A DNA stretch of 64,000 bases. Origin: Frankia alni ACN14a (GTDB lineage: Bacteria; Actinomycetota; Actinomycetes; Frankiales; Frankiaceae). The stretch is from assembly GCF_000058485.1 (NCBI RefSeq), contig NC_008278.1, forward strand, positions 614,962 through 678,961, written 5' to 3'. Of this stretch, positions 1 through 64,000 are shown piece after piece. Each line of letters begins with the position of its first letter. The first letter of the stretch is position 1. Made by a program: the position numbers and the translations under genes. The notes below the pieces were generated by a model. The model saw only the letters and a program-made list of their open reading frames with translations, was not told where the DNA came from and did no database searches.

Positions 1-1
1 C

Positions 2-367
2 CTCAACGACTCACCGGTCGGTCTGCTCGCCTGGCTGCTCGACCCGATGACGATGTGGGCGGCCGCGGACTTCTCGATCAGTCCCGACCGGCTGCTCACC
101 AACGCGACGCTCTACTGGCTGACCGGGACCGCCGGTTCGGCCCCGCGCCTGCACCGGGAGACCGGCGGCCCGCCCTCGTGGCGGACCGTCCAACCGGTGG
201 GCGTCCTCGTCCTGCCCGAGGACATCACCCGCCCGATCCGTCCGTACGCCGAGCGGCGGATGCCGATCGCCCGGTGGACGGAGGCCGACCGTGGCGGCCA
301 CTTCCCAGGACTTGAGGTGCCCGAACTGCTCGCCGCCGACATCCGCGCCTTCTTCCAGCGCCTGTGA
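2..367 (+). CDS. Epoxide hydrolase, C-terminal part (cut by window edge)
   Basis: The open frame enters from the left edge and ends at a TGA. The visible ~121 residues carry the epoxide-hydrolase family tail: LNDSPVGLLAWLLD near the left edge, LTNATLYWLTGT, and finally a GGHFPGLE segment supplying the catalytic histidine of an alpha/beta-hydrolase fold. The nucleophile and the family N-terminal domain lie outside the window. The family opens epoxides to diols in the cytoplasm. The next gene is also a hydrolase on the same strand, about 240 bp away, so co-transcription is possible but unproven. Family assignment is firm; the substrate is unknown. Confidence 0.8.
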   Translation, partial: LNDSPVGLLAWLLDPMTMWAAADFSISPDRLLTNATLYWLTGTAGSAPRLHRETGGPPSWRTVQPVGVLVLPEDITRPIRPYAERRMPIARWTEADRGGHFPGLEVPELLAADIRAFFQRL

Positions 368-609
368 GGCCAGCAGCCTCGCCAGTGCTGTCCCGGCTGG
401 GGCAGGCACTGGCGGCGCTGGTGTGCCTCGATGCACCCGTCTCCTTCAACCCCTGGCACGCCCTGGTCGCCGTCCTGTGGTGGAGCCGTCGACAGGGCAC
501 GGTAAATGGATGGCGAGCGTTCCCGGTCCTGCGTGATGATTCCGCCGTCCGCGTCCGCGTCCGCGATCGCGATCGCGGACGAGTGCGCAGCGTCCGCGTT
601 GGAGGAGCG

Positions 610-2169
610 ATGACGACCGTCGGTGCTGTACCGGCGTCTGCCGGGTCCAGGCCCGGGGCCCGTGTGGCGGGCGGGGCGCTGTGCGGGAGCCGGGAGTCCG
701 GCGTGGCGGTCTTCCGCGGCATTCCCTACGCCGCGCCGCCGGTCGGCGGGCTCCGCTTCGCCGCACCGCGGCCGGCCGCGAGCTGGGACGGTGTGCGGTC
801 GGCGCTGTCCTACGGTCCTCCGCCGCCGCAGTCCGACGTGCTCGGCCGGGGCCCGTCGGCCGAGGGCACGCCGGGCGACGACTGGCTGACGGTCAACGTC
901 TGGTCGCCTGAACCCGACCCGGCCGCGAAGCTTCCGGTGATGGTCTGGATCTACGGCGGTGCGTACGCGATCGGCGCGTCCAGCCGGCCCGAGTACGACG
1001 GCGCTCACCTGGCCCGGGACGGCGGTGTGGTCGTGGTGACCTTCGACTACCGCCTCGGGATGGAGGGCTTCGCGCAGATCACGGGAGCGCCCCCCAACCG
1101 CGGCCTGCTCGACCAGGTCGCCGCGCTGGAATGGGTACGCGACAACATCGCCGCCTTCGGTGGTGACCCGGACGAGGTCACGGTGTTCGGCGAGTCCGCC
1201 GGCGGCGGATCGGTCGCCGCCCTGCTGGCCATGCCTCGGGCGGCCGGGCTGTTCCGCAGGGCCATCGCGCAGAGCGTGCCGGGCACCTTCCTTTCGCCGC
1301 AGCTCGCCGCCGACATCGCCGCCGACTGCGCCGACGAACTGGGACTGCGTCCCACCGTCGCGGACCTGGCCACTGTGGACCCGGCCCTGCTGACCGTCGC
1401 CGCTGACACCGTCGCCACGGACACCGTCGCCGCCACGATGGCCACGCGGGCGCGGCGCTGGGGCCAGGCCGCACTCCGGTCGATCCTATTCGCCCCCGTC
1501 GTCGACGGCGAGGTCCTGCCGGCCACGCCGTGGCAGGCCCTGGCCGCCGGCGCCGGCCGGGACGTCGACCTGCTCGCCGGCCACACCCGCGACGAACAGC
1601 GGCTGTTCACCGCCCTCACCGGCCTGCTCGGCCAGGTGACACCCGACCAGGCGGCGACCGCGCTGCAGGACTTCGCCCCCGGCCGGGACGGCGCCCGCCG
1701 TTACCGTGACGCCTACCCGGACGCGGGCCCCGAGCAGTTGTACGAACTGGTGCACTCGGACTGGCTGTTTCGGATGCCCACCCTGCACCTCGCGCAGGCG
1801 CAGGTCGCGGGCGGCGGCCGGGTGCACCTCTACGAGCTGACCTGGCCGGCCCCGGGCATGGGCGGCGCACTCGGCGCCTGCCACGGCCTCGACGTCCCGC
1901 TCGTGTTCGGCAACCTCACCAGCGGCCAGCCCGCCCTGCTGATCGGCGACAGCCCCACCCCGGAGGCGACGGCGCTGTCGGCGCGGATGCGGAGCGCCTG
2001 GACCACGTTCGCCACCCGGAGCGACCCTGGCTGGCCGGCCTACGACTGCGACCACCGCCTCACCCAGATCTTCGACACCTCCCCGGTCGTCACCGCCTAC
2101 CCGGAGGAGCGATCCCGCCTGATCTGGCAGGACCACTCCTTCCCGCCCCTCCTCCTCCACGCGCCGTGA
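610..2169 (+). CDS. Type-B carboxylesterase (para-nitrobenzyl esterase family)
   Basis: About 519 residues, normal for a carboxylesterase/lipase of the cholinesterase fold that hydrolyses carboxyl esters. Seen: the early FRGIPYAAPPVGGLRF segment, the oxyanion-hole stretch VMVWIYGGAY, the nucleophile elbow GESAGGGS (Ser about residue 196) and a late ACHGLDVPLVFG segment with the catalytic His. The ATG at 610 is preceded by GGAGGAG at 601-607, so I chose it over an in-frame start about 246 bp upstream, whose extra residues look like non-coding low-complexity sequence. No signal peptide is seen, so it is probably cytoplasmic. Substrate unknown. Confidence 0.9.
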   Translation: MTTVGAVPASAGSRPGARVAGGALCGSRESGVAVFRGIPYAAPPVGGLRFAAPRPAASWDGVRSALSYGPPPPQSDVLGRGPSAEGTPGDDWLTVNVWSPEPDPAAKLPVMVWIYGGAYAIGASSRPEYDGAHLARDGGVVVVTFDYRLGMEGFAQITGAPPNRGLLDQVAALEWVRDNIAAFGGDPDEVTVFGESAGGGSVAALLAMPRAAGLFRRAIAQSVPGTFLSPQLAADIAADCADELGLRPTVADLATVDPALLTVAADTVATDTVAATMATRARRWGQAALRSILFAPVVDGEVLPATPWQALAAGAGRDVDLLAGHTRDEQRLFTALTGLLGQVTPDQAATALQDFAPGRDGARRYRDAYPDAGPEQLYELVHSDWLFRMPTLHLAQAQVAGGGRVHLYELTWPAPGMGGALGACHGLDVPLVFGNLTSGQPALLIGDSPTPEATALSARMRSAWTTFATRSDPGWPAYDCDHRLTQIFDTSPVVTAYPEERSRLIWQDHSFPPLLLHAP

Positions 2170-2230
2170 CGACTGCCCGGCAGGCTGGCGGCGTCTTCGA
2201 GTACGTCGGCGCGGCGACCTGAGACTTCAC

Positions 2231-2316
2231 GTGAGCCAGAGCGACGAGCCGGACGAGCTGCTGACGAACGATCCGCTGGCCCTGCCGATCGGGATGGTGC
2301 TGGACAAGCACCTCGG
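2231..2316 (+). pseudogene. Duplicated 5' fragment of HhH-GPD glycosylase gene
   Basis: This stretch reads SQSDEPDELLTNDPLALPIG and matches, base for base with few changes, the first ~85 bp of the intact HhH-GPD gene starting near 3042. Homology stops abruptly after the codons for MVLDK, and the frame continues into unrelated sequence that is antisense to a TetR fragment. It is a partial duplication, not a gene. The long open frame that begins here and runs to 2974 is a chance fusion of three scraps. Confidence 0.75.
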
Positions 2317-2432
2317 ACAGACAGGGAACAGAACCGGACCGCCCACCGATTCGTGCTCCGGGATCGCGGAATGGAGGCCGCGTCGCCGTGAGCACTCCGA
2401 GCCGCCGGAGGTTCCGCCGTTGACGTTTCCGG

Positions 2433-2700
2433 TCAGAGCGTGCCGAATCCCTTGTGCAGCCGGGCCAGGGCGTCGTCGATCGCAACAACCGGGTCCCGAT
2501 GCGGTGAGGACGGCCCGGCCGCCTGGACGTGTCAAGCTGGCTGATCATCATGATGCCGATGATGGCGCCGCTGACCGCGATGACGTCGGGGTCCTCCGCC
2601 GTGCGTCCGGCCCGTTCCGCCACGGCCACGGTGAACTCGTGCGTGGCGGAGGTGAGGTGATCCAGATGCGCCGCGCGGACCTCGGCATCGGGCTACGGAG
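2433..2700 (-). pseudogene. TetR-family regulator, C-terminal remnant
   Basis: Read on the minus strand, the region encodes a typical TetR ligand-domain tail. HLTSATHEFTVAVAERAGRT is followed by IAVSGAIIGIMM and then, after a one-base frame change, AIDDALARLHKGFGTL and a stop at 2433-2435. The DNA-binding helix-turn-helix half is absent. The frame break and missing N-terminus make this a dead fragment. It is embedded between pieces of an HhH gene and a PIN-domain gene on the other strand. Confidence 0.65.
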
Positions 2701-2974
2701 CAACGCCGTCGTCGTTGCCCAGGTCTGGCGGGATCACGCCGGGCGGCAGGCCGCACTGGCCCGCCTGCTACGCGCGGTGGAGGTGTGCACCGTTGATGAG
2801 CGGACCGGCCGCGATGCCGGTGTGCTACTTGGCCGGGCCGGTACGTCCGATGTGGTTGACGCGACGGTCGTCCTGCTCGCGCGTCCGGGCGACCGCATCC
2901 TGACCAGCGACCCCAAGGACATCACCCGGCTCGTTCAGGCGGGCGGCGTACCAGCCGTGGTGGTGCGGTGCTAG
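2700..2974 (+). pseudogene. PIN-domain (VapC-like) toxin, C-terminal remnant
   Basis: The plus strand reads NAVVVAQVWRDHAGRQAAL followed by a stretch containing AGTSDVVDATVVLLA and ILTSDPKDITRLV. This is the second half of a PIN-domain ribonuclease: the conserved acidic residues in the SDVVDA and TSDPKD motifs are present. The N-terminal part with the first metal-binding Asp is missing and no start codon of its own is visible; the open frame only exists because it is fused to unrelated upstream sequence. Type II toxins of this family cleave RNA and pair with an antitoxin; none is seen beside it. Confidence 0.65.
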
Positions 2975-3041
2975 CAACGCCTTCCGCACCATCGCCGGTC
3001 GGGCCAACGCCGAGCCTGGCGTGGTCGGCTACGGTGATGCC

Positions 3042-3608
3042 GTGGGATTGCACTTGAGCCAGATCAACGAGGCCGACGAACTGCTGACGAACGACCCGTT
3101 GGCGCTGCTGATCGGGATGGTGCTGGACCAGCAGATCCCGTTGGAGCGGGCGTTTGCGGCGCCGTACGAGTTGGTGGCGCGGCTGGGGCGGCCGCTGGAT
3201 CCGGCGGAGCTTGCGGCGTTCGACCCGGACGAGTTGGGTGCGATCTTTTCCCGGCAGCCGGCGTTGCATCGCTTCCCGGGTTCGATGGCGAAGCGGGTGC
3301 AGTCGCTGTGCCGGCTACTGCTCGACTCCTACGATGGTGATGCGGCGGCGGTGTGGACGACAGCGGCCGACGGCCGTCAGCTGCTCAAGCAGGTCGCGGC
3401 GCTGCCTGGTTTCGGCGAGCAGAAGGCCAGGATCTTCGTTGCCCTGCTCGGCAAGCAGCTCGGTGTGACCCCGCCCGGCTGGCGCGAGGCGTGTGCACCG
3501 TTCGGCGAGGACGGCAGCCACCGCTCCGTCGCCGACATCACCAGCCCCGAGTCCCGCAGCAAGGTCCGCGACTACAAGAAAGCTATGAAGGCCGCCGCCA
3601 AGGCGTAG
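3042..3608 (+). CDS. HhH-GPD-type base-excision repair protein
   Basis: About 188 residues. The sequence has the small actinobacterial HhH-GPD pattern: LIGMVLDQQIPLERAF near the start, a middle helical region, and a helix-hairpin-helix-like LPGFGEQKARIFVALL segment around residue 125-140. HhH-GPD proteins remove damaged bases from DNA; this small group is poorly characterised and may be only structurally related. I chose GTG at 3042 (next codons GLHLSQ); a GTG at 3021 is also in frame. No strong ribosome-binding site is visible. A truncated copy of its 5' end lies 0.8 kb upstream. Codon usage has more TTG/GCG than neighbours, consistent with transfer. Confidence 0.75.
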   Translation: MGLHLSQINEADELLTNDPLALLIGMVLDQQIPLERAFAAPYELVARLGRPLDPAELAAFDPDELGAIFSRQPALHRFPGSMAKRVQSLCRLLLDSYDGDAAAVWTTAADGRQLLKQVAALPGFGEQKARIFVALLGKQLGVTPPGWREACAPFGEDGSHRSVADITSPESRSKVRDYKKAMKAAAKA

Positions 3609-3626
3609 CCGCCCTGACCGTAGTAT

Positions 3627-4046
3627 CGGTCTGAAGCCGCATCTGGTCGAGAGGCGGAAGCTTGCGACCGATCCGCGGTTCGTGGAGAAGGTCCGTGACG
3701 TCGTGGGGGTGTCTCTCGACCCGCCGGGACCTCGCGGTGAAGTAGTGGCGCTGAGCCATCTGCGGTTCCACCTGCGCTTCACCCCGACCTCGTCGTCATG
3801 GATGAATCTGGTCGAACGCTGGTTCGTTGAACTCAGCCGCCGGAAACTCTGCCGTTCGACCCACCGGTCCGTCGTCGAACTCGAAGCCGGCATCCGAAAG
3901 TGGATCAGTGCGTGGAACAAGGGACCCGAGGCCGTTCGTCTGGACGAAGACCGCCGACCAGAGTCTCGGAACCCTCGCTGCCTACCGCGGACGAATCAAC
4001 GACGCAGGATATTGGGCGGCGATTTGGATCATCGCCCGCCGAAGAT
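3627..4046 (+). pseudogene. IS630-family transposase, internally deleted and frameshifted
   Basis: Three pieces of one transposase are visible. GLKPHLVERRKLATDPRFVE and the following LDPP belong before the first catalytic Asp. After an in-frame deletion that removes the DDE core, FHLRFTPTSSSWMNLVERWF to WISAWNK follows. A frame change then gives DPRPFVWTKTADQ and LAAYRGRIN in another frame. IS630 elements move by a DDE transposase; this copy cannot be active. Part of it (3699-3805) recurs inverted at 5407-5516, so the MFS gene between them is bracketed by inverted IS630 scraps. Terminal inverted repeats and a TA duplication could not be located. Confidence 0.8.
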
Positions 4047-4085
4047 AATCCGATACGTGGACATCGTTAAAACTTGGTACATACA

Positions 4086-5333
4086 ATGCCGAAGGTGAGC
4101 GATGCTACCGGAGTCGGGACAGATGCCAATGTGCACCAAGAGGTTCCTCTCCGGCGCAACGAGGGCTTCCGTATGCTGTGGACCGGCCAGCTGCTCTCTG
4201 ATACTGGCTCAGGGATCGGCCTGCTCGCCTATCCGCTGCTTATCCTGGCGCTGACCCATTCGGCGGTGCTCGCCGGGGTGGTGGGGACGTCGCGGGCAAT
4301 GACCCTGCTGTGCCTGCAGCTGCCCGCCGGGGCGCTCGCTGACCGGTTCGACCGGCGGCTGACGATGATCATTTGTGACACGATGCGCGCGGCCCTGCTG
4401 GCCCTGCTCGGCATCCTGATCGCGACCGATCTCGCGTCCTGGCCGGTCGTGCTGGTCGTGTGCCTGATCGAGGGAGGCGCAGGCGCCATCTTCAACCCGG
4501 CGGCTGCCGCGGTACTGCCGGGGATCGTGCCGGACGGGCAACTGGAGCAGGCGTCGGCCGCCACCGAAACCAGGACCTACGCTGCCGCCCTGGCCGGCCC
4601 GGCGCTCGGCGGGGCTCTTTTCGGGCTGGGCCAGGCCGTCCCGTTCCTCGCCAATGCCGTCTCCTACGTTGTCTCGTTCGGCACGGTGAACAGGATCCGG
4701 GGGCGGTTCCGCCCGGAGAACGTGGCCGAGCGCAAGGCGTTGTGGCGCGAGGTGGCCGACGGCCTGCAGTTCGTCTGGCAGGTGCCGATCCTGCGCGCGG
4801 TAGCGATAACGGCACCCCTGATGAACTTCGCCTTCACCGGCGTGATCTTCACCGTTACGCTCGCGCTGCGTCATCACGGTACCTCCACTGCGGTGCTCGG
4901 CCTGGTGCAGGCGACCATCGCGGCCGGCGGGCTGCTCGGCGCCGTAGTGGCCCCCCGGCTGCAGGGGCGCATGCGCCTGGGAGCCCTGGCCACCACGATC
5001 ACCCTGGCTGGGGCGCTGCTGTTCGGTGCTGCGGCGCCGCTCCTCCCGTCGCCGCTGGTGGCGGCGCCGATCGCTCTGGCGCTGCTGCTCGCGCCGGCCG
5101 TGAACGCCGCGCTGTTTGCCGTGACGCTCCGCAGTGCACCGGCAGAAATGCGCGGGCGGGTCATCAATACCGTGGTCATGGCGACTACCGCGCTGGCTGC
5201 GCTGGCGCCGCTGACCGCTGGGCTGCTTGTCCAGCACGTGTCCGGCGCCTGGACGGTGGGCGCCTTCGCCGCCACGGCCGCCACGGCGGCAGTGCTGTGC
5301 CTGATCCTGCCAGGTTTGCGGAATGCTGCATGA
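4086..5333 (+). CDS. MFS transporter (MFS_3 / EntS-like exporter)
   Basis: About 415 residues with roughly 12 hydrophobic helices. The early FRMLWTGQLLSDTGSGIG segment, the loop GALADRFDRR after helix 2-3 and the central SYVVSFGTVNRIRGRF region are typical of the MFS_3 group of proton-driven exporters acting in the cytoplasmic membrane. Start: ATG at 4086 (MPKVSD); TTG at 4074 and GTG at 4095 are alternatives and no clear ribosome-binding site helps. The gene stands alone between two inverted IS630 fragments, suggesting it arrived with them. Substrate unknown. Confidence 0.85.
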   Translation: MPKVSDATGVGTDANVHQEVPLRRNEGFRMLWTGQLLSDTGSGIGLLAYPLLILALTHSAVLAGVVGTSRAMTLLCLQLPAGALADRFDRRLTMIICDTMRAALLALLGILIATDLASWPVVLVVCLIEGGAGAIFNPAAAAVLPGIVPDGQLEQASAATETRTYAAALAGPALGGALFGLGQAVPFLANAVSYVVSFGTVNRIRGRFRPENVAERKALWREVADGLQFVWQVPILRAVAITAPLMNFAFTGVIFTVTLALRHHGTSTAVLGLVQATIAAGGLLGAVVAPRLQGRMRLGALATTITLAGALLFGAAAPLLPSPLVAAPIALALLLAPAVNAALFAVTLRSAPAEMRGRVINTVVMATTALAALAPLTAGLLVQHVSGAWTVGAFAATAATAAVLCLILPGLRNAA

Positions 5334-5406
5334 GCCGCACGGATGAAGATGTCGGCAAGGGCAACGTGAAATCCATCCCAATGACGCGTCAAAACAACCG
5401 CAGCAG

Positions 5407-5516
5407 TCATCCATGACGACGAGGTCGGGGTGAAGCGGAGGTGGAACCGCGGGTGGCTCAGCAGCGGACTTCTTCACCGCGGGGGTCCCGGCGGGTCGAG
5501 ATACACCCCCACGACG
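5407..5516 (-). repeat. Inverted copy of an IS630 transposase fragment
   Basis: Read in reverse, this segment matches 3699-3805 at about nine of ten positions, including the codons for FTPTSSSWM and VGVSLDPP. Both copies share the same internal deletion joint, so one was copied from the other (or from the same defective element) after the deletion occurred. Together the two arms bracket the MFS gene. Confidence 0.75.
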
Positions 5517-5765
5517 CCTCGGCGTGCTGCACGGCGGCCGGTCGCGCGGCGCTTCGGAATCGATCTCGACGGTCCGGCCACGTACATGCGCGAGTACCTG
5601 TGCGTCCTGCGGCCGCTGCTGCACGACGGCTCGCGGCGATGCTGCGCGTCGCCGGTGAACTCGCTGACGGAACGGTGACCTGGATGGCCGGTCCCCGGAC
5701 CATCGGCAGCCACATCGTGCCCGCCATGACCGCCGCCGCCGCCGGCGGCGCCGCGGTGCGGGCAT
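5514..5765 (+). pseudogene. Partial copy of luciferase-like F420 oxidoreductase gene
   Basis: This segment is closely similar to the middle of the intact gene at 9172-10098. It begins at the shared GCCTCGGCGTGCT, includes RRPVARRFGIDLDGPATYM, and continues to the WMAGPRTIGSH region. Relative to the intact gene about 100 bp are missing between 5629 and 5638 (corresponding to 9573-9680), which shifts the frame. Both ends of the gene are absent. It is a decayed duplicate directly joined to the IS630 fragment. Confidence 0.85.
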
Positions 5766-6232
5766 CCTGCTCGTCCAGCTTCTTCGTAGCCGCGGAGCAC
5801 GCGTCATCGGCGCGGCACGGTGAAGCTGGATGCCGTGACCGCCGCCGGCACCGGCTCGGGCCAGTCCGGTCTGCCGAGACGGCTTTGTTCGGCCTTCCGC
5901 GTCCGAGGATCATGTCCCTGCGGCTGTCTCACCATCATGGTGGTGCCGACCGATGAGTCTCCACGTGTCGCGGTTGCTGACCCAGACCAGGGCATCGAGG
6001 ACTCGTCGCAGGGCGATGCTCTTCCACAGGCGTCCGGTCTCCGTCGCGCTCGGCGAGCGTCCTGGGCCGTCCCCTCCCTGTCATTCTCGGGTGAGACACC
6101 TGTGTCCTCCCAGGTCAGAAGCACTTTCCTGTGTCCCGGCACCGGCTACCCTCATAGTAGGATCAGGTAACGTTCGAGATGAACAGCCCAGGCTGGCCAC
6201 CGTGACAGTCACCATGAATCGCCGAGGTTTAC
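5766..6232. other. No recognisable gene
   Basis: About 470 bp between the luciferase-like remnant and the small gene at 6233. Open frames exist on both strands but show no family resemblance or ribosome-binding site. Near the end, the sequence around 6160-6230 drops in GC and probably carries the promoter of the next gene, though I cannot assign -35/-10 boxes with confidence. Confidence 0.4.
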
Positions 6233-6655
6233 ATGGCCGACAAGCAAGAACTGTTCGATGCTGTTGTCGAAATCCTCCGGCGTCGATATCAGATCTCTGG
6301 CCTGGACTCTACAGCTGGAACATTCGATCTTCGTGATGAGGATCGAGCGGTTCGCGTCACGCTTGAACCGAATCTTCTGAAGGAGTACTTCAGCCGGCTG
6401 GACGAGGAGAATTCCGTCCTCGGTCTTGCCGAAGCGCAGGGGGATGAGCGGGACCGAGTCCGGTTGCAGTACATCATCATGCTGATTCAGGAATACTTCG
6501 AGTCGGACACCTTCTTGTCGCTTGTCGAGATCCGGCTCGACCGGTCGGCTGATGGTCGCGTCTCTCTTGTCCGTCGACGAGGCACCGAACGTAGATCCTT
6601 TTCGTTGGCAGACATGGAAGGTGGCTTTTGGTGGTCCGACCGACCTGGCACCTGA
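6233..6655 (+). CDS. Hypothetical protein, 140 aa, low GC for the region
   Basis: I do not recognise this protein. It starts MADKQELFDAVVEILRRRYQ and is rich in charged residues. It appears helical at the start (an EILRRRY helix), has a central YIIMLIQEYFESDTF helix, then a short basic/beta tail ending SFSLADMEGGFWWSDRPGT. No signal peptide or membrane segment. Base composition is clearly lower in GC than surrounding genes, which suggests horizontal transfer together with the TIR gene nearby. Its stop codon lies inside the first copy of a 17-bp triple repeat. Small size and position in a scrap-rich patch would fit a defence or toxin-antitoxin accessory protein, but nothing in the sequence proves that. 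Confidence 0.6.
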   Translation: MADKQELFDAVVEILRRRYQISGLDSTAGTFDLRDEDRAVRVTLEPNLLKEYFSRLDEENSVLGLAEAQGDERDRVRLQYIIMLIQEYFESDTFLSLVEIRLDRSADGRVSLVRRRGTERRSFSLADMEGGFWWSDRPGT

Positions 6656-6698
6656 GAGCACGTCGCACCTGAGAGCACGTCGCACCTGAGAGCACGTC
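6648..6698 (+). repeat. 17-bp tandem repeat, three perfect copies
   Basis: The unit GCACCTGAGAGCACGTC occurs three times head to tail without a mismatch. The first copy contains the TGA stop of the gene at 6233-6655. Perfect identity indicates a recent expansion. Confidence 0.9.
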
Positions 6699-6849
6699 GT
6701 ACCCATCGAAGCGAGACTGGCGCGCCGCAAACGGCGTGTCCCTTCCCCTCGAGGGCATCGGCGGGCTCGACTGACGGGCGGCGATCGACGGCAACCTTTC
6801 CTGCGACGGGCGGCATGTTTACGTCTGCCGGACCTGAGGTGTTCTAGGC

Positions 6850-7065
6850 GCGGGCGATTCGATCGAGTCCGAGCAGGCTGAGGTCTCGGTACGGGTGCCG
6901 GCGTCGTCGGCGGATGCGCTCAAGGCGTGCGCGGCGGCTGAGCACCTCCCCACGTCAGCCCTGGTTCGGCGCATCCTGTCGCGCGCGGTGGAGAGCCGCG
7001 ACGCGCCCGTGATGACCGAGGACCAGGTCGAGGAGATCGTGCTGGGTGCGATCTGCGAGTCGGTT
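6850..7065 (+). pseudogene. Ribbon-helix-helix type antitoxin remnant
   Basis: The plus strand reads VSVRVPASSADALKACAAAE, then HLPTSALVRRILSRAVE and MTEDQVEEIVLGAI. This resembles VapB-like antitoxins with an N-terminal DNA-binding ribbon-helix-helix. There is no ATG/GTG/TTG start upstream of the conserved VRVPA strand within the open frame (the first GTG, at 6895, falls inside it), and the 3' end runs into sequence antisense to a VapC fragment. I therefore treat it as a truncated antitoxin whose own toxin gene is missing. Confidence 0.5.
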
Positions 7066-7206
7066 CGCGCGGGCCTCGGGTGTCCTGGCAACGAGAACGC
7101 CGAACTGAAGCTCGGCGATGCTGATGACGCTGACCGCGAGTTCACCGGGGATCGGAAGGACGTCGGTGGCGACCAGCACGCTGGTGTGCAGGACGCCACG
7201 ATTCAT
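6955..7206 (-). pseudogene. VapC-like PIN toxin, truncated after the N-terminal third
   Basis: Starting at the ATG at 7206, the frame gives GVLHTSVLVATD, then ELAVSVISIAELQFGVLVA and TPEARANRLA. This is the first ~50 residues of a PIN-domain toxin, with the conserved TS and the Glu of IAELQFG; the usual first Asp is replaced by His (LHTS). After ANRLAD the sequence stops resembling PIN and is antisense to the antitoxin remnant on the other strand. The ATG overlaps the stop of the upstream small gene as ATGA, the usual antitoxin-toxin coupling. Missing C-terminus and mutated Asp imply it is inactive. Confidence 0.6.
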
Positions 7207-7418
7207 CGATCTTCCCAGGGGTCCGTTAGGGTGTTGTCGACGAGGTCGCGATCGCCGGGCCAGTCGGCGTCGGACGGCAGGGCGAAGACCTCCGCGAGAT
7301 CGTCCCAAGGCCGCCATGCACGCGGGGTCACGGCGGTTGGGCGCATCGGAGGGCGTCGGAGATCGTTGAGGGTCAGGTCCGCCCGGGTCTTGGTCACCTT
7401 CCGAGACTGGGCGGGCAC
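7203..7418 (-). CDS. Probable antitoxin partner of the truncated VapC
   Basis: A 71-residue reading frame ending in LVDNTLTDPWEDR, immediately upstream of and overlapping the VapC-like start by four bases (ATGA). Size, position and coupling are those of a type II antitoxin. The acidic C-terminal half (DLAEVFALPSDADWPGDRDL) would be the toxin-neutralising part. The N-terminal half does not show a convincing DNA-binding fold, and the start (ATG near 7418) lacks an obvious ribosome-binding site, so the gene may be 5'-damaged too. Confidence 0.45.
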   Translation of the reverse strand: MPAQSRKVTKTRADLTLNDLRRPPMRPTAVTPRAWRPWDDLAEVFALPSDADWPGDRDLVDNTLTDPWEDR

Positions 7419-7446
7419 CGAGCGGGCCGCACTTCACGGCCATCAT

Positions 7447-8886
7447 TCAGGCATGCTGCAGATGGTAGAGAACCTCTTTATTATCCTTGTTGTCCAGCAG
7501 GTAGAGTTGATCATTATCAAACCAGAATCTCAAGAATCTCTGCTCGCCGGGGGCGCTGATCTGCATGAGGTATTCTGCCTCGTTTCCTTGGCCGGCCGCC
7601 TTGTCTCTACCCAGAACCTGATATTCGCCTGAAGTCTCTGGATGATCATCGTCGTAGTGCAGGATGAAGGTCTCTTGGGCGGAGAAGTTGACCCTGGCCT
7701 GACATTCTCCTCCTGCTGTACCCTGAGGGTATTCCTGGTAAATGCAATTCCAGCTTCCGTGGAGTCGCTGGGTGATTCCTGGAATTTCGGAAGGGGTATT
7801 GGAAGGAGTGCTGGAGGGAGTGCCAGTAGCACCTCCAGCGCCTCCCGCGGGCCTGGGAGTCGCGGACTCTCTCGGTTTGTCGACCGATCCCTCGTCCCGA
7901 CCGTCGGGTGGGATCGGCGTCGGCGTGCTGGCAGTCGTTGCCGGCGATCTGGTGGGAACGGGTGTGGTCGGCGGGTCGGGACGTGTCGTCGGTGGCCCTG
8001 ATGGCGACCTGGGAAAATACATGACCAGCGTGACCGCGGTGACCGCAGTGATCATGGCGCCGATGATCAGGGGCATGCGGCGCGACCGACGAGGATCTCT
8101 GCCCGATCTCTTCTCGCCCCGGTGGGACGGTCCGTGTGCCGGGTGGTCGGCTGCGACATCGACGCGTCGACCAACACTGACGGCCGGTTCACGTGAGACG
8201 ATCTGCAGGCCGGAGGGAGCGCTGGATCGCAACGGCGACGGGCCGGGGAGCTGGGGAGTCCGACCATGGTTCGGCGCCGCGCGGCCGCCCGTGTCCGCAC
8301 TGGCCGGTGCCGCCGGAGTCCACGGAAATCCAGGTGGTTCCGTGGAGGGCTGCGTCATGGGCGGGATCGGGCCATCCGACGGCGCGATGGCACCGTCGGC
8401 GGCGCTTCCGGGAATACCTGGTTCGAGCGTTCCGTCGTTGGGGAAGGCAGGCTGGGTCAGTGGTTTGGCGCGACCGCCCACCACCGCCGTGATCTGCGTC
8501 CGCAGGCGATCGCCGGCTTCCTTCCGGGAGCAGCCGAACAAGTCGAACGACACGATCCCGCCCAGAACGTCGGGCCGGCGGCAGTTCTCGATGCGGACTG
8601 GCACCAGGCGACGCCGGAAACCCTGGGGATCGGCCCGGTAGACGGTCTGCCATTCCGCCGTCCCGTATACAGACGAAAGATACTGCTCGGAAAGTACGGC
8701 GAGCATCCGGGTGGATCGTTCGATTCCGGCGCGCAGCTGACTCGTCCAGTGTGAGCCGGGGACGAAGTCCCACTCCGGGAACAGTACGCTGTAGCCGGCG
8801 TTTTCCAACTCCCAGGCGATCCACGCGGCCCAGGCCCGGTCGACGGCCGCATACGAAACAAAGAAATCCCACTGCTGCTCGGCCAC
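7447..8886 (-). CDS. TIR-domain protein with transmembrane segment and C-terminal sensor-like domain
   Basis: 479 residues from a GTG start. Residues 5-135 form a bacterial TIR domain: WDFFVSYAAVDRAWAAWIA, the PEWDFVPGSHW loop, MLAVLSEQYLSS, and GTAEW, whose Glu78 sits at the position of the catalytic glutamate of NAD-cleaving TIR domains. Residues ~140-270 are proline-rich and disordered. Residues ~271-292 (PLIIGAMITAVTAVTLVMYF) form one membrane span, followed by a Pro/Thr-rich stalk and a compact domain from ~374 (GSWNCIYQEYP to the C-terminus). Predicted topology: TIR inside, C-terminal domain outside. The 3' third is lower in GC. Neighbours are toxin-antitoxin scraps and a luciferase-like gene. 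TIR proteins in bacteria often act in phage defence by depleting NAD; here the ligand and trigger are unknown. Confidence 0.85.
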   Translation of the reverse strand: MAEQQWDFFVSYAAVDRAWAAWIAWELENAGYSVLFPEWDFVPGSHWTSQLRAGIERSTRMLAVLSEQYLSSVYGTAEWQTVYRADPQGFRRRLVPVRIENCRRPDVLGGIVSFDLFGCSRKEAGDRLRTQITAVVGGRAKPLTQPAFPNDGTLEPGIPGSAADGAIAPSDGPIPPMTQPSTEPPGFPWTPAAPASADTGGRAAPNHGRTPQLPGPSPLRSSAPSGLQIVSREPAVSVGRRVDVAADHPAHGPSHRGEKRSGRDPRRSRRMPLIIGAMITAVTAVTLVMYFPRSPSGPPTTRPDPPTTPVPTRSPATTASTPTPIPPDGRDEGSVDKPRESATPRPAGGAGGATGTPSSTPSNTPSEIPGITQRLHGSWNCIYQEYPQGTAGGECQARVNFSAQETFILHYDDDHPETSGEYQVLGRDKAAGQGNEAEYLMQISAPGEQRFLRFWFDNDQLYLLDNKDNKEVLYHLQHA

Positions 8887-9171
8887 CTCGGGGACCCCTG
8901 TCAGGACGGTGATATCGCATTATTGCAGGCGGCGCCTTTCGACCGGCATGCGGGTCTCGGTCGGGGCAGGACGGATCAACGGTTCGAGTGGGACGTCGGA
9001 AGCGCCCTTCCGTCGTGCCGTGGATCGTCCATCCGGGTGGTCGAGTATAGTTCGGCGGTATCTTCGCCCCACGAGACCCGATCTTGCGCGGCGGCCGTGT
9101 GCTCGGTGCCGGCGCTGGATTCCACTCAAGTGGTTTCGATAGTTCGGGGTGACGTGGTTAGCGTGGGCGAC

Positions 9172-10098
9172 ATGATCCCGATTGGGCTCGCCCTCGTACC
9201 GCCCGGACCCGAGGCGTCGAACGCCATCGACGTGCTGGTAGGCCAGGCCAAAGCTGCCGCGGCGGCCGGCCTCGGCTCGGTCTGGCTGGGCCAGCAGTAC
9301 GACCTCGACGCGCTCACCGCCCTCGCCGCGCTGGCCGTACACGTGCCCGGGGTCGGGCTCGGCACCGCCGTCACCGTCACCCACAGCCGGCATCCGATCA
9401 CCATGTCCAGTCAGGCACAGACCGTGCAGGCGGCCAGCGGTGGTCGGCTCACCCTCGGCCTCGGCGTGCTACACCGGCGACCGGTCGCGCGGCGCTTCGG
9501 GATCGATCTCGACGGCCCCGCAACCTACATGCGCGAGTACCTATGCGCCCTGCAGCCGCTGCTGCGCGACGGCACGGTCGTCTTCGAGGGTGACATGATC
9601 ACCGCAGACACCAGCGGATTCTCCGGCCACGTCGCCGGGAGCACCCCGCCCGTCGTCCTCGTCGCCGCGCTTGGCACGGCGATGCTGCGCGTCGCCGGCG
9701 AGCTTGCCGACGGAACGGTGACCTGGATGGCCGGCCCCCGGACGATCGGCAGCCATATCGTTCCCGCCATCACCGCCGCCGGCGGCGGGGCCGCGGCGCC
9801 GCAGGTCGCGGTGAGCCTGCCGGTGTGCGTCACCGACCATCCCGAGGAGGCCCGCCGCCGCGCCGCCGCCCATCTCGCGTGCTACGCCGACCTCCCCTCC
9901 TACCAGGCGATGTTCGACCAGGAGGGCGCCGCCAATCCTGCCGAGGTTGCGATCATCGGCGACGAGCGGCACCTCGAAACGCAGCTTCACCGCCTCACCG
10001 ACGCCGGTGCCACCCGCTTCATCGCCAAACCCACCGGGATCACCACCGCCGCCGAGCGCGATCGCACCCTTCAGGCCCTCGGCGGTCTGGCGGGATGA
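9172..10098 (+). CDS. F420-dependent LLM-class oxidoreductase (TIGR03564-like)
   Basis: 308 residues from the ATG at 9172 (IPIGLALVPPGPEASNAIDV). The alpha/beta-barrel signature of luciferase-like F420 enzymes is clear: SVWLGQQYDLDALTALA, ITMSSQAQTVQAASGGRLTL, MREYLCALQPLLRDG, ADGTVTWMAGPRTIGSH, and a C-terminal ATRFIAKP strand. Members use reduced coenzyme F420 to act on varied organic substrates in the cytoplasm. An in-frame upstream extension back to 8923 lacks homology, so I rejected it. A partial, frameshifted duplicate lies at 5514-5765. Substrate unknown. Confidence 0.9.
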   Translation: MIPIGLALVPPGPEASNAIDVLVGQAKAAAAAGLGSVWLGQQYDLDALTALAALAVHVPGVGLGTAVTVTHSRHPITMSSQAQTVQAASGGRLTLGLGVLHRRPVARRFGIDLDGPATYMREYLCALQPLLRDGTVVFEGDMITADTSGFSGHVAGSTPPVVLVAALGTAMLRVAGELADGTVTWMAGPRTIGSHIVPAITAAGGGAAAPQVAVSLPVCVTDHPEEARRRAAAHLACYADLPSYQAMFDQEGAANPAEVAIIGDERHLETQLHRLTDAGATRFIAKPTGITTAAERDRTLQALGGLAG

Positions 10099-10206
10099 GC
10101 CCGGCCGCCGTCCCGTGGGCCGATCCGCCGCGGCGACGCGGCCATACCGCAGCGGACAGAGCCTTGCCGCGATCTACTGCCGACGGCCAGATGGCGCCGC
10201 GAAGGT

Positions 10207-10818
10207 TCAGGGCGGCAGGTCCGGTCGAGGTTCGACGCCGCCGCGCAGGACGTGCATCAACCGGACGGCGTCCGCGGGGTCGGTGCTGGCCAGGGCGGTG
10301 GCGTTGGTGAGGGCCAGCAGGTCGGCGGCGGTCAGGTCCGGGCGCACCGCGCCGGCTTCCTGTGCTGGAGCCAGGAGTGCTGCCAGTGTCGAGCGCATCG
10401 ACGCGTGCCAGCCTTCCGCCAACTTGCCGCGCCGCTCGTCGGGCCCCTGCGAGAGCGCGGCCAGGGCGAGCGCGCGCCTGGTCGCGGCGTGCACGACGAA
10501 CAGGTCCAGCCAGGCGAACAGGGCGTCACCGGGAGGGGTCGTCTCGAGCAGCGCGGCGCCGTGCCCGCACAGGGCGTCGACCTCCTCGGAGTAGACGGCG
10601 ACGAGCAGGTCGCCCCTGGTCGGGAAGTTGCGGTACAGGGTGGCGTTGCCGACGCCGGCGCGGCGGGCGATCTCGTCGAGGGGTACCTCGGTGCCGCGCT
10701 CGTCGAACAACGCCCGCGCCGCCGTCACCAGTGATTCGACGTTGCGCGCCGCGTCCGACCGCAGCCGTCGCCCGGCCGCGCGCGTTCCCGAGGTGCGCGG
10801 GGGCAGGTCTTGCGTCAC
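10207..10818 (-). CDS. TetR/AcrR-family transcriptional regulator
   Basis: 203 residues. N-terminal helix-turn-helix: LVTAARALFDERGTEVPLD, then IARRAGVGNATLYRNFPTRG, the standard TetR recognition helix; the rest is an all-helical ligand domain (ALFAWLDLFVVHAATRRALA and following). GTG at 10818 is chosen because AAGGAG lies just upstream; an ATG at 10911 would add low-complexity residues encoded by a short tandem repeat. It is divergent from the SnoaL-like and SDR genes, with a TGGGGA-TC-TCCCCA dyad in the gap, so it probably represses them and itself. Confidence 0.88.
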   Translation of the reverse strand: MTQDLPPRTSGTRAAGRRLRSDAARNVESLVTAARALFDERGTEVPLDEIARRAGVGNATLYRNFPTRGDLLVAVYSEEVDALCGHGAALLETTPPGDALFAWLDLFVVHAATRRALALAALSQGPDERRGKLAEGWHASMRSTLAALLAPAQEAGAVRPDLTAADLLALTNATALASTDPADAVRLMHVLRGGVEPRPDLPP

Positions 10819-10823
10819 GGCGG

Positions 10824-10867
10824 CTCCTTGCGGACCGGGGCTTGCGGACCCGGGGCTTGCGGACCGA
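10824..10867. repeat. Short tandem repeat upstream of TetR gene
   Basis: The core GCTTGCGGACC (first copy CCTTGCGGACC) recurs three times at a spacing of about 14-15 bp between the TetR start and its presumed operator. Copies differ by one or two bases. It would lie in the 5' leader of the tetR transcript. Confidence 0.7.
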
Positions 10868-10896
10868 GGGAGGCGCCCATTATCGTCGACAGGAAA

Positions 10897-10910
10897 TGGG
10901 GATCTCCCCA
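10897..10910. promoter_or_regulatory. Probable TetR operator
   Basis: TGGGGA-TC-TCCCCA is a perfect 6-bp inverted repeat with a two-base centre, in the intergenic region between the divergent TetR and SnoaL-like genes. Position and symmetry fit an autoregulatory operator; binding is inferred. Confidence 0.55.
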
Positions 10911-10947
10911 CTTATGTGTTGGATGCGACGATGCGGAGACCCAGCCG

Positions 10948-11358
10948 ATGACGTTGACCGTCGACGACCGGATTGCTGTCAACGACCTCATCCACGAGTA
11001 CGGCCATCTCGTCGATGCCGGGGAACTCGACCGTCTGGCGGAGCTGTTCACTGCTGACGTGACCCATGACCTGATCGACTTCGGGCAGGGGACGCTGACC
11101 GGGGTGGCGGCCATCCGATCCGCGGCCCTCGCCCTGGGCGAGGCGAACCCCGTCGGTCACCACGTCACCAACATCGTTCTCACCGAACAGGCCGACGGCC
11201 GGGTCCGGGCCCGGTCGAAGGGCATCGGGATCATGGCCGATGGCACCACCGGCAGCGTGCTCTACGACGACCTGATCGTCCGCCGCGACGGCACCTGGCG
11301 CATCAGCCACCGAAAGATCGTCGCCCGCCGCGCGCCGCTCGGCGGTGTGCCCCGCTGA
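10948..11358 (+). CDS. SnoaL-like / NTF2-fold protein
   Basis: 136 residues starting MTLTVDDRIAVNDLIHEYGH. The pattern is that of the SnoaL_4/NTF2-like cone fold: an N-terminal helix with LIHEYGHLVDAGELDRLAEL, the FTADVTHDL strand, a central HHVTNIVLTE strand with paired His, and a C-terminal RRDGTWRISHRKI hairpin. Family members are small isomerases, hydratases or dehydratase-like enzymes, or ligand binders. The SDR gene follows on the same strand 152 bp downstream, and the divergent TetR probably controls both. Start: ATG at 10948; no strong ribosome-binding site. Confidence 0.85.
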   Translation: MTLTVDDRIAVNDLIHEYGHLVDAGELDRLAELFTADVTHDLIDFGQGTLTGVAAIRSAALALGEANPVGHHVTNIVLTEQADGRVRARSKGIGIMADGTTGSVLYDDLIVRRDGTWRISHRKIVARRAPLGGVPR

Positions 11359-11510
11359 CAGCACGTCCACGGGTAGGCCATCTCGTCGGGATCCGACTCC
11401 TGCGCATCATGGCGTCGAAGCTGCTCGTTCACCCTGATGGGGGAGGCTTACGCCGGCGTCGCAACCGGATTCGCCGCCGCGGTGGTCTCCCCGAGTTCCC
11501 TGGAGGAAGC

Positions 11511-12287
11511 GTGGTCGCCTCGTCGGTCGTCATCACGGGAGCGGCGTCCGGCATCGGGCGAGCGTGCGTGGAGTTGTTCGCTGCCCGGGGGTTCGGGGTC
11601 GTCGCGGTCGACCTGGACGAGGCCGGGTTGTCCGCCCTGATCGGACGGTCGGCGTCGGAGCAGGTCGTGCCGCTCGTCGGGGACGTCTCCCGCGAGGAGA
11701 CCGGCACGGCCATGGCGCGGCTCGCGCTTGATCGGTTCGGGCGGCTGGACGTCGCGGTCCTCAACGCCGGGATCGGCGGGACCCTGCCGTGGGAGGACGC
11801 CGATGCGATCGATCGGCTCGACCGGATCTTCGCCGTCAATGTGCGAGGCGTCGCGATCGGGATACGTTCGGTCGTTCCGGCCATGCGTGCCGCCGGCGGT
11901 GGCGCGATCGTCGTGACCGCGTCCAGTGCCGGGCTTCAGGGTGAGCCGGGGAACTGGGCGTACAACGCGTCCAAGGCAGCGGTGATCAACATGGTGCGCG
12001 CCGCGGCACTCGATCACGCGGCCCAGCGCATCCGGATCAACGCGGTGGCGCCGGGCCTCAGCGAGACCCCCTTGACGGCGCGGCACCGGGCCGAGCCGGA
12101 GTCCGCGGCGGCGGTAGGCCGGCGGATCCCGATGCAGCGCTGGGGACAGGCGCGTGAGCACGCGGCGGCCATCTGGTTCCTGGCCTCACCCGAGGCGTCC
12201 TACATCACCGGTACGACGCTGGTCGCCGACGGAGGGCTCACCGCCCACCACGGCGCGGCGCCGCTGCCGTCTCACTCACAGCCCTGA
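11511..12287 (+). CDS. Short-chain dehydrogenase/reductase (SDR)
   Basis: 258 residues. Rossmann NAD(P) motif TGAASGIGRA at residues ~9-18, the NAG-type strand VLNAGIGG, catalytic Ser in VVTASSAG, YNASK with catalytic Tyr/Lys, and the classical C-terminal FLASPEASYITGTTLVADGG. It oxidises alcohols or reduces ketones with NAD(P); substrate unknown. GTG at 11511 is preceded by GGAGGA at 11502-11507, which fixes the start; a longer in-frame start at 11409 has no homology. Likely co-transcribed with the SnoaL-like gene. Confidence 0.9.
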   Translation: MVASSVVITGAASGIGRACVELFAARGFGVVAVDLDEAGLSALIGRSASEQVVPLVGDVSREETGTAMARLALDRFGRLDVAVLNAGIGGTLPWEDADAIDRLDRIFAVNVRGVAIGIRSVVPAMRAAGGGAIVVTASSAGLQGEPGNWAYNASKAAVINMVRAAALDHAAQRIRINAVAPGLSETPLTARHRAEPESAAAVGRRIPMQRWGQAREHAAAIWFLASPEASYITGTTLVADGGLTAHHGAAPLPSHSQP

Positions 12288-12430
12288 GCTGGCCTGGCGT
12301 GAGAGCTCGCGCATTTCAAGGGTCGTCGCATGAGTCGAATGCTGTACGGCTCGTAACCGAGTCGCCCGAAAAACCGCTGTGCGTCGGTGTTGAAAATTCC
12401 CGTGTTGAGTCGCAGCGTAACATCCGCCAT
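12272..12430 (-). pseudogene. GNAT acetyltransferase, C-terminal remnant
   Basis: The minus strand reads LRLNTGIFNTDAQRFFGRLG and then YEPYSIRLMRRPL, the last strand-helix-strand of a GNAT N-acetyltransferase. The acetyl-CoA binding part is absent and the 3' end overlaps the convergent SDR gene. Too short to be a working enzyme. Confidence 0.6.
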
Positions 12431-12542
12431 CGTCGCGGACCGAATTGTGCGAGTCCCAGTCACTGGGCCAGTGTGGATCTCGCACCCCCCGAAGTACATC
12501 GATTTATCGGCGCTGGCCCTGTCCTGCGCTGTCCCCTACCTG

Positions 12543-13157
12543 TCAGCCGGGCGGGTCGGTGAAGGCGGCTCGGGTGAGGGTGGTGGCCGTACGTACCGCG
12601 CTGGCGATCGCTTCCTCCGGTGGCAGCCGGCACAGGTCGGTCAGGACGAACAGGGCTTCGGCGCTGACGGTGATCGCCAGGTCGAGCTTCAGGCGGTCCA
12701 GCGCGGCGGGGCCGAGGTAGGCCGGACCGGCCGGGTCCTGGAACGGCGCGAGGGCGTGGTCGATCAGGCCGAAACGAAGGCCGGGGCGGTCCCGCGCCCG
12801 GAGCGGTGCGGTGATCGTGTGGGAGATCGTCGCCCGCACCGCGCCCTGGTAGGCCAGTACCTGGCGCAGGAGATGCTCGCAGGCGAAGGCGACGCGCTCC
12901 CCGGGATCGGTCGACCCGGCGATCGGGGCGAGGGCCTGCGCCGGTTGCGGCCACAGCCCGACCAGGGCCTCCTGGATCAGTGAGACCAGGTCGGGGAAGT
13001 AGCGGTAGGCGGTGGCCTCGGACACCAGGGCGACCTGCGCGACCTGCGGCATCGTGACCTCGGCGCCCGAGCGGATCAGCTCTCGGCACGCCTGCACGAT
13101 GGCCTTGCGGGTCCTGGCCTTCTGGTTCGTCCGGCCGGTGGCGCCCGATACGGCCAT
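12543..13157 (-). CDS. TetR-family transcriptional regulator
   Basis: 204 residues. DNA-binding domain: ARTRKAIVQACRELIRSG, then VAQVALVSEATAYRYFPDL as recognition helix; the C-terminal ligand domain includes HLLRQVLAYQGAVRATIS. Start ATG at 13157 (MAVSGATG); a second ATG two codons earlier is also possible. Divergent from the cupin-hydrolase-MFS genes, with a 12-bp inverted repeat (13194-13205 and 13252-13263) flanking the shared promoter region. It most likely represses that efflux/hydrolase operon in response to a small molecule. Confidence 0.88.
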   Translation of the reverse strand: MAVSGATGRTNQKARTRKAIVQACRELIRSGAEVTMPQVAQVALVSEATAYRYFPDLVSLIQEALVGLWPQPAQALAPIAGSTDPGERVAFACEHLLRQVLAYQGAVRATISHTITAPLRARDRPGLRFGLIDHALAPFQDPAGPAYLGPAALDRLKLDLAITVSAEALFVLTDLCRLPPEEAIASAVRTATTLTRAAFTDPPG

Positions 13158-13193
13158 CCTCACGTCCCCCCTCGTCGTCGTGACGGCGAAATC

Positions 13194-13263
13194 TCTTCGT
13201 GAGAGTACGCTTGCATCACCGATGCGAGCTCGCTATCTTCATGCGTGTCAGCTCTCACGAAGA
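13194..13263. promoter_or_regulatory. Divergent promoter region with spaced inverted repeat
   Basis: TCTTCGTGAGAG (13194-13205) and its exact reverse complement CTCTCACGAAGA (13252-13263) face each other across 46 bp. Between them lies an imperfect dyad TTGCATC-ACC-GATGCGA (13211-13227). The right arm ends just before the GGAGGAGA ribosome-binding site of the cupin gene. Two operators for the TetR, one per promoter, would fit. Confidence 0.55.
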
Positions 13264-13280
13264 GGTCTGGAGGAGATCCC

Positions 13281-13745
13281 ATGGGCACCAAGGCTTCGAT
13301 CGTCGGACCCGAGGGTGGAGAGGCCGTGCACCTCGGCCCGGCGACGATGCGCATCCTGGAGGACGGCAGCACCACCGGCCACCGCATCGGGATCGGCGAG
13401 ATCACCCTCGCCCCGCACACCGACGGACCGCCGCAACATCGGCACGGCCGGCACGACGAAGGCTTCTACGTCGTCTCCGGGACCGCCCGGTTCACCGTCG
13501 GCACCACCATTTACGACGCGCCGGCCGGCACCCTCGCGATGATCCCGCCCGGCGCGCCGCACACCTTCGCCAACCCCGGCGACGAACCGCTGGTGCTGCT
13601 CAACACCTTCACCCCGGACCTGTATGTGCAGTACTTCCGCGACCTGCGGGACATGATCGCCCAGACCGGCCCCGCGACGCCCGAGGCGACCGCGCAGGTC
13701 ATGAGCCGGTACGCCACCGAGGTGGCCACCGACTACGCCGACTGA
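13281..13745 (+). CDS. Cupin-domain protein
   Basis: 154 residues starting MGTKASIVGPEGGE. One cupin barrel: metal-binding motif 1 is seen as QHRHGRHDEGFYVVSG and motif 2 as PPGAPHTFANPGDE, giving the usual three-His-one-Glu site. Single-domain cupins serve as small dioxygenases, isomerases or binding proteins. GGAGGAGA eight bases upstream sets the start. First gene of a likely operon with the alpha/beta hydrolase and the MFS exporter. Confidence 0.88.
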   Translation: MGTKASIVGPEGGEAVHLGPATMRILEDGSTTGHRIGIGEITLAPHTDGPPQHRHGRHDEGFYVVSGTARFTVGTTIYDAPAGTLAMIPPGAPHTFANPGDEPLVLLNTFTPDLYVQYFRDLRDMIAQTGPATPEATAQVMSRYATEVATDYAD

Positions 13746-13874
13746 GCCACTGATCGGCTCCGCGCCCGTCGCCCCTGCACGTCGTTGCACGCCGGCAGCG
13801 CGCCGCCCCCTCGCGCCGCCCCCCTCGCGCCGCCCCTCTCATGCGGCGCACCCGTTCCGTCACGAGGAGATCGC

Positions 13875-14699
13875 ATGTTCACCACCACTGGCCTCTCGAC
13901 GGCCGTCCACCAGGTGCCCACGTCGTCCGGCCCCGTGCCCGTCACCGTCACCGAGCGCGGGCAGGGCCGGGTCGTCCTGCTGCTGCACGGCGGCGCCGGT
14001 CCCGACTCGGTCGCCGGCTTCGCCGACCTGCTCGCCGCCCACGGGCCGGCCCGGGTCCTGACCCCGAAGCACCCCGGGTTCGGCGGCACCCCCCGGCCTG
14101 ACGGCATCGACTCCGTCCGCCGGCTCGCCGAGGTCTACCGCGGCCTGCTGGACCTGCTCGACGTCACCGACGTGACCGTCGTGGGGAACTCGATCGGCGG
14201 CTGGATCGCCGCGGAACTCGCGCTCGCCGCGCCCAGGCGGGTCGGACGCCTCGTCCTGCTCAACGCCATCGGCCCCACCAGCGCCGAGCACCCCGTCGCC
14301 GACTTCTTCGCCCTGACGCTGGACGCGGTCGTGAACCTCAGCTACGCCGACCCGGACAGGTTCCGGATCAACCTGGCCGCGCTGACCGACGCGCAGAAGT
14401 CCGTCACCGCGGGCAACCGGGCGGCCCTGCAGGCCTACGGCGGCCCGACGATGGCCGACCCGAGCCTGGCCGGACGCCTGGGCGGACTCGCCGTTCCCAC
14501 GCTCGTGGTCTGGGGCGAGGCGGACCGGATGGCCGTGCCGGCCTACGGCCGGCAGTACGCCGCGGCCATCCCCGGCGCCGCCTTCCACCTGCTGCCCGCA
14601 GCCGGACACCTGCCGCATCTCGAGGCCCCCGATGCGCTGCTGACCCTGCTCGTGCAGTTCGTGCAGTTCGTCGACGGCACGCCGACGGACGGGGAGTAG
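13875..14699 (+). CDS. Alpha/beta-hydrolase
   Basis: 274 residues. Alpha/beta-hydrolase fold with oxyanion-hole loop LLLHGGAGPDSVAGF, nucleophile elbow GNSIGGWIA (Ser about residue 102), acid in WGEADRMAVP and the catalytic His in GHLPHLEAPD near the C-terminus. Such enzymes hydrolyse esters, lactones or C-C bonds. GAGGAG eight bases before the ATG supports the start. It sits 129 bp after the cupin and 43 bp before the MFS gene. Confidence 0.9.
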   Translation: MFTTTGLSTAVHQVPTSSGPVPVTVTERGQGRVVLLLHGGAGPDSVAGFADLLAAHGPARVLTPKHPGFGGTPRPDGIDSVRRLAEVYRGLLDLLDVTDVTVVGNSIGGWIAAELALAAPRRVGRLVLLNAIGPTSAEHPVADFFALTLDAVVNLSYADPDRFRINLAALTDAQKSVTAGNRAALQAYGGPTMADPSLAGRLGGLAVPTLVVWGEADRMAVPAYGRQYAAAIPGAAFHLLPAAGHLPHLEAPDALLTLLVQFVQFVDGTPTDGE

Positions 14700-14742
14700 C
14701 CGGCGAAGTTCTGATCATCCGACCGACCGGGAGGTCCGCGCC

Positions 14743-16275
14743 GTGTCCATGCCGATGTCCACGCAACCACCGGCGATCGCCCGCCCCGCCCCATCGGCGG
14801 CGACCTCCTCGACGACCTCCTCGAAGGCCGCGATCCTGACGCTCGCCTGCGTGGCCCAGTTCATGGTCATTCTCGACGTGTCCATCGTGAACGTGGCGCT
14901 GCCCGCAATGCGGCACGGCCTGGGCCTGAGCGCCGCGGGTCAGCAGTGGATCGTCACCGCTTACACCCTCGGGTTCGCCGGGCTGCTGCTGCTCGGCGGT
15001 CGGGTCGCGGACCTCGTCGGCGTCCGGCGTGCCTTCCTGGCAGGCCTGGCGGGGTTCACCCTGGCGTCGCTGGCCGGCGGTCTGGCGACCAGCGGCGCCG
15101 TGCTCATCGCCGCCCGGGCGGGCCAGGGAGTCTGCGCCGCGTTCCTCGCCCCGGCCACCCTCACTCTGATCACCACGACGTTCACCGAGCCCACAGCCCG
15201 CACCCGGGCCGTGGGCGCCTGGAGCACCGTGACGACCACCGGCGGTGCCGCCGGCGCGGTCCTGGGCGGGGTGCTCACCCAGTACCTCGGCTGGCGCTGG
15301 GTCCTGTTCGTCAACGTCCCGGCCGGCGCGGCCGTCCTCGCCGTGGCCGGCGGCCGCATCCCCGCCGCCGACGGGCGCGCGGCGGACGCCCTGCGCCGCC
15401 TGGACCTGCCGGGGGCCGCAGCCGTCTTCGCCGCGTTGACGGCGCTGGTCTACGGGGTGGTCAACACAGAGACTCACGGCCTGGCCGACCCCCGGGTCGC
15501 CGTTCCCCTCGCCGCCGCGGTGCTGCTGCTCGCCGGATTCGTCGCGATCGAGTTCACTGCCGCGCAACCCCTGGTCCCCTTGGCGATGCTGCGCCGTCGC
15601 ACCCTCGCCGGCGGGAACCTCATCATGATCTTCATTGGCGGGGCGCTGTTCCCGATGTGGTTCCTGCTGTCGCTGTACCTGCAGCAGGTCCTGCATCTGC
15701 ACGCCGTCCGCACCGGGTGGTGTCTCCTTCCCGGGGCCCTGTCCATCATCGTCGGAGCCCGGATCTCCGTCCGCCTGCTCGGGACGCTCGGCCCCCGTCG
15801 TCTCCTCGTGATCGGCATGGCGCTGAGCACGGCCGGCTTCGCGTGGCTGTCGCGGGTCGGCGTCGACGGGGACTACCACACCGATGTGCTGGCACCGTTC
15901 CTGCTGACCGCCCTCGGCCTGGGCCTGGCGATCACCCCGACCACCGTCACCGCCACCCAGGGGATCGACCGGGCGCACTCCGGCCTGGCCGCCGGCCTGG
16001 TCAACACCTCACGGCAGGTCGGCGGCGCGCTCGGCCTCGCCGCGCTGGCCACCCTCGCCGCCCACACCACCGCTGCTGCCCACGCCGTTGCCGTCCCCAC
16101 CACCGCCGCGCGTCTGCAAACCCACTCCGTAGCCGCCGCCCTCGCCGACGGCTATGCTCACGCACTGCTCGGCGCAGCAGTCGTCACCGCCACCGCGGCC
16201 GTTGCCTCGCTCCTGCTTCCCGGCCGTCCGGCCGCATCGCGGCGGTCAGACCACCGAGCCGTCCGGGGACGGTGA
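14743..16275 (+). CDS. MFS transporter, DHA2 (14-TM) drug exporter type
   Basis: 510 residues, about 14 membrane helices. DHA2 hallmarks: ILDVSIVNVALPAMR in helix 1, QQWIVTAYTLGFAGLLLLGGRVADLVGVRR in the helix 2-3 region (motif A), and the mid-protein FIGGALFPMWFLLS. These proton antiporters expel drugs and other amphipathic compounds across the cytoplasmic membrane. GTG at 14743 with GGGAGG upstream is preferred; ATGs at 14749 and 14755 are alternatives. Its 3' end overlaps the convergent reductase gene by 30 bp. Confidence 0.9.
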   Translation: MSMPMSTQPPAIARPAPSAATSSTTSSKAAILTLACVAQFMVILDVSIVNVALPAMRHGLGLSAAGQQWIVTAYTLGFAGLLLLGGRVADLVGVRRAFLAGLAGFTLASLAGGLATSGAVLIAARAGQGVCAAFLAPATLTLITTTFTEPTARTRAVGAWSTVTTTGGAAGAVLGGVLTQYLGWRWVLFVNVPAGAAVLAVAGGRIPAADGRAADALRRLDLPGAAAVFAALTALVYGVVNTETHGLADPRVAVPLAAAVLLLAGFVAIEFTAAQPLVPLAMLRRRTLAGGNLIMIFIGGALFPMWFLLSLYLQQVLHLHAVRTGWCLLPGALSIIVGARISVRLLGTLGPRRLLVIGMALSTAGFAWLSRVGVDGDYHTDVLAPFLLTALGLGLAITPTTVTATQGIDRAHSGLAAGLVNTSRQVGGALGLAALATLAAHTTAAAHAVAVPTTAARLQTHSVAAALADGYAHALLGAAVVTATAAVASLLLPGRPAASRRSDHRAVRGR

Positions 16276-16923
16276 CTGGGTCGGGACGCGGGGGATGGCG
16301 GAGCTGGGGTCGAAGCCCGCGAAGGCCAGGCCGATGACCAAACCCGCGGCCTCCTCGAGCTGGCGGGCGCGGGCCAACGGGCCCAGCACGGCCGGCGTCC
16401 CGCCGACGTCGCGGATGAGCTCGCCGGTGATGCGCAGCGCGCCGGCGTCGTCGCCGCAGATCACCACCGTCGCCGGTGCCGTGCCGGCAGCGTCGCCGGG
16501 CGGCGGTGCCGTCCACTGCTCCGCGGGGAACAGATGGAACGCCTTCACCACGAGAGCGCCGGGAGCCCACGCGGCGATCTGGCCCGCGGCGGACGTCCCG
16601 GCCCCCGTGAGGAGCACTCCGACGCCGTGCTCCACGGCATTGGTCGGATCGATCAGGGTGGTGCCGGCCAGGGCGCCGGCGGCGGCGTCCACGTCGCGCA
16701 GCACGTCCGCGACGCCGCTCCACAGCACCGCGAGCAGCACTGCGTCCCGCCCGGCGACCACCTCTCGCGGGTCGGCCGCCCGCGCGCCGGCGCCCAGACG
16801 GCCGGCGAGTGCCTGCGCCTTCGCCCGCGACCGGCCGCCGACCACCAGTTCGTGCCCGGCCCGGGCCCAACCCGTGCCCAGTGCCTCGGCCAGGGCTCCG
16901 GTGCCCAGAATCCCGATCCGCAT
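16246..16923 (-). CDS. NADPH-dependent F420 reductase-like NAD(P)-binding protein
   Basis: 225 residues starting MRIGILGTGALAEALGTGWA, a Rossmann GxGxxA nucleotide-binding motif, followed by VVGGRSRAKAQAL, where the Arg after the second strand favours NADP. Later segments (TTLIDPTNAVEHG, VVKAFHLFPAEQW) match the F420H2:NADP oxidoreductase-like family, which passes hydride between NADP and coenzyme F420 or acts on related substrates. Divergent from an HxlR regulator with a palindromic operator between them, suggesting electrophile- or redox-controlled expression. Confidence 0.85.
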   Translation of the reverse strand: MRIGILGTGALAEALGTGWARAGHELVVGGRSRAKAQALAGRLGAGARAADPREVVAGRDAVLLAVLWSGVADVLRDVDAAAGALAGTTLIDPTNAVEHGVGVLLTGAGTSAAGQIAAWAPGALVVKAFHLFPAEQWTAPPPGDAAGTAPATVVICGDDAGALRITGELIRDVGGTPAVLGPLARARQLEEAAGLVIGLAFAGFDPSSAIPRVPTQSPSPDGSVV

Positions 16924-16976
16924 GGTCCCTCCCTCGTTCCGCCGACCGCTGCGCTGCCCACGGTAGAGATCTGCTT

Positions 16977-16994
16977 ACGTACCGATCGGTGCGT
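16977..16994. promoter_or_regulatory. Probable HxlR operator
   Basis: ACGT-ACCGATCGGT-GCGT: a perfect 10-bp palindrome flanked by near-symmetric arms, 53 bp from the reductase start and 15 bp from the HxlR start. Placement between divergent genes fits an HxlR binding site. Confidence 0.6.
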
Positions 16995-17009
16995 GAGAAA
17001 CCTACGACG

Positions 17010-17765
17010 ATGGCGAGGATGAGCGAGCGCGATGACGCCTGCGTGGAGCTGGTCGCGGACTGCCGCCTGCGGGCGACGACCGACCTGTTCGCCCACACCT
17101 GGGATCCCGTCGTCCTGATGGCGCTGCGCCCTGGCCCCCGGCGGCGCCGCGAGCTGCGGGCCGCGATCGGCGGCATGAGCGACAAGGTCCTCACCGAAGC
17201 GCTGCGCCGGCTGTGCGCCCACGGCCTGGTGGACCGTCGCTCCTTCGCGCAGGCGCCGCCCCGGGTCGAGTACGGGCTGACCCCGCTGGGGCACAGCCTG
17301 GTCGAAGGCCCGATGAAGGCGCTCGGTGACTGGACGCGCGAGCATGGCGACGAGCTCCTCGACGCGGGAACACGCGGCCGGGACGCCGCCGTCAGCGCTG
17401 CGCCGCGGCTGAGGCAGGATGTGATCACGCCGAGCCTCCCGGGCCGGCCGCTCGTTCGCCGTGCCGCGTCGTCCGCGCTCTCAGGACCGACGTTCGGCCT
17501 CCTTCCTGGCCAGCTCGGCGCGCAGCAGCGCGGCACCCGCCAGGATCGTCAGCGCGCACCACAACCTCCTGGTACGACGCAGCCGACCGTCGACGTCCAC
17601 GAGCGTCGCCTCGAACTCCTCCGCGTAGCGCTCCTGCTGGCCGTCGGACGCCGCGATTGCCGCCGCCAGCCCGACCAGGCCGTGCGCGAACATGCCCGGC
17701 CGCAGCAGGCGGACCACCCGCCTTGTCGGCAACGACGACGACCGGAACGGGGTACTCCCGGCTGA
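17010..17765 (+). CDS. HxlR-family winged-helix regulator with antisense-derived tail
   Basis: The first ~115 residues are a standard HxlR winged helix: LRATTDLFAHTWDPVVLMAL, ELRAAIGGMSDKVLTEALRR, HGLVDRRSF and VEYGLTPLGHSLVE. HxlR proteins sense electrophiles or thiol stress through a conserved N-terminal Cys; Cys11 and Cys18 are present here. The frame then runs on for another ~135 residues of Arg/Gln-rich sequence that, from 17481, is antisense to the real C-terminus of the membrane-protein gene. The family is normally 100-160 residues, so an original stop was probably lost or the 3' end was truncated. Start ATG 17010; ATG 17019 is an alternative. Confidence 0.8.
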   Translation: MARMSERDDACVELVADCRLRATTDLFAHTWDPVVLMALRPGPRRRRELRAAIGGMSDKVLTEALRRLCAHGLVDRRSFAQAPPRVEYGLTPLGHSLVEGPMKALGDWTREHGDELLDAGTRGRDAAVSAAPRLRQDVITPSLPGRPLVRRAASSALSGPTFGLLPGQLGAQQRGTRQDRQRAPQPPGTTQPTVDVHERRLELLRVALLLAVGRRDCRRQPDQAVREHARPQQADHPPCRQRRRPERGTPG

Positions 17766-19715
17766 CGGGGCGGACGACGCTCCCAGTCCGCCGGCGGCCA
17801 CGACCGCTCCGACTGCCCCGCTGAGGACGAGCAGAACGGCCGGGGAGATCTCGAACACCAACGCCGACAGCGGTGCCCCCGAGAAGACCCCCGCGAGCGC
17901 GCCCAGGACGCGCCGCCGTCGGCGTGGCCAGCGCGTCGTGAGACCGGCCAGCAGGCCAAACACGGCACCGGCGACCATGGCGGTGCAGACGTAGACGGAC
18001 AGGGCGTCCGGCGGGTGCCGGTTCTCCTCAAAAAGGCTGGAGGCGTAGGCGGAACCGGCCGCGGAACCCGCGAGGGCACCGAGAGCCAGCCCCAGCGAGG
18101 GGCCCGCGAGCCGGGGCCGGCGGTTGGCGATCGCGCCGAGCACCAGCCCTGCCGCGGCACCGGCCAGCAGACCCACGACCCCCGCCCAGCGGGTGTCCGA
18201 CGGATGGTTGTAGGTGTAGTCGACGGCGAACAGGTACGCGTCCGCCGCCACGTCTGCCGCGGTCTGGCCGACGATCGCGCCGAACACCAGGCCCAGCGTC
18301 GGACGGACGAGGCGGGGACACCGACCGGCGATCACGCCGGCTCCCAGCCCGGCGACCAGGCAGGCCAGCGCAAGGACAGCGATCCTGACTCCCAGAGCGT
18401 CGTTGCTCGGCGGTGAGGGCGCGCTGGCGAGCAGGACGAAGTTGTCGTAGCCGACGCTGACCGCGGACACGGCCGAGACGGCCAGCACCAGACCCGCCAA
18501 GGGCGTGAGGAGCCGACGGCGACGGCCGGCGAGCGGGCCGGCGAGCGGGCCGGCGACGCCGCCCAGCACGGCGCCGATCAGCAGGGCGACGACCTGCCCG
18601 TTGCCGTGGCCGACCACGAGCGACTGGGCCGGGCCGGCGGGCTCGCTCCCCCCTGACCAGGTGAGCGAGTCGGGCCAGTCGAAGGACGTGCTGTCCACGA
18701 GCCGCAACCCGCCACCGGCGACATGACCGACCACACCACCGACCGCCGCTCCCAGCAGCGGTGTCGCAATCCGGTGCCAGCGCTCGGCGAGCAGGCCGAG
18801 CAGCAGGCCCAGCGCCGCACCACCCGCCACGAGGGCCAGCCCGTGGCCAGGGTCAAGGTCGCCGAGATAGCCGACGCCGGCGAACCTCCCGACGGGGTCG
18901 GATCCCAGGCCGTCGATGAGGGTCGGGCTGGTGAACGCGGCGTACATGCTCCGGCTCGCCGCGACGCCGAGGCCACCGAGGAGGGCGCCGAGCGCCAGGC
19001 CCAGCGTTGGGCGTGCGAGCCCACGGCGACGGTCGGCCACCAGGCCGACGAGCAACCCCAGCACCGCCCCACCGGCCACGAACACGGCCGAGGCGTAGCC
19101 GTGGGCATACCCGTACCCGGAGACGAGTGTGTCGGCGTGACCGGCACCGTCGAGGTGGTCGAGACGCGGCCCGGCGCTGTCGGCGACGAAGCGACCGGCG
19201 CCGGTCTTCGCGGCAAGACCGGCGAAGTGCCCGCCCAGAGCGCCCAGCGCCAGACCCGACACGGGCTTCGTGAACCGCGGACGGCGCTCGACGACCTGGC
19301 CGAGGGCAGCCCCGAGCGCCGCGAGGAACACCAGGGTCACGACCGGCTGGTAGCCGTAGTCGGCGGTCCCCGCATTGCGGTAGGTCCGGGCGATCGCGAC
19401 GGGGGCGACGGGGTTGGCGACCAGGCCCGTGACCGCGCCCGCCGCCAGGCCCAGCGACGCCGACGCGAGCTCGCGGCGGTGCGCCGTCAGCAGGCCGAGG
19501 AGCAGCCCGAGCAGCGAGCCGGCGGCGACCACCGGATAGCCGGGGGTGCCGGGGAAGAACGCCGACAGGGCGTCGCCCAGATACGTCCCGATGACGACAC
19601 CGAGGCCGACGCGGGCAGCGACCCGTCGCGGCGTGCCGGCGGCGCGGGCACCGCCGGCACCTGTCGCACCCGCCGCACCTGTCGTGACTGCCGCACCTGT
19701 CGTCGGGGCGTTCAC
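17481..19715 (-). CDS. Large Gly/Leu-rich repetitive membrane protein
   Basis: 744 residues, start GTG at 19715 overlapping the PadR stop (GTGA). I recognise no named family. The protein is built of about eight to nine internal repeats, each of the form R-R-x-L-(A)-x-P-x-LGLALGALxGGxxG followed by a soluble-looking loop with Tyr/Asp/Gly, as in PTLGLALGALLGGLGVAASR and SLGLALGALAGSAAGSAY. Each repeat gives one or two hydrophobic glycine-zipper helices, so 15 or more membrane segments are likely. The last ~90 residues differ: QQERYAEEFEATLVDVDGR, then LWCALTILAGAALLRAEL, a tail seen in other actinobacterial membrane proteins. Coupling to PadR suggests induction by a membrane-active compound. 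Its role is unknown. Confidence 0.75.
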   Translation of the reverse strand: MNAPTTGAAVTTGAAGATGAGGARAAGTPRRVAARVGLGVVIGTYLGDALSAFFPGTPGYPVVAAGSLLGLLLGLLTAHRRELASASLGLAAGAVTGLVANPVAPVAIARTYRNAGTADYGYQPVVTLVFLAALGAALGQVVERRPRFTKPVSGLALGALGGHFAGLAAKTGAGRFVADSAGPRLDHLDGAGHADTLVSGYGYAHGYASAVFVAGGAVLGLLVGLVADRRRGLARPTLGLALGALLGGLGVAASRSMYAAFTSPTLIDGLGSDPVGRFAGVGYLGDLDPGHGLALVAGGAALGLLLGLLAERWHRIATPLLGAAVGGVVGHVAGGGLRLVDSTSFDWPDSLTWSGGSEPAGPAQSLVVGHGNGQVVALLIGAVLGGVAGPLAGPLAGRRRRLLTPLAGLVLAVSAVSAVSVGYDNFVLLASAPSPPSNDALGVRIAVLALACLVAGLGAGVIAGRCPRLVRPTLGLVFGAIVGQTAADVAADAYLFAVDYTYNHPSDTRWAGVVGLLAGAAAGLVLGAIANRRPRLAGPSLGLALGALAGSAAGSAYASSLFEENRHPPDALSVYVCTAMVAGAVFGLLAGLTTRWPRRRRRVLGALAGVFSGAPLSALVFEISPAVLLVLSGAVGAVVAAGGLGASSAPSAGSTPFRSSSLPTRRVVRLLRPGMFAHGLVGLAAAIAASDGQQERYAEEFEATLVDVDGRLRRTRRLWCALTILAGAALLRAELARKEAERRS

Positions 19716-20041
19716 CACGCTCCCTCGGGCGTGGTGAACGTGCCGTGGCGCCCGTGCCCGTGCCCGCGGCGCGGCCTGCGCTCGGCGAGCAGCGCGCGGG
19801 CGCCGGCCATCCCCTCGGGGGTGAACCGGTACAGCCGGCGGCGAGGGCCGGGACGGTCGGACTCCTCCCAGGAGGAGCTCGCCCATCCGAGGCGTTCCAG
19901 GCGGGCCAGGATCGGGAACACGCTGCCGGTCGCCAGCCCGGCCTTCCTGGCGATCGCCAGGCCATACGGCTCGACATCGTCGTCGAGGAGCACCTCGAGG
20001 ACGTCGAGCGTCGCCGGCGTGACGCGGGACAAACCTGCCAT
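19712..20041 (-). CDS. PadR-family transcriptional regulator
   Basis: 109 residues: TPATLDVLEVLLDDDVEPYG, IARKAGLATGSVFPILARLE and YRFTPEGMAGARALLAERR give the winged helix of the short PadR type, with a His/Gly/Arg-rich tail replacing the usual C-terminal helix. PadR proteins repress efflux or stress genes and release DNA on ligand binding. Its stop codon overlaps the start of the large membrane protein, so the two are translationally coupled. A TACATATGTA palindrome sits 11 bp upstream of its ATG. Confidence 0.88.
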   Translation of the reverse strand: MAGLSRVTPATLDVLEVLLDDDVEPYGLAIARKAGLATGSVFPILARLERLGWASSSWEESDRPGPRRRLYRFTPEGMAGARALLAERRPRRGHGHGRHGTFTTPEGAW

Positions 20042-20052
20042 ACTTCTTAAGT

Positions 20053-20062
20053 TACATATGTA
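20053..20062. promoter_or_regulatory. Probable PadR operator
   Basis: Perfect palindrome TACATATGTA in an AT-rich stretch immediately upstream of the padR-type gene. It would overlap the promoter or the very short leader, consistent with autorepression. Confidence 0.55.
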
Positions 20063-20190
20063 GATTTAGACTCGTCAACGTGGATCCTTCTGGCCGACGA
20101 ACGAGCTGCGGTGCCGTCCCCGTGCCCTGATCATCGTGGCAACCGCCCGTGACCGGTGACCGGTGACCGATAACTGGTGACCGGTCGCGG

Positions 20191-22134
20191 CTACCGGTCG
20201 CGGATCAGGGTGCCGGTCGGGTTGCCGGTGCCGGGGGCGTCGGCGGCGAAGCGGACCGTGCCGTCGGCCTGCAGGAGCAGCGAGATCCGGCCGCCGTGCG
20301 AGCACGCGGAGATACCCAGGATCTTCGGGTCCGAGCCCGTGCCAGGGATGTCCTGCAGGCTCAGGCCGCCGGAGATGCTCACGAGCCGCAGATCGGCGGT
20401 GCAGCGGATGGGCTGCCCGTCGGCCTGGGTCAGCCCGTCGACGGTGATCTCGGAATGCGCCACGGCCTGACCGGTCAGCCCCGGGTGCACCGTGACGACG
20501 GCGTTCTGCGCCAGGCCCGACGGCGTGGTGATCTCGCCGCGCCAGGTGCCGACGTATCCGGCCGGCACCGCCGCGCCCGCGGTCACGGCCGGGCTCGTCG
20601 ACGGGTTCGCCCCGGCGAGCCGTTCGCCGCCGACCGCCCCCGATCCCGACCCCGACGCCGCGCCCGCGGTTGCGCCGGACGTGGCGCCCGAGCGGGCACC
20701 GCCGGCAGTGGCGGTGCCGCCGTCGGAGCCGCCGCCGGAGCCACGATCGACGATCAGCACCACGGCCAGGGCGACCAGAGCCAGACCGACGGCGCCCGCG
20801 CCCGCGAGGACCGCGAGGACACGAGACCGTCGTCGCCGCGTCGCCGGCTGCCGGGGCGCGGCCGGCGGCCACAGCGGGTCCTGACCCGGCAGGGGCCCGG
20901 GCGCCGAGCCAGTGCCGGGTCGCGGGGTTGCGCCAGGTGGCGGGAGGGCGCCGGGTGGTGGAAAGGCGTCGGGCCGCGGGGTGGCGCCGGGCGGTCGGTA
21001 TGCGTCGGGTGATGGGGTGGCGCCGGGCGGTCGGTATGCGTCGGGCGGCGGGGTGGTGCCGGGCGGTGGATACCCGCGTGGGTCGGACGGGACGTTCCGG
21101 GTGCGGCCGCGATCCGGCCGCGGTCCGTGGCTCGCGTCCGGGCCGGTGATGGCGGCCGGCGGCTCGGGGTGGTTCGGGATGCCAGTCGAGTGCGGGGGAC
21201 TGGTTCCGGACAGGTCCCGCGGCGGGGGCGGGCGGGTCGGGGCGTCGAGGTCGAGCAGGGCGACGGCGCGGCGGCTCAGGGCGGTGACGAGCGTTGCGGG
21301 CAGCCAGCCGGCGGCGATCAGCGTGGCCGCGCCACCGGCCGGCGCCAGCGCGGCCAGCACCGCGGTGGGCGCGGGACGCTCGCCGGGGTCCTTGCGCAGG
21401 CAGGCGCCGATCAGGTCGCGCAGGTCGTCCGGCACGGCGGCCAGGTCCGGCTCCCGCGACAGGACGGCGTACATCATCGCCGGCACGGTGGCGGCCTGGA
21501 ACGGACTCGTGCCGGTCGCGGCGTGCACGAGCACCGCGCCGAGGGCGAAGACGTCGCTGGCCGGCCCGACGTCCCCGGTCCCGATCTGCTCGGGCGCCAT
21601 GAACGCCGGCGAACCGATCGCCGCCCCGGTATGCGTCAGCGTGGTTGCGTCGACCGCCTGGGAGATGCCGAAGTCGATGACCCGCGGACCGTCCAGGCTC
21701 AGCAGCACGTTGGACGGCTTGAGGTCCCGGTGCACGAGGCCCGCGCCGTGCACGGCGATCAGCGCCTCGGCCAGGCCCGCGCCGAGGGCCCGGACGGTGC
21801 GGGCGGGCAGCAGGCCGTGGGTGCGGACGGCCTCGTGCAGCGACGGACCGGGCACGAAGGCGGTGACCAGCCAGGGCTGCTCGGCGTCGGGGTCGGCGTC
21901 GAGCACCGGGGCTGTCCACGCCCCGCCCACCCGACGGGCCGCGTCGACCTCGCGCCGGAACCGCTGGCGGAACTGCGGGTCGTCGGCGAACTCGGATCGG
22001 ATCACCTTGATCGCCACGGTGCGCCCGCCCGGGCTGCGACCGAGGTACACCCGGCCCATGCCGCCGGCACCGAGCCGTTGCAGCAGCCGGTAGTCGCCGA
22101 TCAGCGCAGGATCGTCGGGACGCAGGGGTAACAC
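20191..22134 (-). CDS. Membrane-anchored Ser/Thr protein kinase (PknB-like) with ectodomain
   Basis: 647 residues. Kinase domain ~15-270: glycine loop LGAGGMGRVYLG, catalytic Lys43 in VAIKVI, HRDLKPSN (Asp137), DFGISQ (154-156) and MAPEQI. Next comes a long Pro-rich linker with a 12-residue repeat (PPGATPSPDAYR-like). A single membrane helix (VLAVLAGAGAVGLALVALAV) follows, then a Ser/Gly-rich stalk and an extracellular ~110-residue domain beginning GYVGTWRGEITTPSG with two Cys. Hanks-type kinases relay envelope signals. GTG at 22134 is favoured by GGGAGGG upstream; an earlier in-frame ATG at 22170 is possible. Short TGACCGG repeats follow the gene. Confidence 0.92.
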   Translation of the reverse strand: MLPLRPDDPALIGDYRLLQRLGAGGMGRVYLGRSPGGRTVAIKVIRSEFADDPQFRQRFRREVDAARRVGGAWTAPVLDADPDAEQPWLVTAFVPGPSLHEAVRTHGLLPARTVRALGAGLAEALIAVHGAGLVHRDLKPSNVLLSLDGPRVIDFGISQAVDATTLTHTGAAIGSPAFMAPEQIGTGDVGPASDVFALGAVLVHAATGTSPFQAATVPAMMYAVLSREPDLAAVPDDLRDLIGACLRKDPGERPAPTAVLAALAPAGGAATLIAAGWLPATLVTALSRRAVALLDLDAPTRPPPPRDLSGTSPPHSTGIPNHPEPPAAITGPDASHGPRPDRGRTRNVPSDPRGYPPPGTTPPPDAYRPPGATPSPDAYRPPGATPRPDAFPPPGALPPPGATPRPGTGSAPGPLPGQDPLWPPAAPRQPATRRRRSRVLAVLAGAGAVGLALVALAVVLIVDRGSGGGSDGGTATAGGARSGATSGATAGAASGSGSGAVGGERLAGANPSTSPAVTAGAAVPAGYVGTWRGEITTPSGLAQNAVVTVHPGLTGQAVAHSEITVDGLTQADGQPIRCTADLRLVSISGGLSLQDIPGTGSDPKILGISACSHGGRISLLLQADGTVRFAADAPGTGNPTGTLIRDR

Positions 22135-22430
22135 CGCCGTTGCCCTCCCCGAACCTGGTTCGACCCGCACTGAGGATACGGGCGTGCCCCGTCTCGAATC
22201 CGGGCGGGCGGACGAGGCCGGCCGGTGCGGAAATTCCGTTGCCGACCCGGGCCGGACGGTTTAGCCTGGCCCGCAGTCCTGCCGGGCGTCGGTCCGGCGG
22301 CGAGCATGGAGGATGCCATGGCTGCCCCGGGCCCCGTCCCGGGTCACCGGTGACCGCCCGGCCATCCTGGCCCCGCGGCGGTCACGCGCAATGCCACGCC
22401 GGCCTCGTGCCGTTTCGCGGGAGATCGTCG

Positions 22431-22520
22431 TCCGCGGAGTCCGGTGGTCCCGCGGAGCCCCGTTGTTCCACGGAGTCCGGTGGTTCCGCGGAACCCGTTC
22501 GTTCCGCGGAGCCCAGTCGT
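22431..22520 (+). repeat. 18-bp tandem repeat, five copies
   Basis: Unit close to TCCGCGGAGTCCGGTGGT, five head-to-tail copies with two to five differences between units. It lies upstream of the methyltransferase start, in a frame that stays open but has no homology, so it is probably untranslated. Confidence 0.85.
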
Positions 22521-22612
22521 CCGCCGGCCGGTTGATCTGCGCGGCTGTCCTTCTCCCGGTGTCCCGCGACAGCAACGTCCTGTCGAGGTACCTCATTCGG
22601 GAGCATCCTGCG

Positions 22613-23392
22613 TTGTCCAGCCACATCTCGTCCGACCACATCTCGTCCTCGTGGTATGCGGACTTCTTCACCGACCTTCCCAACGAGTTCTGGCGGCGCG
22701 CCGCCACCCCGGAATGGACCGAGGCCGACGTCGACTTCGTCGAGGCCCGGCTCGGCCTGCCACACGGTTCGCGGATCCTGGACGTCCCGTGCGGCAGCGG
22801 CCGGCACAGCCTCGCCCTTGCGGCGCGCGGCCACCGGGTGACCGGGGTCGACCTGTCCACGGAGGCCATCGCCCACGCCCGGCGTGCGGCGCGGGTCGCC
22901 GGGCAGGCCGTGGCGTTCGAGCACGGCGACATGCGTGACCTCGGCCGGTTCGGCGTCTTCGACGCCGCGGTCTGCCTGGGCAACAGCTTCGGCTACCTGG
23001 ACCTGGCCGGCACGCGGGCCTTCACCGCGGCGCTCGGCCGGGCCGTCCGCCCGGGCGGCGGGCTGGTGGTCGACTTCGGCGCGACGGCCGAGTCGATCCT
23101 GCCCGGCTTCGCCGGAACGCCGCGCACCATGCGGACCGGCGACATCACCGTGGAGACGACCACCGAGTACGACGTCGCGGCGAGCTGCCTGATCAGCCGC
23201 TACCGCTTCAGCCAGGGGGCGCGGCGGCTCGCCGCCACCGCGCTGCACCACGTCTACACCAGCGCCCATCTGGGTGACCTGCTGACGGACGCCGGGTTCA
23301 CCGACATTCGGCGCTACGCCGGCCCGGACGGCACGCCCTACACCCTGGGCGCCGGCCGCCTCCTGCTCACAGCCCGGCGCGAGACGGGGTGA
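22613..23392 (+). CDS. Class I SAM-dependent methyltransferase
   Basis: 259 residues from TTG at 22613 (next codons SSHISSDHISSSWYADFF), with GGGAG nine bases upstream. Motif I is ILDVPCGSGRHSLALAARG, then VTGVDLSTEAIAHARR (acidic residue binding the SAM ribose), FEHGDMRDL and FDAAVCLGNSFGYLD. The C-terminal half contains HHVYTSAHLGDLLTDAGFTD, as in Methyltransf_25/UbiE-like enzymes. The frame is open for 300 bp further upstream across an 18-bp tandem repeat, but that part looks non-coding. Substrate unknown; a small molecule is likely. Confidence 0.85.
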   Translation: MSSHISSDHISSSWYADFFTDLPNEFWRRAATPEWTEADVDFVEARLGLPHGSRILDVPCGSGRHSLALAARGHRVTGVDLSTEAIAHARRAARVAGQAVAFEHGDMRDLGRFGVFDAAVCLGNSFGYLDLAGTRAFTAALGRAVRPGGGLVVDFGATAESILPGFAGTPRTMRTGDITVETTTEYDVAASCLISRYRFSQGARRLAATALHHVYTSAHLGDLLTDAGFTDIRRYAGPDGTPYTLGAGRLLLTARRETG

Positions 23393-23692
23393 CGCCGATC
23401 GTCCCGGTGGTCGCCGCGGTCGGGGCCGTATAGCAGTCGGGGCCGTATAGCGATGGGGAAATGCTGGAGGTTGGTGACGCTCCGACGGGCTTGCCGTGGT
23501 CATCAGCCTCCGGTAACTCCCCGCGCTTCGGCGATCTCGTCGCAGCGGGCAGGACGGGCGGCGGCACAAGGCGCGCCGCGAGACCGTTGCAGTAGGTTAA
23601 AGATTGCTGAGATACAACTATCCGGGGGTGTGGTCGGGCCCAGGCGCCGCACAGTCGTCGGAGCCGGCCACTCCGCTCGCTGGGAGCTGCTG

Positions 23693-25492
23693 ATGTCCGA
23701 CCTGACCCGAGGACGGCGCCTACTCGTCCTGGCGATCTGCTGCATGAGCCTGTTCATCGTCGGGCTCGACAACACGATCGTGAACGTCGCCCTGCCGTCG
23801 TTGCGCCGTGACCTGCACGCCTCCGCCTCCGGCCTGCAGTGGACGATCGACGCCTACACCCTTGTGCTGGCCAGCCTGCTCATGCTCGGCGGGTCGACGG
23901 GCGACCGGCTCGGCCGTCGCCGGGTCTTCCAGACCGGGCTGGTGCTGTTCACCCTCGGGTCGCTGCTGTGCAGCCTCGCGCCGAGCCTGACCTGGCTGAT
24001 CGTCTTCCGGATGGTGCAGGCGGTCGGCGGGTCGATGCTCAACCCGGTCGCCATGTCCATCATCAGCAACACCTTCACCGACTCGCGGGAACGAGCCCGG
24101 GCGATCGGGGTGTGGGGCGCGGTGATCGGCGTCAGCATGGCGCTGGGGCCGGTGCTCGGCGGGACGCTCGTCGAGTCGGTGAGCTGGCGAGCGATCTTCT
24201 GGGTGAACGTCCCCGTCGGCGTCGCGGCGCTGGTGCTCGCGGGTCTGTTCGTCCCGGAGTCGCGCGCGGCGCGGGCCCGCCGGTTCGACCCGGTGGGGCA
24301 GGCCCTGGTGATCGTCATCCTGGCCTCGCTCACCTACGGGATCATCGAGGCTCCGTCGGCGGGCTGGCTCGCCGCCCGGACGCTGGCGCTGTTCGCGGTG
24401 TCGGCGCTGGCGGCGGCCGTGCTCGTCCGCTACGAGGGCCGCCGTGCCCAGCCGTTGCTGGACGTCCGCTTCTTCCGGGCGGCGCCGTTCGCCGGGGCGA
24501 CCGGCATCGCCGTGTTCGCCTTCGCCGCGCTGGCCGGCTTCCTGTTCCTCAACACGCTGTACCTGCAGGAGGTCCGCGGCTACTCGCCGTTGCTCGCCGG
24601 GATCACCACCCTGCCGATGGCCGGGATGACGGTGGTGTCCGCGCCGATCGCCGGGCGGCTCGTGGCCAGCCGCGGGGCCCGCACCCCGCTGCTCATCGCG
24701 GGCGTGACGATGACCGCGGGCAGCGTGATGCTGACCGCGCTGGGTGTGAGCACCTCGATACTCTGGCTCGTGTCGGCCTATGTGCTCGTCGGGCTAGGAT
24801 TCGGCATGGTCAACGCGCCGATCACCAACACGGCCGTGACCGGCATGCCGCAGTCCCAGGCCGGGGTGGCCGCCGGCATCGCCTCGACGAGCCGTCAGGT
24901 CGGGCAGTCCCTCGGCGTCGCGGTCATCGGGTCGCTCGCCGCGGCGCACGTCGCCGGCCGCGGCGGGGTCGTCGACCCGACCAGCGCCGTCGGCTGGTGG
25001 ACCATCGTGCTCTGCGGAGCGGGCGTGCTGCTGCTCGGAGCCGCGAGCACCGGCACCTGGGCGCGCGGCACCGCGCAGCGCACCGCCGCCCGGCTCGCCG
25101 CCGATGCCGCCCCCGGGGCCACCGCCGTCGCCTCTGGGATCGCCGCCACCGCCGCCACCGCCGGCAGGGCCACCGCCACGGCCGATGCCGATGCCGATCG
25201 GACGCCGGAGGCTCGGGACGCCGCGTCGGCGGGGCGTCTCGAGGACGGCCGGCCGGCCGCGGGCGGCGCGCGCCTCGGGGGCGGCGAGGGGGGCGGGCGG
25301 CATCGGCGACCGGTGCGGCCCGTGGCGGCGGGGATGGTCGCGGGTGACGACGACCGTGCCAGTCGCCCCGTCTGGCGACAGAGCGCTTTCCGGCGGCGGT
25401 CCAGGGCGGGGCGCGTCGGCGTCGCCGCCCGGTCTCGGTCCCACGGTTCCTCCGGGCAGGATGGTCACGATGAGTTCGCTCCCACGCGCTGA
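23693..25492 (+). CDS. MFS transporter, DHA2 family, with long disordered tail
   Basis: 599 residues. 14-TM drug exporter: VGLDNTIVNVALPSLRRDL, LQWTIDAYTLVLASLLMLGG, GDRLGRRRVFQTG, RMVQAVGGSMLNPVAMSI (motif C region) and a late SRQVGQSLGVAVIGSLAAAH. The membrane part ends near residue 460; about 140 residues of Ala/Arg/Gly-rich tail follow. ATG at 23693 chosen because membrane homology starts there. The last 32 bp overlap the start of the MarR gene in another frame, implying coupled translation and MarR control of the exporter. Confidence 0.9.
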   Translation: MSDLTRGRRLLVLAICCMSLFIVGLDNTIVNVALPSLRRDLHASASGLQWTIDAYTLVLASLLMLGGSTGDRLGRRRVFQTGLVLFTLGSLLCSLAPSLTWLIVFRMVQAVGGSMLNPVAMSIISNTFTDSRERARAIGVWGAVIGVSMALGPVLGGTLVESVSWRAIFWVNVPVGVAALVLAGLFVPESRAARARRFDPVGQALVIVILASLTYGIIEAPSAGWLAARTLALFAVSALAAAVLVRYEGRRAQPLLDVRFFRAAPFAGATGIAVFAFAALAGFLFLNTLYLQEVRGYSPLLAGITTLPMAGMTVVSAPIAGRLVASRGARTPLLIAGVTMTAGSVMLTALGVSTSILWLVSAYVLVGLGFGMVNAPITNTAVTGMPQSQAGVAAGIASTSRQVGQSLGVAVIGSLAAAHVAGRGGVVDPTSAVGWWTIVLCGAGVLLLGAASTGTWARGTAQRTAARLAADAAPGATAVASGIAATAATAGRATATADADADRTPEARDAASAGRLEDGRPAAGGARLGGGEGGGRHRRPVRPVAAGMVAGDDDRASRPVWRQSAFRRRSRAGRVGVAARSRSHGSSGQDGHDEFAPTR

Positions 25493-26261
25493 CCGGCGCG
25501 ATTCCACGCCGACCGCCACGGCGGTGGCCGACCCGCCGGAGCCCGTCGGCGTCCCCGGCGGGCAACCCGAGCCGGCTGTACCGGCCGACATGGCCGGGCC
25601 GTTTGATGCGCCCCAGCCGGCCCATGCACCCGGACCGGCCGATACGCCTGGGCCGGCCGATGCATCCGGACCGGCCGATACGCCTGGGCCGGCCGATGCA
25701 TCCGGGCCGGCCGATGCGGCCGGACTCGCCGATGCGGCCGGACTCGCCGATGCAGCCGGACTCGCCGATGCAGCCGGACTCGCCGACGCGGGCGTGCGTT
25801 CCGCCGCGCCGGGGCTGTCCGGGCGGGCGGAGAGGTCGGCGCGAGCGGCTCGGGTGTGGCGGCGGATCCGGGCGGTCGTGGTCGATCGCAACGAGCGCCG
25901 GCGGGAGGTCTGCGAGGCGCTGGACCTCAGCTTCATCCGGGTCAAGGCGCTCCTGGCGCTACAGGCCGGGCCGCTGACGCTGGGCGAACTCGCCGCCGCC
26001 CTGTCGATCGACCGCCCGTACACCACCCTGACCGTGCACGAGCTGGAACGGCGCGGCCTGGCCGAACGCACCGTGCACCCGGACGACCGGCGCTCGAAGC
26101 TCGTCGAGCTGACCGCCTCGGGCCGGACGGCGGCCCGACTCGCCGACGACATGCTCAACCGGCCGCCCGCGGCACTCGTCGCGCTCGACGCGGCCGACCT
26201 CGCCACGCTCGACCGGATCACCGCCCACCTCGCCGGCGAGGACCCCGCCGCGACGGCCTAG
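25461..26261 (+). CDS. MarR-family regulator with repetitive N-terminal extension
   Basis: 266 residues. The first ~130 are low complexity and include ten six-residue repeats (PADTPG/PADASG/LADAAG). The last ~125 form a MarR winged helix: VDRNERRREVCEALDLSFIR, LTLGELAAALSIDRPYTTLT, ELERRGLAERTVHPDDRRSK and VELTASGRTAARLADD. MarR proteins repress efflux genes until a ligand binds. The start (ATG 25461 or 25470) lies inside the end of the MFS gene, so this is the co-transcribed regulator of that exporter. The extension is unusual for the family. Confidence 0.85.
   Translation: MVTMSSLPRADRRDSTPTATAVADPPEPVGVPGGQPEPAVPADMAGPFDAPQPAHAPGPADTPGPADASGPADTPGPADASGPADAAGLADAAGLADAAGLADAAGLADAGVRSAAPGLSGRAERSARAARVWRRIRAVVVDRNERRREVCEALDLSFIRVKALLALQAGPLTLGELAAALSIDRPYTTLTVHELERRGLAERTVHPDDRRSKLVELTASGRTAARLADDMLNRPPAALVALDAADLATLDRITAHLAGEDPAATA
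25617..25796 (+). repeat. 18-bp tandem repeat, ten copies, coding
   Basis: Ten consecutive 18-bp units, first of the type CCGGCCGATACGCCTGGG alternating with CCGGCCGATGCATCCGGA, then CTCGCCGATGCAGCCGGA. They encode a six-residue repeat in the MarR N-terminal extension. The alternating early units suggest a later 36-bp duplication. Confidence 0.92.
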
Positions 26262-26418
26262 CCCTGGACGAGCAGGTCTGAACCGCGGCGGGGCTGGTTG
26301 CAGTGCGCCTTGCACGGTCTGCGCCGACGGACCGTACCCCACGTGCCGCATCTGGCTTCCCGTGCACTGCGTCCGGCCGTTGCCGGCGACCTGCCCGCCA
26401 GGCGGGATCGGCTGCCGA

Positions 26419-27051
26419 TCAGGTCAGCGCGCGGAGAAGGACATCGCGCTGATCGGTGGAGAGGCGGCGGGCGAAGCACCGCAGGACGCTGTCGGGATTC
26501 TCGCCGCGTCGCAGGAAGTCGAGCATCTGCCCCGCTGCGTGGTCCGCAGCCCGCCGCAGGGGACGGTAGGCGAAGCCCCTTCCGCGCGGCGCCCGCTGGA
26601 CCATCCCCTTGTTCACCAGCCTCAGCAGGGTCGTCGCGATCGTGCTCTGCGCGAGTCCGGCGCCGAGGCGTTGCTGGACCTGGAAGGGCATCAACGGCTC
26701 GTCGGCCGACCACAGCAGGGTCAGGACGGCCCGCTCCAGATCCCCGGCGGCCCTCTTGGGCTGGGGCACGGTGGAGGCGGCGGTCGGGCCGACCGCCCCT
26801 GTCGTCGCCAGGTCGACTGCGGCTGCCGGGCCTGCGGTGATTTCCGGGCCTGCGGTCATTGCCTGGCCTGCGGTCAGTGCCTGGCCTGGTGTCGTTGCCG
26901 GGCTGGTTGTGGCTGCCGGACCGAGGGTGATCGCCGGGCCGATCGTGGTCGCCGGGCTGATCGTCGTTGCCCGACCGATGCGGCTCATCGAGGGGCGGGC
27001 CGCCGGCAGCGGCGGATTCGAGACGGGAAGTGCCGGAAATGATCGTGACAT
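26419..27051 (-). CDS. BlaI/MecI/CopY-type repressor with repetitive N-terminus
   Basis: 210 residues. The C-terminal ~110 form the BlaI winged helix: AAGDLERAVLTLLWSADEPL, VQQRLGAGLAQSTIATTLLR, LVNKGMVQRAPRGRGFAYRP and a dimerisation helix ending STDQRDVLLRAL. The N-terminal ~95 residues are low complexity with about nine six-residue repeats (ATTISP, AITLGP, AMTAGP and similar). The start is uncertain: it could lie nearer the winged helix. It follows a membrane-protein gene by 27 bp on the same strand. No M56 protease partner lies beside it, unlike the second BlaI in this window. Confidence 0.8.
   Translation of the reverse strand: MSRSFPALPVSNPPLPAARPSMSRIGRATTISPATTIGPAITLGPAATTSPATTPGQALTAGQAMTAGPEITAGPAAAVDLATTGAVGPTAASTVPQPKRAAGDLERAVLTLLWSADEPLMPFQVQQRLGAGLAQSTIATTLLRLVNKGMVQRAPRGRGFAYRPLRRAADHAAGQMLDFLRRGENPDSVLRCFARRLSTDQRDVLLRALT
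26810..26971 (-). repeat. 18-bp tandem repeat, about nine copies, coding
   Basis: Degenerate 18-bp units ending in GCC (plus-strand form GGGCCTGCGGTCATTGCC and relatives) encoding the six-residue repeats in the BlaI-type protein. The central copies are most alike. Confidence 0.85.
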
Positions 27052-27078
27052 GGTTGCTCCGAGTCCTGGAGACCGGTG

Positions 27079-27903
27079 CTACGAAACGGATGCCTGTGCG
27101 CCGCGACGGGCCGCGGTTTGTCGGGCCGCAAGGCGTGGCGGTCCGCGCCGCACGACCACATGCCGGAGCCACAGCGAGCACGCCGCGTCAGGCGGCCTGG
27201 AGATGGCGAGAATTCGCTGGCTCGCGACCGTCGCGGGCACACCGCCGGCCGGCCGAGGGCGGTGCAGCCGGCCCACCGCGCGACGGGCCACCCGTACCGC
27301 GCCGCGCGCAGCCTGCCAGAGCAGGCGCTCGCCGAGGGCGAGCCACCCGGCGAGGAGCAGCGCCGCGGCCAGGTGCAGGCCGAGCATCGCCGCACCGCCG
27401 GGTACCAGGTCCGCCGGCGACGCGGCCGCGAGCCCCGCGTGGTCTGCCCCGCCGCCGATGCCGGCATGGCCGGCGTGACCAGCGGGGGCGGACAGCCCGA
27501 AGGCCACGTGCAGGCATCCCTGGACGGCGAGCACCAGTCCGACCAGCCGGGACATCGACACGCGGCGCTCCGACACGCCCCAGCAGACGCGCAGCACCAG
27601 GACGATCCCCACCAGCACGACCGCGACGGCTGGCGCCCGGCCGCAGGCGAGGACGTGCGCGGCCACCGCCAACCCGACGGTCAGCAGTGCTGCCACCGTG
27701 GCCCGGGCGATCCGCCCGGTGCGGGTTGCGGCCCATCCGGCCGTCCAGCGTCGCGCGCCGCCCGCGCCGGTGCCGGTGCCGGAGCCGGTCGTGGGGTCCT
27801 CGGGCGGTGGGATGGCCGGCGCGGCCCCACCCGTGCCCCGCGGACCGCCCTGACCCATCACGGCATCGAATTCTAGTGGGGGGACAGCGATGATCCGCCG
27901 CAT
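27079..27903 (-). CDS. Integral membrane protein, unknown function
   Basis: 274 residues if the first ATG (27903) is used; ATG at 27858 (MGQGGPRG) is also plausible. Hydrophobic helices: VAALLTVGLAVAAHVLA, AVAVVLVGIVLVLRVCW, VGLVLAVQGCLHVAFGL and GLHLAAALLLAGWLALGERL, so about four spans, then a basic C-terminal tail of ~75 residues. A His/Gly-rich loop (AGHAGHAGIGGGADHAG) between helices 3 and 4 could bind metal. Similar small membrane proteins occur near copper-related genes in actinomycetes, but no such genes are next to it here. It precedes the BlaI-type gene. Confidence 0.65.
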   Translation of the reverse strand: MRRIIAVPPLEFDAVMGQGGPRGTGGAAPAIPPPEDPTTGSGTGTGAGGARRWTAGWAATRTGRIARATVAALLTVGLAVAAHVLACGRAPAVAVVLVGIVLVLRVCWGVSERRVSMSRLVGLVLAVQGCLHVAFGLSAPAGHAGHAGIGGGADHAGLAAASPADLVPGGAAMLGLHLAAALLLAGWLALGERLLWQAARGAVRVARRAVGRLHRPRPAGGVPATVASQRILAISRPPDAACSLWLRHVVVRRGPPRLAARQTAARRGAQASVS

Positions 27904-28075
27904 TCGGAGCCGCCTCGCTCCCGCCTGATTACGCAGACGGCGTGACGGCCGTTCGTCCGGCCAGTCCGTCGGCCCGACGCTCCGCCCGATGGTGGCTTCC
28001 GCGCGGACAGCCGCGCGAACGCGGCGCCCCTGCGCGGCCGGGCGGGCATGGTGCGGGCCGGCCGCACGGAGGCTG

Positions 28076-28855
28076 TCAGTGGGTGGCCGCCGCCAGGTCG
28101 TCCACGCCCAGCTCGGCGAGCAGCGTGGCGCGCAGCCGGTCGAAGGCGGGGTCGGCCCGTCGGCGCGGTGACGCCACCGCCACCGGGACGTCCAGGGAGA
28201 ACCGGCCCTCGGTGAGCACGACCACCCGGTCGGCGAGCAGGATCGCCTCGTCGACGTCGTGCGTCACGAACAGCACCGCCGGCTGGTGCCGCCGGCACAG
28301 GTGTTGGAGCAGGGCGTGCATCCGGATCCGGGTCAGGGCGTCGAGGGCGCCGAACGGTTCGTCGAGCATGAGCAGATCCGGTTCCCGCACGAGCGCCCGC
28401 GCCAGCGCCACCCGTTGAGCCTCGCCGCCGGACAGCGTCGCCGGCCAGGACCGCTCCCGACCGGCCAGACCGACCTCCGCGAGCGCCACGCGGCCGCGTT
28501 CGGCGACGTCCCGGCCGGCCAGGCCGAGCGTGACGTTCGGCAGGACCCGTTTCCACGGCAGCAGCCGCGCCTCCTGGAAGACGACCGAACGCCGCCGGGC
28601 GGCCAGCACCTCGCCCTCCACACCATCGTCGAAGCCGCCCAGGATCCGGATCAGCGTGCTCTTCCCCGACCCGCTGCGGCCGAGCAGGGCGACGAACTCG
28701 CCCGGCGTGATCGTCAGATCGAGCCCGTCGAGCACCACCTGTTCGCCGAAGACGCGCCGCAGCCCGCGGACGCGCACCGCGACCCCGCCGCCCGCCCCCG
28801 GCGTAGGATCCGCCGCCGCAGCGTGTGCCCGGTGCTGCGGGTCCAGCATGCTCAC
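28076..28855 (-). CDS. ABC transporter ATP-binding protein, sulfonate/taurine type
   Basis: 259 residues. Walker A LLGRSGSGKSTLIR, Q-loop VVFQEARLLPWKRVLPNV, ABC signature LSGGEAQRVALARAL, Walker B LLMLDEPFGALDAL and switch His in FVTHDVDEAILLADRV: the SsuB/TauB pattern. It powers import of an organosulfur compound with the permease and lipoprotein genes upstream. GTG at 28855 overlaps the permease stop (GTGA); an ATG at 28849 is an alternative. Last gene of the locus. Confidence 0.9.
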   Translation of the reverse strand: MSMLDPQHRAHAAAADPTPGAGGGVAVRVRGLRRVFGEQVVLDGLDLTITPGEFVALLGRSGSGKSTLIRILGGFDDGVEGEVLAARRRSVVFQEARLLPWKRVLPNVTLGLAGRDVAERGRVALAEVGLAGRERSWPATLSGGEAQRVALARALVREPDLLMLDEPFGALDALTRIRMHALLQHLCRRHQPAVLFVTHDVDEAILLADRVVVLTEGRFSLDVPVAVASPRRRADPAFDRLRATLLAELGVDDLAAATH

Positions 28856-29775
28856 GTTCCGTCGAAGCCGCGGCGCCATGACAGCAGCATCCTTTCCAGG
28901 AGGCGGACCAGGCCGTCGCTGACCAGCCCGAGAATGCCGTAGACGACCAGGCAGAGCACGATGATGTCGGTGCGGTTCCAGGACTGCGCGCTGTTGAGCA
29001 GATAGCCGAGGCCGGAGTCGGTGTTGACCTGCTCGGCGAACACCAGCAGCAGCCAGGCGACGCCGAGCGCCCAGCGCAGCCCGACGAGGAAGCCCGGCGC
29101 GGCTGCCGGCACGATGACCGAGCGCACCAGCCCGAACCGGCCCAGCCCGAAGGTCTGCCCGGCCTCCACGAGCCGGGCGTCGACGCCGCGGATCGCCGCG
29201 TAGGTGTTCATGTAGATGGGGAACGCGACGCCGACGGTAATCAGAAAGATCTTGGCGCTCTCGCCGATCCCGATCCACACGATGATCAGCGGCAGCAGGG
29301 CGATGACCGGGATCGTGCGCAGGAAGTTCATCGCCGAGTCGACGACGTCCGAGGCCGTCCGGAAGAAGCCGGCGACGACGGCGAGCGCCAGCCCGATGCC
29401 GACGCCGAACAGCACGCCGGCCCCGACCCGGTACAGGGAGGCACCGAGACTGTCGACGAGGTCTCCGTTGCGCCACAGCTCGCGGGCCGCGTCGAGGACG
29501 GCCGCGGGCGAGGCCAGCGCGCGATCGCTGACGAGGTCGAGCCCCGTCACGGCCCACCACAGCGCGAACAGCAGCGCCGGGCCGAGGAAGCGGCGCACCT
29601 CCGTCGGCACCCGACGCCGCCTGGTGGTGCGGCGCCGCCCGGCGGCGAGGTCCACCAGGACTACCTGGGACCGTCCCGCCGGTGCGGCTGCGGTCGTCGC
29701 CGGCTCGGCCGCGAGCGGACCGGGGGACGCGGCACGCTGCCCGGCAACGTCGTGGTGCGAGATGAGTTCGGTCAT
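28852..29775 (-). CDS. ABC transporter permease, SsuC/TauC type
   Basis: 307 residues with about six membrane helices: FLGPALLFALWWAVTGLDL, VLFGVGIGLALAVVAGFF, IPVIALLPLIIVWIGIGES and others. The EAA loop, which docks on the ATPase, is visible as EAGQTFGLGRFGLVRSVIVP. The N-terminal ~85 residues are a disordered cytoplasmic leader. ATG at 29775 (MTELISHHD) was chosen over a much longer in-frame start that would read through the gap to the lipoprotein gene. It forms the membrane channel of the sulfonate-type importer. Confidence 0.9.
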   Translation of the reverse strand: MTELISHHDVAGQRAASPGPLAAEPATTAAAPAGRSQVVLVDLAAGRRRTTRRRRVPTEVRRFLGPALLFALWWAVTGLDLVSDRALASPAAVLDAARELWRNGDLVDSLGASLYRVGAGVLFGVGIGLALAVVAGFFRTASDVVDSAMNFLRTIPVIALLPLIIVWIGIGESAKIFLITVGVAFPIYMNTYAAIRGVDARLVEAGQTFGLGRFGLVRSVIVPAAAPGFLVGLRWALGVAWLLLVFAEQVNTDSGLGYLLNSAQSWNRTDIIVLCLVVYGILGLVSDGLVRLLERMLLSWRRGFDGT

Positions 29776-29937
29776 CGGACTTGCGGCGTGGAGACTGCGC
29801 CGTTCACGGCGGGGAGGAGACGCCGTCCCTTGCTGGTCACGGTTTGACCCGCCTTTCAAGAGGATATGAACCCGTCCCGGTACCGGCTCTGTTCGACCGC
29901 CGCGCAGGCGGTCGCGCGCAGTCGCACTGCGGCCCAC

Positions 29938-30975
29938 TCAGGTTGCGGGGAACGCCTTCGCGAAGGCCGCTGTCAGCTCGCCGTTGAACGCGGGATCGAG
30001 CTCGTCGTCGACGTCGAGGGACTTCGGCAGCTCACCGACGCTGCCCAGCAGCCGGGCCTGCACCCGCTGGCTCGCCACGAAGGCGGGGGAGACCGGCCGG
30101 TAGCGGGCCTCGGGCAGCGAGTCGAAGTACTTCCGCGAGGCGACCGGATCCTGCTTGAGCTGGTCGACGTAGTACTTCTGGACCCAGAGGGCGGCGTTGG
30201 CCTTGGGCCAGGACCAGGCCCGTGCCAGCCGCAGGACGAAGTCCCGGATCGCGGCGCGTTTCGCCGGGTTCTTCAGCGCCGACTTCGACGCGAGCAGCAC
30301 CGAGTACTGCGGTAGCGGCCGGGTCTGGATCTCGTAGGAGCCGGGAGCCTGCCTGGCGACGGCGGACCTGTACTGGCGGGTGTAGACGATCGCGTCGACC
30401 TTGCCGGAGGCCAGCGTCGAGGTCAGGCTGGTGACGGGCACGTTGACCGGGCTGATGTCGTCCTGGTTCAGGCCGGCGCCGTCGAGCTGGTTGAGCAGGT
30501 AGCCGTGCAGCGACGTGCCGAGGGTGAACGCGACCCGCCGGCCGCGCAGATCAGCCGGCGTGCGGATCCCGGAGCCGGCTCTCGCGATGATCGTCTGACT
30601 GTTCACCGGGTTCTCTGCGACGGAGATCGCCACGACACCGGCGTTCGCGGCGTTCGCGAACAGCACCGGCGTGTCACCCATGTAGCCGACGTCGAGGCGC
30701 CCCGCGCTGAAGGCGGCATTCATGTGCGGCCCGTCGGCGAACGTGCTGTAGGCCAGACCGTACGGGGCGCCCCTGGCCGCGCCGGACAGCGTCAGCGGCA
30801 GCTCCAGGGTCTTGCTCTGGTCACCGATCCGCAGCGTCACCCGCTGGTCGCCGGCCGCCGCCCGTGCGCCGTCCCCGCCGCCGCTGCCGCAGGCGGCCAG
30901 GATCACCGTGATGAGCACGGCGAGTCCCGCGGTCAGGAGGGAAGGACGCCGCGCCCACGGTCGTCGATGATGCAT
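29938..30975 (-). CDS. ABC transporter substrate-binding lipoprotein (SsuA/TauA-like)
   Basis: 345 residues. Lipoprotein signal: basic start, hydrophobic LLTAGLAVLITVI and lipobox LAAC, so it is anchored outside the membrane. Family segments: DVGYMGDTPVLFANAANAG, VVAISVAENPVNSQTIIA, GIRTPADLRGRRVAF and DAIVYTRQYRSAVARQ, as in the NMT1/SsuA group that binds aliphatic sulfonates, taurine or similar small acids. The permease and ATPase follow it, and a TauD-like dioxygenase precedes it after a gap with an 18-bp repeat and a strong hairpin. The exact ligand is not decidable. Confidence 0.9.
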   Translation of the reverse strand: MHHRRPWARRPSLLTAGLAVLITVILAACGSGGGDGARAAAGDQRVTLRIGDQSKTLELPLTLSGAARGAPYGLAYSTFADGPHMNAAFSAGRLDVGYMGDTPVLFANAANAGVVAISVAENPVNSQTIIARAGSGIRTPADLRGRRVAFTLGTSLHGYLLNQLDGAGLNQDDISPVNVPVTSLTSTLASGKVDAIVYTRQYRSAVARQAPGSYEIQTRPLPQYSVLLASKSALKNPAKRAAIRDFVLRLARAWSWPKANAALWVQKYYVDQLKQDPVASRKYFDSLPEARYRPVSPAFVASQRVQARLLGSVGELPKSLDVDDELDPAFNGELTAAFAKAFPAT

Positions 30976-30990
30976 GGAGATCTCCCTCTC

Positions 30991-31097
30991 GGTCAGTCAA
31001 ACCCGGCCGGTCAGTCAAACCCGCTGGTCGGTCAAACCCGGCTGGTCGGTCAAACCCGGCCGGTCGGTCAAACCCGGCTGGTCGGTCAGACCCGGCC
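30991..31097. repeat. 18-bp tandem repeat, six copies, non-coding
   Basis: Units like GGTCGGTCAAACCCGGCT repeated six times (one unit is 17 bp) just upstream of the lipoprotein start. It lies between the dioxygenase and the importer genes, inside their presumed common transcript or in the importer's own promoter region. Confidence 0.9.
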
Positions 31098-31124
31098 GGT
31101 GGTCGGCGGCCGTCCGGCGTGCGC

Positions 31125-31162
31125 CCGAAAGCCGCGAGGGAGATGGCCCTCGCGGCTTTCGG
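31125..31162. terminator. Perfect 16-bp hairpin between dioxygenase and importer genes
   Basis: Left arm CCGAAAGCCGCGAGGG (31125-31140), six-base loop, right arm exactly complementary (31147-31162). There is no T-run, but GC-rich hairpins without a T-tract act as terminators or mRNA processing sites in actinomycetes. It lies 68 bp after the dioxygenase stop, so it could reduce expression of the importer relative to the enzyme. Confidence 0.7.
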
Positions 31163-31229
31163 CGGCTTTCTCGGCTCTCGGGGCTGCGGACCGCCGCTCG
31201 GGCTCTGTTGGCCCGCCGGTGCGGTCTCG

Positions 31230-32156
31230 TCAGGTACCGAGGAAAGGCTCGCCGGCGACGAGTTCCGACTCTCGACCGTCCACGCCGACCGGGATGTCGC
31301 CCTCGATGGTCACCCGGTACAGCACCCGGTCGAAGTCGAGATGGCCGAGGTCGGACGGCCCCAGATGAGCGGTCGCCCGGTTGTCCCAGAACGCGACGTC
31401 GCCCTGGTTCCACTTGAACCGCACGGTGAACTCGGAGCGGGAGATCTGGTCGTAGAAAACGTCGAGGATCTGCCGGCTCTGCTTCGGCGAGAAGCCGATG
31501 ATCTCGCCGTCCTTCGCGGTGAAGCTCGGGCTGACGAACAACGCCCGCTCGCCGGTCTCGGGGTGCACCCGCACCACCGGGTGGATTGCCACCAGCGGAT
31601 TGGCGGCCACTCTGCGGCCGTACTCGCTGTCGCTGGGGAAGTTCCCGAAGCTGTGCCGGGCGCGCAGGCCGTCCGCCAGGTTCCGCAGCGGCTCGGGGAG
31701 CCCCTCGTAGGCCGCCACCAGGTTCGTCCACGCGGTGTCCCCGCCGTACGGGGGGATGACGTCGCCGCGCAGGATCGACGCGGTGGGTGGGTTCACCAGG
31801 GCGGTGACGTCGGTGTGCCAGCCGTTGTCGTAGGTGGCCTTCCGCTTGCCGAAAACCTTCGCGTATCGGCGGCTGTCGATCGGCAGGATCTCCGGGAAGC
31901 CGACCGGCGGCGCCTCCTCGTGCGGGTGCGCCGGCGTCAGTCGACCGAACCGACGCCCGAACGCGACCTGCTGGGCGTGGTCGATGTGCTGGTCCCGAAA
32001 GAAGACCACTTTCCACTGGTGCAGCGCCGAACGGATCTCCGCCACGGTCGCGTCGTCGAGCTCCTCGCGCAGGTCGATCCCGTGGATCTCGGCCCCCGTG
32101 TGGCCGGAGAGCGGGCGGACGTCGATGCCCAGGGCGGTGGGTGTGATGCTGGTCAT
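31230..32156 (-). CDS. TauD/TfdA-type Fe(II)/2-oxoglutarate dioxygenase
   Basis: 308 residues. Iron triad: His114 and Asp116 in GWHTDVTAL and His264 in RATAHLGPSDL; the 2-oxoglutarate-binding Arg is in FDRVLYRVTI. The N-terminal ALGIDVRPLSGHTGAEIHG segment is typical of the family. Such enzymes hydroxylate taurine, alkylsulfonates or alkylsulfates so that sulfite, sulfate or ammonium can be released. ATG at 32156 has GGAGGA upstream. With the SsuABC-like importer downstream this forms a sulfur-scavenging locus. Family certain; substrate inferred. Confidence 0.92.
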   Translation of the reverse strand: MTSITPTALGIDVRPLSGHTGAEIHGIDLREELDDATVAEIRSALHQWKVVFFRDQHIDHAQQVAFGRRFGRLTPAHPHEEAPPVGFPEILPIDSRRYAKVFGKRKATYDNGWHTDVTALVNPPTASILRGDVIPPYGGDTAWTNLVAAYEGLPEPLRNLADGLRARHSFGNFPSDSEYGRRVAANPLVAIHPVVRVHPETGERALFVSPSFTAKDGEIIGFSPKQSRQILDVFYDQISRSEFTVRFKWNQGDVAFWDNRATAHLGPSDLGHLDFDRVLYRVTIEGDIPVGVDGRESELVAGEPFLGT

Positions 32157-32545
32157 CCTGCGGTTCCTCCAGGGCGGGAAAAGGAATGGATGAAGCTGGG
32201 AACGGGGCATCCGATGTTTTCGCGCGCTGCCGACCCAGGTCTCTGGATGCACGCCTTCAGGGCAGCCGAAATCGGCCGGAATCGCTGACGGTCGAGGGGG
32301 CTTCCTCGTTTCAGGGGTGGCCGGCGGAGCAGCCGGGAATGCGGGGGAGGATAGCAGTGGCGGCATCCTCGACGCGAGCCTGCCCGGATATCCGCTCGGT
32401 AGGGTGGAGGATATCCGGCGTCAACATCGGCGACAACGCGGGCCGGGAGGCGGAGAAATACCCCCGCCGCTCCGTCCGATGTTGTTCACGGACCAATCTT
32501 CGGTGATGAACGATGGGGCCGTCAATATTTTGCGTTCCGCTGAAA
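32157..32545. other. Intergenic, promoter region of dioxygenase locus
   Basis: About 390 bp without a gene. GGATATCC-type sequences occur twice (near 32388 and 32409) as short palindromes separated by about 13 bp, a possible regulator site for the sulfur locus. An AT-rich island sits at about 32520-32552, just after the end of the ROK gene. No -35/-10 pair is assigned with confidence. Confidence 0.4.
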
Positions 32546-34042
32546 TTAATTGCCGTGGCGGGTGAGCGGGGTGGCCGGACGGCGAGGAGAAGCCGCCCCC
32601 GCGGCCGGCCGCGGCGTCGTCAGGCCGGCCAGCAGACTGTGCGGGCTGCGGTGCACCGCGTCGAGCACCGCCGCGCCCGCGGCGACCGCGAGCACGTCGG
32701 GGCCGAAGCTGCTCGGCAGCACCATCCGTTCGGGTTCGGCGCACACCCGGGAGTACGCGGAGATCTCGGCGAACAGGTCGGCCCGCAGGGCTGGCAGGAA
32801 CAGGGTGGCGGCCTCGGTGAGAACGACGATCTCCGGATCCATCATGTCGACGAGCAGAGCGATCAGCCGTCCTACCACGCGCAGCCGGTCGCGGAAGAGC
32901 GCCACGGCGCGACGGTCGCCGCCGAGGGCCGCGGCCAGCAGGTCCTGCAGGTCCGGCCGGGAGATGATCCCCTCGCCCACGGCGTGCCGTAGCAGCGTGC
33001 GTTCGGACAGGGTCGCCTGCACGCAGCCGGACCGGCCGCACCGGCAGTGCGCGTCGCTGTCGGCAAGCCGCAGGTGGGCGATGCCGCCGGCGGCCGAGTT
33101 GGGGCCGATGTGCACCGAGCCGTCCGTGGCGAACGCGGCGTCGGCGACGTTGCCCACGAACAGGTGCAGCAGGCTGCGCCGGGCACGCGGGTCGCCGAAG
33201 AGGATCTCCGCCTGCGCCAGTGCCCGGGCGTGCCCGTCGACGTGCACCGGCAACCCGGTGGCCGCCGCCAGCACGGCGCGCACCGGCACGTCCCGCCAGT
33301 CCAGTGGCTCGTGCTCGACCACCAGGCCGAGCTCGGGGTCGACCCGACCGCCGGTGACCACGCCCAGCCCCAGCACCCGGCTTCCGGTGGCGTGCCGAGC
33401 GAGGAAGCCGGGCAGGTGCCGGATGATCATCTGGAGGACGGTCATGGCGTCGCCCTCACGCGGCCGCTGCTCCCGGGCGACCACCTGGCCGCGCAGGTCG
33501 ACCACGCTGAAGGTCACGAACGGGACCGCGATGTGCACGCCGCAGGCGAGATGGCGCCGGGTGTCAACGTCGAGCGGCACATGCGGGCGCCCCACCCGCG
33601 GGGACAGCGAGCTCGCCGGGAGCTCGCGCAGCAGGCCCAGCGAAATCAGCCCCGCGGTCTGCCGTGACACCGCCGCCGGGCTGAGCCCCGTGGCCCGCCC
33701 GATCGCCGTGCGGGCCACCGGCCCGTGGTCGAGCACCGTCCGCAGGATCGCCGCCGCGGCGCCGGAGCCGATGCCACCGCCGGTCGACCCACCGCCGGTC
33801 GACCCACCGCCGGTCGACCCACCGCCGGTCGACCCACCGCCGGTCGACCCACCGCGGGTCGGACCGGCCCCCGCCGGACCGCTGCTGGTCGAAGCGGCCT
33901 CTGCCGGGCCGGCTGACGGCGCCGTGCCTGCTCCGGGGGCGCCCCCGCGGCCGGAGGGACGGGCACGCGGGGCACGGGTGGTCGGCGGCTCGCCGCGCAG
34001 ACCCACCTCGTTGCGGACGGACACGCTGCGCTGGACGGACAC
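32546..34042 (-). CDS. ROK-family transcriptional regulator
   Basis: 498 residues. A disordered N-terminus with GGSTG repeats is followed at ~80-150 by a winged helix (ILRTVLDHGPVARTAIGRAT, GLSPAAVSRQTAGLISLGLL). The ROK sugar-kinase-like fold comes next: GLGVVTGGRVDPELG, LPVHVDGHARALAQAEILFG, and the zinc-binding ROK signature HCRCGRSGCVQATLSE. Regulators of this type (NagC/Mlc/XylR) bind a sugar or sugar phosphate and control catabolic genes. GTG at 34042 is backed by GAGGAGG. It has no sugar genes beside it, so its target is not obvious. Confidence 0.88.
   Translation of the reverse strand: MSVQRSVSVRNEVGLRGEPPTTRAPRARPSGRGGAPGAGTAPSAGPAEAASTSSGPAGAGPTRGGSTGGGSTGGGSTGGGSTGGGSTGGGIGSGAAAAILRTVLDHGPVARTAIGRATGLSPAAVSRQTAGLISLGLLRELPASSLSPRVGRPHVPLDVDTRRHLACGVHIAVPFVTFSVVDLRGQVVAREQRPREGDAMTVLQMIIRHLPGFLARHATGSRVLGLGVVTGGRVDPELGLVVEHEPLDWRDVPVRAVLAAATGLPVHVDGHARALAQAEILFGDPRARRSLLHLFVGNVADAAFATDGSVHIGPNSAAGGIAHLRLADSDAHCRCGRSGCVQATLSERTLLRHAVGEGIISRPDLQDLLAAALGGDRRAVALFRDRLRVVGRLIALLVDMMDPEIVVLTEAATLFLPALRADLFAEISAYSRVCAEPERMVLPSSFGPDVLAVAAGAAVLDAVHRSPHSLLAGLTTPRPAAGAASPRRPATPLTRHGN
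33775..33864 (-). repeat. 15-bp tandem repeat, six copies, coding
   Basis: The unit CCACCGCCGGTCGAC is repeated five times without change, with a sixth altered copy. It encodes the GGSTG pentapeptide repeat in the ROK regulator linker. Perfect identity points to recent slippage. Confidence 0.92.
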
Positions 34043-34640
34043 GGGGAACCTCCTCGCGTCACAGCCGGGCCACGTGCGGCTGTTCCGCGGCGCGGGCGTG
34101 AGGCGTGCCGAGGCGCGCACCGTGGCAGCGTCTCGGGTGGATGACCGGGGCGGGGTCCCACCGGCGACCCGCGGCTGCCACGCCCGGACGCGTTGTGACC
34201 GCGGCGCGTGACGGTGACCGTGGTCGCCGACCACGGCCGGCGGGTCGGCGGGGTGGGAGGGGAGTCGTAGCGGACCTTGGGCCCCGTGGCGGTAGCCGGA
34301 CTGGTAGGAGCGCCGCGACAAGCGCGGCGATCGGCGACGCTTGCTCCGGCCAGGCTGCCTCAACGGCAGGAGCCGACCCGCCGTCCCGACTGTTCCGGCT
34401 CACGCGGCCGACCGCGGCGCGCGGCTGGGCCCTGAGACTCGGGAGGATCAGCGGCGAGGTCTACAGAGCGCGCTCGCGACGCGATGGAAGTCGATGTGGG
34501 CACGGCATACCAGGAGAAGGCGCCGGCTCATGCATCCGACGGTAGATAGTGCACAACATGTTGTCAACCAAGACAATTGAGAAGCTAGAGATTGAGAAGC
34601 TAGAAGAGGATGGTTTGGTCCGGTGGTCGGCCGGGTGGCG
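34043..34640. other. Intergenic, leader of ROK gene
   Basis: About 600 bp between the ROK start and the ppc stop. Apart from the promoter at 34539-34567 and two near-copies of ATTGAGAAGCTAGA at about 34574-34605, I see no gene or RNA here. Local GC falls sharply between 34540 and 34615. Confidence 0.4.
34539..34567 (-). promoter_or_regulatory. Minus-strand promoter with embedded 12-bp palindrome
   Basis: On the minus strand TTGACA (34567-34562) and TACCGT (34544-34539) are separated by 17 bp, a good actinobacterial sigma-70-type promoter. The perfect palindrome ACAACATGTTGT (34553-34564) overlaps the -35 box and spacer. It points toward the ROK gene, leaving a ~490-base leader. A repressor, possibly ROK itself, could bind here. 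Confidence 0.5.
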
Positions 34641-37466
34641 TCAGCCGGTGTTGCGAAGGCCGGCGGCGATGCCGTTGATCGTCAGCAGCAGCGCCCGGCG
34701 CAGCAGGGGATCGGCGCCCTCCCCGGCGGCGCGGGCGCGGGCGAGCAGGGAGACCTGCAGGGCGTGCAGCGGGGCGAGGTAGGCGTCGCGGACCTCGAGG
34801 GTGTGGCGCAGCGTCGGGGCGTTCTCCAGCAGCTCGGCCTGGCCGGTGACCGTGAGGACCTCGGCGACCGTGCGGGCGTGCTCGGCGCGGATGGTCTCGA
34901 AGATCGTGCCGCCGTCGTCGCCGACGAGGGTCGAGACGTACCGCTGGGCGATCGTGAGGTCGGACTTGGCGAGGGTCATCTGCACGTTGCCGAGGAAGGT
35001 CCGGAAGAAGTGCCACGACCGGTACATCTCGGCAAGGGTGTCGCCGGCCCCCGCGGCCCGGGCCGCGGCCAGGCCGGTGCCCACACCGAACCAGCCGGGC
35101 AGGATGATCCGTGACTGCGTCCAGCCGAACACCCAGGGGATCGCGCGCAGGTCGGCGAGCCCCCCGGTTCCGCCGGGCCGTCGCGACGGCCGGGAGCCGA
35201 TGTTGAGGTTGCCGAGCTCCTCCACCGGGGTGGCGGCGAGGAAGAACGGCACGAGCGCCGGATCGCCCACGAACGCCTGGTAGGTGACCCGGGCCGAGTC
35301 CGCGACCGCCTGCATGGTCTCGTTCCACCCGGCGAGCACGGTCGGGCTCAACCGCGAGGATCGGTGCAGGATCGACGCCTCGACCACGGCCGCGAGGGTG
35401 ATCTCCAGGTTGTGCCGGGCGAGCTGGGGCAGCGTGTACTTGTCCGAGATCACCTCGCCCTGCTCGGTGACCTTGATCGAGCCGTCCAGCGTGCCGAACG
35501 GCTGTGCCATGATCGCCTCGCCGCTCGGGCCGCCCCCGCGGCCGACGGAGCCGCCGCGGCCGTGGAACAGCCGCAGCACGACGCCGTGGCGGCGGGCGAC
35601 GTCGCGCAGTTCCCGCTGTGCCTTGTGGATCTCCCACTGGGACGCGGTGATCCCCGCGTCCTTCGACGAGTCGGAGTAGCCGAGCATGACCTCCTGCACG
35701 TCGGCGCGGGCGCGCACCAGCGAGCGGTAGGAGGGGTCGGACAGCATGCCGTCGAGCAGCGAGCCGGCCGCCCGCAGCTCGGCCACCGTCTCGAACAGCG
35801 GGACGAACCCGATGCGGGCCCAGGCGGGGCGGTCGGCGAAGCCGAGACCGACCAGGCCGGCCTCCCGAGCGAGCACGACCACGGCCAGGATGTCGTCGAC
35901 GTCGCGGGTCATCGAGACGATGTAGCTCTCGATGACGTCGCCGCCGAAGCGGTCCAGCGCCTCCCGCACGGTGCGCATCAGCTCCAACGTGCCCAGCACC
36001 GCCGGGGGCAGCGGCGGCGGCACGGCGCCGAGCAGCGGCCGGCGCCGGGCGAGCTCCGCGGACAGCAGCGTGCGCCGCGCGGGCCGGTCGAGCTGGGCGT
36101 AGGGCACGTCGAGCTCCCCGACCTGGTCGTACACCGCCGCCAGGGCCGCATGGTGCTTGTCGGCATGCTCGCGGATGTCGAGGGTGGCCAGCGACAGCCC
36201 CATCGCGCGCGCGGTGCGGATGACGCGCAGCAGCGGGCCGTCCGCGACGAGGGATCCGTCGCCGGCGTTGAGCGAGGCGCGCATCACCTCCAGGTCGTCG
36301 AGAATTTCGGCGACGCCGCCGTAGTCACGCCCGGGCACGTGCGGCGCACCGGCGGCCAGCCGTTCCCGGGTGCCGGCGAGCCTCGCCAGGATGTAGCTGC
36401 ACTTGAGCCGGTAGGGCTCCTCCGCGTTGAGCCGGATGTAGCGGTCGTGGACCTCGGGCAGCGCCTCGCGGTCCGCGGCCAGCGAGGACAGCAGCTCGTC
36501 GCCGACCCCCACCACCCGGGTGGACGCCGTCAGCTCCTGGATGAGCCGTTCGACCGAGGCGGTCAGCAACCGGATGCCGAACTCGTGCTGGAGGGTGAGC
36601 ACCTCCAGGGTGACCGCCGGAGTCACGTTCGGGTTGCCGTCGCGGTCGCCGCCCGCCCAGGAGCCGAACCGCACCGGGTGCGCCCCGGCCGGCAGCGTGA
36701 GCCCCACCCGGGCGAGCGCCAGGTCGAGCTCCTCCAGCAGGTCGGGCAGCACCTCGGTGGCGATCAGTTCCAGGTAGTAGGCCGCCGAGCGGGCCTCGTC
36801 GGCGGGCTTCGGCCGCTCCACCCGCAGCTCGTCGGTCTGCCACAGGACGTCGACCATCTCGGCGAGGCGCCGCTGCGTGCGGTCCCGGTCGGCGGCCGGG
36901 ACCGCGCCGTCCGGGCTGTCGGCGTCGAGCAGGTCGGCGATGCGGCGCAGCGTGTCGAGCACCGAGCGGCGGCTGGCCTCGGTCGGGTGGGCGGTGAAGA
37001 CCGGGCGCAGCTCCAGGCGCCGGGCGATCGACTCGGCCAGCGACCGGTCGAGGGTGCCGGCGTCGAGCGCGGCGGCCATCCGGTCGAAGGTCTCCGTCAG
37101 CGGGCCCTTCGCCCGATCGGACAGTTCCCGGGACCGGTGCAGCTGCTCGGTGATGTTGGCGAGCTGGAAGTAGGCGGTGAAGGCACGGGCGAGCACGATG
37201 GCCGTCCGGTCGTCCACGGTGGCGAGCAGCCGGCCGAGTTCGGCGCCGTTGTCGGGCCGGCGGGCCAGCGCGCGGACCTGTTCGACGAGCGCGAGCGTCG
37301 CCGCGCCCTCGTGCCGGGTCAGGGCCTGGCCGAGCAGATCCCCGAGCCGGCGGACCCCCGCCCGCACGGCCGCATGGCGGGCGTCGGAGGAGACTCCGCC
37401 GGCGAAGGCGCCGGGATCCGGGGCCAGCTCGTCCAGGGTCGTACTCGCGCTCCGCTCGGTCGTCAC
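34641..37466 (-). CDS. ppc: Phosphoenolpyruvate carboxylase
   Basis: 941 residues, slightly longer than most bacterial enzymes because of the N-terminus. Catalyses PEP + bicarbonate to oxaloacetate, refilling the TCA cycle. Active-site segments: VFTAHPTEASRRSVLDTLRR with the catalytic His, SWAGGDRDGNPNVTPAVTLE, MLGYSDSSKDAGITASQWE, and FHGRGGSVGRGGGPSGEAI, the mobile arginine loop. The C-terminus ends in NTG, as usual for the family. Start: GTG at 37466, with GGAGG four bases before it; longer in-frame starts would include short repeats (GGGTCTGCC type) and are unlikely. Confidence 0.97.
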   Translation of the reverse strand: MTTERSASTTLDELAPDPGAFAGGVSSDARHAAVRAGVRRLGDLLGQALTRHEGAATLALVEQVRALARRPDNGAELGRLLATVDDRTAIVLARAFTAYFQLANITEQLHRSRELSDRAKGPLTETFDRMAAALDAGTLDRSLAESIARRLELRPVFTAHPTEASRRSVLDTLRRIADLLDADSPDGAVPAADRDRTQRRLAEMVDVLWQTDELRVERPKPADEARSAAYYLELIATEVLPDLLEELDLALARVGLTLPAGAHPVRFGSWAGGDRDGNPNVTPAVTLEVLTLQHEFGIRLLTASVERLIQELTASTRVVGVGDELLSSLAADREALPEVHDRYIRLNAEEPYRLKCSYILARLAGTRERLAAGAPHVPGRDYGGVAEILDDLEVMRASLNAGDGSLVADGPLLRVIRTARAMGLSLATLDIREHADKHHAALAAVYDQVGELDVPYAQLDRPARRTLLSAELARRRPLLGAVPPPLPPAVLGTLELMRTVREALDRFGGDVIESYIVSMTRDVDDILAVVVLAREAGLVGLGFADRPAWARIGFVPLFETVAELRAAGSLLDGMLSDPSYRSLVRARADVQEVMLGYSDSSKDAGITASQWEIHKAQRELRDVARRHGVVLRLFHGRGGSVGRGGGPSGEAIMAQPFGTLDGSIKVTEQGEVISDKYTLPQLARHNLEITLAAVVEASILHRSSRLSPTVLAGWNETMQAVADSARVTYQAFVGDPALVPFFLAATPVEELGNLNIGSRPSRRPGGTGGLADLRAIPWVFGWTQSRIILPGWFGVGTGLAAARAAGAGDTLAEMYRSWHFFRTFLGNVQMTLAKSDLTIAQRYVSTLVGDDGGTIFETIRAEHARTVAEVLTVTGQAELLENAPTLRHTLEVRDAYLAPLHALQVSLLARARAAGEGADPLLRRALLLTINGIAAGLRNTG

Positions 37467-37761
37467 GCCGCCTCCGGTGGTTCGCCTGGGTTCGCCTGGG
37501 TCTGCCGTACGCCTGGGTCTGCCTGGTTCTGCCTTGGCCCGTATGGGTCTGCCTGGGTTCGCCGAGATGCCGGACACGGCGACCGCAATGTCGCCGGGGG
37601 CCGGCGAGGACCGTCCTGCGCCGACGCGGCCTAGTCTGCCGACTCGCCCGCGCCTTGCCTATGGGCGAGATGGCGGGAGAGAGATAAATCGTCTCTCGGG
37701 TGCTCCGCCGGCCCTTGCCGAGCCGGCGCCTGCGGTCATGGACCGCCGGTGACCTGCGCGA

Positions 37762-39048
37762 TCAGCCGATGAGGACGATCATCGGGGGGGCTGCGAGGAC
37801 GGCTGCGGCGGCCAGGTAGGCCCCGGCGGGCAGCCACCAACGGACCCCCGGCGGATCGAGCAGCCGGGCGATGCGGGAGATGACGGGATTGACCGTCCCG
37901 AGCCGCAGGCCGGGTGCGTCCGGCGCGACCGCTGCGGCGGAACCCGCTCCCGGCGCGCTTCTCGGGCCGCCGGCCGAGCCGGCTCCGAAGCGGGTCGCCG
38001 CCCGGGCCGCCGTGGCCGGCAGGGGATCCTCGGCACCGAGGGCGGGCAGCACGGCGGCCGGGTGCCCGGTAATGCTGAGCGCCCCCGCGGGGACCGGGGC
38101 CCGGGCCACGCCGAGTCGGGCCAGCGCCCGGGCGAGCGAGCGCCGGTTGGTCTCACGGGCGGCGGCGTCGTCGGCGAGCATCTCGACCAGTAAGGACACG
38201 GCCGCCGTCGCCTCCCGGGCCGGCCGGAGGAAGGGGAAGGTGCGCTCCCAGGCGACGAACGGCTGGATGACCAGATCGTGCCGTCCGGCGACGTGCGCCG
38301 CCTCGTGGGCGAGGACCGCGTCCAGCTCGGCGGCGTCGAGGGTGTTCAGCAGACCCCTGGAGACCACCACGCGGGCGTGGCGGACCCCCGGGACGCAGTA
38401 GGCGACCGCGATCGGATGGTCGAGGATCCGCAGCAGGATGCCGGCCCGGTCACGGTGTTCGCACAGGCAGCAGGTGGTGGAATCGGCGCCGCTCCCGCTC
38501 CCGTCGCCGCCTGCGCCCGGGCCGTCGCCGGGGTTGGTGGCGTCGCCGCGGTCGGCATCGCCGCCGCCGGCGCCGCCGGCAGTGGCAGTGGCAGTGGTGG
38601 GCGGATGAAGGTGCGTGTGGTCGGCCGACTCCCACGCGCCGTGCCCGCGGTGGCGGCGGCCGGCGAGGTCGACCAGGTGCCGATGCCGGTGCCGCTCACG
38701 CAGGGTCGCCGCGGTGGAGGCGCAGAGCACTCCGAACAACCGGCAGGCCAGGGCCGTCGCCGTGGCAAGCCCGACGAGGTTGACCCAGCGCAGGCCGGTG
38801 AGGGGGGATCCGGCCGCGATGTTGCCGAGATGATCCGTGATCGCGGTCGGCGTGCTCCCGGACAGCGGGGAGACGGTGAACGCGATCGCGGCCAGCAGCG
38901 CCGAGACCCCGCCGGCCAGCCCGATTGCCTGCCACAGCACGATCGCCGCCCGCGGGCAGCGGTGCGGCCAGCGCGCGGCGGCCAGCAGGCGTGGTACCGG
39001 CCAGGCCAGCACGCCCGCGAACAGGGCGAGGAGGGCCGCGGTCGTCAT
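37762..39048 (-). CDS. M56-family (BlaR1-like) membrane metallopeptidase
   Basis: 428 residues. Membrane helices at the N-terminus (LLALFAGVLAWPVPRLL, IGLAGGVSALLAAIAF, LVGLATATALACRLFG) and one at the C-terminus (AYLAAAAVLAAPPMIVLIG). The zinc protease core has HEXXH as LAHEAAHVAGRHDL and the helper Glu region EMLADDAAARE. A His/Gly/Asp-rich insert with CCLCEH lies in the cytoplasmic loop. There is no penicillin-binding sensor domain, so it does not sense beta-lactams as BlaR1 does. It begins 13 bp after the BlaI gene and probably triggers cleavage of that repressor. Confidence 0.85.
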   Translation of the reverse strand: MTTAALLALFAGVLAWPVPRLLAAARWPHRCPRAAIVLWQAIGLAGGVSALLAAIAFTVSPLSGSTPTAITDHLGNIAAGSPLTGLRWVNLVGLATATALACRLFGVLCASTAATLRERHRHRHLVDLAGRRHRGHGAWESADHTHLHPPTTATATAGGAGGGDADRGDATNPGDGPGAGGDGSGSGADSTTCCLCEHRDRAGILLRILDHPIAVAYCVPGVRHARVVVSRGLLNTLDAAELDAVLAHEAAHVAGRHDLVIQPFVAWERTFPFLRPAREATAAVSLLVEMLADDAAARETNRRSLARALARLGVARAPVPAGALSITGHPAAVLPALGAEDPLPATAARAATRFGAGSAGGPRSAPGAGSAAAVAPDAPGLRLGTVNPVISRIARLLDPPGVRWWLPAGAYLAAAAVLAAPPMIVLIG

Positions 39049-39061
39049 CTCACCGGCAACG

Positions 39062-39547
39062 CTACCGCCCGTCCGGTGGAATCTGCACCGTTCGATCCGA
39101 GTCGGTGGTCACCGCGGCCGGTCCGTCCGGCCCGCCGGGGGCCGCCCCGGGCGGGGGTGGGACTGCGGGATCCGGGACCTCGGCAGCCGGCTCGCCCCCG
39201 AGGGGCTCCAACGCCCGGCGGAGGATCTCCGCCTCCTCGGCGGAGACCGATCCGACGAAGCGGACCAGCGCCGATCCGCGGTCGTCCGCGGTGCCCAGCG
39301 CCTCCATCATCGCCTCGGCGACGACGGCCTCCCGGCTGTCGGACGCGGCGTAACGGTGGGCCCGCGCGGCCCGCTGCCGACGGACGAAACCCTTGCGTTC
39401 CAGTCGTTCAAGCACGGTCAGCACGGTGGTGTACGCGAGATCGCGCTCATGGTCGAGGCGGGCCGCGACCTCGCGGGCCGTGAGCCAGCCTTCGCTCGAC
39501 CACAACACGTCCATGACCGACCGTTCGAGGTCACCCAGGCGCGCCAT
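39062..39547 (-). CDS. BlaI/MecI/CopY-family repressor
   Basis: 161 residues. Winged helix MARLGDLERSVMDVLWSSEG, then VAARLDHERDLAYTTVLTVL and RLERKGFVRRQRAARAHRY, with the C-terminal dimerisation helix VGSVSAEEAEILRRALEPL, followed by a Pro-rich tail. BlaI proteins bind dyads with TAC/GTA half-sites as dimers and are inactivated by proteolysis. Operon partner: the M56 protease downstream. A CTACG-TCG-CGTAG dyad lies 10 bp before its start, and the same CTAC-N5-GTAG core occurs before cydA. Confidence 0.92.
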   Translation of the reverse strand: MARLGDLERSVMDVLWSSEGWLTAREVAARLDHERDLAYTTVLTVLERLERKGFVRRQRAARAHRYAASDSREAVVAEAMMEALGTADDRGSALVRFVGSVSAEEAEILRRALEPLGGEPAAEVPDPAVPPPPGAAPGGPDGPAAVTTDSDRTVQIPPDGR

Positions 39548-39556
39548 AGGTCTATC

Positions 39557-39569
39557 CTACGTCGCGTAG
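39557..39569. promoter_or_regulatory. Probable BlaI operator at its own promoter
   Basis: CTACGTCGCGTAG, a perfect inverted repeat with a 3-bp centre (core CTAC-N5-GTAG), immediately upstream of the BlaI start, as expected for autoregulation. Confidence 0.6.
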
Positions 39570-40377
39570 AAGTTCAGGGCGGCGGAACGGTCTCGTTCGC
39601 GTCACCTCCTACGTCACACAGTCGCGCGACCTGGGTGTTCGCCCCGCGAGGGCAGGCGCGGGCGGCCTCGCGCCGTCGGCGGCCCGCCCGGGCTGGCGCC
39701 GCGGACGTCACAACCCGCCCGTGGCCCGAAGGTCGAACCGCCGGCCTGGCCGCCGGGCCGGCCGCCCGGTCGGCTGCCGCCGGCGTCGCTCCCGCGGCGT
39801 CGGGACCTTCTCCCCGGCCCGATTCGGCGGGGCGCCGGCACATTCCGCCCACGCGGCTGCCGGGCCGGGTGCACCCCGGGGACCGTCCCGGCCCGTCGGC
39901 GTCCGGCCGGCCCGACCGCGGCGTCGGCAAATGCATTCGCCGCCGTTCCCGGGGGCCTTGTGGCGGGTTACCCGCTTGGCGGCGTCGATGTGTTATCCGA
40001 AAGTTATTTTTTCGGCCGAGCCGACCGGCCCGCTCCGGGGGTGAACTTGTTCCGGCCCGCCATGGCCGGTTGCGGGGAATGCGCGGGACGGGCCCTTTGG
40101 TGCCGCGGTGAACGCGGCAAATGCCAAGGTCCGCGGCTGCCGGGCACGTCACACGGTGTTTGCGGGGGGGGAAGCGGCCGGAAGACGGCGTATGCAGGTG
40201 AAGGGGACGCGCGATGCACCGCCCCGCCGGCCGGCGTCGCGCATGTCGTGGACCTCACGGAGGCCCGACCGCCGACCGGATCACCCCGCTACGTACCTTA
40301 GGACCTTCTACTTTGGGTAGAAGGTCGACTGAATCCCGGTCGATTTCTTCCCGCGGTCCTTCGAAGGAGCCGTGCGC
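39570..40377. other. Long intergenic region between blaI and cydA
   Basis: About 800 bp. I see no credible gene; open frames here are arginine/proline-rich with no homology. The right end contains the cydA operator (40303-40325) and a CTACGTACCTTAG stretch at 40289-40301. No Rex-type TTGTGA-N6-TCACAA site, common before actinobacterial cyd genes, is visible. Confidence 0.45.
40303..40325. promoter_or_regulatory. Perfect 9-bp inverted repeat upstream of cydA
   Basis: ACCTTCTAC-TTTGG-GTAGAAGGT, perfect arms with a 5-bp centre, 52 bp before the cydA ATG. Its core CTAC-N5-GTAG has the same half-sites and spacing as the dyad in front of the nearby BlaI gene. Operator for BlaI is the leading guess; a leader hairpin is the alternative. 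Confidence 0.6.
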
Positions 40378-42744
40378 ATGGTTCTCGCCGCCGACGCCGT
40401 CGACCTCGCTCGTGCCCAGACGGCGTTCTCCCTCGCGTTCCACATCTGCTTCGCCGTGTTCGGTGTCGGTTTGCCATGGCTGCTGATCTACACCGAGCGA
40501 CGTTGGCTCAAGACCGGCGATCCGGTCTGGCTGGCGCTGACGAAGAAGTGGTCGCGTGCCTTCGCCGTTCTCTTCGCGGTGGGGGCCGTCTCGGGAACAG
40601 TGTTGTCGTTCGAGTTCGGGCTGCTCTGGCCCGCGTTCATGTCCAAATACGGGGGCGCCCTCGGGCTGTCGTTCACCATGGAGGGCTTTGCGTTCTTCAC
40701 CGAGGCGATCTTCGTCGGCATGTACCTGTACGGCTGGAAGCGCCTCTCGCCGCGGGCCCACTGGCTGACGCTGTGGCCGATCGCGATCTCCGGCACCCTG
40801 TCGACGCTGTTCATCATCACGGTCAACGCCTGGATGAACGTGCCGCGCGGGATCGTGGAGCAGAACGGCAAGCTCCTCGAGGCCAAGCCGTACGCCCCGT
40901 TCATCAGCCCCGGTACTCCGCCGCAGCTCGTCCACATGCTGCTCGCGGCGCTGATGTGTGCGGGCGGCGTGGTCGCCGCCATCTACGCGGTGGGCATGCT
41001 GCGCGGCCGGCGCGACACCTACCACCAGCGCGGCCTGAAGATCGGGCTCGCGGTCGTGCTGGCCTGCGCGCCCCTGCAGCTCATCGTCGGGGACTGGGCG
41101 GCCCGCGTCGCCGGCGCCAACCAGCCGTTCAAGCTCGCGGCGATGGAGGGTCTGTACCACACCGGGTCGCATGCCCCCTTCGCCCTCGGCGGGATCTACG
41201 ACAACAAGACCGGCGAGATCCGCTACGGCCTGGAGATCCCCGGCGGCCTGTCCCTGCTCGAGGGCTTCAGCACCGGTCACGTGATCAAGGGCCTGGACGG
41301 TGCGCCGCCGGACGAGCGACCGAACGGCACGCTCGTGCACGGTGCGTTCACCACGATGGTCGGGGCGGGTTCCGCCCTGATCGGCCTGTCGTTGATCACG
41401 GGGTTCGTCGTCCTGCGGCGGCGCCGTCGCGGGGAGCGCCCGCTGCTACCCACCAGCAGGCCGTGGCTGATCGCCGCGGCGTGCACCGGGCCGGCGGCGA
41501 TGCTGGCGATGCTCACCGGCTGGGAGGTCACCGAGGGCGGCCGCCAGCCGTGGATCGTCGGCGACCACATGCGGGTCGTCGAGGGCGTCACCGGCGGCGA
41601 CGCGGTCGCGCCGATGTTCGCGGGCACCCTGGTGCTGTACCTCGGGCTCGCCGGCGCCCTGCTGCTCATCCTGCGGAAGATGGCCACCGGCGGCCCCAGC
41701 GGCGAGCAGCTTCGTCCCGGCCAGCCCGCCGGCCCCTCGGCCCCCACCGCCCCCCGGCCGCGCGACGGCGGGTCCGGGTCCGGCAGCGGCGGCTCGGGCC
41801 CGGCCGGCTCCGGACCGGAGCAGGGCAGCGGCGGCGACGAGTCCGGCTCGAAGGAGTCCGTCCCCGCCGCGCGGTACATCCCTGCGGCCAGGGGAGTGCC
41901 GGCTGCCACAGGGGCGCCGGCCGCTTCAGGAGTGCCGGCTGCCACAGGAGTACCGGCCGCCAGGTCCCTCCCTGCCGCCAGGTCCCTCCCTGCCGCCGAG
42001 TCCTTCCCTGCCGCCGAGTCCGTCCCCGCGGTCCGGTACGTCCCGGCCGCCAGGTCCTTCCCCGCGGCGGAGTCCGTGCCCGCGGTCCGGTACGTTCCGG
42101 CCGCCACGTTCGCCCCCGCCGCCCGGCATGTGCCGGCCGCCGCGTATGACCCGGCCGCCGAGCCGGTCGCCTGGTACACGACCCGGACGGATCTGCTCTC
42201 CGAGCGCGACCAGACGGGCCTGCCGGTGGCGGTGCTCCTCCCCGGCCGCCTCCCCGTGACCCCCGCCGGCGCACCCGCTCCCGCCGGCGGCAGCATGGTC
42301 ACCGGGATCGGCAACCCGTCCGAGGGATCCGACCCCGCCAAGGGGCCGGATCCCTCCAGGGGGACCGAGCCGTCCACCGGGTCCGAACCGCCGACCGAAA
42401 CCGAGCCGGCCACCGAGGCCGATCCGCTGGCAGGCGCCGACCCCGGCATGGACCCGAGCCGCAACCCGGCACCGACGATCAGCCCGCGGCCGGACGGCGC
42501 CGAGCCGTCCGCGACGCCCACGACGCCGGCTCCCACGTCGCCCACCATCCCGCGGCCCCGGCCCGAGCCGCACCCCACCGGATCCTTCGGGGGCGGACGG
42601 CCCGCGGCGTCGAACCGGCGTGGCGCGCCCGGCTGGCACGGCCTGCTGGGCCGGCGCTCCGCCGGGGGCCGACACGCCACCACCCGCCGTCCCGACACCG
42701 GCACGCGCACCGCCGGCCGCACCGACCGGGGAGAGACCCGATGA
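40378..42744 (+). CDS. cydA: Cytochrome bd oxidase subunit I with ~350-residue C-terminal extension
   Basis: 788 residues; the enzyme part ends near residue 438, close to the normal 450-500. Seen: ARAQTAFSLAFHICFAVFGV with the heme b595 His (about residue 22), LSFEFGLLWPAFM, GFAFFTEAIFVGMYLYGW, PQLVHMLLAALMCAGG with a heme His, and GWEVTEGGRQPW; the Q-loop is short. It reduces oxygen to water with quinol in the cytoplasmic membrane. Beyond the last helix comes a Pro/Ala/Ser/Thr-rich tail that includes sixteen six-residue PAA-type repeats. The ATG at 40378, with AAGGAG nine bases upstream, is preferred over a GTG at 40372. The stop overlaps the cydB start. Confidence 0.93.
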   Translation: MVLAADAVDLARAQTAFSLAFHICFAVFGVGLPWLLIYTERRWLKTGDPVWLALTKKWSRAFAVLFAVGAVSGTVLSFEFGLLWPAFMSKYGGALGLSFTMEGFAFFTEAIFVGMYLYGWKRLSPRAHWLTLWPIAISGTLSTLFIITVNAWMNVPRGIVEQNGKLLEAKPYAPFISPGTPPQLVHMLLAALMCAGGVVAAIYAVGMLRGRRDTYHQRGLKIGLAVVLACAPLQLIVGDWAARVAGANQPFKLAAMEGLYHTGSHAPFALGGIYDNKTGEIRYGLEIPGGLSLLEGFSTGHVIKGLDGAPPDERPNGTLVHGAFTTMVGAGSALIGLSLITGFVVLRRRRRGERPLLPTSRPWLIAAACTGPAAMLAMLTGWEVTEGGRQPWIVGDHMRVVEGVTGGDAVAPMFAGTLVLYLGLAGALLLILRKMATGGPSGEQLRPGQPAGPSAPTAPRPRDGGSGSGSGGSGPAGSGPEQGSGGDESGSKESVPAARYIPAARGVPAATGAPAASGVPAATGVPAARSLPAARSLPAAESFPAAESVPAVRYVPAARSFPAAESVPAVRYVPAATFAPAARHVPAAAYDPAAEPVAWYTTRTDLLSERDQTGLPVAVLLPGRLPVTPAGAPAPAGGSMVTGIGNPSEGSDPAKGPDPSRGTEPSTGSEPPTETEPATEADPLAGADPGMDPSRNPAPTISPRPDGAEPSATPTTPAPTSPTIPRPRPEPHPTGSFGGGRPAASNRRGAPGWHGLLGRRSAGGRHATTRRPDTGTRTAGRTDRGETR
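41866..42153 (+). repeat. 18-bp tandem repeat, sixteen units, coding
   Basis: Sixteen in-register 18-bp units (for example GCCGCCAGGTCCCTCCCT, twice in a row) encode a PAA-x-x-x repeat in the CydA tail. Units vary but stay exactly 18 bp. Larger blocks such as GCGGTCCGGTACGTCCCG recur 54 bp apart, showing that multi-unit blocks were duplicated. Confidence 0.93.
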
Positions 42745-43733
42745 CCTCCGCCGACCTGCTCCTCGTCGTCATGGTGATCGGCCTGACCGCCTACGCGCTG
42801 CTCGGCGGCGCGGACTTCGGCGGCGGCGTGTGGGACCTGCTCGCCCGAGGACGGGACGCGCGGGCCCAGCGCAAGCTGATCTCGAACGCGATCGGGCCGG
42901 TGTGGGAGGCCAACCACGTCTGGCTCGTGTTCATCGTCGTCGCCCTGTTCAGCGGGTTCCCGCCCGCCTACGGGGTGGTCGGCTCCTCGCTGGAGGTGCC
43001 GCTGTCGGCCGCGCTGATCGGCATCGTGCTGCGCGGCGCGGCCTACGTCTACCGCGCCTACGGCGCCGGCGCGGCGGGGCCCGACCACTGGTGGGGGCAC
43101 GTCTTCGCGGTGTCGTCCACGATCACCCCGTTCGCGCTCGGGGTGGCCGGGGCGGCGCTGGCCACCGGGGACATGTCGGCCGACGACCCGTTCGCGCCGG
43201 TCCGCAGCTCGTTCGGCCTCGTCTGCGGGCTGTTCGCGGTCGCCGCGACGGCCTTCCTCGCCGCCGTGTACCTGTGCAAGGACGCGGCGGCCTCGCCGGC
43301 CACCGAGCACCTGGTGGCCGACTTCCGCCGCCGCGCCGTCGGCGGGGCCGTGGTCTGCGGCATCCTCGCGCTGGTCCTGCTGCCGCTGTTCTGGGACCAG
43401 GCCCCCGTGGTCGCGCACCGGTTCCGTGATCGTTCGATGCTGCTGGTGGTGCTCTCCGCGGTCGGTGGGATCGGCTCCCTGGTCGCGCTGGCGCGCAACC
43501 AGTTCGTCGCCGCCCGGCTGGCGGCGGGTCTCGCGGTCGCCGCGATGCTCTGGGGCTGGGCGGTCGCCCAGTACCCCGACCTGATCGTGGGGCAGGTGAC
43601 GGTCGACGACGCCGCGGCGCCGGCGACCAACATCCACGCGATGCTCTACACCGTCGGCGGCGGCCTCCTGCTGATCACGCCGCCGCTGGTCGTGCTGTAC
43701 CGGCTGTTCACCCGGCCCGAGCCGGTGGACTGA
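42741..43733 (+). CDS. cydB: Cytochrome bd oxidase subunit II
   Basis: 330 residues, start ATG overlapping the cydA stop as ATGA. Family segments: MTSADLLLVVMVIGLTAYAL, then LLGGADFGGGVWDLLARG, IGPVWEANHVWLVFIVVALF and a later AVYLCKDA. About eight to nine membrane helices. It forms the oxidase with CydA. No cydC/cydD export genes are in the window. A strong hairpin terminator follows. Confidence 0.95.
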   Translation: MTSADLLLVVMVIGLTAYALLGGADFGGGVWDLLARGRDARAQRKLISNAIGPVWEANHVWLVFIVVALFSGFPPAYGVVGSSLEVPLSAALIGIVLRGAAYVYRAYGAGAAGPDHWWGHVFAVSSTITPFALGVAGAALATGDMSADDPFAPVRSSFGLVCGLFAVAATAFLAAVYLCKDAAASPATEHLVADFRRRAVGGAVVCGILALVLLPLFWDQAPVVAHRFRDRSMLLVVLSAVGGIGSLVALARNQFVAARLAAGLAVAAMLWGWAVAQYPDLIVGQVTVDDAAAPATNIHAMLYTVGGGLLLITPPLVVLYRLFTRPEPVD

Positions 43734-43757
43734 CCGGCCGACCCGATCCGCGGCCCT

Positions 43758-43794
43758 GGATCGGCCCGGCGGTGCGTCGCCGCCGGGCCGATCC
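43758..43794 (+). terminator. Rho-independent-like hairpin after cydAB
   Basis: Perfect 15-bp stem (43758-43772 with 43780-43794), 7-base loop, starting 25 bp after the cydB stop. No T-run. The strength of the stem and its location support transcription termination. Confidence 0.8.
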
Positions 43795-43833
43795 GTGGTC
43801 GGGCCGCCCATTGCGGTGGGCTACGGTCGACCG

Positions 43834-44631
43834 GTGACGGATGCCCCGCCGGCGGCGCCGGTCACGGCCGAACCGCTCACCCGGCGGGTTCTGGCCGCCG
43901 AGGTCTGGCTCGTGCTCGGGGTCTCCTTCGCCGCCTCCGCGCTCTACGCGCTCATCCGCTACGTGGGCGTGCTCACCCGGCCGGGACCGGTCCGTTCCCA
44001 GGTCGCCCGGTTGAACACCTCGGCCGCGCCGGGCCGCCCGTGGCTCGACCTCGCCCTGCAACTGGCCGACGTCGCCACCGGCGTGGTGCCCGTGCTGCTG
44101 GCCGTGCACCTGCTGGCCCGCCACGGCGGCGGGCGGCGCGTAATCGGCCTCGACGGCCGGCGACCCGGCCCGGACCTCGCCCAGGGCGCCCTGCTCGCCG
44201 CCGGGATCGGCGGCCTCGGCCTCGGCTTCTACCTGCTGGCCTGGCACAGCGGCGCCAACCTCACCGTCGCGCCGTCGAGCCTGCCCGACGTGTGGTGGCG
44301 GGTGCCGGTCCTCGTGCTGAGCGCCTGCCAGAACGGCCTCGCCGAGGAGGTCATCGTCACCGGCTACCTGCTGGTGCGGCTGCGTGAGCTCGGGGTCACG
44401 CCGGGGCGGGCGCTGGCCACCAGCGCGCTGCTGCGCGGTTCCTACCACCTGTACCAGGGCCTGGGCGGGTTCGCCGGCAACCTCGCGATGGGCCTGCTGT
44501 TCGCCCGGCTGTTCCAGCGCAACGGCCGGGTGCTGCCGCTGGTGATCGCCCACTCGCTCATCGACACGGTGGCGTTCGTCGGCTATGTGCTCCTGGTCGG
44601 GAAGGTCTCCTGGATTCCCGCTCCGCGCTAA
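43834..44631 (+). CDS. CPBP-family intramembrane protease-like protein
   Basis: 265 residues with about seven to eight hydrophobic stretches. CPBP motifs: NGLAEEVIVTGYLLVRLREL (paired Glu, but Thr where many members have Arg), SYHLYQGLGGFAGNLAMGLL and VLPLVIAHSLIDT (His). The family (Rce1-like) includes prenyl-protein proteases and many bacterial members of unknown role in the membrane. GTG at 43834 (VTDAPPAAP) chosen; an earlier in-frame start at 43795 overlaps the cydAB terminator stem. It stands alone. Confidence 0.82.
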   Translation: MTDAPPAAPVTAEPLTRRVLAAEVWLVLGVSFAASALYALIRYVGVLTRPGPVRSQVARLNTSAAPGRPWLDLALQLADVATGVVPVLLAVHLLARHGGGRRVIGLDGRRPGPDLAQGALLAAGIGGLGLGFYLLAWHSGANLTVAPSSLPDVWWRVPVLVLSACQNGLAEEVIVTGYLLVRLRELGVTPGRALATSALLRGSYHLYQGLGGFAGNLAMGLLFARLFQRNGRVLPLVIAHSLIDTVAFVGYVLLVGKVSWIPAPR

Positions 44632-44822
44632 GGTTAACGGCAGGGAAACACAAGTCGTCCATCAGGTGTCCGACGCTGTCCTTCCCGGCACTCCGACGGA
44701 CCATCGGACAACGACGAGGGGCTGGGCAGGGGCTGCCTGGGTGCGCCATGCCCGCGATGTGGGGCGCGTGACGGTGTAAGGCGAAGAGTCGCCATGGGAG
44801 AACAACGAGGAGGGCGGGGCGG

Positions 44823-46391
44823 ATGGCCACCGGGGCCCGTGAGATAGAACGCAAGTACGCCGTCGAGCCGACCTTCGTGCTGCCGAAGCTGGGCGGACTG
44901 CCCGGGGTCGCGACCGCGCGGACCCGCCGCGCCGTCAGCCTCGAGGCCGTGTACTTCGACACCGACGACCTGCGCCTCGCCCGTAACCGGATCACGTTGC
45001 GCCGGCGCACCGGCGGCTCCGACGCCGGCTGGCACCTGAAGCTGCCGGTCCGCGTCGGCGAGCGCGACGAGCTGCGGCTCCCGCTCGACGCCGCCGACGG
45101 CGTGGTCGACGTGGCCGCGGGCGCGCGGCACACCCCGCCGGCGGAGTTCGTCGACCTGGTGACGGTGCACCTGCGCGGCGGCGAGCTGCGTCCGGTCGCC
45201 CGGCTGCGCACCCTGCGCACCGCCCGGCGGCTGCGCGACGCCGCCGGCGTCGACCTGGCCGAGGTGGTCGACGACCAGGTCTCCGCCCAGACGCTCGGCG
45301 AGGCGACGGTCGTGAGCACCTGGCGGGAGATCGAGGTCGAACTCGTCGACGGCAAGCGCGGCCTGCTCGACGACGTCGGCGAGCTGCTGCTTTCGGCCGG
45401 CGCGGTCGCGGCGACGGACTCCTCGAAGCTGGGCCGGCTGCTCGGGCCCGCGCTCGCCGCCGGTCCGGGGCCGGACGTGCCCCCGCTGCCGCGCCGCCCG
45501 CGCCGGCGGGCCCCGGCGGGCGACGTCGTGCGCGCCTACCTCATCGAGCAGGTCCGCGCCCTGCTCGCCGCCGACCCGCGGGTGCGGCTCGACGAGCCCG
45601 AGGCCGTCCACCGGATGCGGGTGGCCTGCCGGCGGGCCCGCAGCACGCTGCGGACCTTCGCGCCGCTGTTCCCGGCCGACACGGTGACGCTGCTCGACGG
45701 GGAGCTGCGCGACCTGGCCGGCGCGCTGTCCGGCGCCCGCGACGCCGAGGTGCAGATCGCCTACTTCGACGGCCGGCTGGCCGAGCTGCCCGCGGACCTG
45801 GTCGCCGGGCCGGTGCACGAGACGGTCAGCGCCCACCTGTCCACCGGGATGGCCGCCGCCCGCGACGAGGCGCTGGCGATGCTGCGCAGCGACCGGTACT
45901 TCGCCCTCGTCGCGAGCCTGCTCACCCTGGTCCGCGCCCCGCTGACCGGCGCGGCACGGCGCCCGGCCGGCAAGGTCCTGCCCGACCTCGTCCGCCGCGC
46001 CGACCGGCGGCTGGCCAAGAAGGTGACCGCCGCCGCCGGGCTCCCCGTCGGCCACGACCGGGACGAGCTGCTGCACTCCGCGCGCAAGCAGGCCAAGCGG
46101 CTGCGTTACGCCGTCGAGGCGGTGACCCCGCTGTACGGCCAGGACGCGACGGCACTCGTCGGCCAGGCGGAGCGGGCGCAGGAGCTGCTCGGCACCCATC
46201 AGGACGCCACCGTCGCGCGAGACCTCCTGCGCGGGTGGGGCGCCGCCGCCCAGGCCCAGGGCGAGTCCACCGCGTTCACGCTGGGGGTCCTGCTCGGGCT
46301 GGAGGAGTGCCGCGGGCGGCTGGCCGAGCGGGACTTCTTCGACGCCTGGCCCCGGATCTCCGCCGCGAAGTACCGCCGCTGGCTCGCCTGA
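44823..46391 (+). CDS. CYTH and CHAD domain protein
   Basis: 522 residues. N-terminal CYTH domain (~1-210): EIERKYAV, the family's phosphate/metal-binding signature, with YFDTDDLRLARNRITLRRR and GWHLKLPVRVGERDELRL. C-terminal CHAD domain (~235-520): conserved His/Arg helices AVHRMRVACRRARSTLRTF and ELLHSARKQAKRLRYAVEAV, thought to bind polyphosphate. Such fusions may process or bind inorganic polyphosphate or triphosphate. GAGGAGGG nine bases before the ATG sets the start. No operon partner. Confidence 0.92.
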   Translation: MATGAREIERKYAVEPTFVLPKLGGLPGVATARTRRAVSLEAVYFDTDDLRLARNRITLRRRTGGSDAGWHLKLPVRVGERDELRLPLDAADGVVDVAAGARHTPPAEFVDLVTVHLRGGELRPVARLRTLRTARRLRDAAGVDLAEVVDDQVSAQTLGEATVVSTWREIEVELVDGKRGLLDDVGELLLSAGAVAATDSSKLGRLLGPALAAGPGPDVPPLPRRPRRRAPAGDVVRAYLIEQVRALLAADPRVRLDEPEAVHRMRVACRRARSTLRTFAPLFPADTVTLLDGELRDLAGALSGARDAEVQIAYFDGRLAELPADLVAGPVHETVSAHLSTGMAAARDEALAMLRSDRYFALVASLLTLVRAPLTGAARRPAGKVLPDLVRRADRRLAKKVTAAAGLPVGHDRDELLHSARKQAKRLRYAVEAVTPLYGQDATALVGQAERAQELLGTHQDATVARDLLRGWGAAAQAQGESTAFTLGVLLGLEECRGRLAERDFFDAWPRISAAKYRRWLA

Positions 46392-46532
46392 GCAGCCGCG
46401 GTGCCCGTGGCGCCCGGTAACTCTGGGCGTAGGCAGTGCCGGGGGCGTCGGCAGCATCAGGGCGTCGGACGGGCGGGGGCGGGTAGCCTCCGGTCGACCC
46501 CGCCTTCGTCCCGGTGCCGCAGGAGGCTCGCG

Positions 46533-47561
46533 ATGACCACCTCGACCACGCTTCCGACGACGCCGCTGGGCCCGACGGGCATGGAGATCACCCGGGTGGG
46601 CTTCGGTGCCTGGGCGATCGGCGGAGCGGGCTGGGCCTTCGGCTGGGGCGCCCAGGACGACGCCGAGGCGGTCGCGGCGATCCGCCACGCGGTCGCGGCG
46701 GGGATCAACTGGATCGACACCGCCGCCGTCTACGGGCTCGGGCACTCCGAGGAGCTCGTCGCCCGGGCGCTCGCCGACCTCCCCGCGGCCGAGCGACCCT
46801 ACGTGTTCACCAAGTGCGGTCTGGTCTGGGACGACGCCGACCGGAGCGTCCCGCCGGCCCGGGTGGGCGCCCCGGCCTCGATCCGGACCGAGGTCGACGC
46901 CTCGCTGCGCCGGCTCGGCGTCGACCGCATCGACCTGTATCAGCTGCACTGGCCGCCGCAGGACGGCACGCCGATCGCCGACGCCGTCGGGACGCTGCAC
47001 GAGCTGCGGGCCGCCGGCAAGATCCGTTCGGTGGGCGTGTCCAACTTCTCCGTCGACCAGCTCGAGCAGGCCGCGGCGGCCGGCGGGGTGGACGTGCTGC
47101 AGCCGCCCTTCTCCCTGATCGACCGGGCCGTCGCCGGTGAGATCCTGCCGTATGCGGCCGCCCACGGCATCGGCACGATCGTCTACAGCCCGATGCAGTC
47201 CGGGTTGCTCTCCGGGCGTTGGAGCGCGACGCGGACCGCCGAGCTGCCGGCCGACGACTGGCGGCGCGGGGCCCCCGAGTTCAACCCGCCGGCCCTGGCG
47301 CGCAACCTCGCCCTCGTCGAGGTGCTCGCGGAGGTGGCCCGCCGGCACGCGACCACGGTCGCCGCCGTCGCGGTCGCCTGGACCCTGGCCTCCCCCGGGG
47401 TGAGCGGCGCCATCGTCGGAGCCCGCCGCCCGGACCAGCTCGACGGCTGGTTGCCGGCCGGCTCGCTGACCCTCACCGGCGCCGATCTCGCCGAGATCGC
47501 CGCGGCGGCCGAACGACTCTCCGCCGGCCGCGGTCCGTTGCACCCCGCCGGCGACGCGTAG
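46533..47561 (+). CDS. Aldo/keto reductase
   Basis: 342 residues. AKR barrel: GMEITRVGFGAWAIGGAGWA at the start, the catalytic region INWIDTAAVYGLGHSEELV (Asp, Tyr), YVFTKCGLVW with the catalytic Lys, DRIDLYQLHWP with the His, SVGVSNFSVDQLEQA, and the NADP-binding C-terminus AIVGARRPDQL. Reduces aldehydes or ketones with NADPH; substrate unknown. AGGAGG before ATG 46533 supports the start. Confidence 0.92.
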   Translation: MTTSTTLPTTPLGPTGMEITRVGFGAWAIGGAGWAFGWGAQDDAEAVAAIRHAVAAGINWIDTAAVYGLGHSEELVARALADLPAAERPYVFTKCGLVWDDADRSVPPARVGAPASIRTEVDASLRRLGVDRIDLYQLHWPPQDGTPIADAVGTLHELRAAGKIRSVGVSNFSVDQLEQAAAAGGVDVLQPPFSLIDRAVAGEILPYAAAHGIGTIVYSPMQSGLLSGRWSATRTAELPADDWRRGAPEFNPPALARNLALVEVLAEVARRHATTVAAVAVAWTLASPGVSGAIVGARRPDQLDGWLPAGSLTLTGADLAEIAAAAERLSAGRGPLHPAGDA

Positions 47562-47979
47562 CCGCGTGTGGGCCCGATTGTGGGCCGGGATGTGGTCCGG
47601 GTCGTGGTCGGATCGAAAGTCGCGGCGGTCACCCGTCCGAGTTGCCACGTCTGGGCCATCCATCGCGCGGTCGCCCCCGCACGCTGCCCACGCTGGGAAA
47701 TCCCTGTCAGCTCGACGGATTGCGGGACCGCCCGGGTGTACTAGCCCGTGGCCGGGCCGGCGGCGTTGTTCTGTTACCGGGGCATGAAGTGGACTTCCTT
47801 GCTCGGAGGACTCCCGCGAAGCCCTCCGTCCGTGTAGCGTCGTCCCTGGCCGGAGTTCGCCGGTTCGCGTCTCAACCGAGGCGCGGCGGAACAGCGCCAG
47901 GAACTCTTGTGGCTTCCTGGCGTTCGGTCCGGGGCCCGCGCGGTGCGGGTCCTGACTGCACCAGCAGGGAGAACGGCAC
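47562..47979. other. Upstream region of cold-shock gene
   Basis: About 420 bp without a gene. Cold-shock genes commonly have a long structured 5' leader, and the stretch 47760-47979 could serve as one, but I found no specific cold-box match. Confidence 0.4.
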
Positions 47980-48183
47980 GTGGCTCAGGGCACGGTGAAG
48001 TGGTTCAACTCGGAGAAGGGCTTCGGCTTCATCTCCGTGGACGGCGGCGGCTCCGACGTCTTCGTTCACTACAGCGCGATTCAGATGGACGGCTACAAGG
48101 CACTTGAGGAGGGCCAGCGGGTCGAGTTCCAGGTGACCCAGGGTCAGAAGGGTCCGCAGGCCGACGCCGTCCGCGTCGTCTGA
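47980..48183 (+). CDS. Cold-shock protein (CspA family)
   Basis: 67 residues, full length. RNA-binding motifs RNP1 KGFGFISV and RNP2 VFVHYSAI are intact, within [15 protein letters not shown] and the C-terminal [13 protein letters not shown]. Small OB-fold RNA/DNA chaperone that melts mRNA structure. GTG start with GGGAGA about ten bases upstream. A strong terminator follows 17 bp after the stop, so it is a single-gene unit. Confidence 0.96.
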
Positions 48184-48200
48184 GCCACGAGAGACTTCAC

Positions 48201-48241
48201 GGTCAGCCCGCCCATCGGGTGCTCCGCTGGGCGGGCTGACC
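48201..48241 (+). terminator. Terminator after cold-shock gene
   Basis: Perfect 14-bp stem: GGTCAGCCCGCCCA (48201-48214) with its complement at 48228-48241, loop 13 bases. Confidence 0.85.
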
Positions 48242-48763
48242 GCTTCTCCGCGCCGTTCGTCACGTGGCGGAGTCGATTGCACGACTGCCCGATCGTGCCG
48301 GAGGGCTTCGTTTCCCCGGCCCGCTCGGGTGTGTCGCCTCGATCGGAGCCTCCTGCGGGACTGTACTCCAGAAGACGCCTTTCCCCCTGGCCAGGCGGGA
48401 ATGGAACGGTCTTCGATGTCCCACTGTCGAGGCCGGTTGATCCGCCTTCCGGCGGGTCGCCGCGCTTTTGCCGATCGGCGTGATTTCGGTGACGGATCGC
48501 CGCCGGGGCGATGGCTGTTCGTGCAAAGCCGGGTAAGCGCATCCCGTTCTCCGACCGCTCGTTCTCGGTCTCCCTTGTGGCTCCTCTCGGCGACCAAAGC
48601 TTAAAGGTTGCTGAGAAACGCAGGGAAAGCGAATGTGCGCGCTGCCGCGACCAGACCAATCACGGCTCGGCGCGGACGGCGTGCGGGTGCGTGACAGGCC
48701 GGCCGCGCCTGGGCGCCGGCCGGGCCCGCCGCACGCGAGCGTACGAACCGCCTCAGCGGGCCG
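48242..48763. other. Intergenic, nothing recognised
   Basis: About 520 bp between the csp terminator and the end of asd. GC is lower than average around 48590-48650. Open frames on both strands show no homology and no start signals. No RNA structure is recognised. Confidence 0.4.
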
Positions 48764-49861
48764 TCAGCCGGCTGCCGCCGCCTGCGCTGCCGGTGGCCCG
48801 GCGACGAGCAGTTCGGCGATCTGCAGCGTGTTCAGCGCCGCTCCCTTGCGCAGGTTGTCGCCGCAGAGAAACAGTGCGATCTCGTGCGGGTCGTCCGGCG
48901 ACTGCCGGATCCGTCCGACCCAGGTGGGATCGGTGCCCACCACGTCCGAAGGGGTGGGGAACTCGCCGGCGGACGGGTCGTCCACCACCGCGACCCCGGG
49001 GGCGGCGAGCAGCACCGCGCGGGCCTCGTCGCCGGTGACGGGCCGCGCGAAACGGGCGTGCACCGCGACGGCATGGGTGGTGATCACCGGCACCCGGACG
49101 CAGGTCGCCGACACTCGTAGGTCCGGCAGGCCCAGGATCTTGCGGGACTCGTTGCGGACCTTGAACTCCTCGGACGACCAGCCGCCGTCGCGCAGCGACC
49201 CGGCCCACGGCACGACGTTGAGGGCCAGCGGCGCGGGGAACGGGCCGAGGCCGTCCTCGCCGATCGCCTTGCGCACGTCACCGGCGGTCTGGCCGAGTTC
49301 CCGCGTCCCACCGACCGTGGCGAGCTGGTTGTAGAGGGTGTCGATGCCGGCCTGTCCGGCGCCGCTGGCGGCCTGGTAGGAGGCGGCGAACATCGACTCC
49401 AGACCGAAGGCCCGGTGCAGCGCGCCGAGCGCGACGATCATCGACAGGGTCGTGCAGTTCGGGTTGGCGATGATGCCCCGCGGGCGGGCGGCGAGCTGGT
49501 CGGCGTTGACCTCGGGGACGACGAGGGGGACGTCGTCGTCCATCCGGAAGGCGCCCGAGTTGTCGACCGCGACCGCGCCGCGCGCCGCCGCCACCGGCGC
49601 CCACTGCGCCGACACCTCGTCGGGCACGTCGAACACGGCGACGTCCACCCCGTCGAAGACCTCCGGCGAGAGCACCTGCACGGCGACGTCCGCGCCGCGC
49701 ACCCGCACGGTGCGCCCGGCCGAGCGGGCCGAGGCCACGGGCCGGATCTCCCCCCAGATGTCCGGACGCTCGGCGAGCATCGACAGCATCACCGTGCCGA
49801 CCGCGCCCGTAGCGCCCACCACCGCGAGCGTCGGCCGCCGGCCGGCCTCGTTGCCCGTCAT
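48764..49861 (-). CDS. asd: Aspartate-semialdehyde dehydrogenase
   Basis: 365 residues. Reduces aspartyl phosphate to aspartate semialdehyde with NADPH, the second step toward lysine, threonine, methionine and diaminopimelate. NADP motif LAVVGATGAVGTVMLSML, catalytic Cys in ANPNCTTLSM, substrate segment SYQAASGAGQAG and the His region RVPVITTHAVAVH. ATG 49861 has GGGAGGA upstream; a longer in-frame start was rejected. It lies 76 bp after lysC on the same strand, the usual aspartate-pathway operon. Confidence 0.96.
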   Translation of the reverse strand: MTGNEAGRRPTLAVVGATGAVGTVMLSMLAERPDIWGEIRPVASARSAGRTVRVRGADVAVQVLSPEVFDGVDVAVFDVPDEVSAQWAPVAAARGAVAVDNSGAFRMDDDVPLVVPEVNADQLAARPRGIIANPNCTTLSMIVALGALHRAFGLESMFAASYQAASGAGQAGIDTLYNQLATVGGTRELGQTAGDVRKAIGEDGLGPFPAPLALNVVPWAGSLRDGGWSSEEFKVRNESRKILGLPDLRVSATCVRVPVITTHAVAVHARFARPVTGDEARAVLLAAPGVAVVDDPSAGEFPTPSDVVGTDPTWVGRIRQSPDDPHEIALFLCGDNLRKGAALNTLQIAELLVAGPPAAQAAAAG

Positions 49862-49937
49862 GCCCCATCCTCCCGATGACCCGTGATCAGTGCCGTGCCG
49901 TCCGCGATCGTCGCCACGGCGCGCGTGACCGGTGTTC

Positions 49938-51206
49938 TCATCGACCGGTGCCCGCGTAGACGACCGCCCCGCCGTCGGGGTCACCGAGCTCGAAGGCGCC
50001 GTGCACGGCGCGCACCGCGCCCGGCAGGTCGGTGTCGCGTACCACCACCGAGATCCGGATCTCCGACGTTGAGATGATCTCCACGTTGACGCCGGCGTCG
50101 GCGAGCGCGCCGAAGAACCGCGCCGACACCCCGGGGTGCGACTTCATCCCGGCGCCGATCAGCGACAGCTTGCCGATGTGGTCGTCGTAGAGGGTCCGCT
50201 CGAAGCCGATCTCGCCCTGCACCTTCGCCAGCGCCGTCAGCGCGGTCCGCCCGTCGGTCTTGGGCAGGGTGAAGGAGATGTCGGTGCGGCCGGAGCCCGC
50301 GACCGAGCCGACCTGGACGATCATGTCGAGATTGACGTCCGCGTCCGCGACGGCCCGGAACACCGCCGCCGCCACCCCCGGCTTGTCCGGGCAGCCGACG
50401 ACCGTCACCTTCGCCTCGCTGACGTCGTGCGCGACGCCACGGATGATGGCCTGTTCCACGAGCTGTGCCTCCGGAATCTCGGTGACCCACGTGCCCGGCT
50501 TCGCGTTGAACGACGAGCGGACATGCACGGGGACGCTGTAGCGACGGGCGTACTCGACGCAGCGCAGCATGAGGACCTTCGCGCCGCAGGCCGCCATCTC
50601 CAGCATCTCCTCGTAGGAGATCGTGTCGATGCGGCGGGCGTCGGGGACGATGCGCGGATCGGCGCTGAACACGCCGTCGACGTCGGTGTAGATCTCGCAC
50701 GCGTCGGCGTGCAGCGCCGCGGCGAGCGCGACCGCGGTCGTGTCCGAGCCGCCCCGGCCCAGCGTGGTGATGTCCTTGGTGTCCTGGCTGACGCCCTGGA
50801 AACCGGCGACGATCGCGATCGCGCCCTCGTCGAGCGCGGCCCGGATCCGGCCCGGTGTGACGTCGATGATGCGGGCCTTGCCGTGGACCGAGTCGGTGAT
50901 GACGCCGGCCTGGGAGCCGGTGAACGACCGGGCCTCCGCGCCGAGCGTGGTGATCGCCATCGCCAGCAGGGCCATGGAGATCCGCTCGCCGGCGGTGAGG
51001 AGCATGTCGAGCTCGCGGGCGGGCGGCAACGGTGACACCTGCTCGGCGAGGTCGAGCAGCTCGTCGGTCGTGTCGCCCATGGCGCTCACCACGACCACCA
51101 CGTCGTTGCCGTCGCGGCGCGCCTCGACGACCCGCTCGGCGACCCGTTTGATGCGGTCCGCGTCGGCAACGGAGGACCCACCGAACTTCGCGACCAGGAG
51201 CGCCAT
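49938..51206 (-). CDS. lysC: Aspartokinase
   Basis: 422 residues, standard for the actinobacterial enzyme. Phosphorylates aspartate, the first step to lysine-family amino acids. Kinase part: [49 protein letters not shown] and [15 protein letters not shown]. Two C-terminal ACT domains for feedback control follow ([39 protein letters not shown]). Upstream open sequence before ATG 51206 lacks homology. In related bacteria an internal start yields a separate beta subunit with only the ACT domains; this is not decidable here. Confidence 0.96.
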
Positions 51207-51456
51207 GGCAGCCAGGTTACCGAGCGCCGACACCTGCCCGCTCCGCTCGCCAGGGATTGCTCCGATGTGACCTGGGTGCATGTCTGCGCAGCGTGCCCGG
51301 GGTCCGACCCGCCGCGACCCTGTCGTCCCGACGACGGCACGCTGGGCGGATCCGATCCGTTGTGCCAGGGTGACGGCACCGACCGCGCCATATCGACCGC
51401 GTCCCGCGGTTGGATGCGATGGTCCCCGACGCATCAGTCCAGGAAGGACATCCGCA

Positions 51457-52041
51457 ATGGCAGTCAGCCTCGCCAAGGGTGGCAACGTAAGCCTCACGAA
51501 GCAGGCCGCGGAGGCCGGCACCGCCCAGCTCACCGCGCTGAACGTCGGGCTCGGCTGGGACGCCCGCACCACCACCGGCACCGACTTCGACCTCGACGCC
51601 TCGGCCATCGGCCTGCGGGCGGACGGCAAGGCCTTCAACGACAGCTACTTCATCTTCTACAACAACCTCGCCTCGCCCGAGGGGGCGATCACGCTGACCG
51701 GCGACAACAAGACGGGGCAGGGCGAGGGCGACGACGAGTCCATCATCATCAACCTGCCCTCGGTGCCCGCCGAGATCGAACGGATCGTCGTCCCCGTCTC
51801 GATCTATGACGCGGTGAACCGCAGCCAGAACTTCGGCCAGGTGCGCAACGCCTACATCCGGGTCGTCGACCAGGGCGGCAACGAGCTGGTTCGGTACGAC
51901 CTGTCCGAGGACTACTCCACCGAGACGGTCGTGATCTTCGGCGAGGTCTACCGCAACGGCGCGGACTGGAAGTTCCGGGCCGTGGGCCAGGGCCACAACG
52001 ACCTCGGTGGCCTGGCCCGCGACCACGGCGTCAGCGTCTGA
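51457..52041 (+). CDS. TerD-family protein
   Basis: 194 residues: [94 protein letters not shown]. All core TerD motifs are present, including the acidic FDLDAS and DGEGDD-like calcium-binding sites. TerD proteins bind Ca and act in tellurite and stress resistance in the cytoplasm. AGGAAGGA about ten bases before the ATG. The alcohol dehydrogenase follows 20 bp later. Confidence 0.95.
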
Positions 52042-52061
52042 GCCGCGGGCCGGGGCCGGCG

Positions 52062-53084
52062 ATGCGGGCCTGGCAGGTCGTCGCGCCGGGGCCGATGGGC
52101 ACGCGCCCGCTGCGCGCGGCCGAGCTGCCCGTGCCCGAACCGGGGCCCGGGCAGGTCCGGCTGCGCGTCGACGCGTGCGGCGTGTGCCGCACCGACCTGC
52201 ACCTCGCCGAGGGCGACCTCGTGCCGCACCGGCCGCGCACCGTGCCGGGGCACGAGGTCGTCGGCCGGGTCGACGCGCTCGGCCCCGGGGTGCCGGCGGC
52301 GGTGGACGCAGGTCCGCCGGGGGTGCGCCTGGGCGACCGGCTGGGCGTGGCGTGGCTCGCCTCGACCGACGGGACCTGCGCCTACTGTGCCCGCGGCGCG
52401 GAGAATCTCTGCCCCGCGTCGACCTACACCGGCTGGGACGTCGACGGCGGGTACGCCGAGTACGTCTGCGTCCGCGCCGACTACGCCTACCGGCTGCCCG
52501 CCGGCTACAGCGACGCCGAGCTCGCCCCGCTGTTGTGCGCCGGCATCGTCGGCTACCGGGCGCTGCGGCGGGCGGCACTGCCCCCCGGCGGCCGGCTGGG
52601 TATCTACGGCTTCGGCGCGTCCGCGCATCTCGCCGCCCAGGTGGCGATCGCCCAGGGGGCGCGGGTCCATGTGCTGACCCGCTCGGCCCGCGCGCAGGCC
52701 CTGGCCCTCGAACTCGGCGCGGCGTCCGCGGCCGGGGCGTACGACGCGCCGCCCGAGCCGCTGGACGCGGCGGTGCTGTTCGCGCCGGTGGGCGAGCTGG
52801 TGCCGGTGGCGCTCGCGGCGCTCGACCGCGGCGGCACCCTGTCGGTGGCGGGCATCCACCTCAGCGACATCCCGCCACTCGTCTATGCCGACCACCTGTT
52901 TCAGGAGCGCGACCTGCGCAGCACGACCGCGAACACCCGGGCCGACGGCGCGGAGTTCCTCGCGATCGCCGCCGAGCACCGGCTGGCGGTGACGGTGTCG
53001 CCCTACCCGCTCGACGCCGCCGACCAGGCCCTCGACGATCTCGCCGCCGACCGGGTCACCGGCGCGGCCGTCCTGCTGCCCTGA
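52062..53084 (+). CDS. Zinc-dependent alcohol dehydrogenase family protein
   Basis: 340 residues, medium-chain dehydrogenase. Catalytic zinc ligands in [17 protein letters not shown] and VPGHEVVG; structural-zinc cysteines in [14 protein letters not shown]. Rossmann segment [20 protein letters not shown], a GxGxxxH variant of the usual GxGxxG. Matches the AdhA-like group acting on primary alcohols, aldehydes or cinnamyl-type substrates. ATG at 52062; no strong ribosome-binding site, possibly coupled to the TerD gene 20 bp upstream. Confidence 0.9.
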
Positions 53085-53097
53085 CGGCGGCCGGGCG

Positions 53098-53253
53098 GGG
53101 CCAGCCCGGACCGGCCAGCCCGGACCGGCCAGCCCGGACCGGCCAGCCCGGACCGGGCGGTCCGGACCGGGCGGTCCGGGGCCAGGGCGGCCCCTACCGG
53201 CCGGTCAGGACGCGCGGGCGGCCCCTGGCGCCCCGGTCAGGACGCGCGGGCGG
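53098..53253. repeat. Compound tandem repeats downstream of the dehydrogenase
   Basis: First, the 14-bp unit GCCAGCCCGGACCG occurs four times in a row, then a shorter CCGGACCGGGCGGT-type pair. After that, CCGGTCAGGACGCGCGGGCGG occurs twice (about 53202-53221 and 53233-53253); the second copy forms the stop codon and last codons of the convergent gene, so the 3' end of that gene has been duplicated. Confidence 0.85.
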
Positions 53254-53689
53254 GCAGCCGACGCAGCAGCACCGTGCCCGCGAGGGTGAGGGCCGCGGCC
53301 GTCGCCACCTCACGGGGCAGCCGGTGGCGGGCCTCGTTCTGGATCTTCTCGTGGAAGCGGTCGAACCTGCTCGGCCAGGGACTGGAGCCGACGAAGTACC
53401 GGCCCACCTTGTCGGTGTCGGGCAGGCAGGCGCCGGTCATGCCGGCGAGGACGGCCAGGCGCCGCCCGGCCGGGGCCGACGCGGTCAGCAGGGCCATGGC
53501 GGCGAGCCCGGCGACCCCGTCCCGGCGCGCGATCGGCAGCCACTCCGACTCGGTGTTCGGGCCGGTGCCCCAGTGCGGCAGCGCGTCCATGGCGAGATGC
53601 GAGAGGAATCCGGCGGCCAGGGCGGGCACGGGATGCCGGATCGCCATACCCACGAAGGCGCCCGCGGGGACATGCGAGCTGATGATCAT
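53237..53689 (-). CDS. Small membrane protein, YdjM/metal-dependent-hydrolase-like
   Basis: 150 residues. HVPAGAFVGMAIRHPVPALA, FLSHLAMDALPHWG (His/Asp motif typical of the YdjM-type membrane hydrolase group), MTGACLPDTDKVGRYF and RFHEKIQNEARHRLP. Three to four hydrophobic stretches. The HxxMD and PDTD residues could bind metal as in phospholipase-like members, but enzymatic activity is unproven. ATG 53689. Confidence 0.75.
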   Translation of the reverse strand: MIISSHVPAGAFVGMAIRHPVPALAAGFLSHLAMDALPHWGTGPNTESEWLPIARRDGVAGLAAMALLTASAPAGRRLAVLAGMTGACLPDTDKVGRYFVGSSPWPSRFDRFHEKIQNEARHRLPREVATAAALTLAGTVLLRRLPARAS

Positions 53690-54243
53690 ACGGTGGACCT
53701 CCTGATGGACGGTGTGGACCGGCCGCCCCTAACCATGCCGCCCGGCTCCGCGTCCGCGGACCGCGGGGGTCGGCATCGGTCCTGGTACCGGCCCGCACCG
53801 TGGTCGTCATGTGATCCGTAGGAATGGCCGGAGGGGCGAACGTATCGGGCATATGCACGTGCGAACGCTCCGCTGGATGAACGTTCCGAGGCGATCGCCG
53901 ACGACCGTTCGGACGCCGGTGCCGACGCGCGTCCGAAAGCGTGGGCGGACGGGATGGCGAAAGCGCGCGCACATGCTCGCGCGAGTGCACATGATGGGCA
54001 CATGGGCGCGCGGCGTAGCATCTGGGTGCACAGCGCAGCGAGGCGTTGCAGATCCACACATCGATGGTCGGTGGCAGTCGAGCTTGGTGGCGGAAAGTGA
54101 CCACATGTGCGGACGGTGACCGGGGGCAGTGGGGAGGTGTCGAGTGATCTCCAGGGGGAAATCCGGTCCACCCGGAGGCGGGCCGGCCCCCGGGGAGGCG
54201 ACCCAGGGGCGTGCGCGGGCACGACGGCACCTGAGCGGCCTGG
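53690..54243. other. Intergenic, nothing recognised
   Basis: About 550 bp. A 102-codon open frame at 53811-54119 is Arg/Met/His-rich, without homology or a ribosome-binding site, and I do not accept it. Possible promoters for the flanking divergent genes must lie here but no clear boxes are seen. Confidence 0.4.
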
Positions 54244-54852
54244 ATGGATAGGTGGATCCGAGGCGTGCGGACCTGCCCCCTACGTGATGCCTGTGATCTT
54301 GGCGCCGCCCTGCCCCCGGGCGTCGTCATCTCGGTGGCCTGGCGGTTGGACGGCGCCGGCCGGATCATCGGCGGAATGCTGCCCCGCGGGCATCCGCAGG
54401 GCGGTCCGCAGGGCAAGCGGGTCCTGCACGGGGAGGGTGTCTGGGCGGCCGAGATGTTCCCCCGGGACCGGGAGATCACCACGGAGCTCGACCTGGTCGA
54501 GCCCGGTTCCGCGGCCCGCCCCGCCCGGCTCGTGGTGCACGGCCCGGAGCGGGACATCGTCGGCTACGTGGACCAGCCGTGGCTGCCCGCGGACCGGCTG
54601 GCCCGGCTGACGACCGGCATGCGGCGCGACGCCCGCCAGATCCGGATCCGGGCGGCCGGCCGGATCTGGTGGATCAGGGCGACGAAGGTCTTCGGCGTGC
54701 GGGTCAGCCGCGACCACGGGGTGGATGTCTACCGCACCCGTGGCCTGCATGCCGTGTTCAGCGCCGAGGCCGACCACCTCGATGTCAGCGTCGTCCTGCT
54801 GACCCTCGCCTCGATCCCCAGCTCGACGTACGCGCCCATCCTCGGCTTCTGA
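54244..54852 (+). CDS. Conserved-looking hypothetical protein, 202 aa
   Basis: I do not recognise a family. The protein has the look of a real, mostly beta protein: VISVAWRLDGAGRIIGGMLP, REITTELDLVEPG, RIRAAGRIWWIRATKVFGVR, VDVYRTRGLHAVFSAEADH, and a hydrophobic C-terminus VVLLTLASIPSSTYAPILGF. No signal peptide or clear membrane span. The true start may be a few codons downstream of the ATG at 54244. It ends 43 bp before the convergent recR gene. A function is not assignable. Confidence 0.6.
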   Translation: MDRWIRGVRTCPLRDACDLGAALPPGVVISVAWRLDGAGRIIGGMLPRGHPQGGPQGKRVLHGEGVWAAEMFPRDREITTELDLVEPGSAARPARLVVHGPERDIVGYVDQPWLPADRLARLTTGMRRDARQIRIRAAGRIWWIRATKVFGVRVSRDHGVDVYRTRGLHAVFSAEADHLDVSVVLLTLASIPSSTYAPILGF

Positions 54853-54894
54853 CCGGGGGTCGAGCCGAGGGTCCCGGGCCCCGGGGCCGGTGGG

Positions 54895-55494
54895 TCAGGC
54901 GTTGACGACCCGGCGTCCCTCGAAGGCGCGGCCGAGGGTCACCTCGTCGGCCCACTCCAGGTCGCCGCCCATCGGCAGGCCGCTGGCCAGTCGGGTGACC
55001 CGCAGCCCCATCGGCCCGATCTGGCGGGCGAGGTAGGACGCGGTGACCTCACCCTCGGTGTTCGGGTCGGTGGCGAGGATCAGCTCCGTCACCGTGCCGT
55101 CGGCCAGCCGTGCGACGAGTTCGCGGATGTGCAGGTCGTCGGGCCCGACCCCGCCGATCGGGTTGATCGCCCCGCCGAGCACGTGGTACCGCCCGCGGAA
55201 CTCCCGGGTGCGCTCGATCGCGACGACGTCCTTGGGCTCCTCGACCACGCAGATCAGGGCCTGGTCGCGGCGGGGATCGGCGCAGATCCGGCACAGCTCC
55301 GACTGGGCGACGTTGAAGCAGCTCCGGCAGAACCGGACCTTGTCCTTGACCTCGGTCAGCGCGGTCGCCAGCCGGCGGACGTCCACCGGGTCGGCGGCCA
55401 GCAGGTGGAACGCGATCCGCTGGGCGCTCTTGGGGCCGATGCCGGGCAGCCGCCCGAGTTCGTCGATCAGATCCTGGACGATGCCCTCGTACAT
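54895..55494 (-). CDS. recR: Recombination protein RecR
   Basis: 199 residues, full length. N-terminal helix-hairpin-helix [20 protein letters not shown], a four-Cys zinc finger ([16 protein letters not shown]), a Toprim domain with [12 protein letters not shown] and [17 protein letters not shown], and the C-terminal [19 protein letters not shown]. With RecF/RecO it loads RecA at single-stranded gaps. Third gene of the dnaX-ybaB-recR operon. Confidence 0.97.
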
Positions 55495-55509
55495 CGATGC
55501 TCCCGCCCG

Positions 55510-56019
55510 TCAGCCCAGTCCGGGACGACCGGGACCGCGCGGCCCCGCCGCGCCGCCGCCGGCCAACAGGCCGCCGAGATCACCCAGACCGCCGAGCGCC
55601 CCACCGGCCCCACCTGCAGCGGTGGCCCCACCGAGCCCGCCGCCGGCGAGCCCGCCTGCGCCCAGTCCGCCCGTGAGCGAGCCCATCCGTTCCGCGGCGA
55701 GCCGGTGCGCGTTGGTGGTCGCGTCGCGGACCGCCGCGAGGATCAGATCGGCGAGTGTCTCGGTATCCTCCGGATCGACCGCCTCCGGGCTGATCGTGAG
55801 GTCGACGAGCTCGCCGCCGCCGTTGACGGTGGCCCTGACCAGGCCACCGCCGGCCGTGCCGTCCACCCGGGCGGAGGCGAGCTCCTCCTGGGCCGACAGG
55901 AGCGCGGCCTGCATCTTCTGCGCCTGCTGGAGGATCTGCCCCAGATGGGCGCCACCCCCGGCGGGCAGTCCACCGCCGGCCGGAGTCCCATCGCCGGCGG
56001 AGGTCTGCGAGTTCGACAT
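55510..56019 (-). CDS. YbaB/EbfC nucleoid-associated protein with Gly-rich tail
   Basis: 169 residues. Core ~25-120: [40 protein letters not shown] and [20 protein letters not shown]; this is the YbaB dimer fold that binds DNA. The N-terminus and the last ~50 residues are Gly/Ala-rich ([15 protein letters not shown]) and disordered, longer than in most bacteria. Located between dnaX and recR, the classical arrangement. Confidence 0.93.
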
Positions 56020-56040
56020 GTCGACGAGCCTACTTTCCCG

Positions 56041-59000
56041 TCAGCTTGTCGGGATCTGTTCGATGACCGTGGCGCCGAGCCCGGTCCGCAGCAGGGACAT
56101 CGCCGCCTCCGCACCGCCGCGGGCCCCGCCCACCTGCCCCGGGGCATCATCGTCATCGAGGGACGGCTCGTCGTTGACCGGCGGCGCGGCGCGCGTGCCG
56201 CCACCCCCCGCCGAACCGTGCCCGCCGACCCCGATCGGGCCAGCGCCGCCCTCGCCACCTCCCGCCCAACCGGCGCCACCCCTCGCCGCGGCACCCCCGC
56301 CGCCGGCGCCCTGACCGGCGGCGCCCTGAGCAGCGGCGCCCTGATCCGCGGCACGGTGCACGCCGACATGGTGGCGCGCGCCGTTCCAGTCGGTGCTGTT
56401 CTGCGCGACGCCGTTCCGGCCCAAGCTGTTCGGTCCGGCGTTGTTCGGTCCGGCGCCGTTACGGCCCGTGCTGTTCTGGCCGGCTGCATGCGCACCGGCC
56501 CCGCGCTGTTCGACGATGCCGTGGGCGTCACCGGACCCCTGGCCGCGGTCGCCGTAGTAGGTACCGCTGCCGCCGTCCTCGAGGTGTTCGTGGGTCGGCG
56601 GGGTGGGCTCGGGGAATCGGGTGTTGTCGCTGCGCCGGCCCAGGTGATGATCCCCGCCCGACTCCCCACCACGGCCGCGCCAGCCGTCGTCGGCCACGCC
56701 TTGCCCGGGTCCGCCTTGCCCGGGTCCGCCTTCCCCGGGTCCGCCCACGGGGCCGTGTGCGCCGGTCGCCCGACCGGCGTCCCCGTCGTCGGCGCGCGGC
56801 ACGCCACCGCCCGGACCGGGCGCCCAGCCCGTCGGGGCGGGCGGCCGGCCGCCGGCGTCCACGCCGCCAGGTCCCTCTCCGGGGCGCGCGTGACCCGAGT
56901 GATCCTGCTGGTCCGGGTGACTTCCGCCGCCCGGCCCCTGCCAGTGCCCCGACACGGGTTGCCCTGGCCCGGGTTGGCCTGGAGCGGGCCCACCGGCTCG
57001 GCCGCCCGCCGCCGGGGCTGGCCCACCGCCACCGAAGCGCTGGTCCGGGCCGGCCCAGGCGGGTCCTGATCCCGGCTGGCCACCGAAGCCCCCGCCGGGC
57101 GGCGGCCCCCCGACCGGTCGGCCGCCGCCGCGTCCGGGACCGGAGCCTCCCGCGGGCCCCACGCTGACTCGCCAGGTTCCGCCGATCTTCTCGGCCAGGG
57201 CGGTGCAGAACACCTCGGCGTTGTTGCCCTGCCCGAACATCCGTCCCATCGTGGGGCTGGCGAAGGCGAGCACCACCTCGTCACCGCGCACATCGGCGAC
57301 GGTCGCGTGGTCCTTCAGGATCGCGTGCGTCTTGCGACTGCGACGGCTGGCGAGCTGGAGGACCTCGTCCCACAGCATCCGCAGGCCAGCGGCGTCGATC
57401 CGCCCGCCGCCCGGACCGACCCCGCCGCCCTGCCCAGCCGCAGCGCCCTGCCCGGCACCGGCACTCTGCCCGGCGCCAAGACCGTGCCTGGCCCCGGCAC
57501 CCTGCCCAGTTCCTGGGCCCTGCCCGGCTCCGGCACCCTGCCCGGTCCCTGCGCCCTGCCTCGCCCCGGGGCCGCCGCCGGCTCCGGGCTGCGGGCCGAA
57601 ACCGGCGCCTGCCGGCGGCGGTCCGCCGTAGCCGGCTCCGCCGGTCGGTGCACCCGGTCCCGCGCCACTCCCCACCGGAGCCGCGTCCCACGATCCGCTG
57701 GCCGGCCCCTGGGAAGCGGGAGCCGCGGCGGCGCGTGCCGAGTGGGCGGGTGCCGGCCGAGCGGGCGACGCCGTCCGTGCGGGGGCCGCTGCCTCGTCCG
57801 GGCCAGGCGGGCCGGGCATGCCACGCGGGCCATCCGGGCCGTTGACACCGCCGAACGGGGAACTGCCTGCCGCCGGGTCCGGGCCGAAGCCGGGCGCCGA
57901 GGCCGGGTGAGCGGCCGCCGAGTCGGGAGCGGCGAGCACGGAACGGCGTTCCAGCCGTTCCAGCCGGGTCAGCAGCGCCGCCGGGTCCGCGGAGGCCGCG
58001 GGCAGCAGCGCGCGGGCGAGGATCAGCTCGAGCATCAGCCGTGGGCTCGTCGTGCCCCGCATCTCGACCAGGCCGCCGTGCAGCACGTCCGCCGTGCGGG
58101 ACAGCTCCGCGGGGCCGACCGCGGCGGCCTGCGCGCGCATCCGGTCGATCTGGTCCGGGGAGAAGGATTCCAGCAGCCCGCGGGCGTCGGCGTCCGGGAC
58201 GGCCGCCATGATGATCAGGTCGCGGAGCCGGTCGAGCAGGTCGGTGGCGAAGCGCCGCGGGTCGTGGCCGGCGGAGACGACCTTGTCGACGACGGTGAAC
58301 AGGGCGGCGCCGTCGTGCCGGGCGAGCGCGTCGACGGTCTCGTCGAGCAGGACCCCGTCGGTCATGCCGAGAAGGGCTACCGCGCGGTCGTAGTGCAGAC
58401 CGTCGTCGTCCGCCCCGGCGAGGAGCTGGTCGAGGACGGACAGCGAGTCCCGAACCGATCCCGCTCCGGCCCGCACGACCAGTGGCAGCACCGTCGGGTC
58501 GACGGTGACGCCCTCCTGCTCGCAGATCGACGCCAGGTGCGTGCGCAGCACGCCTGGCGGAACGAGCCGGAAGGCGTAGTGGTGGGTGCGGGACCGGATC
58601 GTCGGGATGACCTTGTCCGGCTCGGTGGTGGCGAAGACGAACTTCAGGTACGGCGGCGGCTCCTCGACGACCTTCAGCAGGGCGTTGAACGCCGCGGCCG
58701 TCACCATGTGCGCCTCGTCGACCACGAACACCTTGAACCGGGCCGACGCGGGGGCGAAGAAGGCCCGTTCGCGCAGATCTCGGGCATCGTCGACGAGGCC
58801 GTGGGAGGCCGCGTCGATCTCGGTGACGTCCATCGAGGCGCCGGTGCGGATGCCGACGCACTCGTCGCATACGCCACAGGGCTCGGGGGTGGGGCCCTGC
58901 TCGCAGTTCAGCGAGGCGGCGAGGATCCGGGCCGAGGACGTCTTGCCGCAGCCCCGCGGGCCGCTGAACAGGTACGCGTGGTGCAGCCGGCCGGTTCGCA

Positions 59001-59091
59001 GAGCCTTGCGCAGCGCGTCGGTCACGTGTTCCTGGCCGACGACCTGGGCGAAGGTCGCGGGACGGTACCGGTTGTACAACGCTGTGCTCAC
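56041..59091 (-). CDS. dnaX: DNA polymerase III subunit gamma/tau, very long
   Basis: 1016 residues. Clamp-loader ATPase ~1-370: YNRYRPATFAQVVGQEHV, Walker A FSGPRGCGKTSSARILA, zinc-binding cysteines EPCGVCDECV, Walker B VFVVDEAHMVT, sensor 1 FVFATTEPDK. A tau-like segment ~555-640 (LRMLWDEVLQLASRRSRKTH, VVLAFASPTMGRMFGQG) is embedded in long Gly/Pro/Ala/Gln-rich linkers with several tandem-repeat arrays. DnaX loads the sliding clamp and links polymerase to helicase. The linkers make the protein unusually long. Start ATG 59091; SRP RNA lies just upstream on the same strand. Confidence 0.96.
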   Translation of the reverse strand: MSTALYNRYRPATFAQVVGQEHVTDALRKALRTGRLHHAYLFSGPRGCGKTSSARILAASLNCEQGPTPEPCGVCDECVGIRTGASMDVTEIDAASHGLVDDARDLRERAFFAPASARFKVFVVDEAHMVTAAAFNALLKVVEEPPPYLKFVFATTEPDKVIPTIRSRTHHYAFRLVPPGVLRTHLASICEQEGVTVDPTVLPLVVRAGAGSVRDSLSVLDQLLAGADDDGLHYDRAVALLGMTDGVLLDETVDALARHDGAALFTVVDKVVSAGHDPRRFATDLLDRLRDLIIMAAVPDADARGLLESFSPDQIDRMRAQAAAVGPAELSRTADVLHGGLVEMRGTTSPRLMLELILARALLPAASADPAALLTRLERLERRSVLAAPDSAAAHPASAPGFGPDPAAGSSPFGGVNGPDGPRGMPGPPGPDEAAAPARTASPARPAPAHSARAAAAPASQGPASGSWDAAPVGSGAGPGAPTGGAGYGGPPPAGAGFGPQPGAGGGPGARQGAGTGQGAGAGQGPGTGQGAGARHGLGAGQSAGAGQGAAAGQGGGVGPGGGRIDAAGLRMLWDEVLQLASRRSRKTHAILKDHATVADVRGDEVVLAFASPTMGRMFGQGNNAEVFCTALAEKIGGTWRVSVGPAGGSGPGRGGGRPVGGPPPGGGFGGQPGSGPAWAGPDQRFGGGGPAPAAGGRAGGPAPGQPGPGQPVSGHWQGPGGGSHPDQQDHSGHARPGEGPGGVDAGGRPPAPTGWAPGPGGGVPRADDGDAGRATGAHGPVGGPGEGGPGQGGPGQGVADDGWRGRGGESGGDHHLGRRSDNTRFPEPTPPTHEHLEDGGSGTYYGDRGQGSGDAHGIVEQRGAGAHAAGQNSTGRNGAGPNNAGPNSLGRNGVAQNSTDWNGARHHVGVHRAADQGAAAQGAAGQGAGGGGAAARGGAGWAGGGEGGAGPIGVGGHGSAGGGGTRAAPPVNDEPSLDDDDAPGQVGGARGGAEAAMSLLRTGLGATVIEQIPTS
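57428..57571 (-). repeat. 18-bp tandem repeat, eight copies, coding
   Basis: Eight units of the type CCCTGCCCGGCACCGGCA encode GQGAGT-like hexapeptides in the DnaX linker. Separate 15-bp arrays lie elsewhere in the same gene, at about 56290-56340, 56395-56490 and 56695-56745. Confidence 0.92.
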
Positions 59092-59133
59092 TGGCCTGCT
59101 CCGCGTGCTCGACGAGACGATCGGCGAAACGAG

Positions 59134-59225
59134 AGGACCCCCCGCACACCCGTCAGAGCCCGCTTACCCTTGCTGCCTTCCGGCCCTGGGGGGGTTCACG
59201 AGGGTAACGCCGCACGAGGGGTCTG
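59134..59225 (-). ncRNA. ffs: Signal recognition particle RNA, small bacterial type
   Basis: The minus strand contains the near-invariant domain IV core CAGGGCCGGAAGGCAGCAAG, with the GGAA tetraloop and the asymmetric internal loop bound by Ffh. The outer ends GACCCCTCGTGC (59223-59212) and GTGCGGGGGGTC (59147-59136) can pair fully with wobble, giving a ~90-base hairpin. It binds Ffh and targets membrane proteins co-translationally. Exact ends are estimated. It lies about 40 bp upstream of dnaX on the same strand, a common actinobacterial position. Confidence 0.9.
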
Positions 59226-59577
59226 CTCCGCAGTCTAGCCCGCCCAGGACGATCATGAATCTGGAGGTCCTCCACCTCACCCGAACCGGCCGCCACTCCA
59301 GCCCGACCCCCTCCGTCCCGCGCTCGTTCCTTGCCTATCCAGAGGGATAAATCGGACACGAAACCCTCTGGATAGACGAGGAAGCGGCCGAGCGCCGGAC
59401 GGGCGAGGGCAGGGCGTACGTCGGGCACGCGTGGGGAGTGGACGCCGGCGCGGGCGGCACGGCACCGACCGCAGCGGCGGCCCGATGGCGGGACCCGTGG
59501 GACGCTGGCGCCGTCGCGGGTCCGGCTCGGCCGACCCCGCGTCCACGGATCGGCGACGATCAGATAGTCTCATCGAC

Positions 59578-59662
59578 GGAGGATTCGCCTAGTGGCCTAG
59601 GGCGCACGCTTGGAAAGCGTGTTGGGGGCAACCCCTCGAGAGTTCGAATCTCTCATCCTCCG
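59578..59662 (+). tRNA. tRNA-Ser (anticodon GGA)
   Basis: Acceptor stem GGAGGAT (59578-59584) pairs with ATCCTCC (59655-59661), discriminator G at 59662, no encoded CCA. Anticodon stem CACGC/GCGTG with loop TTGGAAA gives anticodon GGA, reading UCC/UCU serine codons. The long variable arm typical of serine tRNAs and the T-loop GTTCGAATC are present. An integrase remnant abuts the 3' end, so the tRNA is probably an attachment site. Confidence 0.97.
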
Positions 59663-60243
59663 CAGTGATCGCTTCGGGCGCTTTCCTCGGCTACCAGCGG
59701 GAATCTCGCCCTTGTCAGCCGAAACGACCCCCTCCGCGGGTTCGGTGCCCACCTGGTGCGCCCGCGCCGCGCGGAGCGGGGCACCGCCGCCGCCACCGCT
59801 TCGGCCGCCTCCTGGCCGGACGAGCGCAGCAGGTGGACGTACAGGTTCCCGGTGATTGACGTCGAGCTGTGCCGCATCCGCTTCGACACGAGAGCAAGAT
59901 CCATGCCTTCGGCGAGCTGGATCGACGCCGACGAGTGCCGCAGATCGTGGAGCCGTCGGCGGGACAGCATCGACCAGCCGAGCTCCGCATCCACCCCGAT
60001 GTCGACCGGCAGGGGAGCGGCGAGCGTCAGCCGCGCCCGGGTGCCGCTCATCGGTACGGCGGACACGACGGTGACCTCCCCGACCGGCTCGCGGTCGACG
60101 TACAGCGTCCAGGTCCCCACCGGCTCCCGGTAGCGCATCCCGACCACGATCTCGGTGGCACCGGCCGCCGCTGGCATCCGCGCCGTTGTGCACAACCCGT
60201 GTGGCGGGCGATCTGCAACAGTCATCAGCCGGTCGAGCAGCAC
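59653..60243 (-). pseudogene. Tyrosine recombinase (integrase) C-terminal fragment, chimeric
   Basis: Residues ~97-165 of the minus-strand frame are the end of a phage-type integrase: RRLHDLRHSSASIQLAEGMD with the HxxR pair, SKRMRHSSTSITGNLYVHLL with the catalytic Tyr, then EAAEAVAAAVPR. The preceding ~95 residues (TEIVVGMRYREPVGTWTLYV, VVSAVPMSGTRARLTLAAPL) do not look like integrase and belong to something else. The integrase N-terminal and first catalytic Arg regions are missing. The frame runs into the tRNA-Ser 3' end, the position expected for an integrase beside its attachment site. Probably a dead remnant. Confidence 0.7.
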
Positions 60244-60310
60244 CCTGCCCCGATTACCCCGCCGTCATGACACGGGGAGCATCGGCACACAAAAGAGAAG
60301 CCCGCATCTA

Positions 60311-60480
60311 CCCGGCAGCGGCGGCAGGATGGGGGCGCACGGCGCGCAGGTAGCTGTACACGGTCTCCCGGCCGATCCCAACTGCCGGGCCAGGTCGGAC
60401 TTCCGCTTACCGGCCGTCGAACGGCCCGCCGGGTCCAGCACAGCCGGCGCGAACCTGTCGCCGACATGACAGGTACCGGT
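60311..60480 (-). pseudogene. Recombinase-type helix-turn-helix remnant, frameshifted
   Basis: On the minus strand, FAPAVLDPAGRSTAGKRKSD runs into LARQLG and then, after loss of one base, continues as RETVYSYLRAVRP in a second frame. This is the helix-turn-helix tail found at the C-terminus of serine resolvases and some replication proteins. Nothing upstream of it resembles a catalytic domain. Another sign that an integrated element decayed here. Confidence 0.5.
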
Positions 60481-60823
60481 GCCGAGTGGCTGGCCTTTCT
60501 TGGCAGACCATCAGGCCTGTAAAACGCAGGTGTAATACCCGTGAACCCTGACCAGGTTGACGGGAATGCGCAGATCCGGCTGCGGGCCCTCTCGCCTCGC
60601 ACTCTTTCGACACCCGACACCCGATGCCCGATGCCCGATGCCCGAGCGCGAGCCGCGAACGCGGGACCGTGTTGCGCCGACTCTGGCTGTGCTGACATCG
60701 GTGTGCGCCGAAATCTACCTGCGCCACCATCCATGTGCGTCGCCAACAGGACGGCCACGTGCCGCAAAATTCACGCCCCGCCGGCCGATGTCGACCAGTG
60801 CGGGAGAACAGGAGAGCACGATC

Positions 60824-61264
60824 ATGCGACTGTCAATCCGTCTTGCGACGGCATCGTTCATCTGCCTGGTGGCGACGATGCTCGCCGCCTCGGCGGCCTC
60901 GGCCGCGCCAAGAACCTGGGTCAACACGGCGACCTCGAAGTGCCTGGACAGCAACGGTAAAGGGGCCGTCTACGCCCTCGGCTGCAACGGTGGCCCCTAC
61001 CAGTCCTGGGTGAGTAGCCAGCTGAACTTCGGCGACCAGATTCAGGACGTCAGGACCGGACGGTGCCTGGACAGCAACGGTGCCAAGCGTGTCTACACAC
61101 TGCCCTGCAACGGCGGTAGTTATCAGCAGTGGCAGGTGACCGACCAGGGCCCGTTCGGTTACCAGATCCAGAATGTGGCAACCGGCTTCTGTCTCGACAG
61201 CAACGGCGGCGGTTCGGTGTACACCCACGTCTGCAACGGAGGAAATTACCAGCGATGGCACTGA
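60824..61264 (+). CDS. Secreted ricin-type beta-trefoil lectin
   Basis: 146 residues. Signal peptide MRLSIRLATASFICLVATML with cleavage near AASAA. The mature protein is a single beta-trefoil of three ~42-residue repeats, each with CLDSNG and an end Q-x-W (QSW, QQW, QRW), and two cysteines per repeat that likely form disulfides. Ricin-B-like lectins bind galactose, xylan or other sugars, usually attached to a hydrolase; here the lectin stands alone, so it may bind surface or plant/fungal polysaccharide. GGAG about ten bases before the ATG. A good hairpin terminator follows. GC is lower than average. Confidence 0.9.
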   Translation: MRLSIRLATASFICLVATMLAASAASAAPRTWVNTATSKCLDSNGKGAVYALGCNGGPYQSWVSSQLNFGDQIQDVRTGRCLDSNGAKRVYTLPCNGGSYQQWQVTDQGPFGYQIQNVATGFCLDSNGGGSVYTHVCNGGNYQRWH

Positions 61265-61324
61265 TTTCGGCCAGCCGGATCCGGGATTCTGGATGAAGAG
61301 AAAGACTCACGTCTGGAATCTGTA

Positions 61325-61355
61325 GGGGCCGGTGGGTGAGGTACCCGCCGGCCCC
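61325..61355 (+). terminator. Terminator after lectin gene
   Basis: GGGGCCGGTGGGT pairs with ACCCGCCGGCCCC (one G-T wobble), loop GAGGT, 60 bp after the lectin stop. Confidence 0.75.
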
Positions 61356-61882
61356 CCGGCACGGGATGGGCGGCGCCGGTTTACGTAGTCGTTCTGCTAT
61401 CACGCCGTACACCGTTGGACACCTTCGCGGGCATCCCAGGGGATATCCGCCAGACACTCCCCGCAGGGAGTGCATCGGGCCAAGAGATCCACGGCACGAT
61501 GGAGGATTCTTCCGGGCTTGCCGATGCATGTACCTGGAACAGGCGCATCGCGGGGTATACCCCCGAACGCCAATCGCCGTCCCACCCGGAATCCCCGGCG
61601 GGACGGCGGCACCCCGTGGGGTCAGTCGATCATCTGGACGTGGTAGAGCTCGCCGCCCGAAGGGCTGTATGCCGAGTCCGCTCTCGCCACCCGGCCGGCG
61701 GCGTCCCGCGCGGCGATCCCGCGCGCGCCGGCCAGGTGGTGAGGGCTACCACTCCCTGGCCGGGGGACGTGGGGACGTGGGGACGCGGACCGGGCGCGAC
61801 CCCGATCCTGCGGGCTGGCTCGCCGGGCTTGTCTGCCCTCCGACGCCCAGCGCGACCATGCGCCGACGCACGTCGACGACGA
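61356..61882. other. Mostly non-coding; possible 3' gene fragment
   Basis: No complete gene. On the minus strand, 61623-61740 reads HLAGARGIAARDAAGRVARA then SAYSPSGGELYHVQMID and a stop. It has good codon bias but no start, so it may be the tail of a lost gene whose family I cannot name. Elsewhere there are only GC-rich shadows. Confidence 0.35.
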
Positions 61883-62707
61883 TCACGGCTTCCGGGCGAC
61901 CCCGCCGTAGAGGCCCACCTGTGCGTCGAGCAGGCTCATCGAGTCGTCATCGTCGGGTCGCCAGCGGTGCGCGACGAGCAGGCCCGGGTCGACCAGCTCC
62001 AGCCCATCGAACAGGCGTTCCACCTCGGCGCGACTGCGGAGCTGGAACGGCACCCCCCGCTGTCGATAGGCGGCCGCGAACTCCTCGGCGCCCGGGTCGA
62101 AGTCGGCGGTCCCGTGGGTGAGGACCAGGTAGCTGCCCGAGGGCAGCGCGTCGACGAGGCGGCGCACGATCCCGTAAGGATCATCCTCGTCGGGGAGGAA
62201 ATGAAAGATCGCGACAAGTGACAAGGCGAGCGGCCGGGACAGATCCAGGGTCTTCTGCAGTTCGGGCGAGTCCAGGATCGCGGCCGGGTCGCGCAGGTCC
62301 GCGTCGACATAGGCGGTCCGGCCCTGCGGGGTGCTGGTCAGCAGTGCCCGGGCGTGGGTGAGCACGATCGGGTCGTTGTCCGCGTAGACGACCCGAGTGT
62401 CAGGCGCGACGGCCTGGGCCACTTCATGCAGGTTCGGCGACGTCGGGATTCCCGTCCCGATGTCGAGGAACTGGCGAATCCCGGCGTCGGCGGCCAGATG
62501 GCGGGTCGCCCGCGTCATGAAGGCCCGGTTCACCCGGGCGGTCACCCGCGCGTTCGGGAAGGCGGCGATCGCCTGCTCGGCGGCCTCCCGGTCGGCGGGA
62601 AAGTTGTCCTTTCCGCCGAGGTAGTAGTCGTACATCCGAGCTGCGTGTGGCCTGTCCGTCCGCAGCGTCGCCCCCACCCGGTCCGTGTCCGCACCTGGGT
62701 CTGCCAT
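61883..62707 (-). CDS. DUF574-family SAM-dependent methyltransferase
   Basis: 274 residues. The DUF574 pattern is clear: PHAARMYDYYLGGKDNFPAD near the start, SAM-binding FLDIGTGIPTSPNLHEVA, VVYADNDPIVLTHARALL, VAIFHFLPDEDDPYGIVRR and VLTHGTADF. This family is expanded in actinomycetes, and its substrates are largely unknown. ATG 62707 (MADPGADTD) is chosen; an ATG seven codons earlier is possible. No operon partner is evident. Confidence 0.92.
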   Translation of the reverse strand: MADPGADTDRVGATLRTDRPHAARMYDYYLGGKDNFPADREAAEQAIAAFPNARVTARVNRAFMTRATRHLAADAGIRQFLDIGTGIPTSPNLHEVAQAVAPDTRVVYADNDPIVLTHARALLTSTPQGRTAYVDADLRDPAAILDSPELQKTLDLSRPLALSLVAIFHFLPDEDDPYGIVRRLVDALPSGSYLVLTHGTADFDPGAEEFAAAYRQRGVPFQLRSRAEVERLFDGLELVDPGLLVAHRWRPDDDDSMSLLDAQVGLYGGVARKP

Positions 62708-62832
62708 CGCCCCTGCCCCCTTACACAAATGCCGTCAGGCGATCACCCTAACGACATGGAACGGGACGGGTCGCGCGGATACCCGCGTATCGCCCAGATC
62801 CGAGATCATGGTGGGAAGGGCAAGGGTGGCGC

Positions 62833-63051
62833 ATGAAGAGCGACAACGACCTGATCAGGCCCTTCACCAGTAACTCGCAGATCTGGTGGTCACGAGGCGA
62901 GCCGCGCGACGAGGTCGACTATTGGCTGGGTAGCCAGCCGAGTTACTGCCCGCCCTGGGCGCTGATCCCGATGGCGACGGCCCAACAGGTCGTCCGGGCG
63001 AACTTCACGACCGGCGAACGACCCGACACCGTCGAGTGGGCGCAGCCGTAG
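62833..63051 (+). CDS. Small protein resembling the C-terminal part of Imm1 immunity proteins
   Basis: 72 residues starting MKSDNDLIRPFTSNSQIWWS. The second half (VDYWLGSQPSYCPPWALIPM, AQQVVRANFTTGERPDTVEW) resembles the end of Imm1-type immunity proteins, in which a hydrophobic strand, an xxIPxxxAxxxVR helix and a FxTGExPxxVxW motif close the fold. Full members are about twice as long, so this is a short form or a 5'-truncated relic. No toxin gene is adjacent. The similarity is from memory of the family, not from a search. Confidence 0.5.
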   Translation: MKSDNDLIRPFTSNSQIWWSRGEPRDEVDYWLGSQPSYCPPWALIPMATAQQVVRANFTTGERPDTVEWAQP

Positions 63052-63090
63052 TTCTCCTGCTACGTGGCCGCTCGCCCCGAGCGGTGCATG

Positions 63091-63340
63091 CGGATGCCGT
63101 CGATCTTGTTGGTGCTGGTCACCCGCGACATGAAGATCCGCCACCGGTTGGCTGAGAAGCGCCTGTTCCTCGCGCATGCTGTGGAAGGTGTTCTCCTCAT
63201 GAAGGCCGGGAGCATGACCAGGTGGGACATGCTGCGCATGGTTGTCCAGCATTGGGAAGCTCAATCCGCTTACGGAGCTTCCTGGCCCCTGGGTTCGGTC
63301 CCTGACGCGCGCAGGCATCGGCGCTGCCCACGTTGCCCGC
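63091..63340 (+). pseudogene. PIN-like (VapC45-type) protein remnant, frameshifted
   Basis: One frame reads LVTRDMKIRHRLAEKRLFLA, then MTRWDMLRMVVQHWEAQS; the sequence continues in a second frame as LPGPWVRSLTRAGIG. Together this resembles the C-terminal part of PIN-like proteins with TRDxxIRxRPAE, SMSRWDTLR and GPWxYSLTRAG motifs. The N-terminus is missing and the frame is broken. The long open frame continuing to 63801 is a chance extension. Confidence 0.5.
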
Positions 63341-63724
63341 CACCGAGGGCTGACAGGTCGGGTTTGGTCGTCGACCTTCGGAGGGTCTCTCCCTGTTCTG
63401 CTTTCCCTGTCGTGGGCTGTCCCTCCGTCCCGGCCCGGAAACACGGCGCAGGACGGCCAGCCTGCGCGCCCCGCCAGACGTCGGGCAGCACCGACCCTCC
63501 GCGGCGCCGCGGAGTCGTCGTGGAGGGAGCCGTGTGCCATTCTGCGTCATCCGGCGGGACGAGTGCAGCCAGTCGCGGAGACTGGACAGGGTACCGTCCA
63601 ACCGTCGGGGGGGGGGTACGTCCTGTTTCGACGGGTCAAGATTGCTACCCGTTTGTTACACGACCTGCTGACGTGGCGGAAGGGCGCACGGCCATCCGTC
63701 TCGTCGTGGTGGGAGTGTTGTCGA
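63341..63724. other. No gene; contains a run of ten G
   Basis: About 380 bp with no credible coding sequence. A homopolymer of ten G lies at 63607-63616. GC is lower than the flanks around 63630-63660. Confidence 0.35.
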
Positions 63725-64000
63725 TCACTCCTCGATTCCCACGGCGGCGAGCTGGGCGGTGTCGACCTTCTCCCCGCGACCTTCGTTACGGAAGAGCGTG
63801 AGGGCGGTGACGGCGGTGGCGACCATCAGTGCGGCGCTGATGAGGAAGCCCAGGCGGTAGCCGTCGCTCAACGCGTGCTCCAGGCGCGGCGGGTCGTGCC
63901 GGGCGAGCAGGCTGGCGGTGTGGCGCGTGGCGAAGGTGGAGATGAACGCCAGCCCGAGGGCGCCGCCCAGCGTGCGGCTGACGTTGAGCATCGCCGCGGC
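63725..64000 (-). CDS. MFS transporter, C-terminal end (cut by window edge)
   Basis: The minus-strand frame is open to the right edge. Visible: AAAMLNVSRTLGGALGLAFI, STFATRHTASLLA, SDGYRLGFLISAALMVATAV and a short cytoplasmic tail ending VGIEE. The SRTLGGALGLA helix and the following spacing match the last two helices of DHA2-type drug exporters. The rest lies outside the window. Confidence 0.8.
   Translation of the reverse strand, partial: AAAMLNVSRTLGGALGLAFISTFATRHTASLLARHDPPRLEHALSDGYRLGFLISAALMVATAVTALTLFRNEGRGEKVDTAQLAAVGIEE

Follow-up and report, generated by a model that had tools for sequence, protein, structure and literature searches.

Gene layout and composition

The window, the whole stretch of 64,000 nucleotides of Frankia alni ACN14a that was analysed, lies in a genome of a single contig (7,497,934 bases). 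It carries a gene of 479 amino acids on its minus strand, which starts with GTG and runs from position 8886 to 7447. The features of the gene, all on the same strand, follow the order TIR domain, linker, transmembrane helix and ectodomain (7447..8886), and a full-length orthologue is found in F. gtarii (L030/L037). The TIR_2 domain occupies residues 8-122 (8521..8865) and is predicted to be cytosolic; Pfam, profile matches to the PDB and dN/dS values support the domain. It is followed by a linker rich in Pro, Ser, Ala and Gly (residues 136-265, 8092..8481), predicted to be intracellular, where P, S, T, A and G make up 60% of residues and Pro 19%. An Arg/Lys-rich juxtamembrane stretch closes the linker and reaches to about residue 270. 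The single transmembrane helix corresponds to residues 273-291 (LIIGAMITAVTAVTLVMYF, 8014..8070). Beyond the helix lie a stalk rich in Pro, Thr and Ser (residues 293-369, 7780..8010), predicted to be outside the cell, with 75% P/S/T/A/G (26% Pro) and a length that varies among orthologues, and finally an orphan all-beta C-terminal domain (residues 370-479, 7450..7779), described from a structural model, a fold search and the lack of a Pfam match. GC content is 0.65 in the TIR part versus 0.52 in the outer domain.

The helix scores 2.21 on the Kyte-Doolittle scale (19 residues) compared to 0.74 for the runner-up segment, and when the whole protein was shuffled 2000 times, only 3 of the resulting sequences equalled its hydrophobicity. 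Net charge is +5 before the helix, on the TIR side, and +1 after it. Hydropathy gives one membrane span, and the charge bias places the TIR domain inside. Judging from hydropathy, charge bias and the types of domain, the window protein very probably has its TIR domain inside the cell and its C-terminal domain outside. A preliminary description made from the letters of the window alone had proposed a GTG start, a Pro-rich linker, a membrane span at 271-292 and partly low GC, and these features were all recovered here, the span being single and having its basic residues on the TIR side.

Conservation and selection

The F. gtarii orthologue has the identical layout and 75% identity along its whole length, and the F. 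gtarii and F. torreyi loci show mostly 87-95% DNA identity to the window over the longer aligned parts. Pairwise dN/dS of the window gene against F. gtarii, calculated by two methods on a single pair of sequences, is 0.38-0.40 overall, 0.14-0.18 for the TIR part (residues 1-135), 0.55-0.73 for the linker and 0.27-0.59 for the ectodomain. Purifying selection is strong on the TIR domain, weaker on the ectodomain and weakest on the linker. Conservation in F. gtarii together with the overall ratio indicates that the open reading frame is a real gene. The F. torreyi copy is broken up into pieces in several frames, and the gene is therefore dispensable there.

Genomic surroundings

The upstream, divergent neighbour is an F420-type LLM oxidoreductase, which adjoins the gene in F. 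gtarii too and is also present at the F. torreyi locus. On the downstream side, about 4 kb (3600-7450) are missing from the F. gtarii locus. This stretch contains an MFS gene, a DDE transposase fragment, oxidoreductase fragments and the truncated remnant of a VapBC-like toxin-antitoxin pair (6955-7418, minus strand), the pair being intact at the same locus of F. torreyi (L038:8358-8986). Pieces of the oxidoreductase gene are duplicated (5516-5756 and 9458-9796, with an identity of about 89%), and a further duplication, in inverted orientation, lies at 3699-3805 and 5407-5516. An orphan gene of 140 amino acids with low GC (6233-6655, plus strand) is 56-89% conserved in four other Frankia genomes. 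It was rejected as a partner of the TIR gene, being present in four congeners that do not have the TIR gene's ectodomain and missing from the two that have it.

PADLOC gave no meaningful match for four neighbouring genes, among which neither a Thoeris nor a CBASS partner (ThsA, CD-NTase) was found. The preliminary description had reported toxin-antitoxin scraps around the gene and had read them as a defence island. The scraps are real. The argument for a defence island is weak, since PADLOC is blank for the four neighbours scanned, the stable neighbour is an oxidoreductase and the toxin-antitoxin debris falls in the stretch that F. gtarii does not have. TIR proteins are furthermore not rare in this genome, with 28 TIR_2 matches.

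Occurrence of the layout among Frankiaceae TIR proteins

Close relatives of the window TIR are present in 32 of 35 Frankiaceae genomes. The survey for the same architecture that the preliminary description had called for showed that it recurs: the layout of TIR domain, linker, single transmembrane helix and outside domain was found in at least 14 of 158 distinct related TIR proteins of Frankiaceae genomes, a sample in which moderately long open frames were preferred and whose percentages are hence not unbiased rates. The filter called for one transmembrane helix after the TIR domain, followed by 60 or more residues; 19 proteins passed and 14 were judged convincing. Four of those that passed (L101, L113, L142 and L056) were not counted because they resemble helical-repeat, kinase-like or several-helix membrane proteins, and neither was L166, whose frame seemingly extends into unrelated coding sequence. 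Charge before the helix is positive in all 14, and charge after it is near neutral in most.

The ectodomains are diverse. They comprise WD40 propellers (L046, L052, L085, L168), an NHL propeller (L100), a PKD domain (L055), solute-binding proteins (SBPs) of the NMT1_3/TAXI type (L159, L173), a domain like the SBPs for branched-chain amino acids (L165), Cys-containing orphan domains (L051, L071), a TPR-like outer region (L023) and, in two orthologues, the barrel of the window protein. Assignments were made by Pfam for L085, L168, L100, L055, L159 and L173, and by eye for the rest. WD40 repeats are more often intracellular, and their presence among the recurring ectodomains counts against a receptor that senses outside the cell. 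In the genome of the window, L191 and L194 have TAXI/NMT1_3-like domains and a transmembrane helix without a TIR domain, and these domains are relatives of the L159 and L173 ectodomains.

On a FastTree phylogeny of the TIR domains, the transmembrane layout takes 10 changes over 14 tips, compared to a mean of 13.6 with shuffled labels. The layout clusters slightly yet scatters over the tree, a pattern consistent with domains having been joined more than once, and with 10 changes for 14 tips it probably arose repeatedly.

The L165 ectodomain of the SBP-like kind is found again, likewise behind a transmembrane helix, on proteins with other inside domains, namely a Ser/Thr kinase (L199, Pkinase 8.5e-53), an EAD1 protein (L196, EAD1 4.5e-14) with its close relative L197, and a DUF4062 protein in the genome of the window (L198, G000:C1:3532413-3533051). 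In actinobacterial Ser/Thr receptor kinases the kinase lies inside and the sensor outside. As the layout of the kinase version is this established receptor-kinase layout, the simplest reading of the TIR versions is that they have the same topology and serve as sensors too. The swap of the L165 ectodomain is the strongest support for the receptor idea, and it comes from relatives of the window gene and not from the gene itself. The proposal of the preliminary description, that ligand sensing outside may switch on an NAD-cleaving TIR domain inside, is in this way partly supported, through the SBP and PKD ectodomains of relatives and through the ectodomain family held in common with a receptor-type kinase.

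No description of a TIR domain in a transmembrane receptor layout in bacteria was found in the literature searched, which was mainly open-access. The Frankiaceae set apparently represents an undescribed arrangement, in which a shared TIR module is joined via a membrane helix to diverse outside sensors. We tentatively propose, inclining slightly to doubt, that these proteins form a family in the style of Toll-like receptors (TLRs), where an NAD-processing TIR domain has been joined independently and many times, via a Pro-rich linker and one helix, to swappable sensors of the solute-binding, PKD, propeller and barrel types, so that outside ligands would directly trigger TIR signalling. If this holds, the Frankiaceae TIR receptors would share at least one type of sensor with receptor kinases.

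C-terminal domain

The C-terminal domain has 110 residues (370-479) and begins with a GxW motif (GSW). It matches no Pfam family, in line with the earlier impression of an outside domain of no recognised family. An AlphaFold2 model calculated from three sequences consists of a helix and eight strands (mean pLDDT 67.7, pTM 0.61); a second prediction, led by the F. gtarii orthologue, was of poor quality (pLDDT 46.7) and did not reproduce it. In Foldseek the model matches the Yersinia cyclic-dinucleotide receptor Cap15 best (E 2.9e-3), with designed barrels, CRBP, FABP and lipocalins close behind. With VIA-align, OssO (Z 9.1) and Cap15 (Z 8.8) are again near designed barrels, CRBP and lipocalins, and a fold search against viral structures gave no match below E 0.001. 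Cap15 was ruled out as a specific relative because unrelated barrels score alike. The structure prediction and fold search suggested in the preliminary description hence yielded a modelled barrel, but with low pLDDT values and no specific fold, and we tentatively regard the modelled domain as a small, lipocalin-like beta-barrel whose family is not assigned. Cys381 and Cys395 are present in both intact orthologues and could form a disulfide, which would suit a location outside the cell.

The Cap15 match could be taken to mean that the window protein is an effector of the Cap15 kind, whose cytosolic barrel binds a cyclic nucleotide and which acts downstream of an intracellular alarm. The barrel of Cap15 is cytosolic. 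In the window protein, however, the single span sets the TIR domain and the barrel on opposite sides of the membrane, and the conserved Cys pair and the SBP and PKD ectodomains of relatives favour the outside for the barrel. In addition, a scan of four neighbouring proteins showed none from a nucleotide cyclase family. Together with the unspecific match, this makes a second-messenger effector very improbable.

The outer domain was restricted in our searches to three Frankia species, in one of which (F. torreyi) the gene is degraded. Among 394 genomes of the class, no relatives were found outside Frankia, two marginal matches (E 0.006-0.01) both being in open reading frames without a TIR domain, and in a collection of 84,980 species the domain was found in two further Frankia records only. 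An ectodomain so specific to its lineage, carried on a Pro/Thr/Ser-rich stalk, would also be expected of a mere membrane anchor, where the outer domain tethers the protein to the wall or envelope of the cell and the trigger comes from within. Three related TIR proteins (L112, L081, L072) have a transmembrane helix with almost nothing beyond it, as such an anchor might. Other relatives, however, carry SBP-type domains that bind ligands, and one ectodomain of this type is also found on a receptor-type kinase. We therefore consider an anchor rather improbable and sensing by the outer domain the better account.

TIR domain and Glu78

TIR_2 (PF13676) matches with an E value of 3.4e-34 and 118 bits, compared to a curated cut-off of 28, and in the Pfam scan of the protein no further match was obtained beyond TIR_2 and a related TIR model. 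The TIR domain with a Glu in GTAEW, as it had been described, was confirmed, and the Glu is residue 78 (8653..8655), putatively the catalytic residue known from TIR NADases. When the TIR domains of the genome are aligned, Glu78 shares its column with the Glu of SPWCAYE in the paralogue L026. It thus falls in the WCxxE column of the catalytic Glu, the alignment on which, along with the membrane span, the preliminary description had staked its proposal. The motif of the window protein, SVYGTAEW, replaces WCxxE with Tyr in place of Trp and Gly in place of Cys. A Glu occupies the column in 143 of the 158 related TIR domains and in 11 of the 14 of the transmembrane type; the three exceptions (L071 with Gln, L159 and L023 with Val) suggest that some members may be non-catalytic. 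According to the survey by Toshchakov and Neuwald 2020 (PMC7075850), the Glu of this column does not always track activity, and its presence is accordingly no proof of catalysis.

Matches of the sequence profile to the PDB are led by MyD88 (1.5e-10) and TLR2 (1.7e-8), and bacterial TIR domains, including AbTIR (1.5e-4), come after them. This order could indicate a non-enzymatic scaffold receptor similar to MyD88 or TLRs, which brings other TIR proteins or effectors to the membrane. The large number of TIR_2 matches in the genome fits such a scaffold, as the same cell has roughly two dozen TIR proteins and several of them could serve as partners, and so does the loss of the Glu in some relatives of the transmembrane type. 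The high conservation of Glu78 among relatives speaks against it, whereas MyD88 does not have this Glu according to the alignment and to the same survey (PMC7075850). A scaffold is in our view unlikely, and an enzymatic TIR domain is the reading we retain.

By eye, the domain also matches the pattern given for 'group 6' TIR domains in that survey (-RDFFVSY-, -WDAVPG- and two Trp in helix A; PMC7075850), with WDFFVSY, WDFVPG and the invariant W19 and W22.

Other TIR proteins of the genome differ in size or architecture. L011 (G000:C1:5449000-5456000) is a very large TIR protein with an open frame of 2491 amino acids and iHD-CE/HD-CE domains, and TIR frames of similar size, about 2200-2300 amino acids, occur in several other Frankiaceae. 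L013 (G000:C1:5953714 onward) combines a TIR domain with a C-terminal DUF559 (nuclease-like) domain. L009 (G000:C1:5764026-5765936) has a TIR domain at both ends of an ATPase-like middle, and the second one is without the Glu of the catalytic column.

Proposed mechanism

Our best explanation is a single-pass membrane receptor, its N-terminus inside and its C-terminus outside, that senses outside the cell and switches the TIR domain inside. The orphan C-terminal domain would sample the cell-wall space, where its ligand would probably be a small molecule or another protein acting as its partner. The binding event, or clustering, would be relayed via stalk, helix and Pro-rich linker, and would bring the cytosolic TIR domains together. 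Once assembled, these TIR domains would most likely use Glu78 to cleave NAD or a nucleotide resembling it, and their output may be a signal molecule or the depletion of NAD. Taken as a whole, the mechanism could equally well turn out right or wrong. The layout, the conservation of Glu78, the purifying selection on the TIR domain, the faster evolution of the outer domain and the recurrence of the layout in proteins whose ectodomains are bona fide ligand binders are computed results; ligand sensing, TIR assembly and NADase activity are what we infer for the window protein. Besides the WD40 ectodomains, the Tyr and Gly at the Trp and Cys positions of the motif, the Glu missing from 3 of the 14 transmembrane-type proteins, the weak ectodomain fold and the degradation in F. 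torreyi count against this explanation.

The relatives with recognisable SBP ectodomains make the receptor idea testable, as their ligands can be guessed. Since Frankia inhabit root nodules, a symbiotic or host-derived ligand is possible for the window receptor, whose role may lie in defence, competition or symbiosis.

Comparison with known systems

The TIR fold and the Glu in the catalytic column are held in common with ThsB of Thoeris, the TIR effectors of CBASS and the NADases AbTIR and PdTIR. Unlike these cytosolic defence proteins, the window protein spans the membrane, has an outer domain and has no recognised partner gene among the four neighbours scanned. Like the group 6 TIR domains of Toshchakov and Neuwald 2020 it has the betaA and BB-loop patterns and the two Trp of helix A; members of that group are described as mainly actinobacterial, often with an N-terminal TIR domain and TPR repeats and more than 700 amino acids long, and the passages of the survey concerned with them make no mention of a transmembrane receptor layout (PMC7075850). 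Cap15, the CBASS membrane effector, is likewise a membrane protein with a small C-terminal barrel and gives the best Foldseek score, but it has no TIR domain and the fold match is not specific.

The layout resembles that of actinobacterial receptor Ser/Thr kinases such as PknB and PknD, which have an N-terminal signalling domain inside, a Pro-rich linker, a basic juxtamembrane stretch, a single transmembrane helix and a C-terminal sensor outside. In proteins of this type the kinase is followed by a linker, one helix and a PASTA, NHL or other sensor. The window protein differs in that its inside domain is a TIR domain and in that its ectodomain was found in our searches on the TIR gene only.

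With animal TLRs the window protein has in common, in layout only, a TIR domain inside and a sensor outside on one single-pass chain. The chain is reversed, with the TIR domain N-terminal; there are no LRRs, the ectodomain having no LRR or other Pfam domain; and the Glu is kept, whereas many TIR domains of the TLR pathway are without it. The TIR systems known so far from bacteria are interpreted as alarms that act within the cell. If our explanation is true, bacteria can also link a ligand from the environment straight to TIR signalling, in a Toll-like way and from independently assembled parts. The window protein alone would be a new combination of known parts, and as a class these proteins could be the bacterial counterpart of Toll-type receptors.
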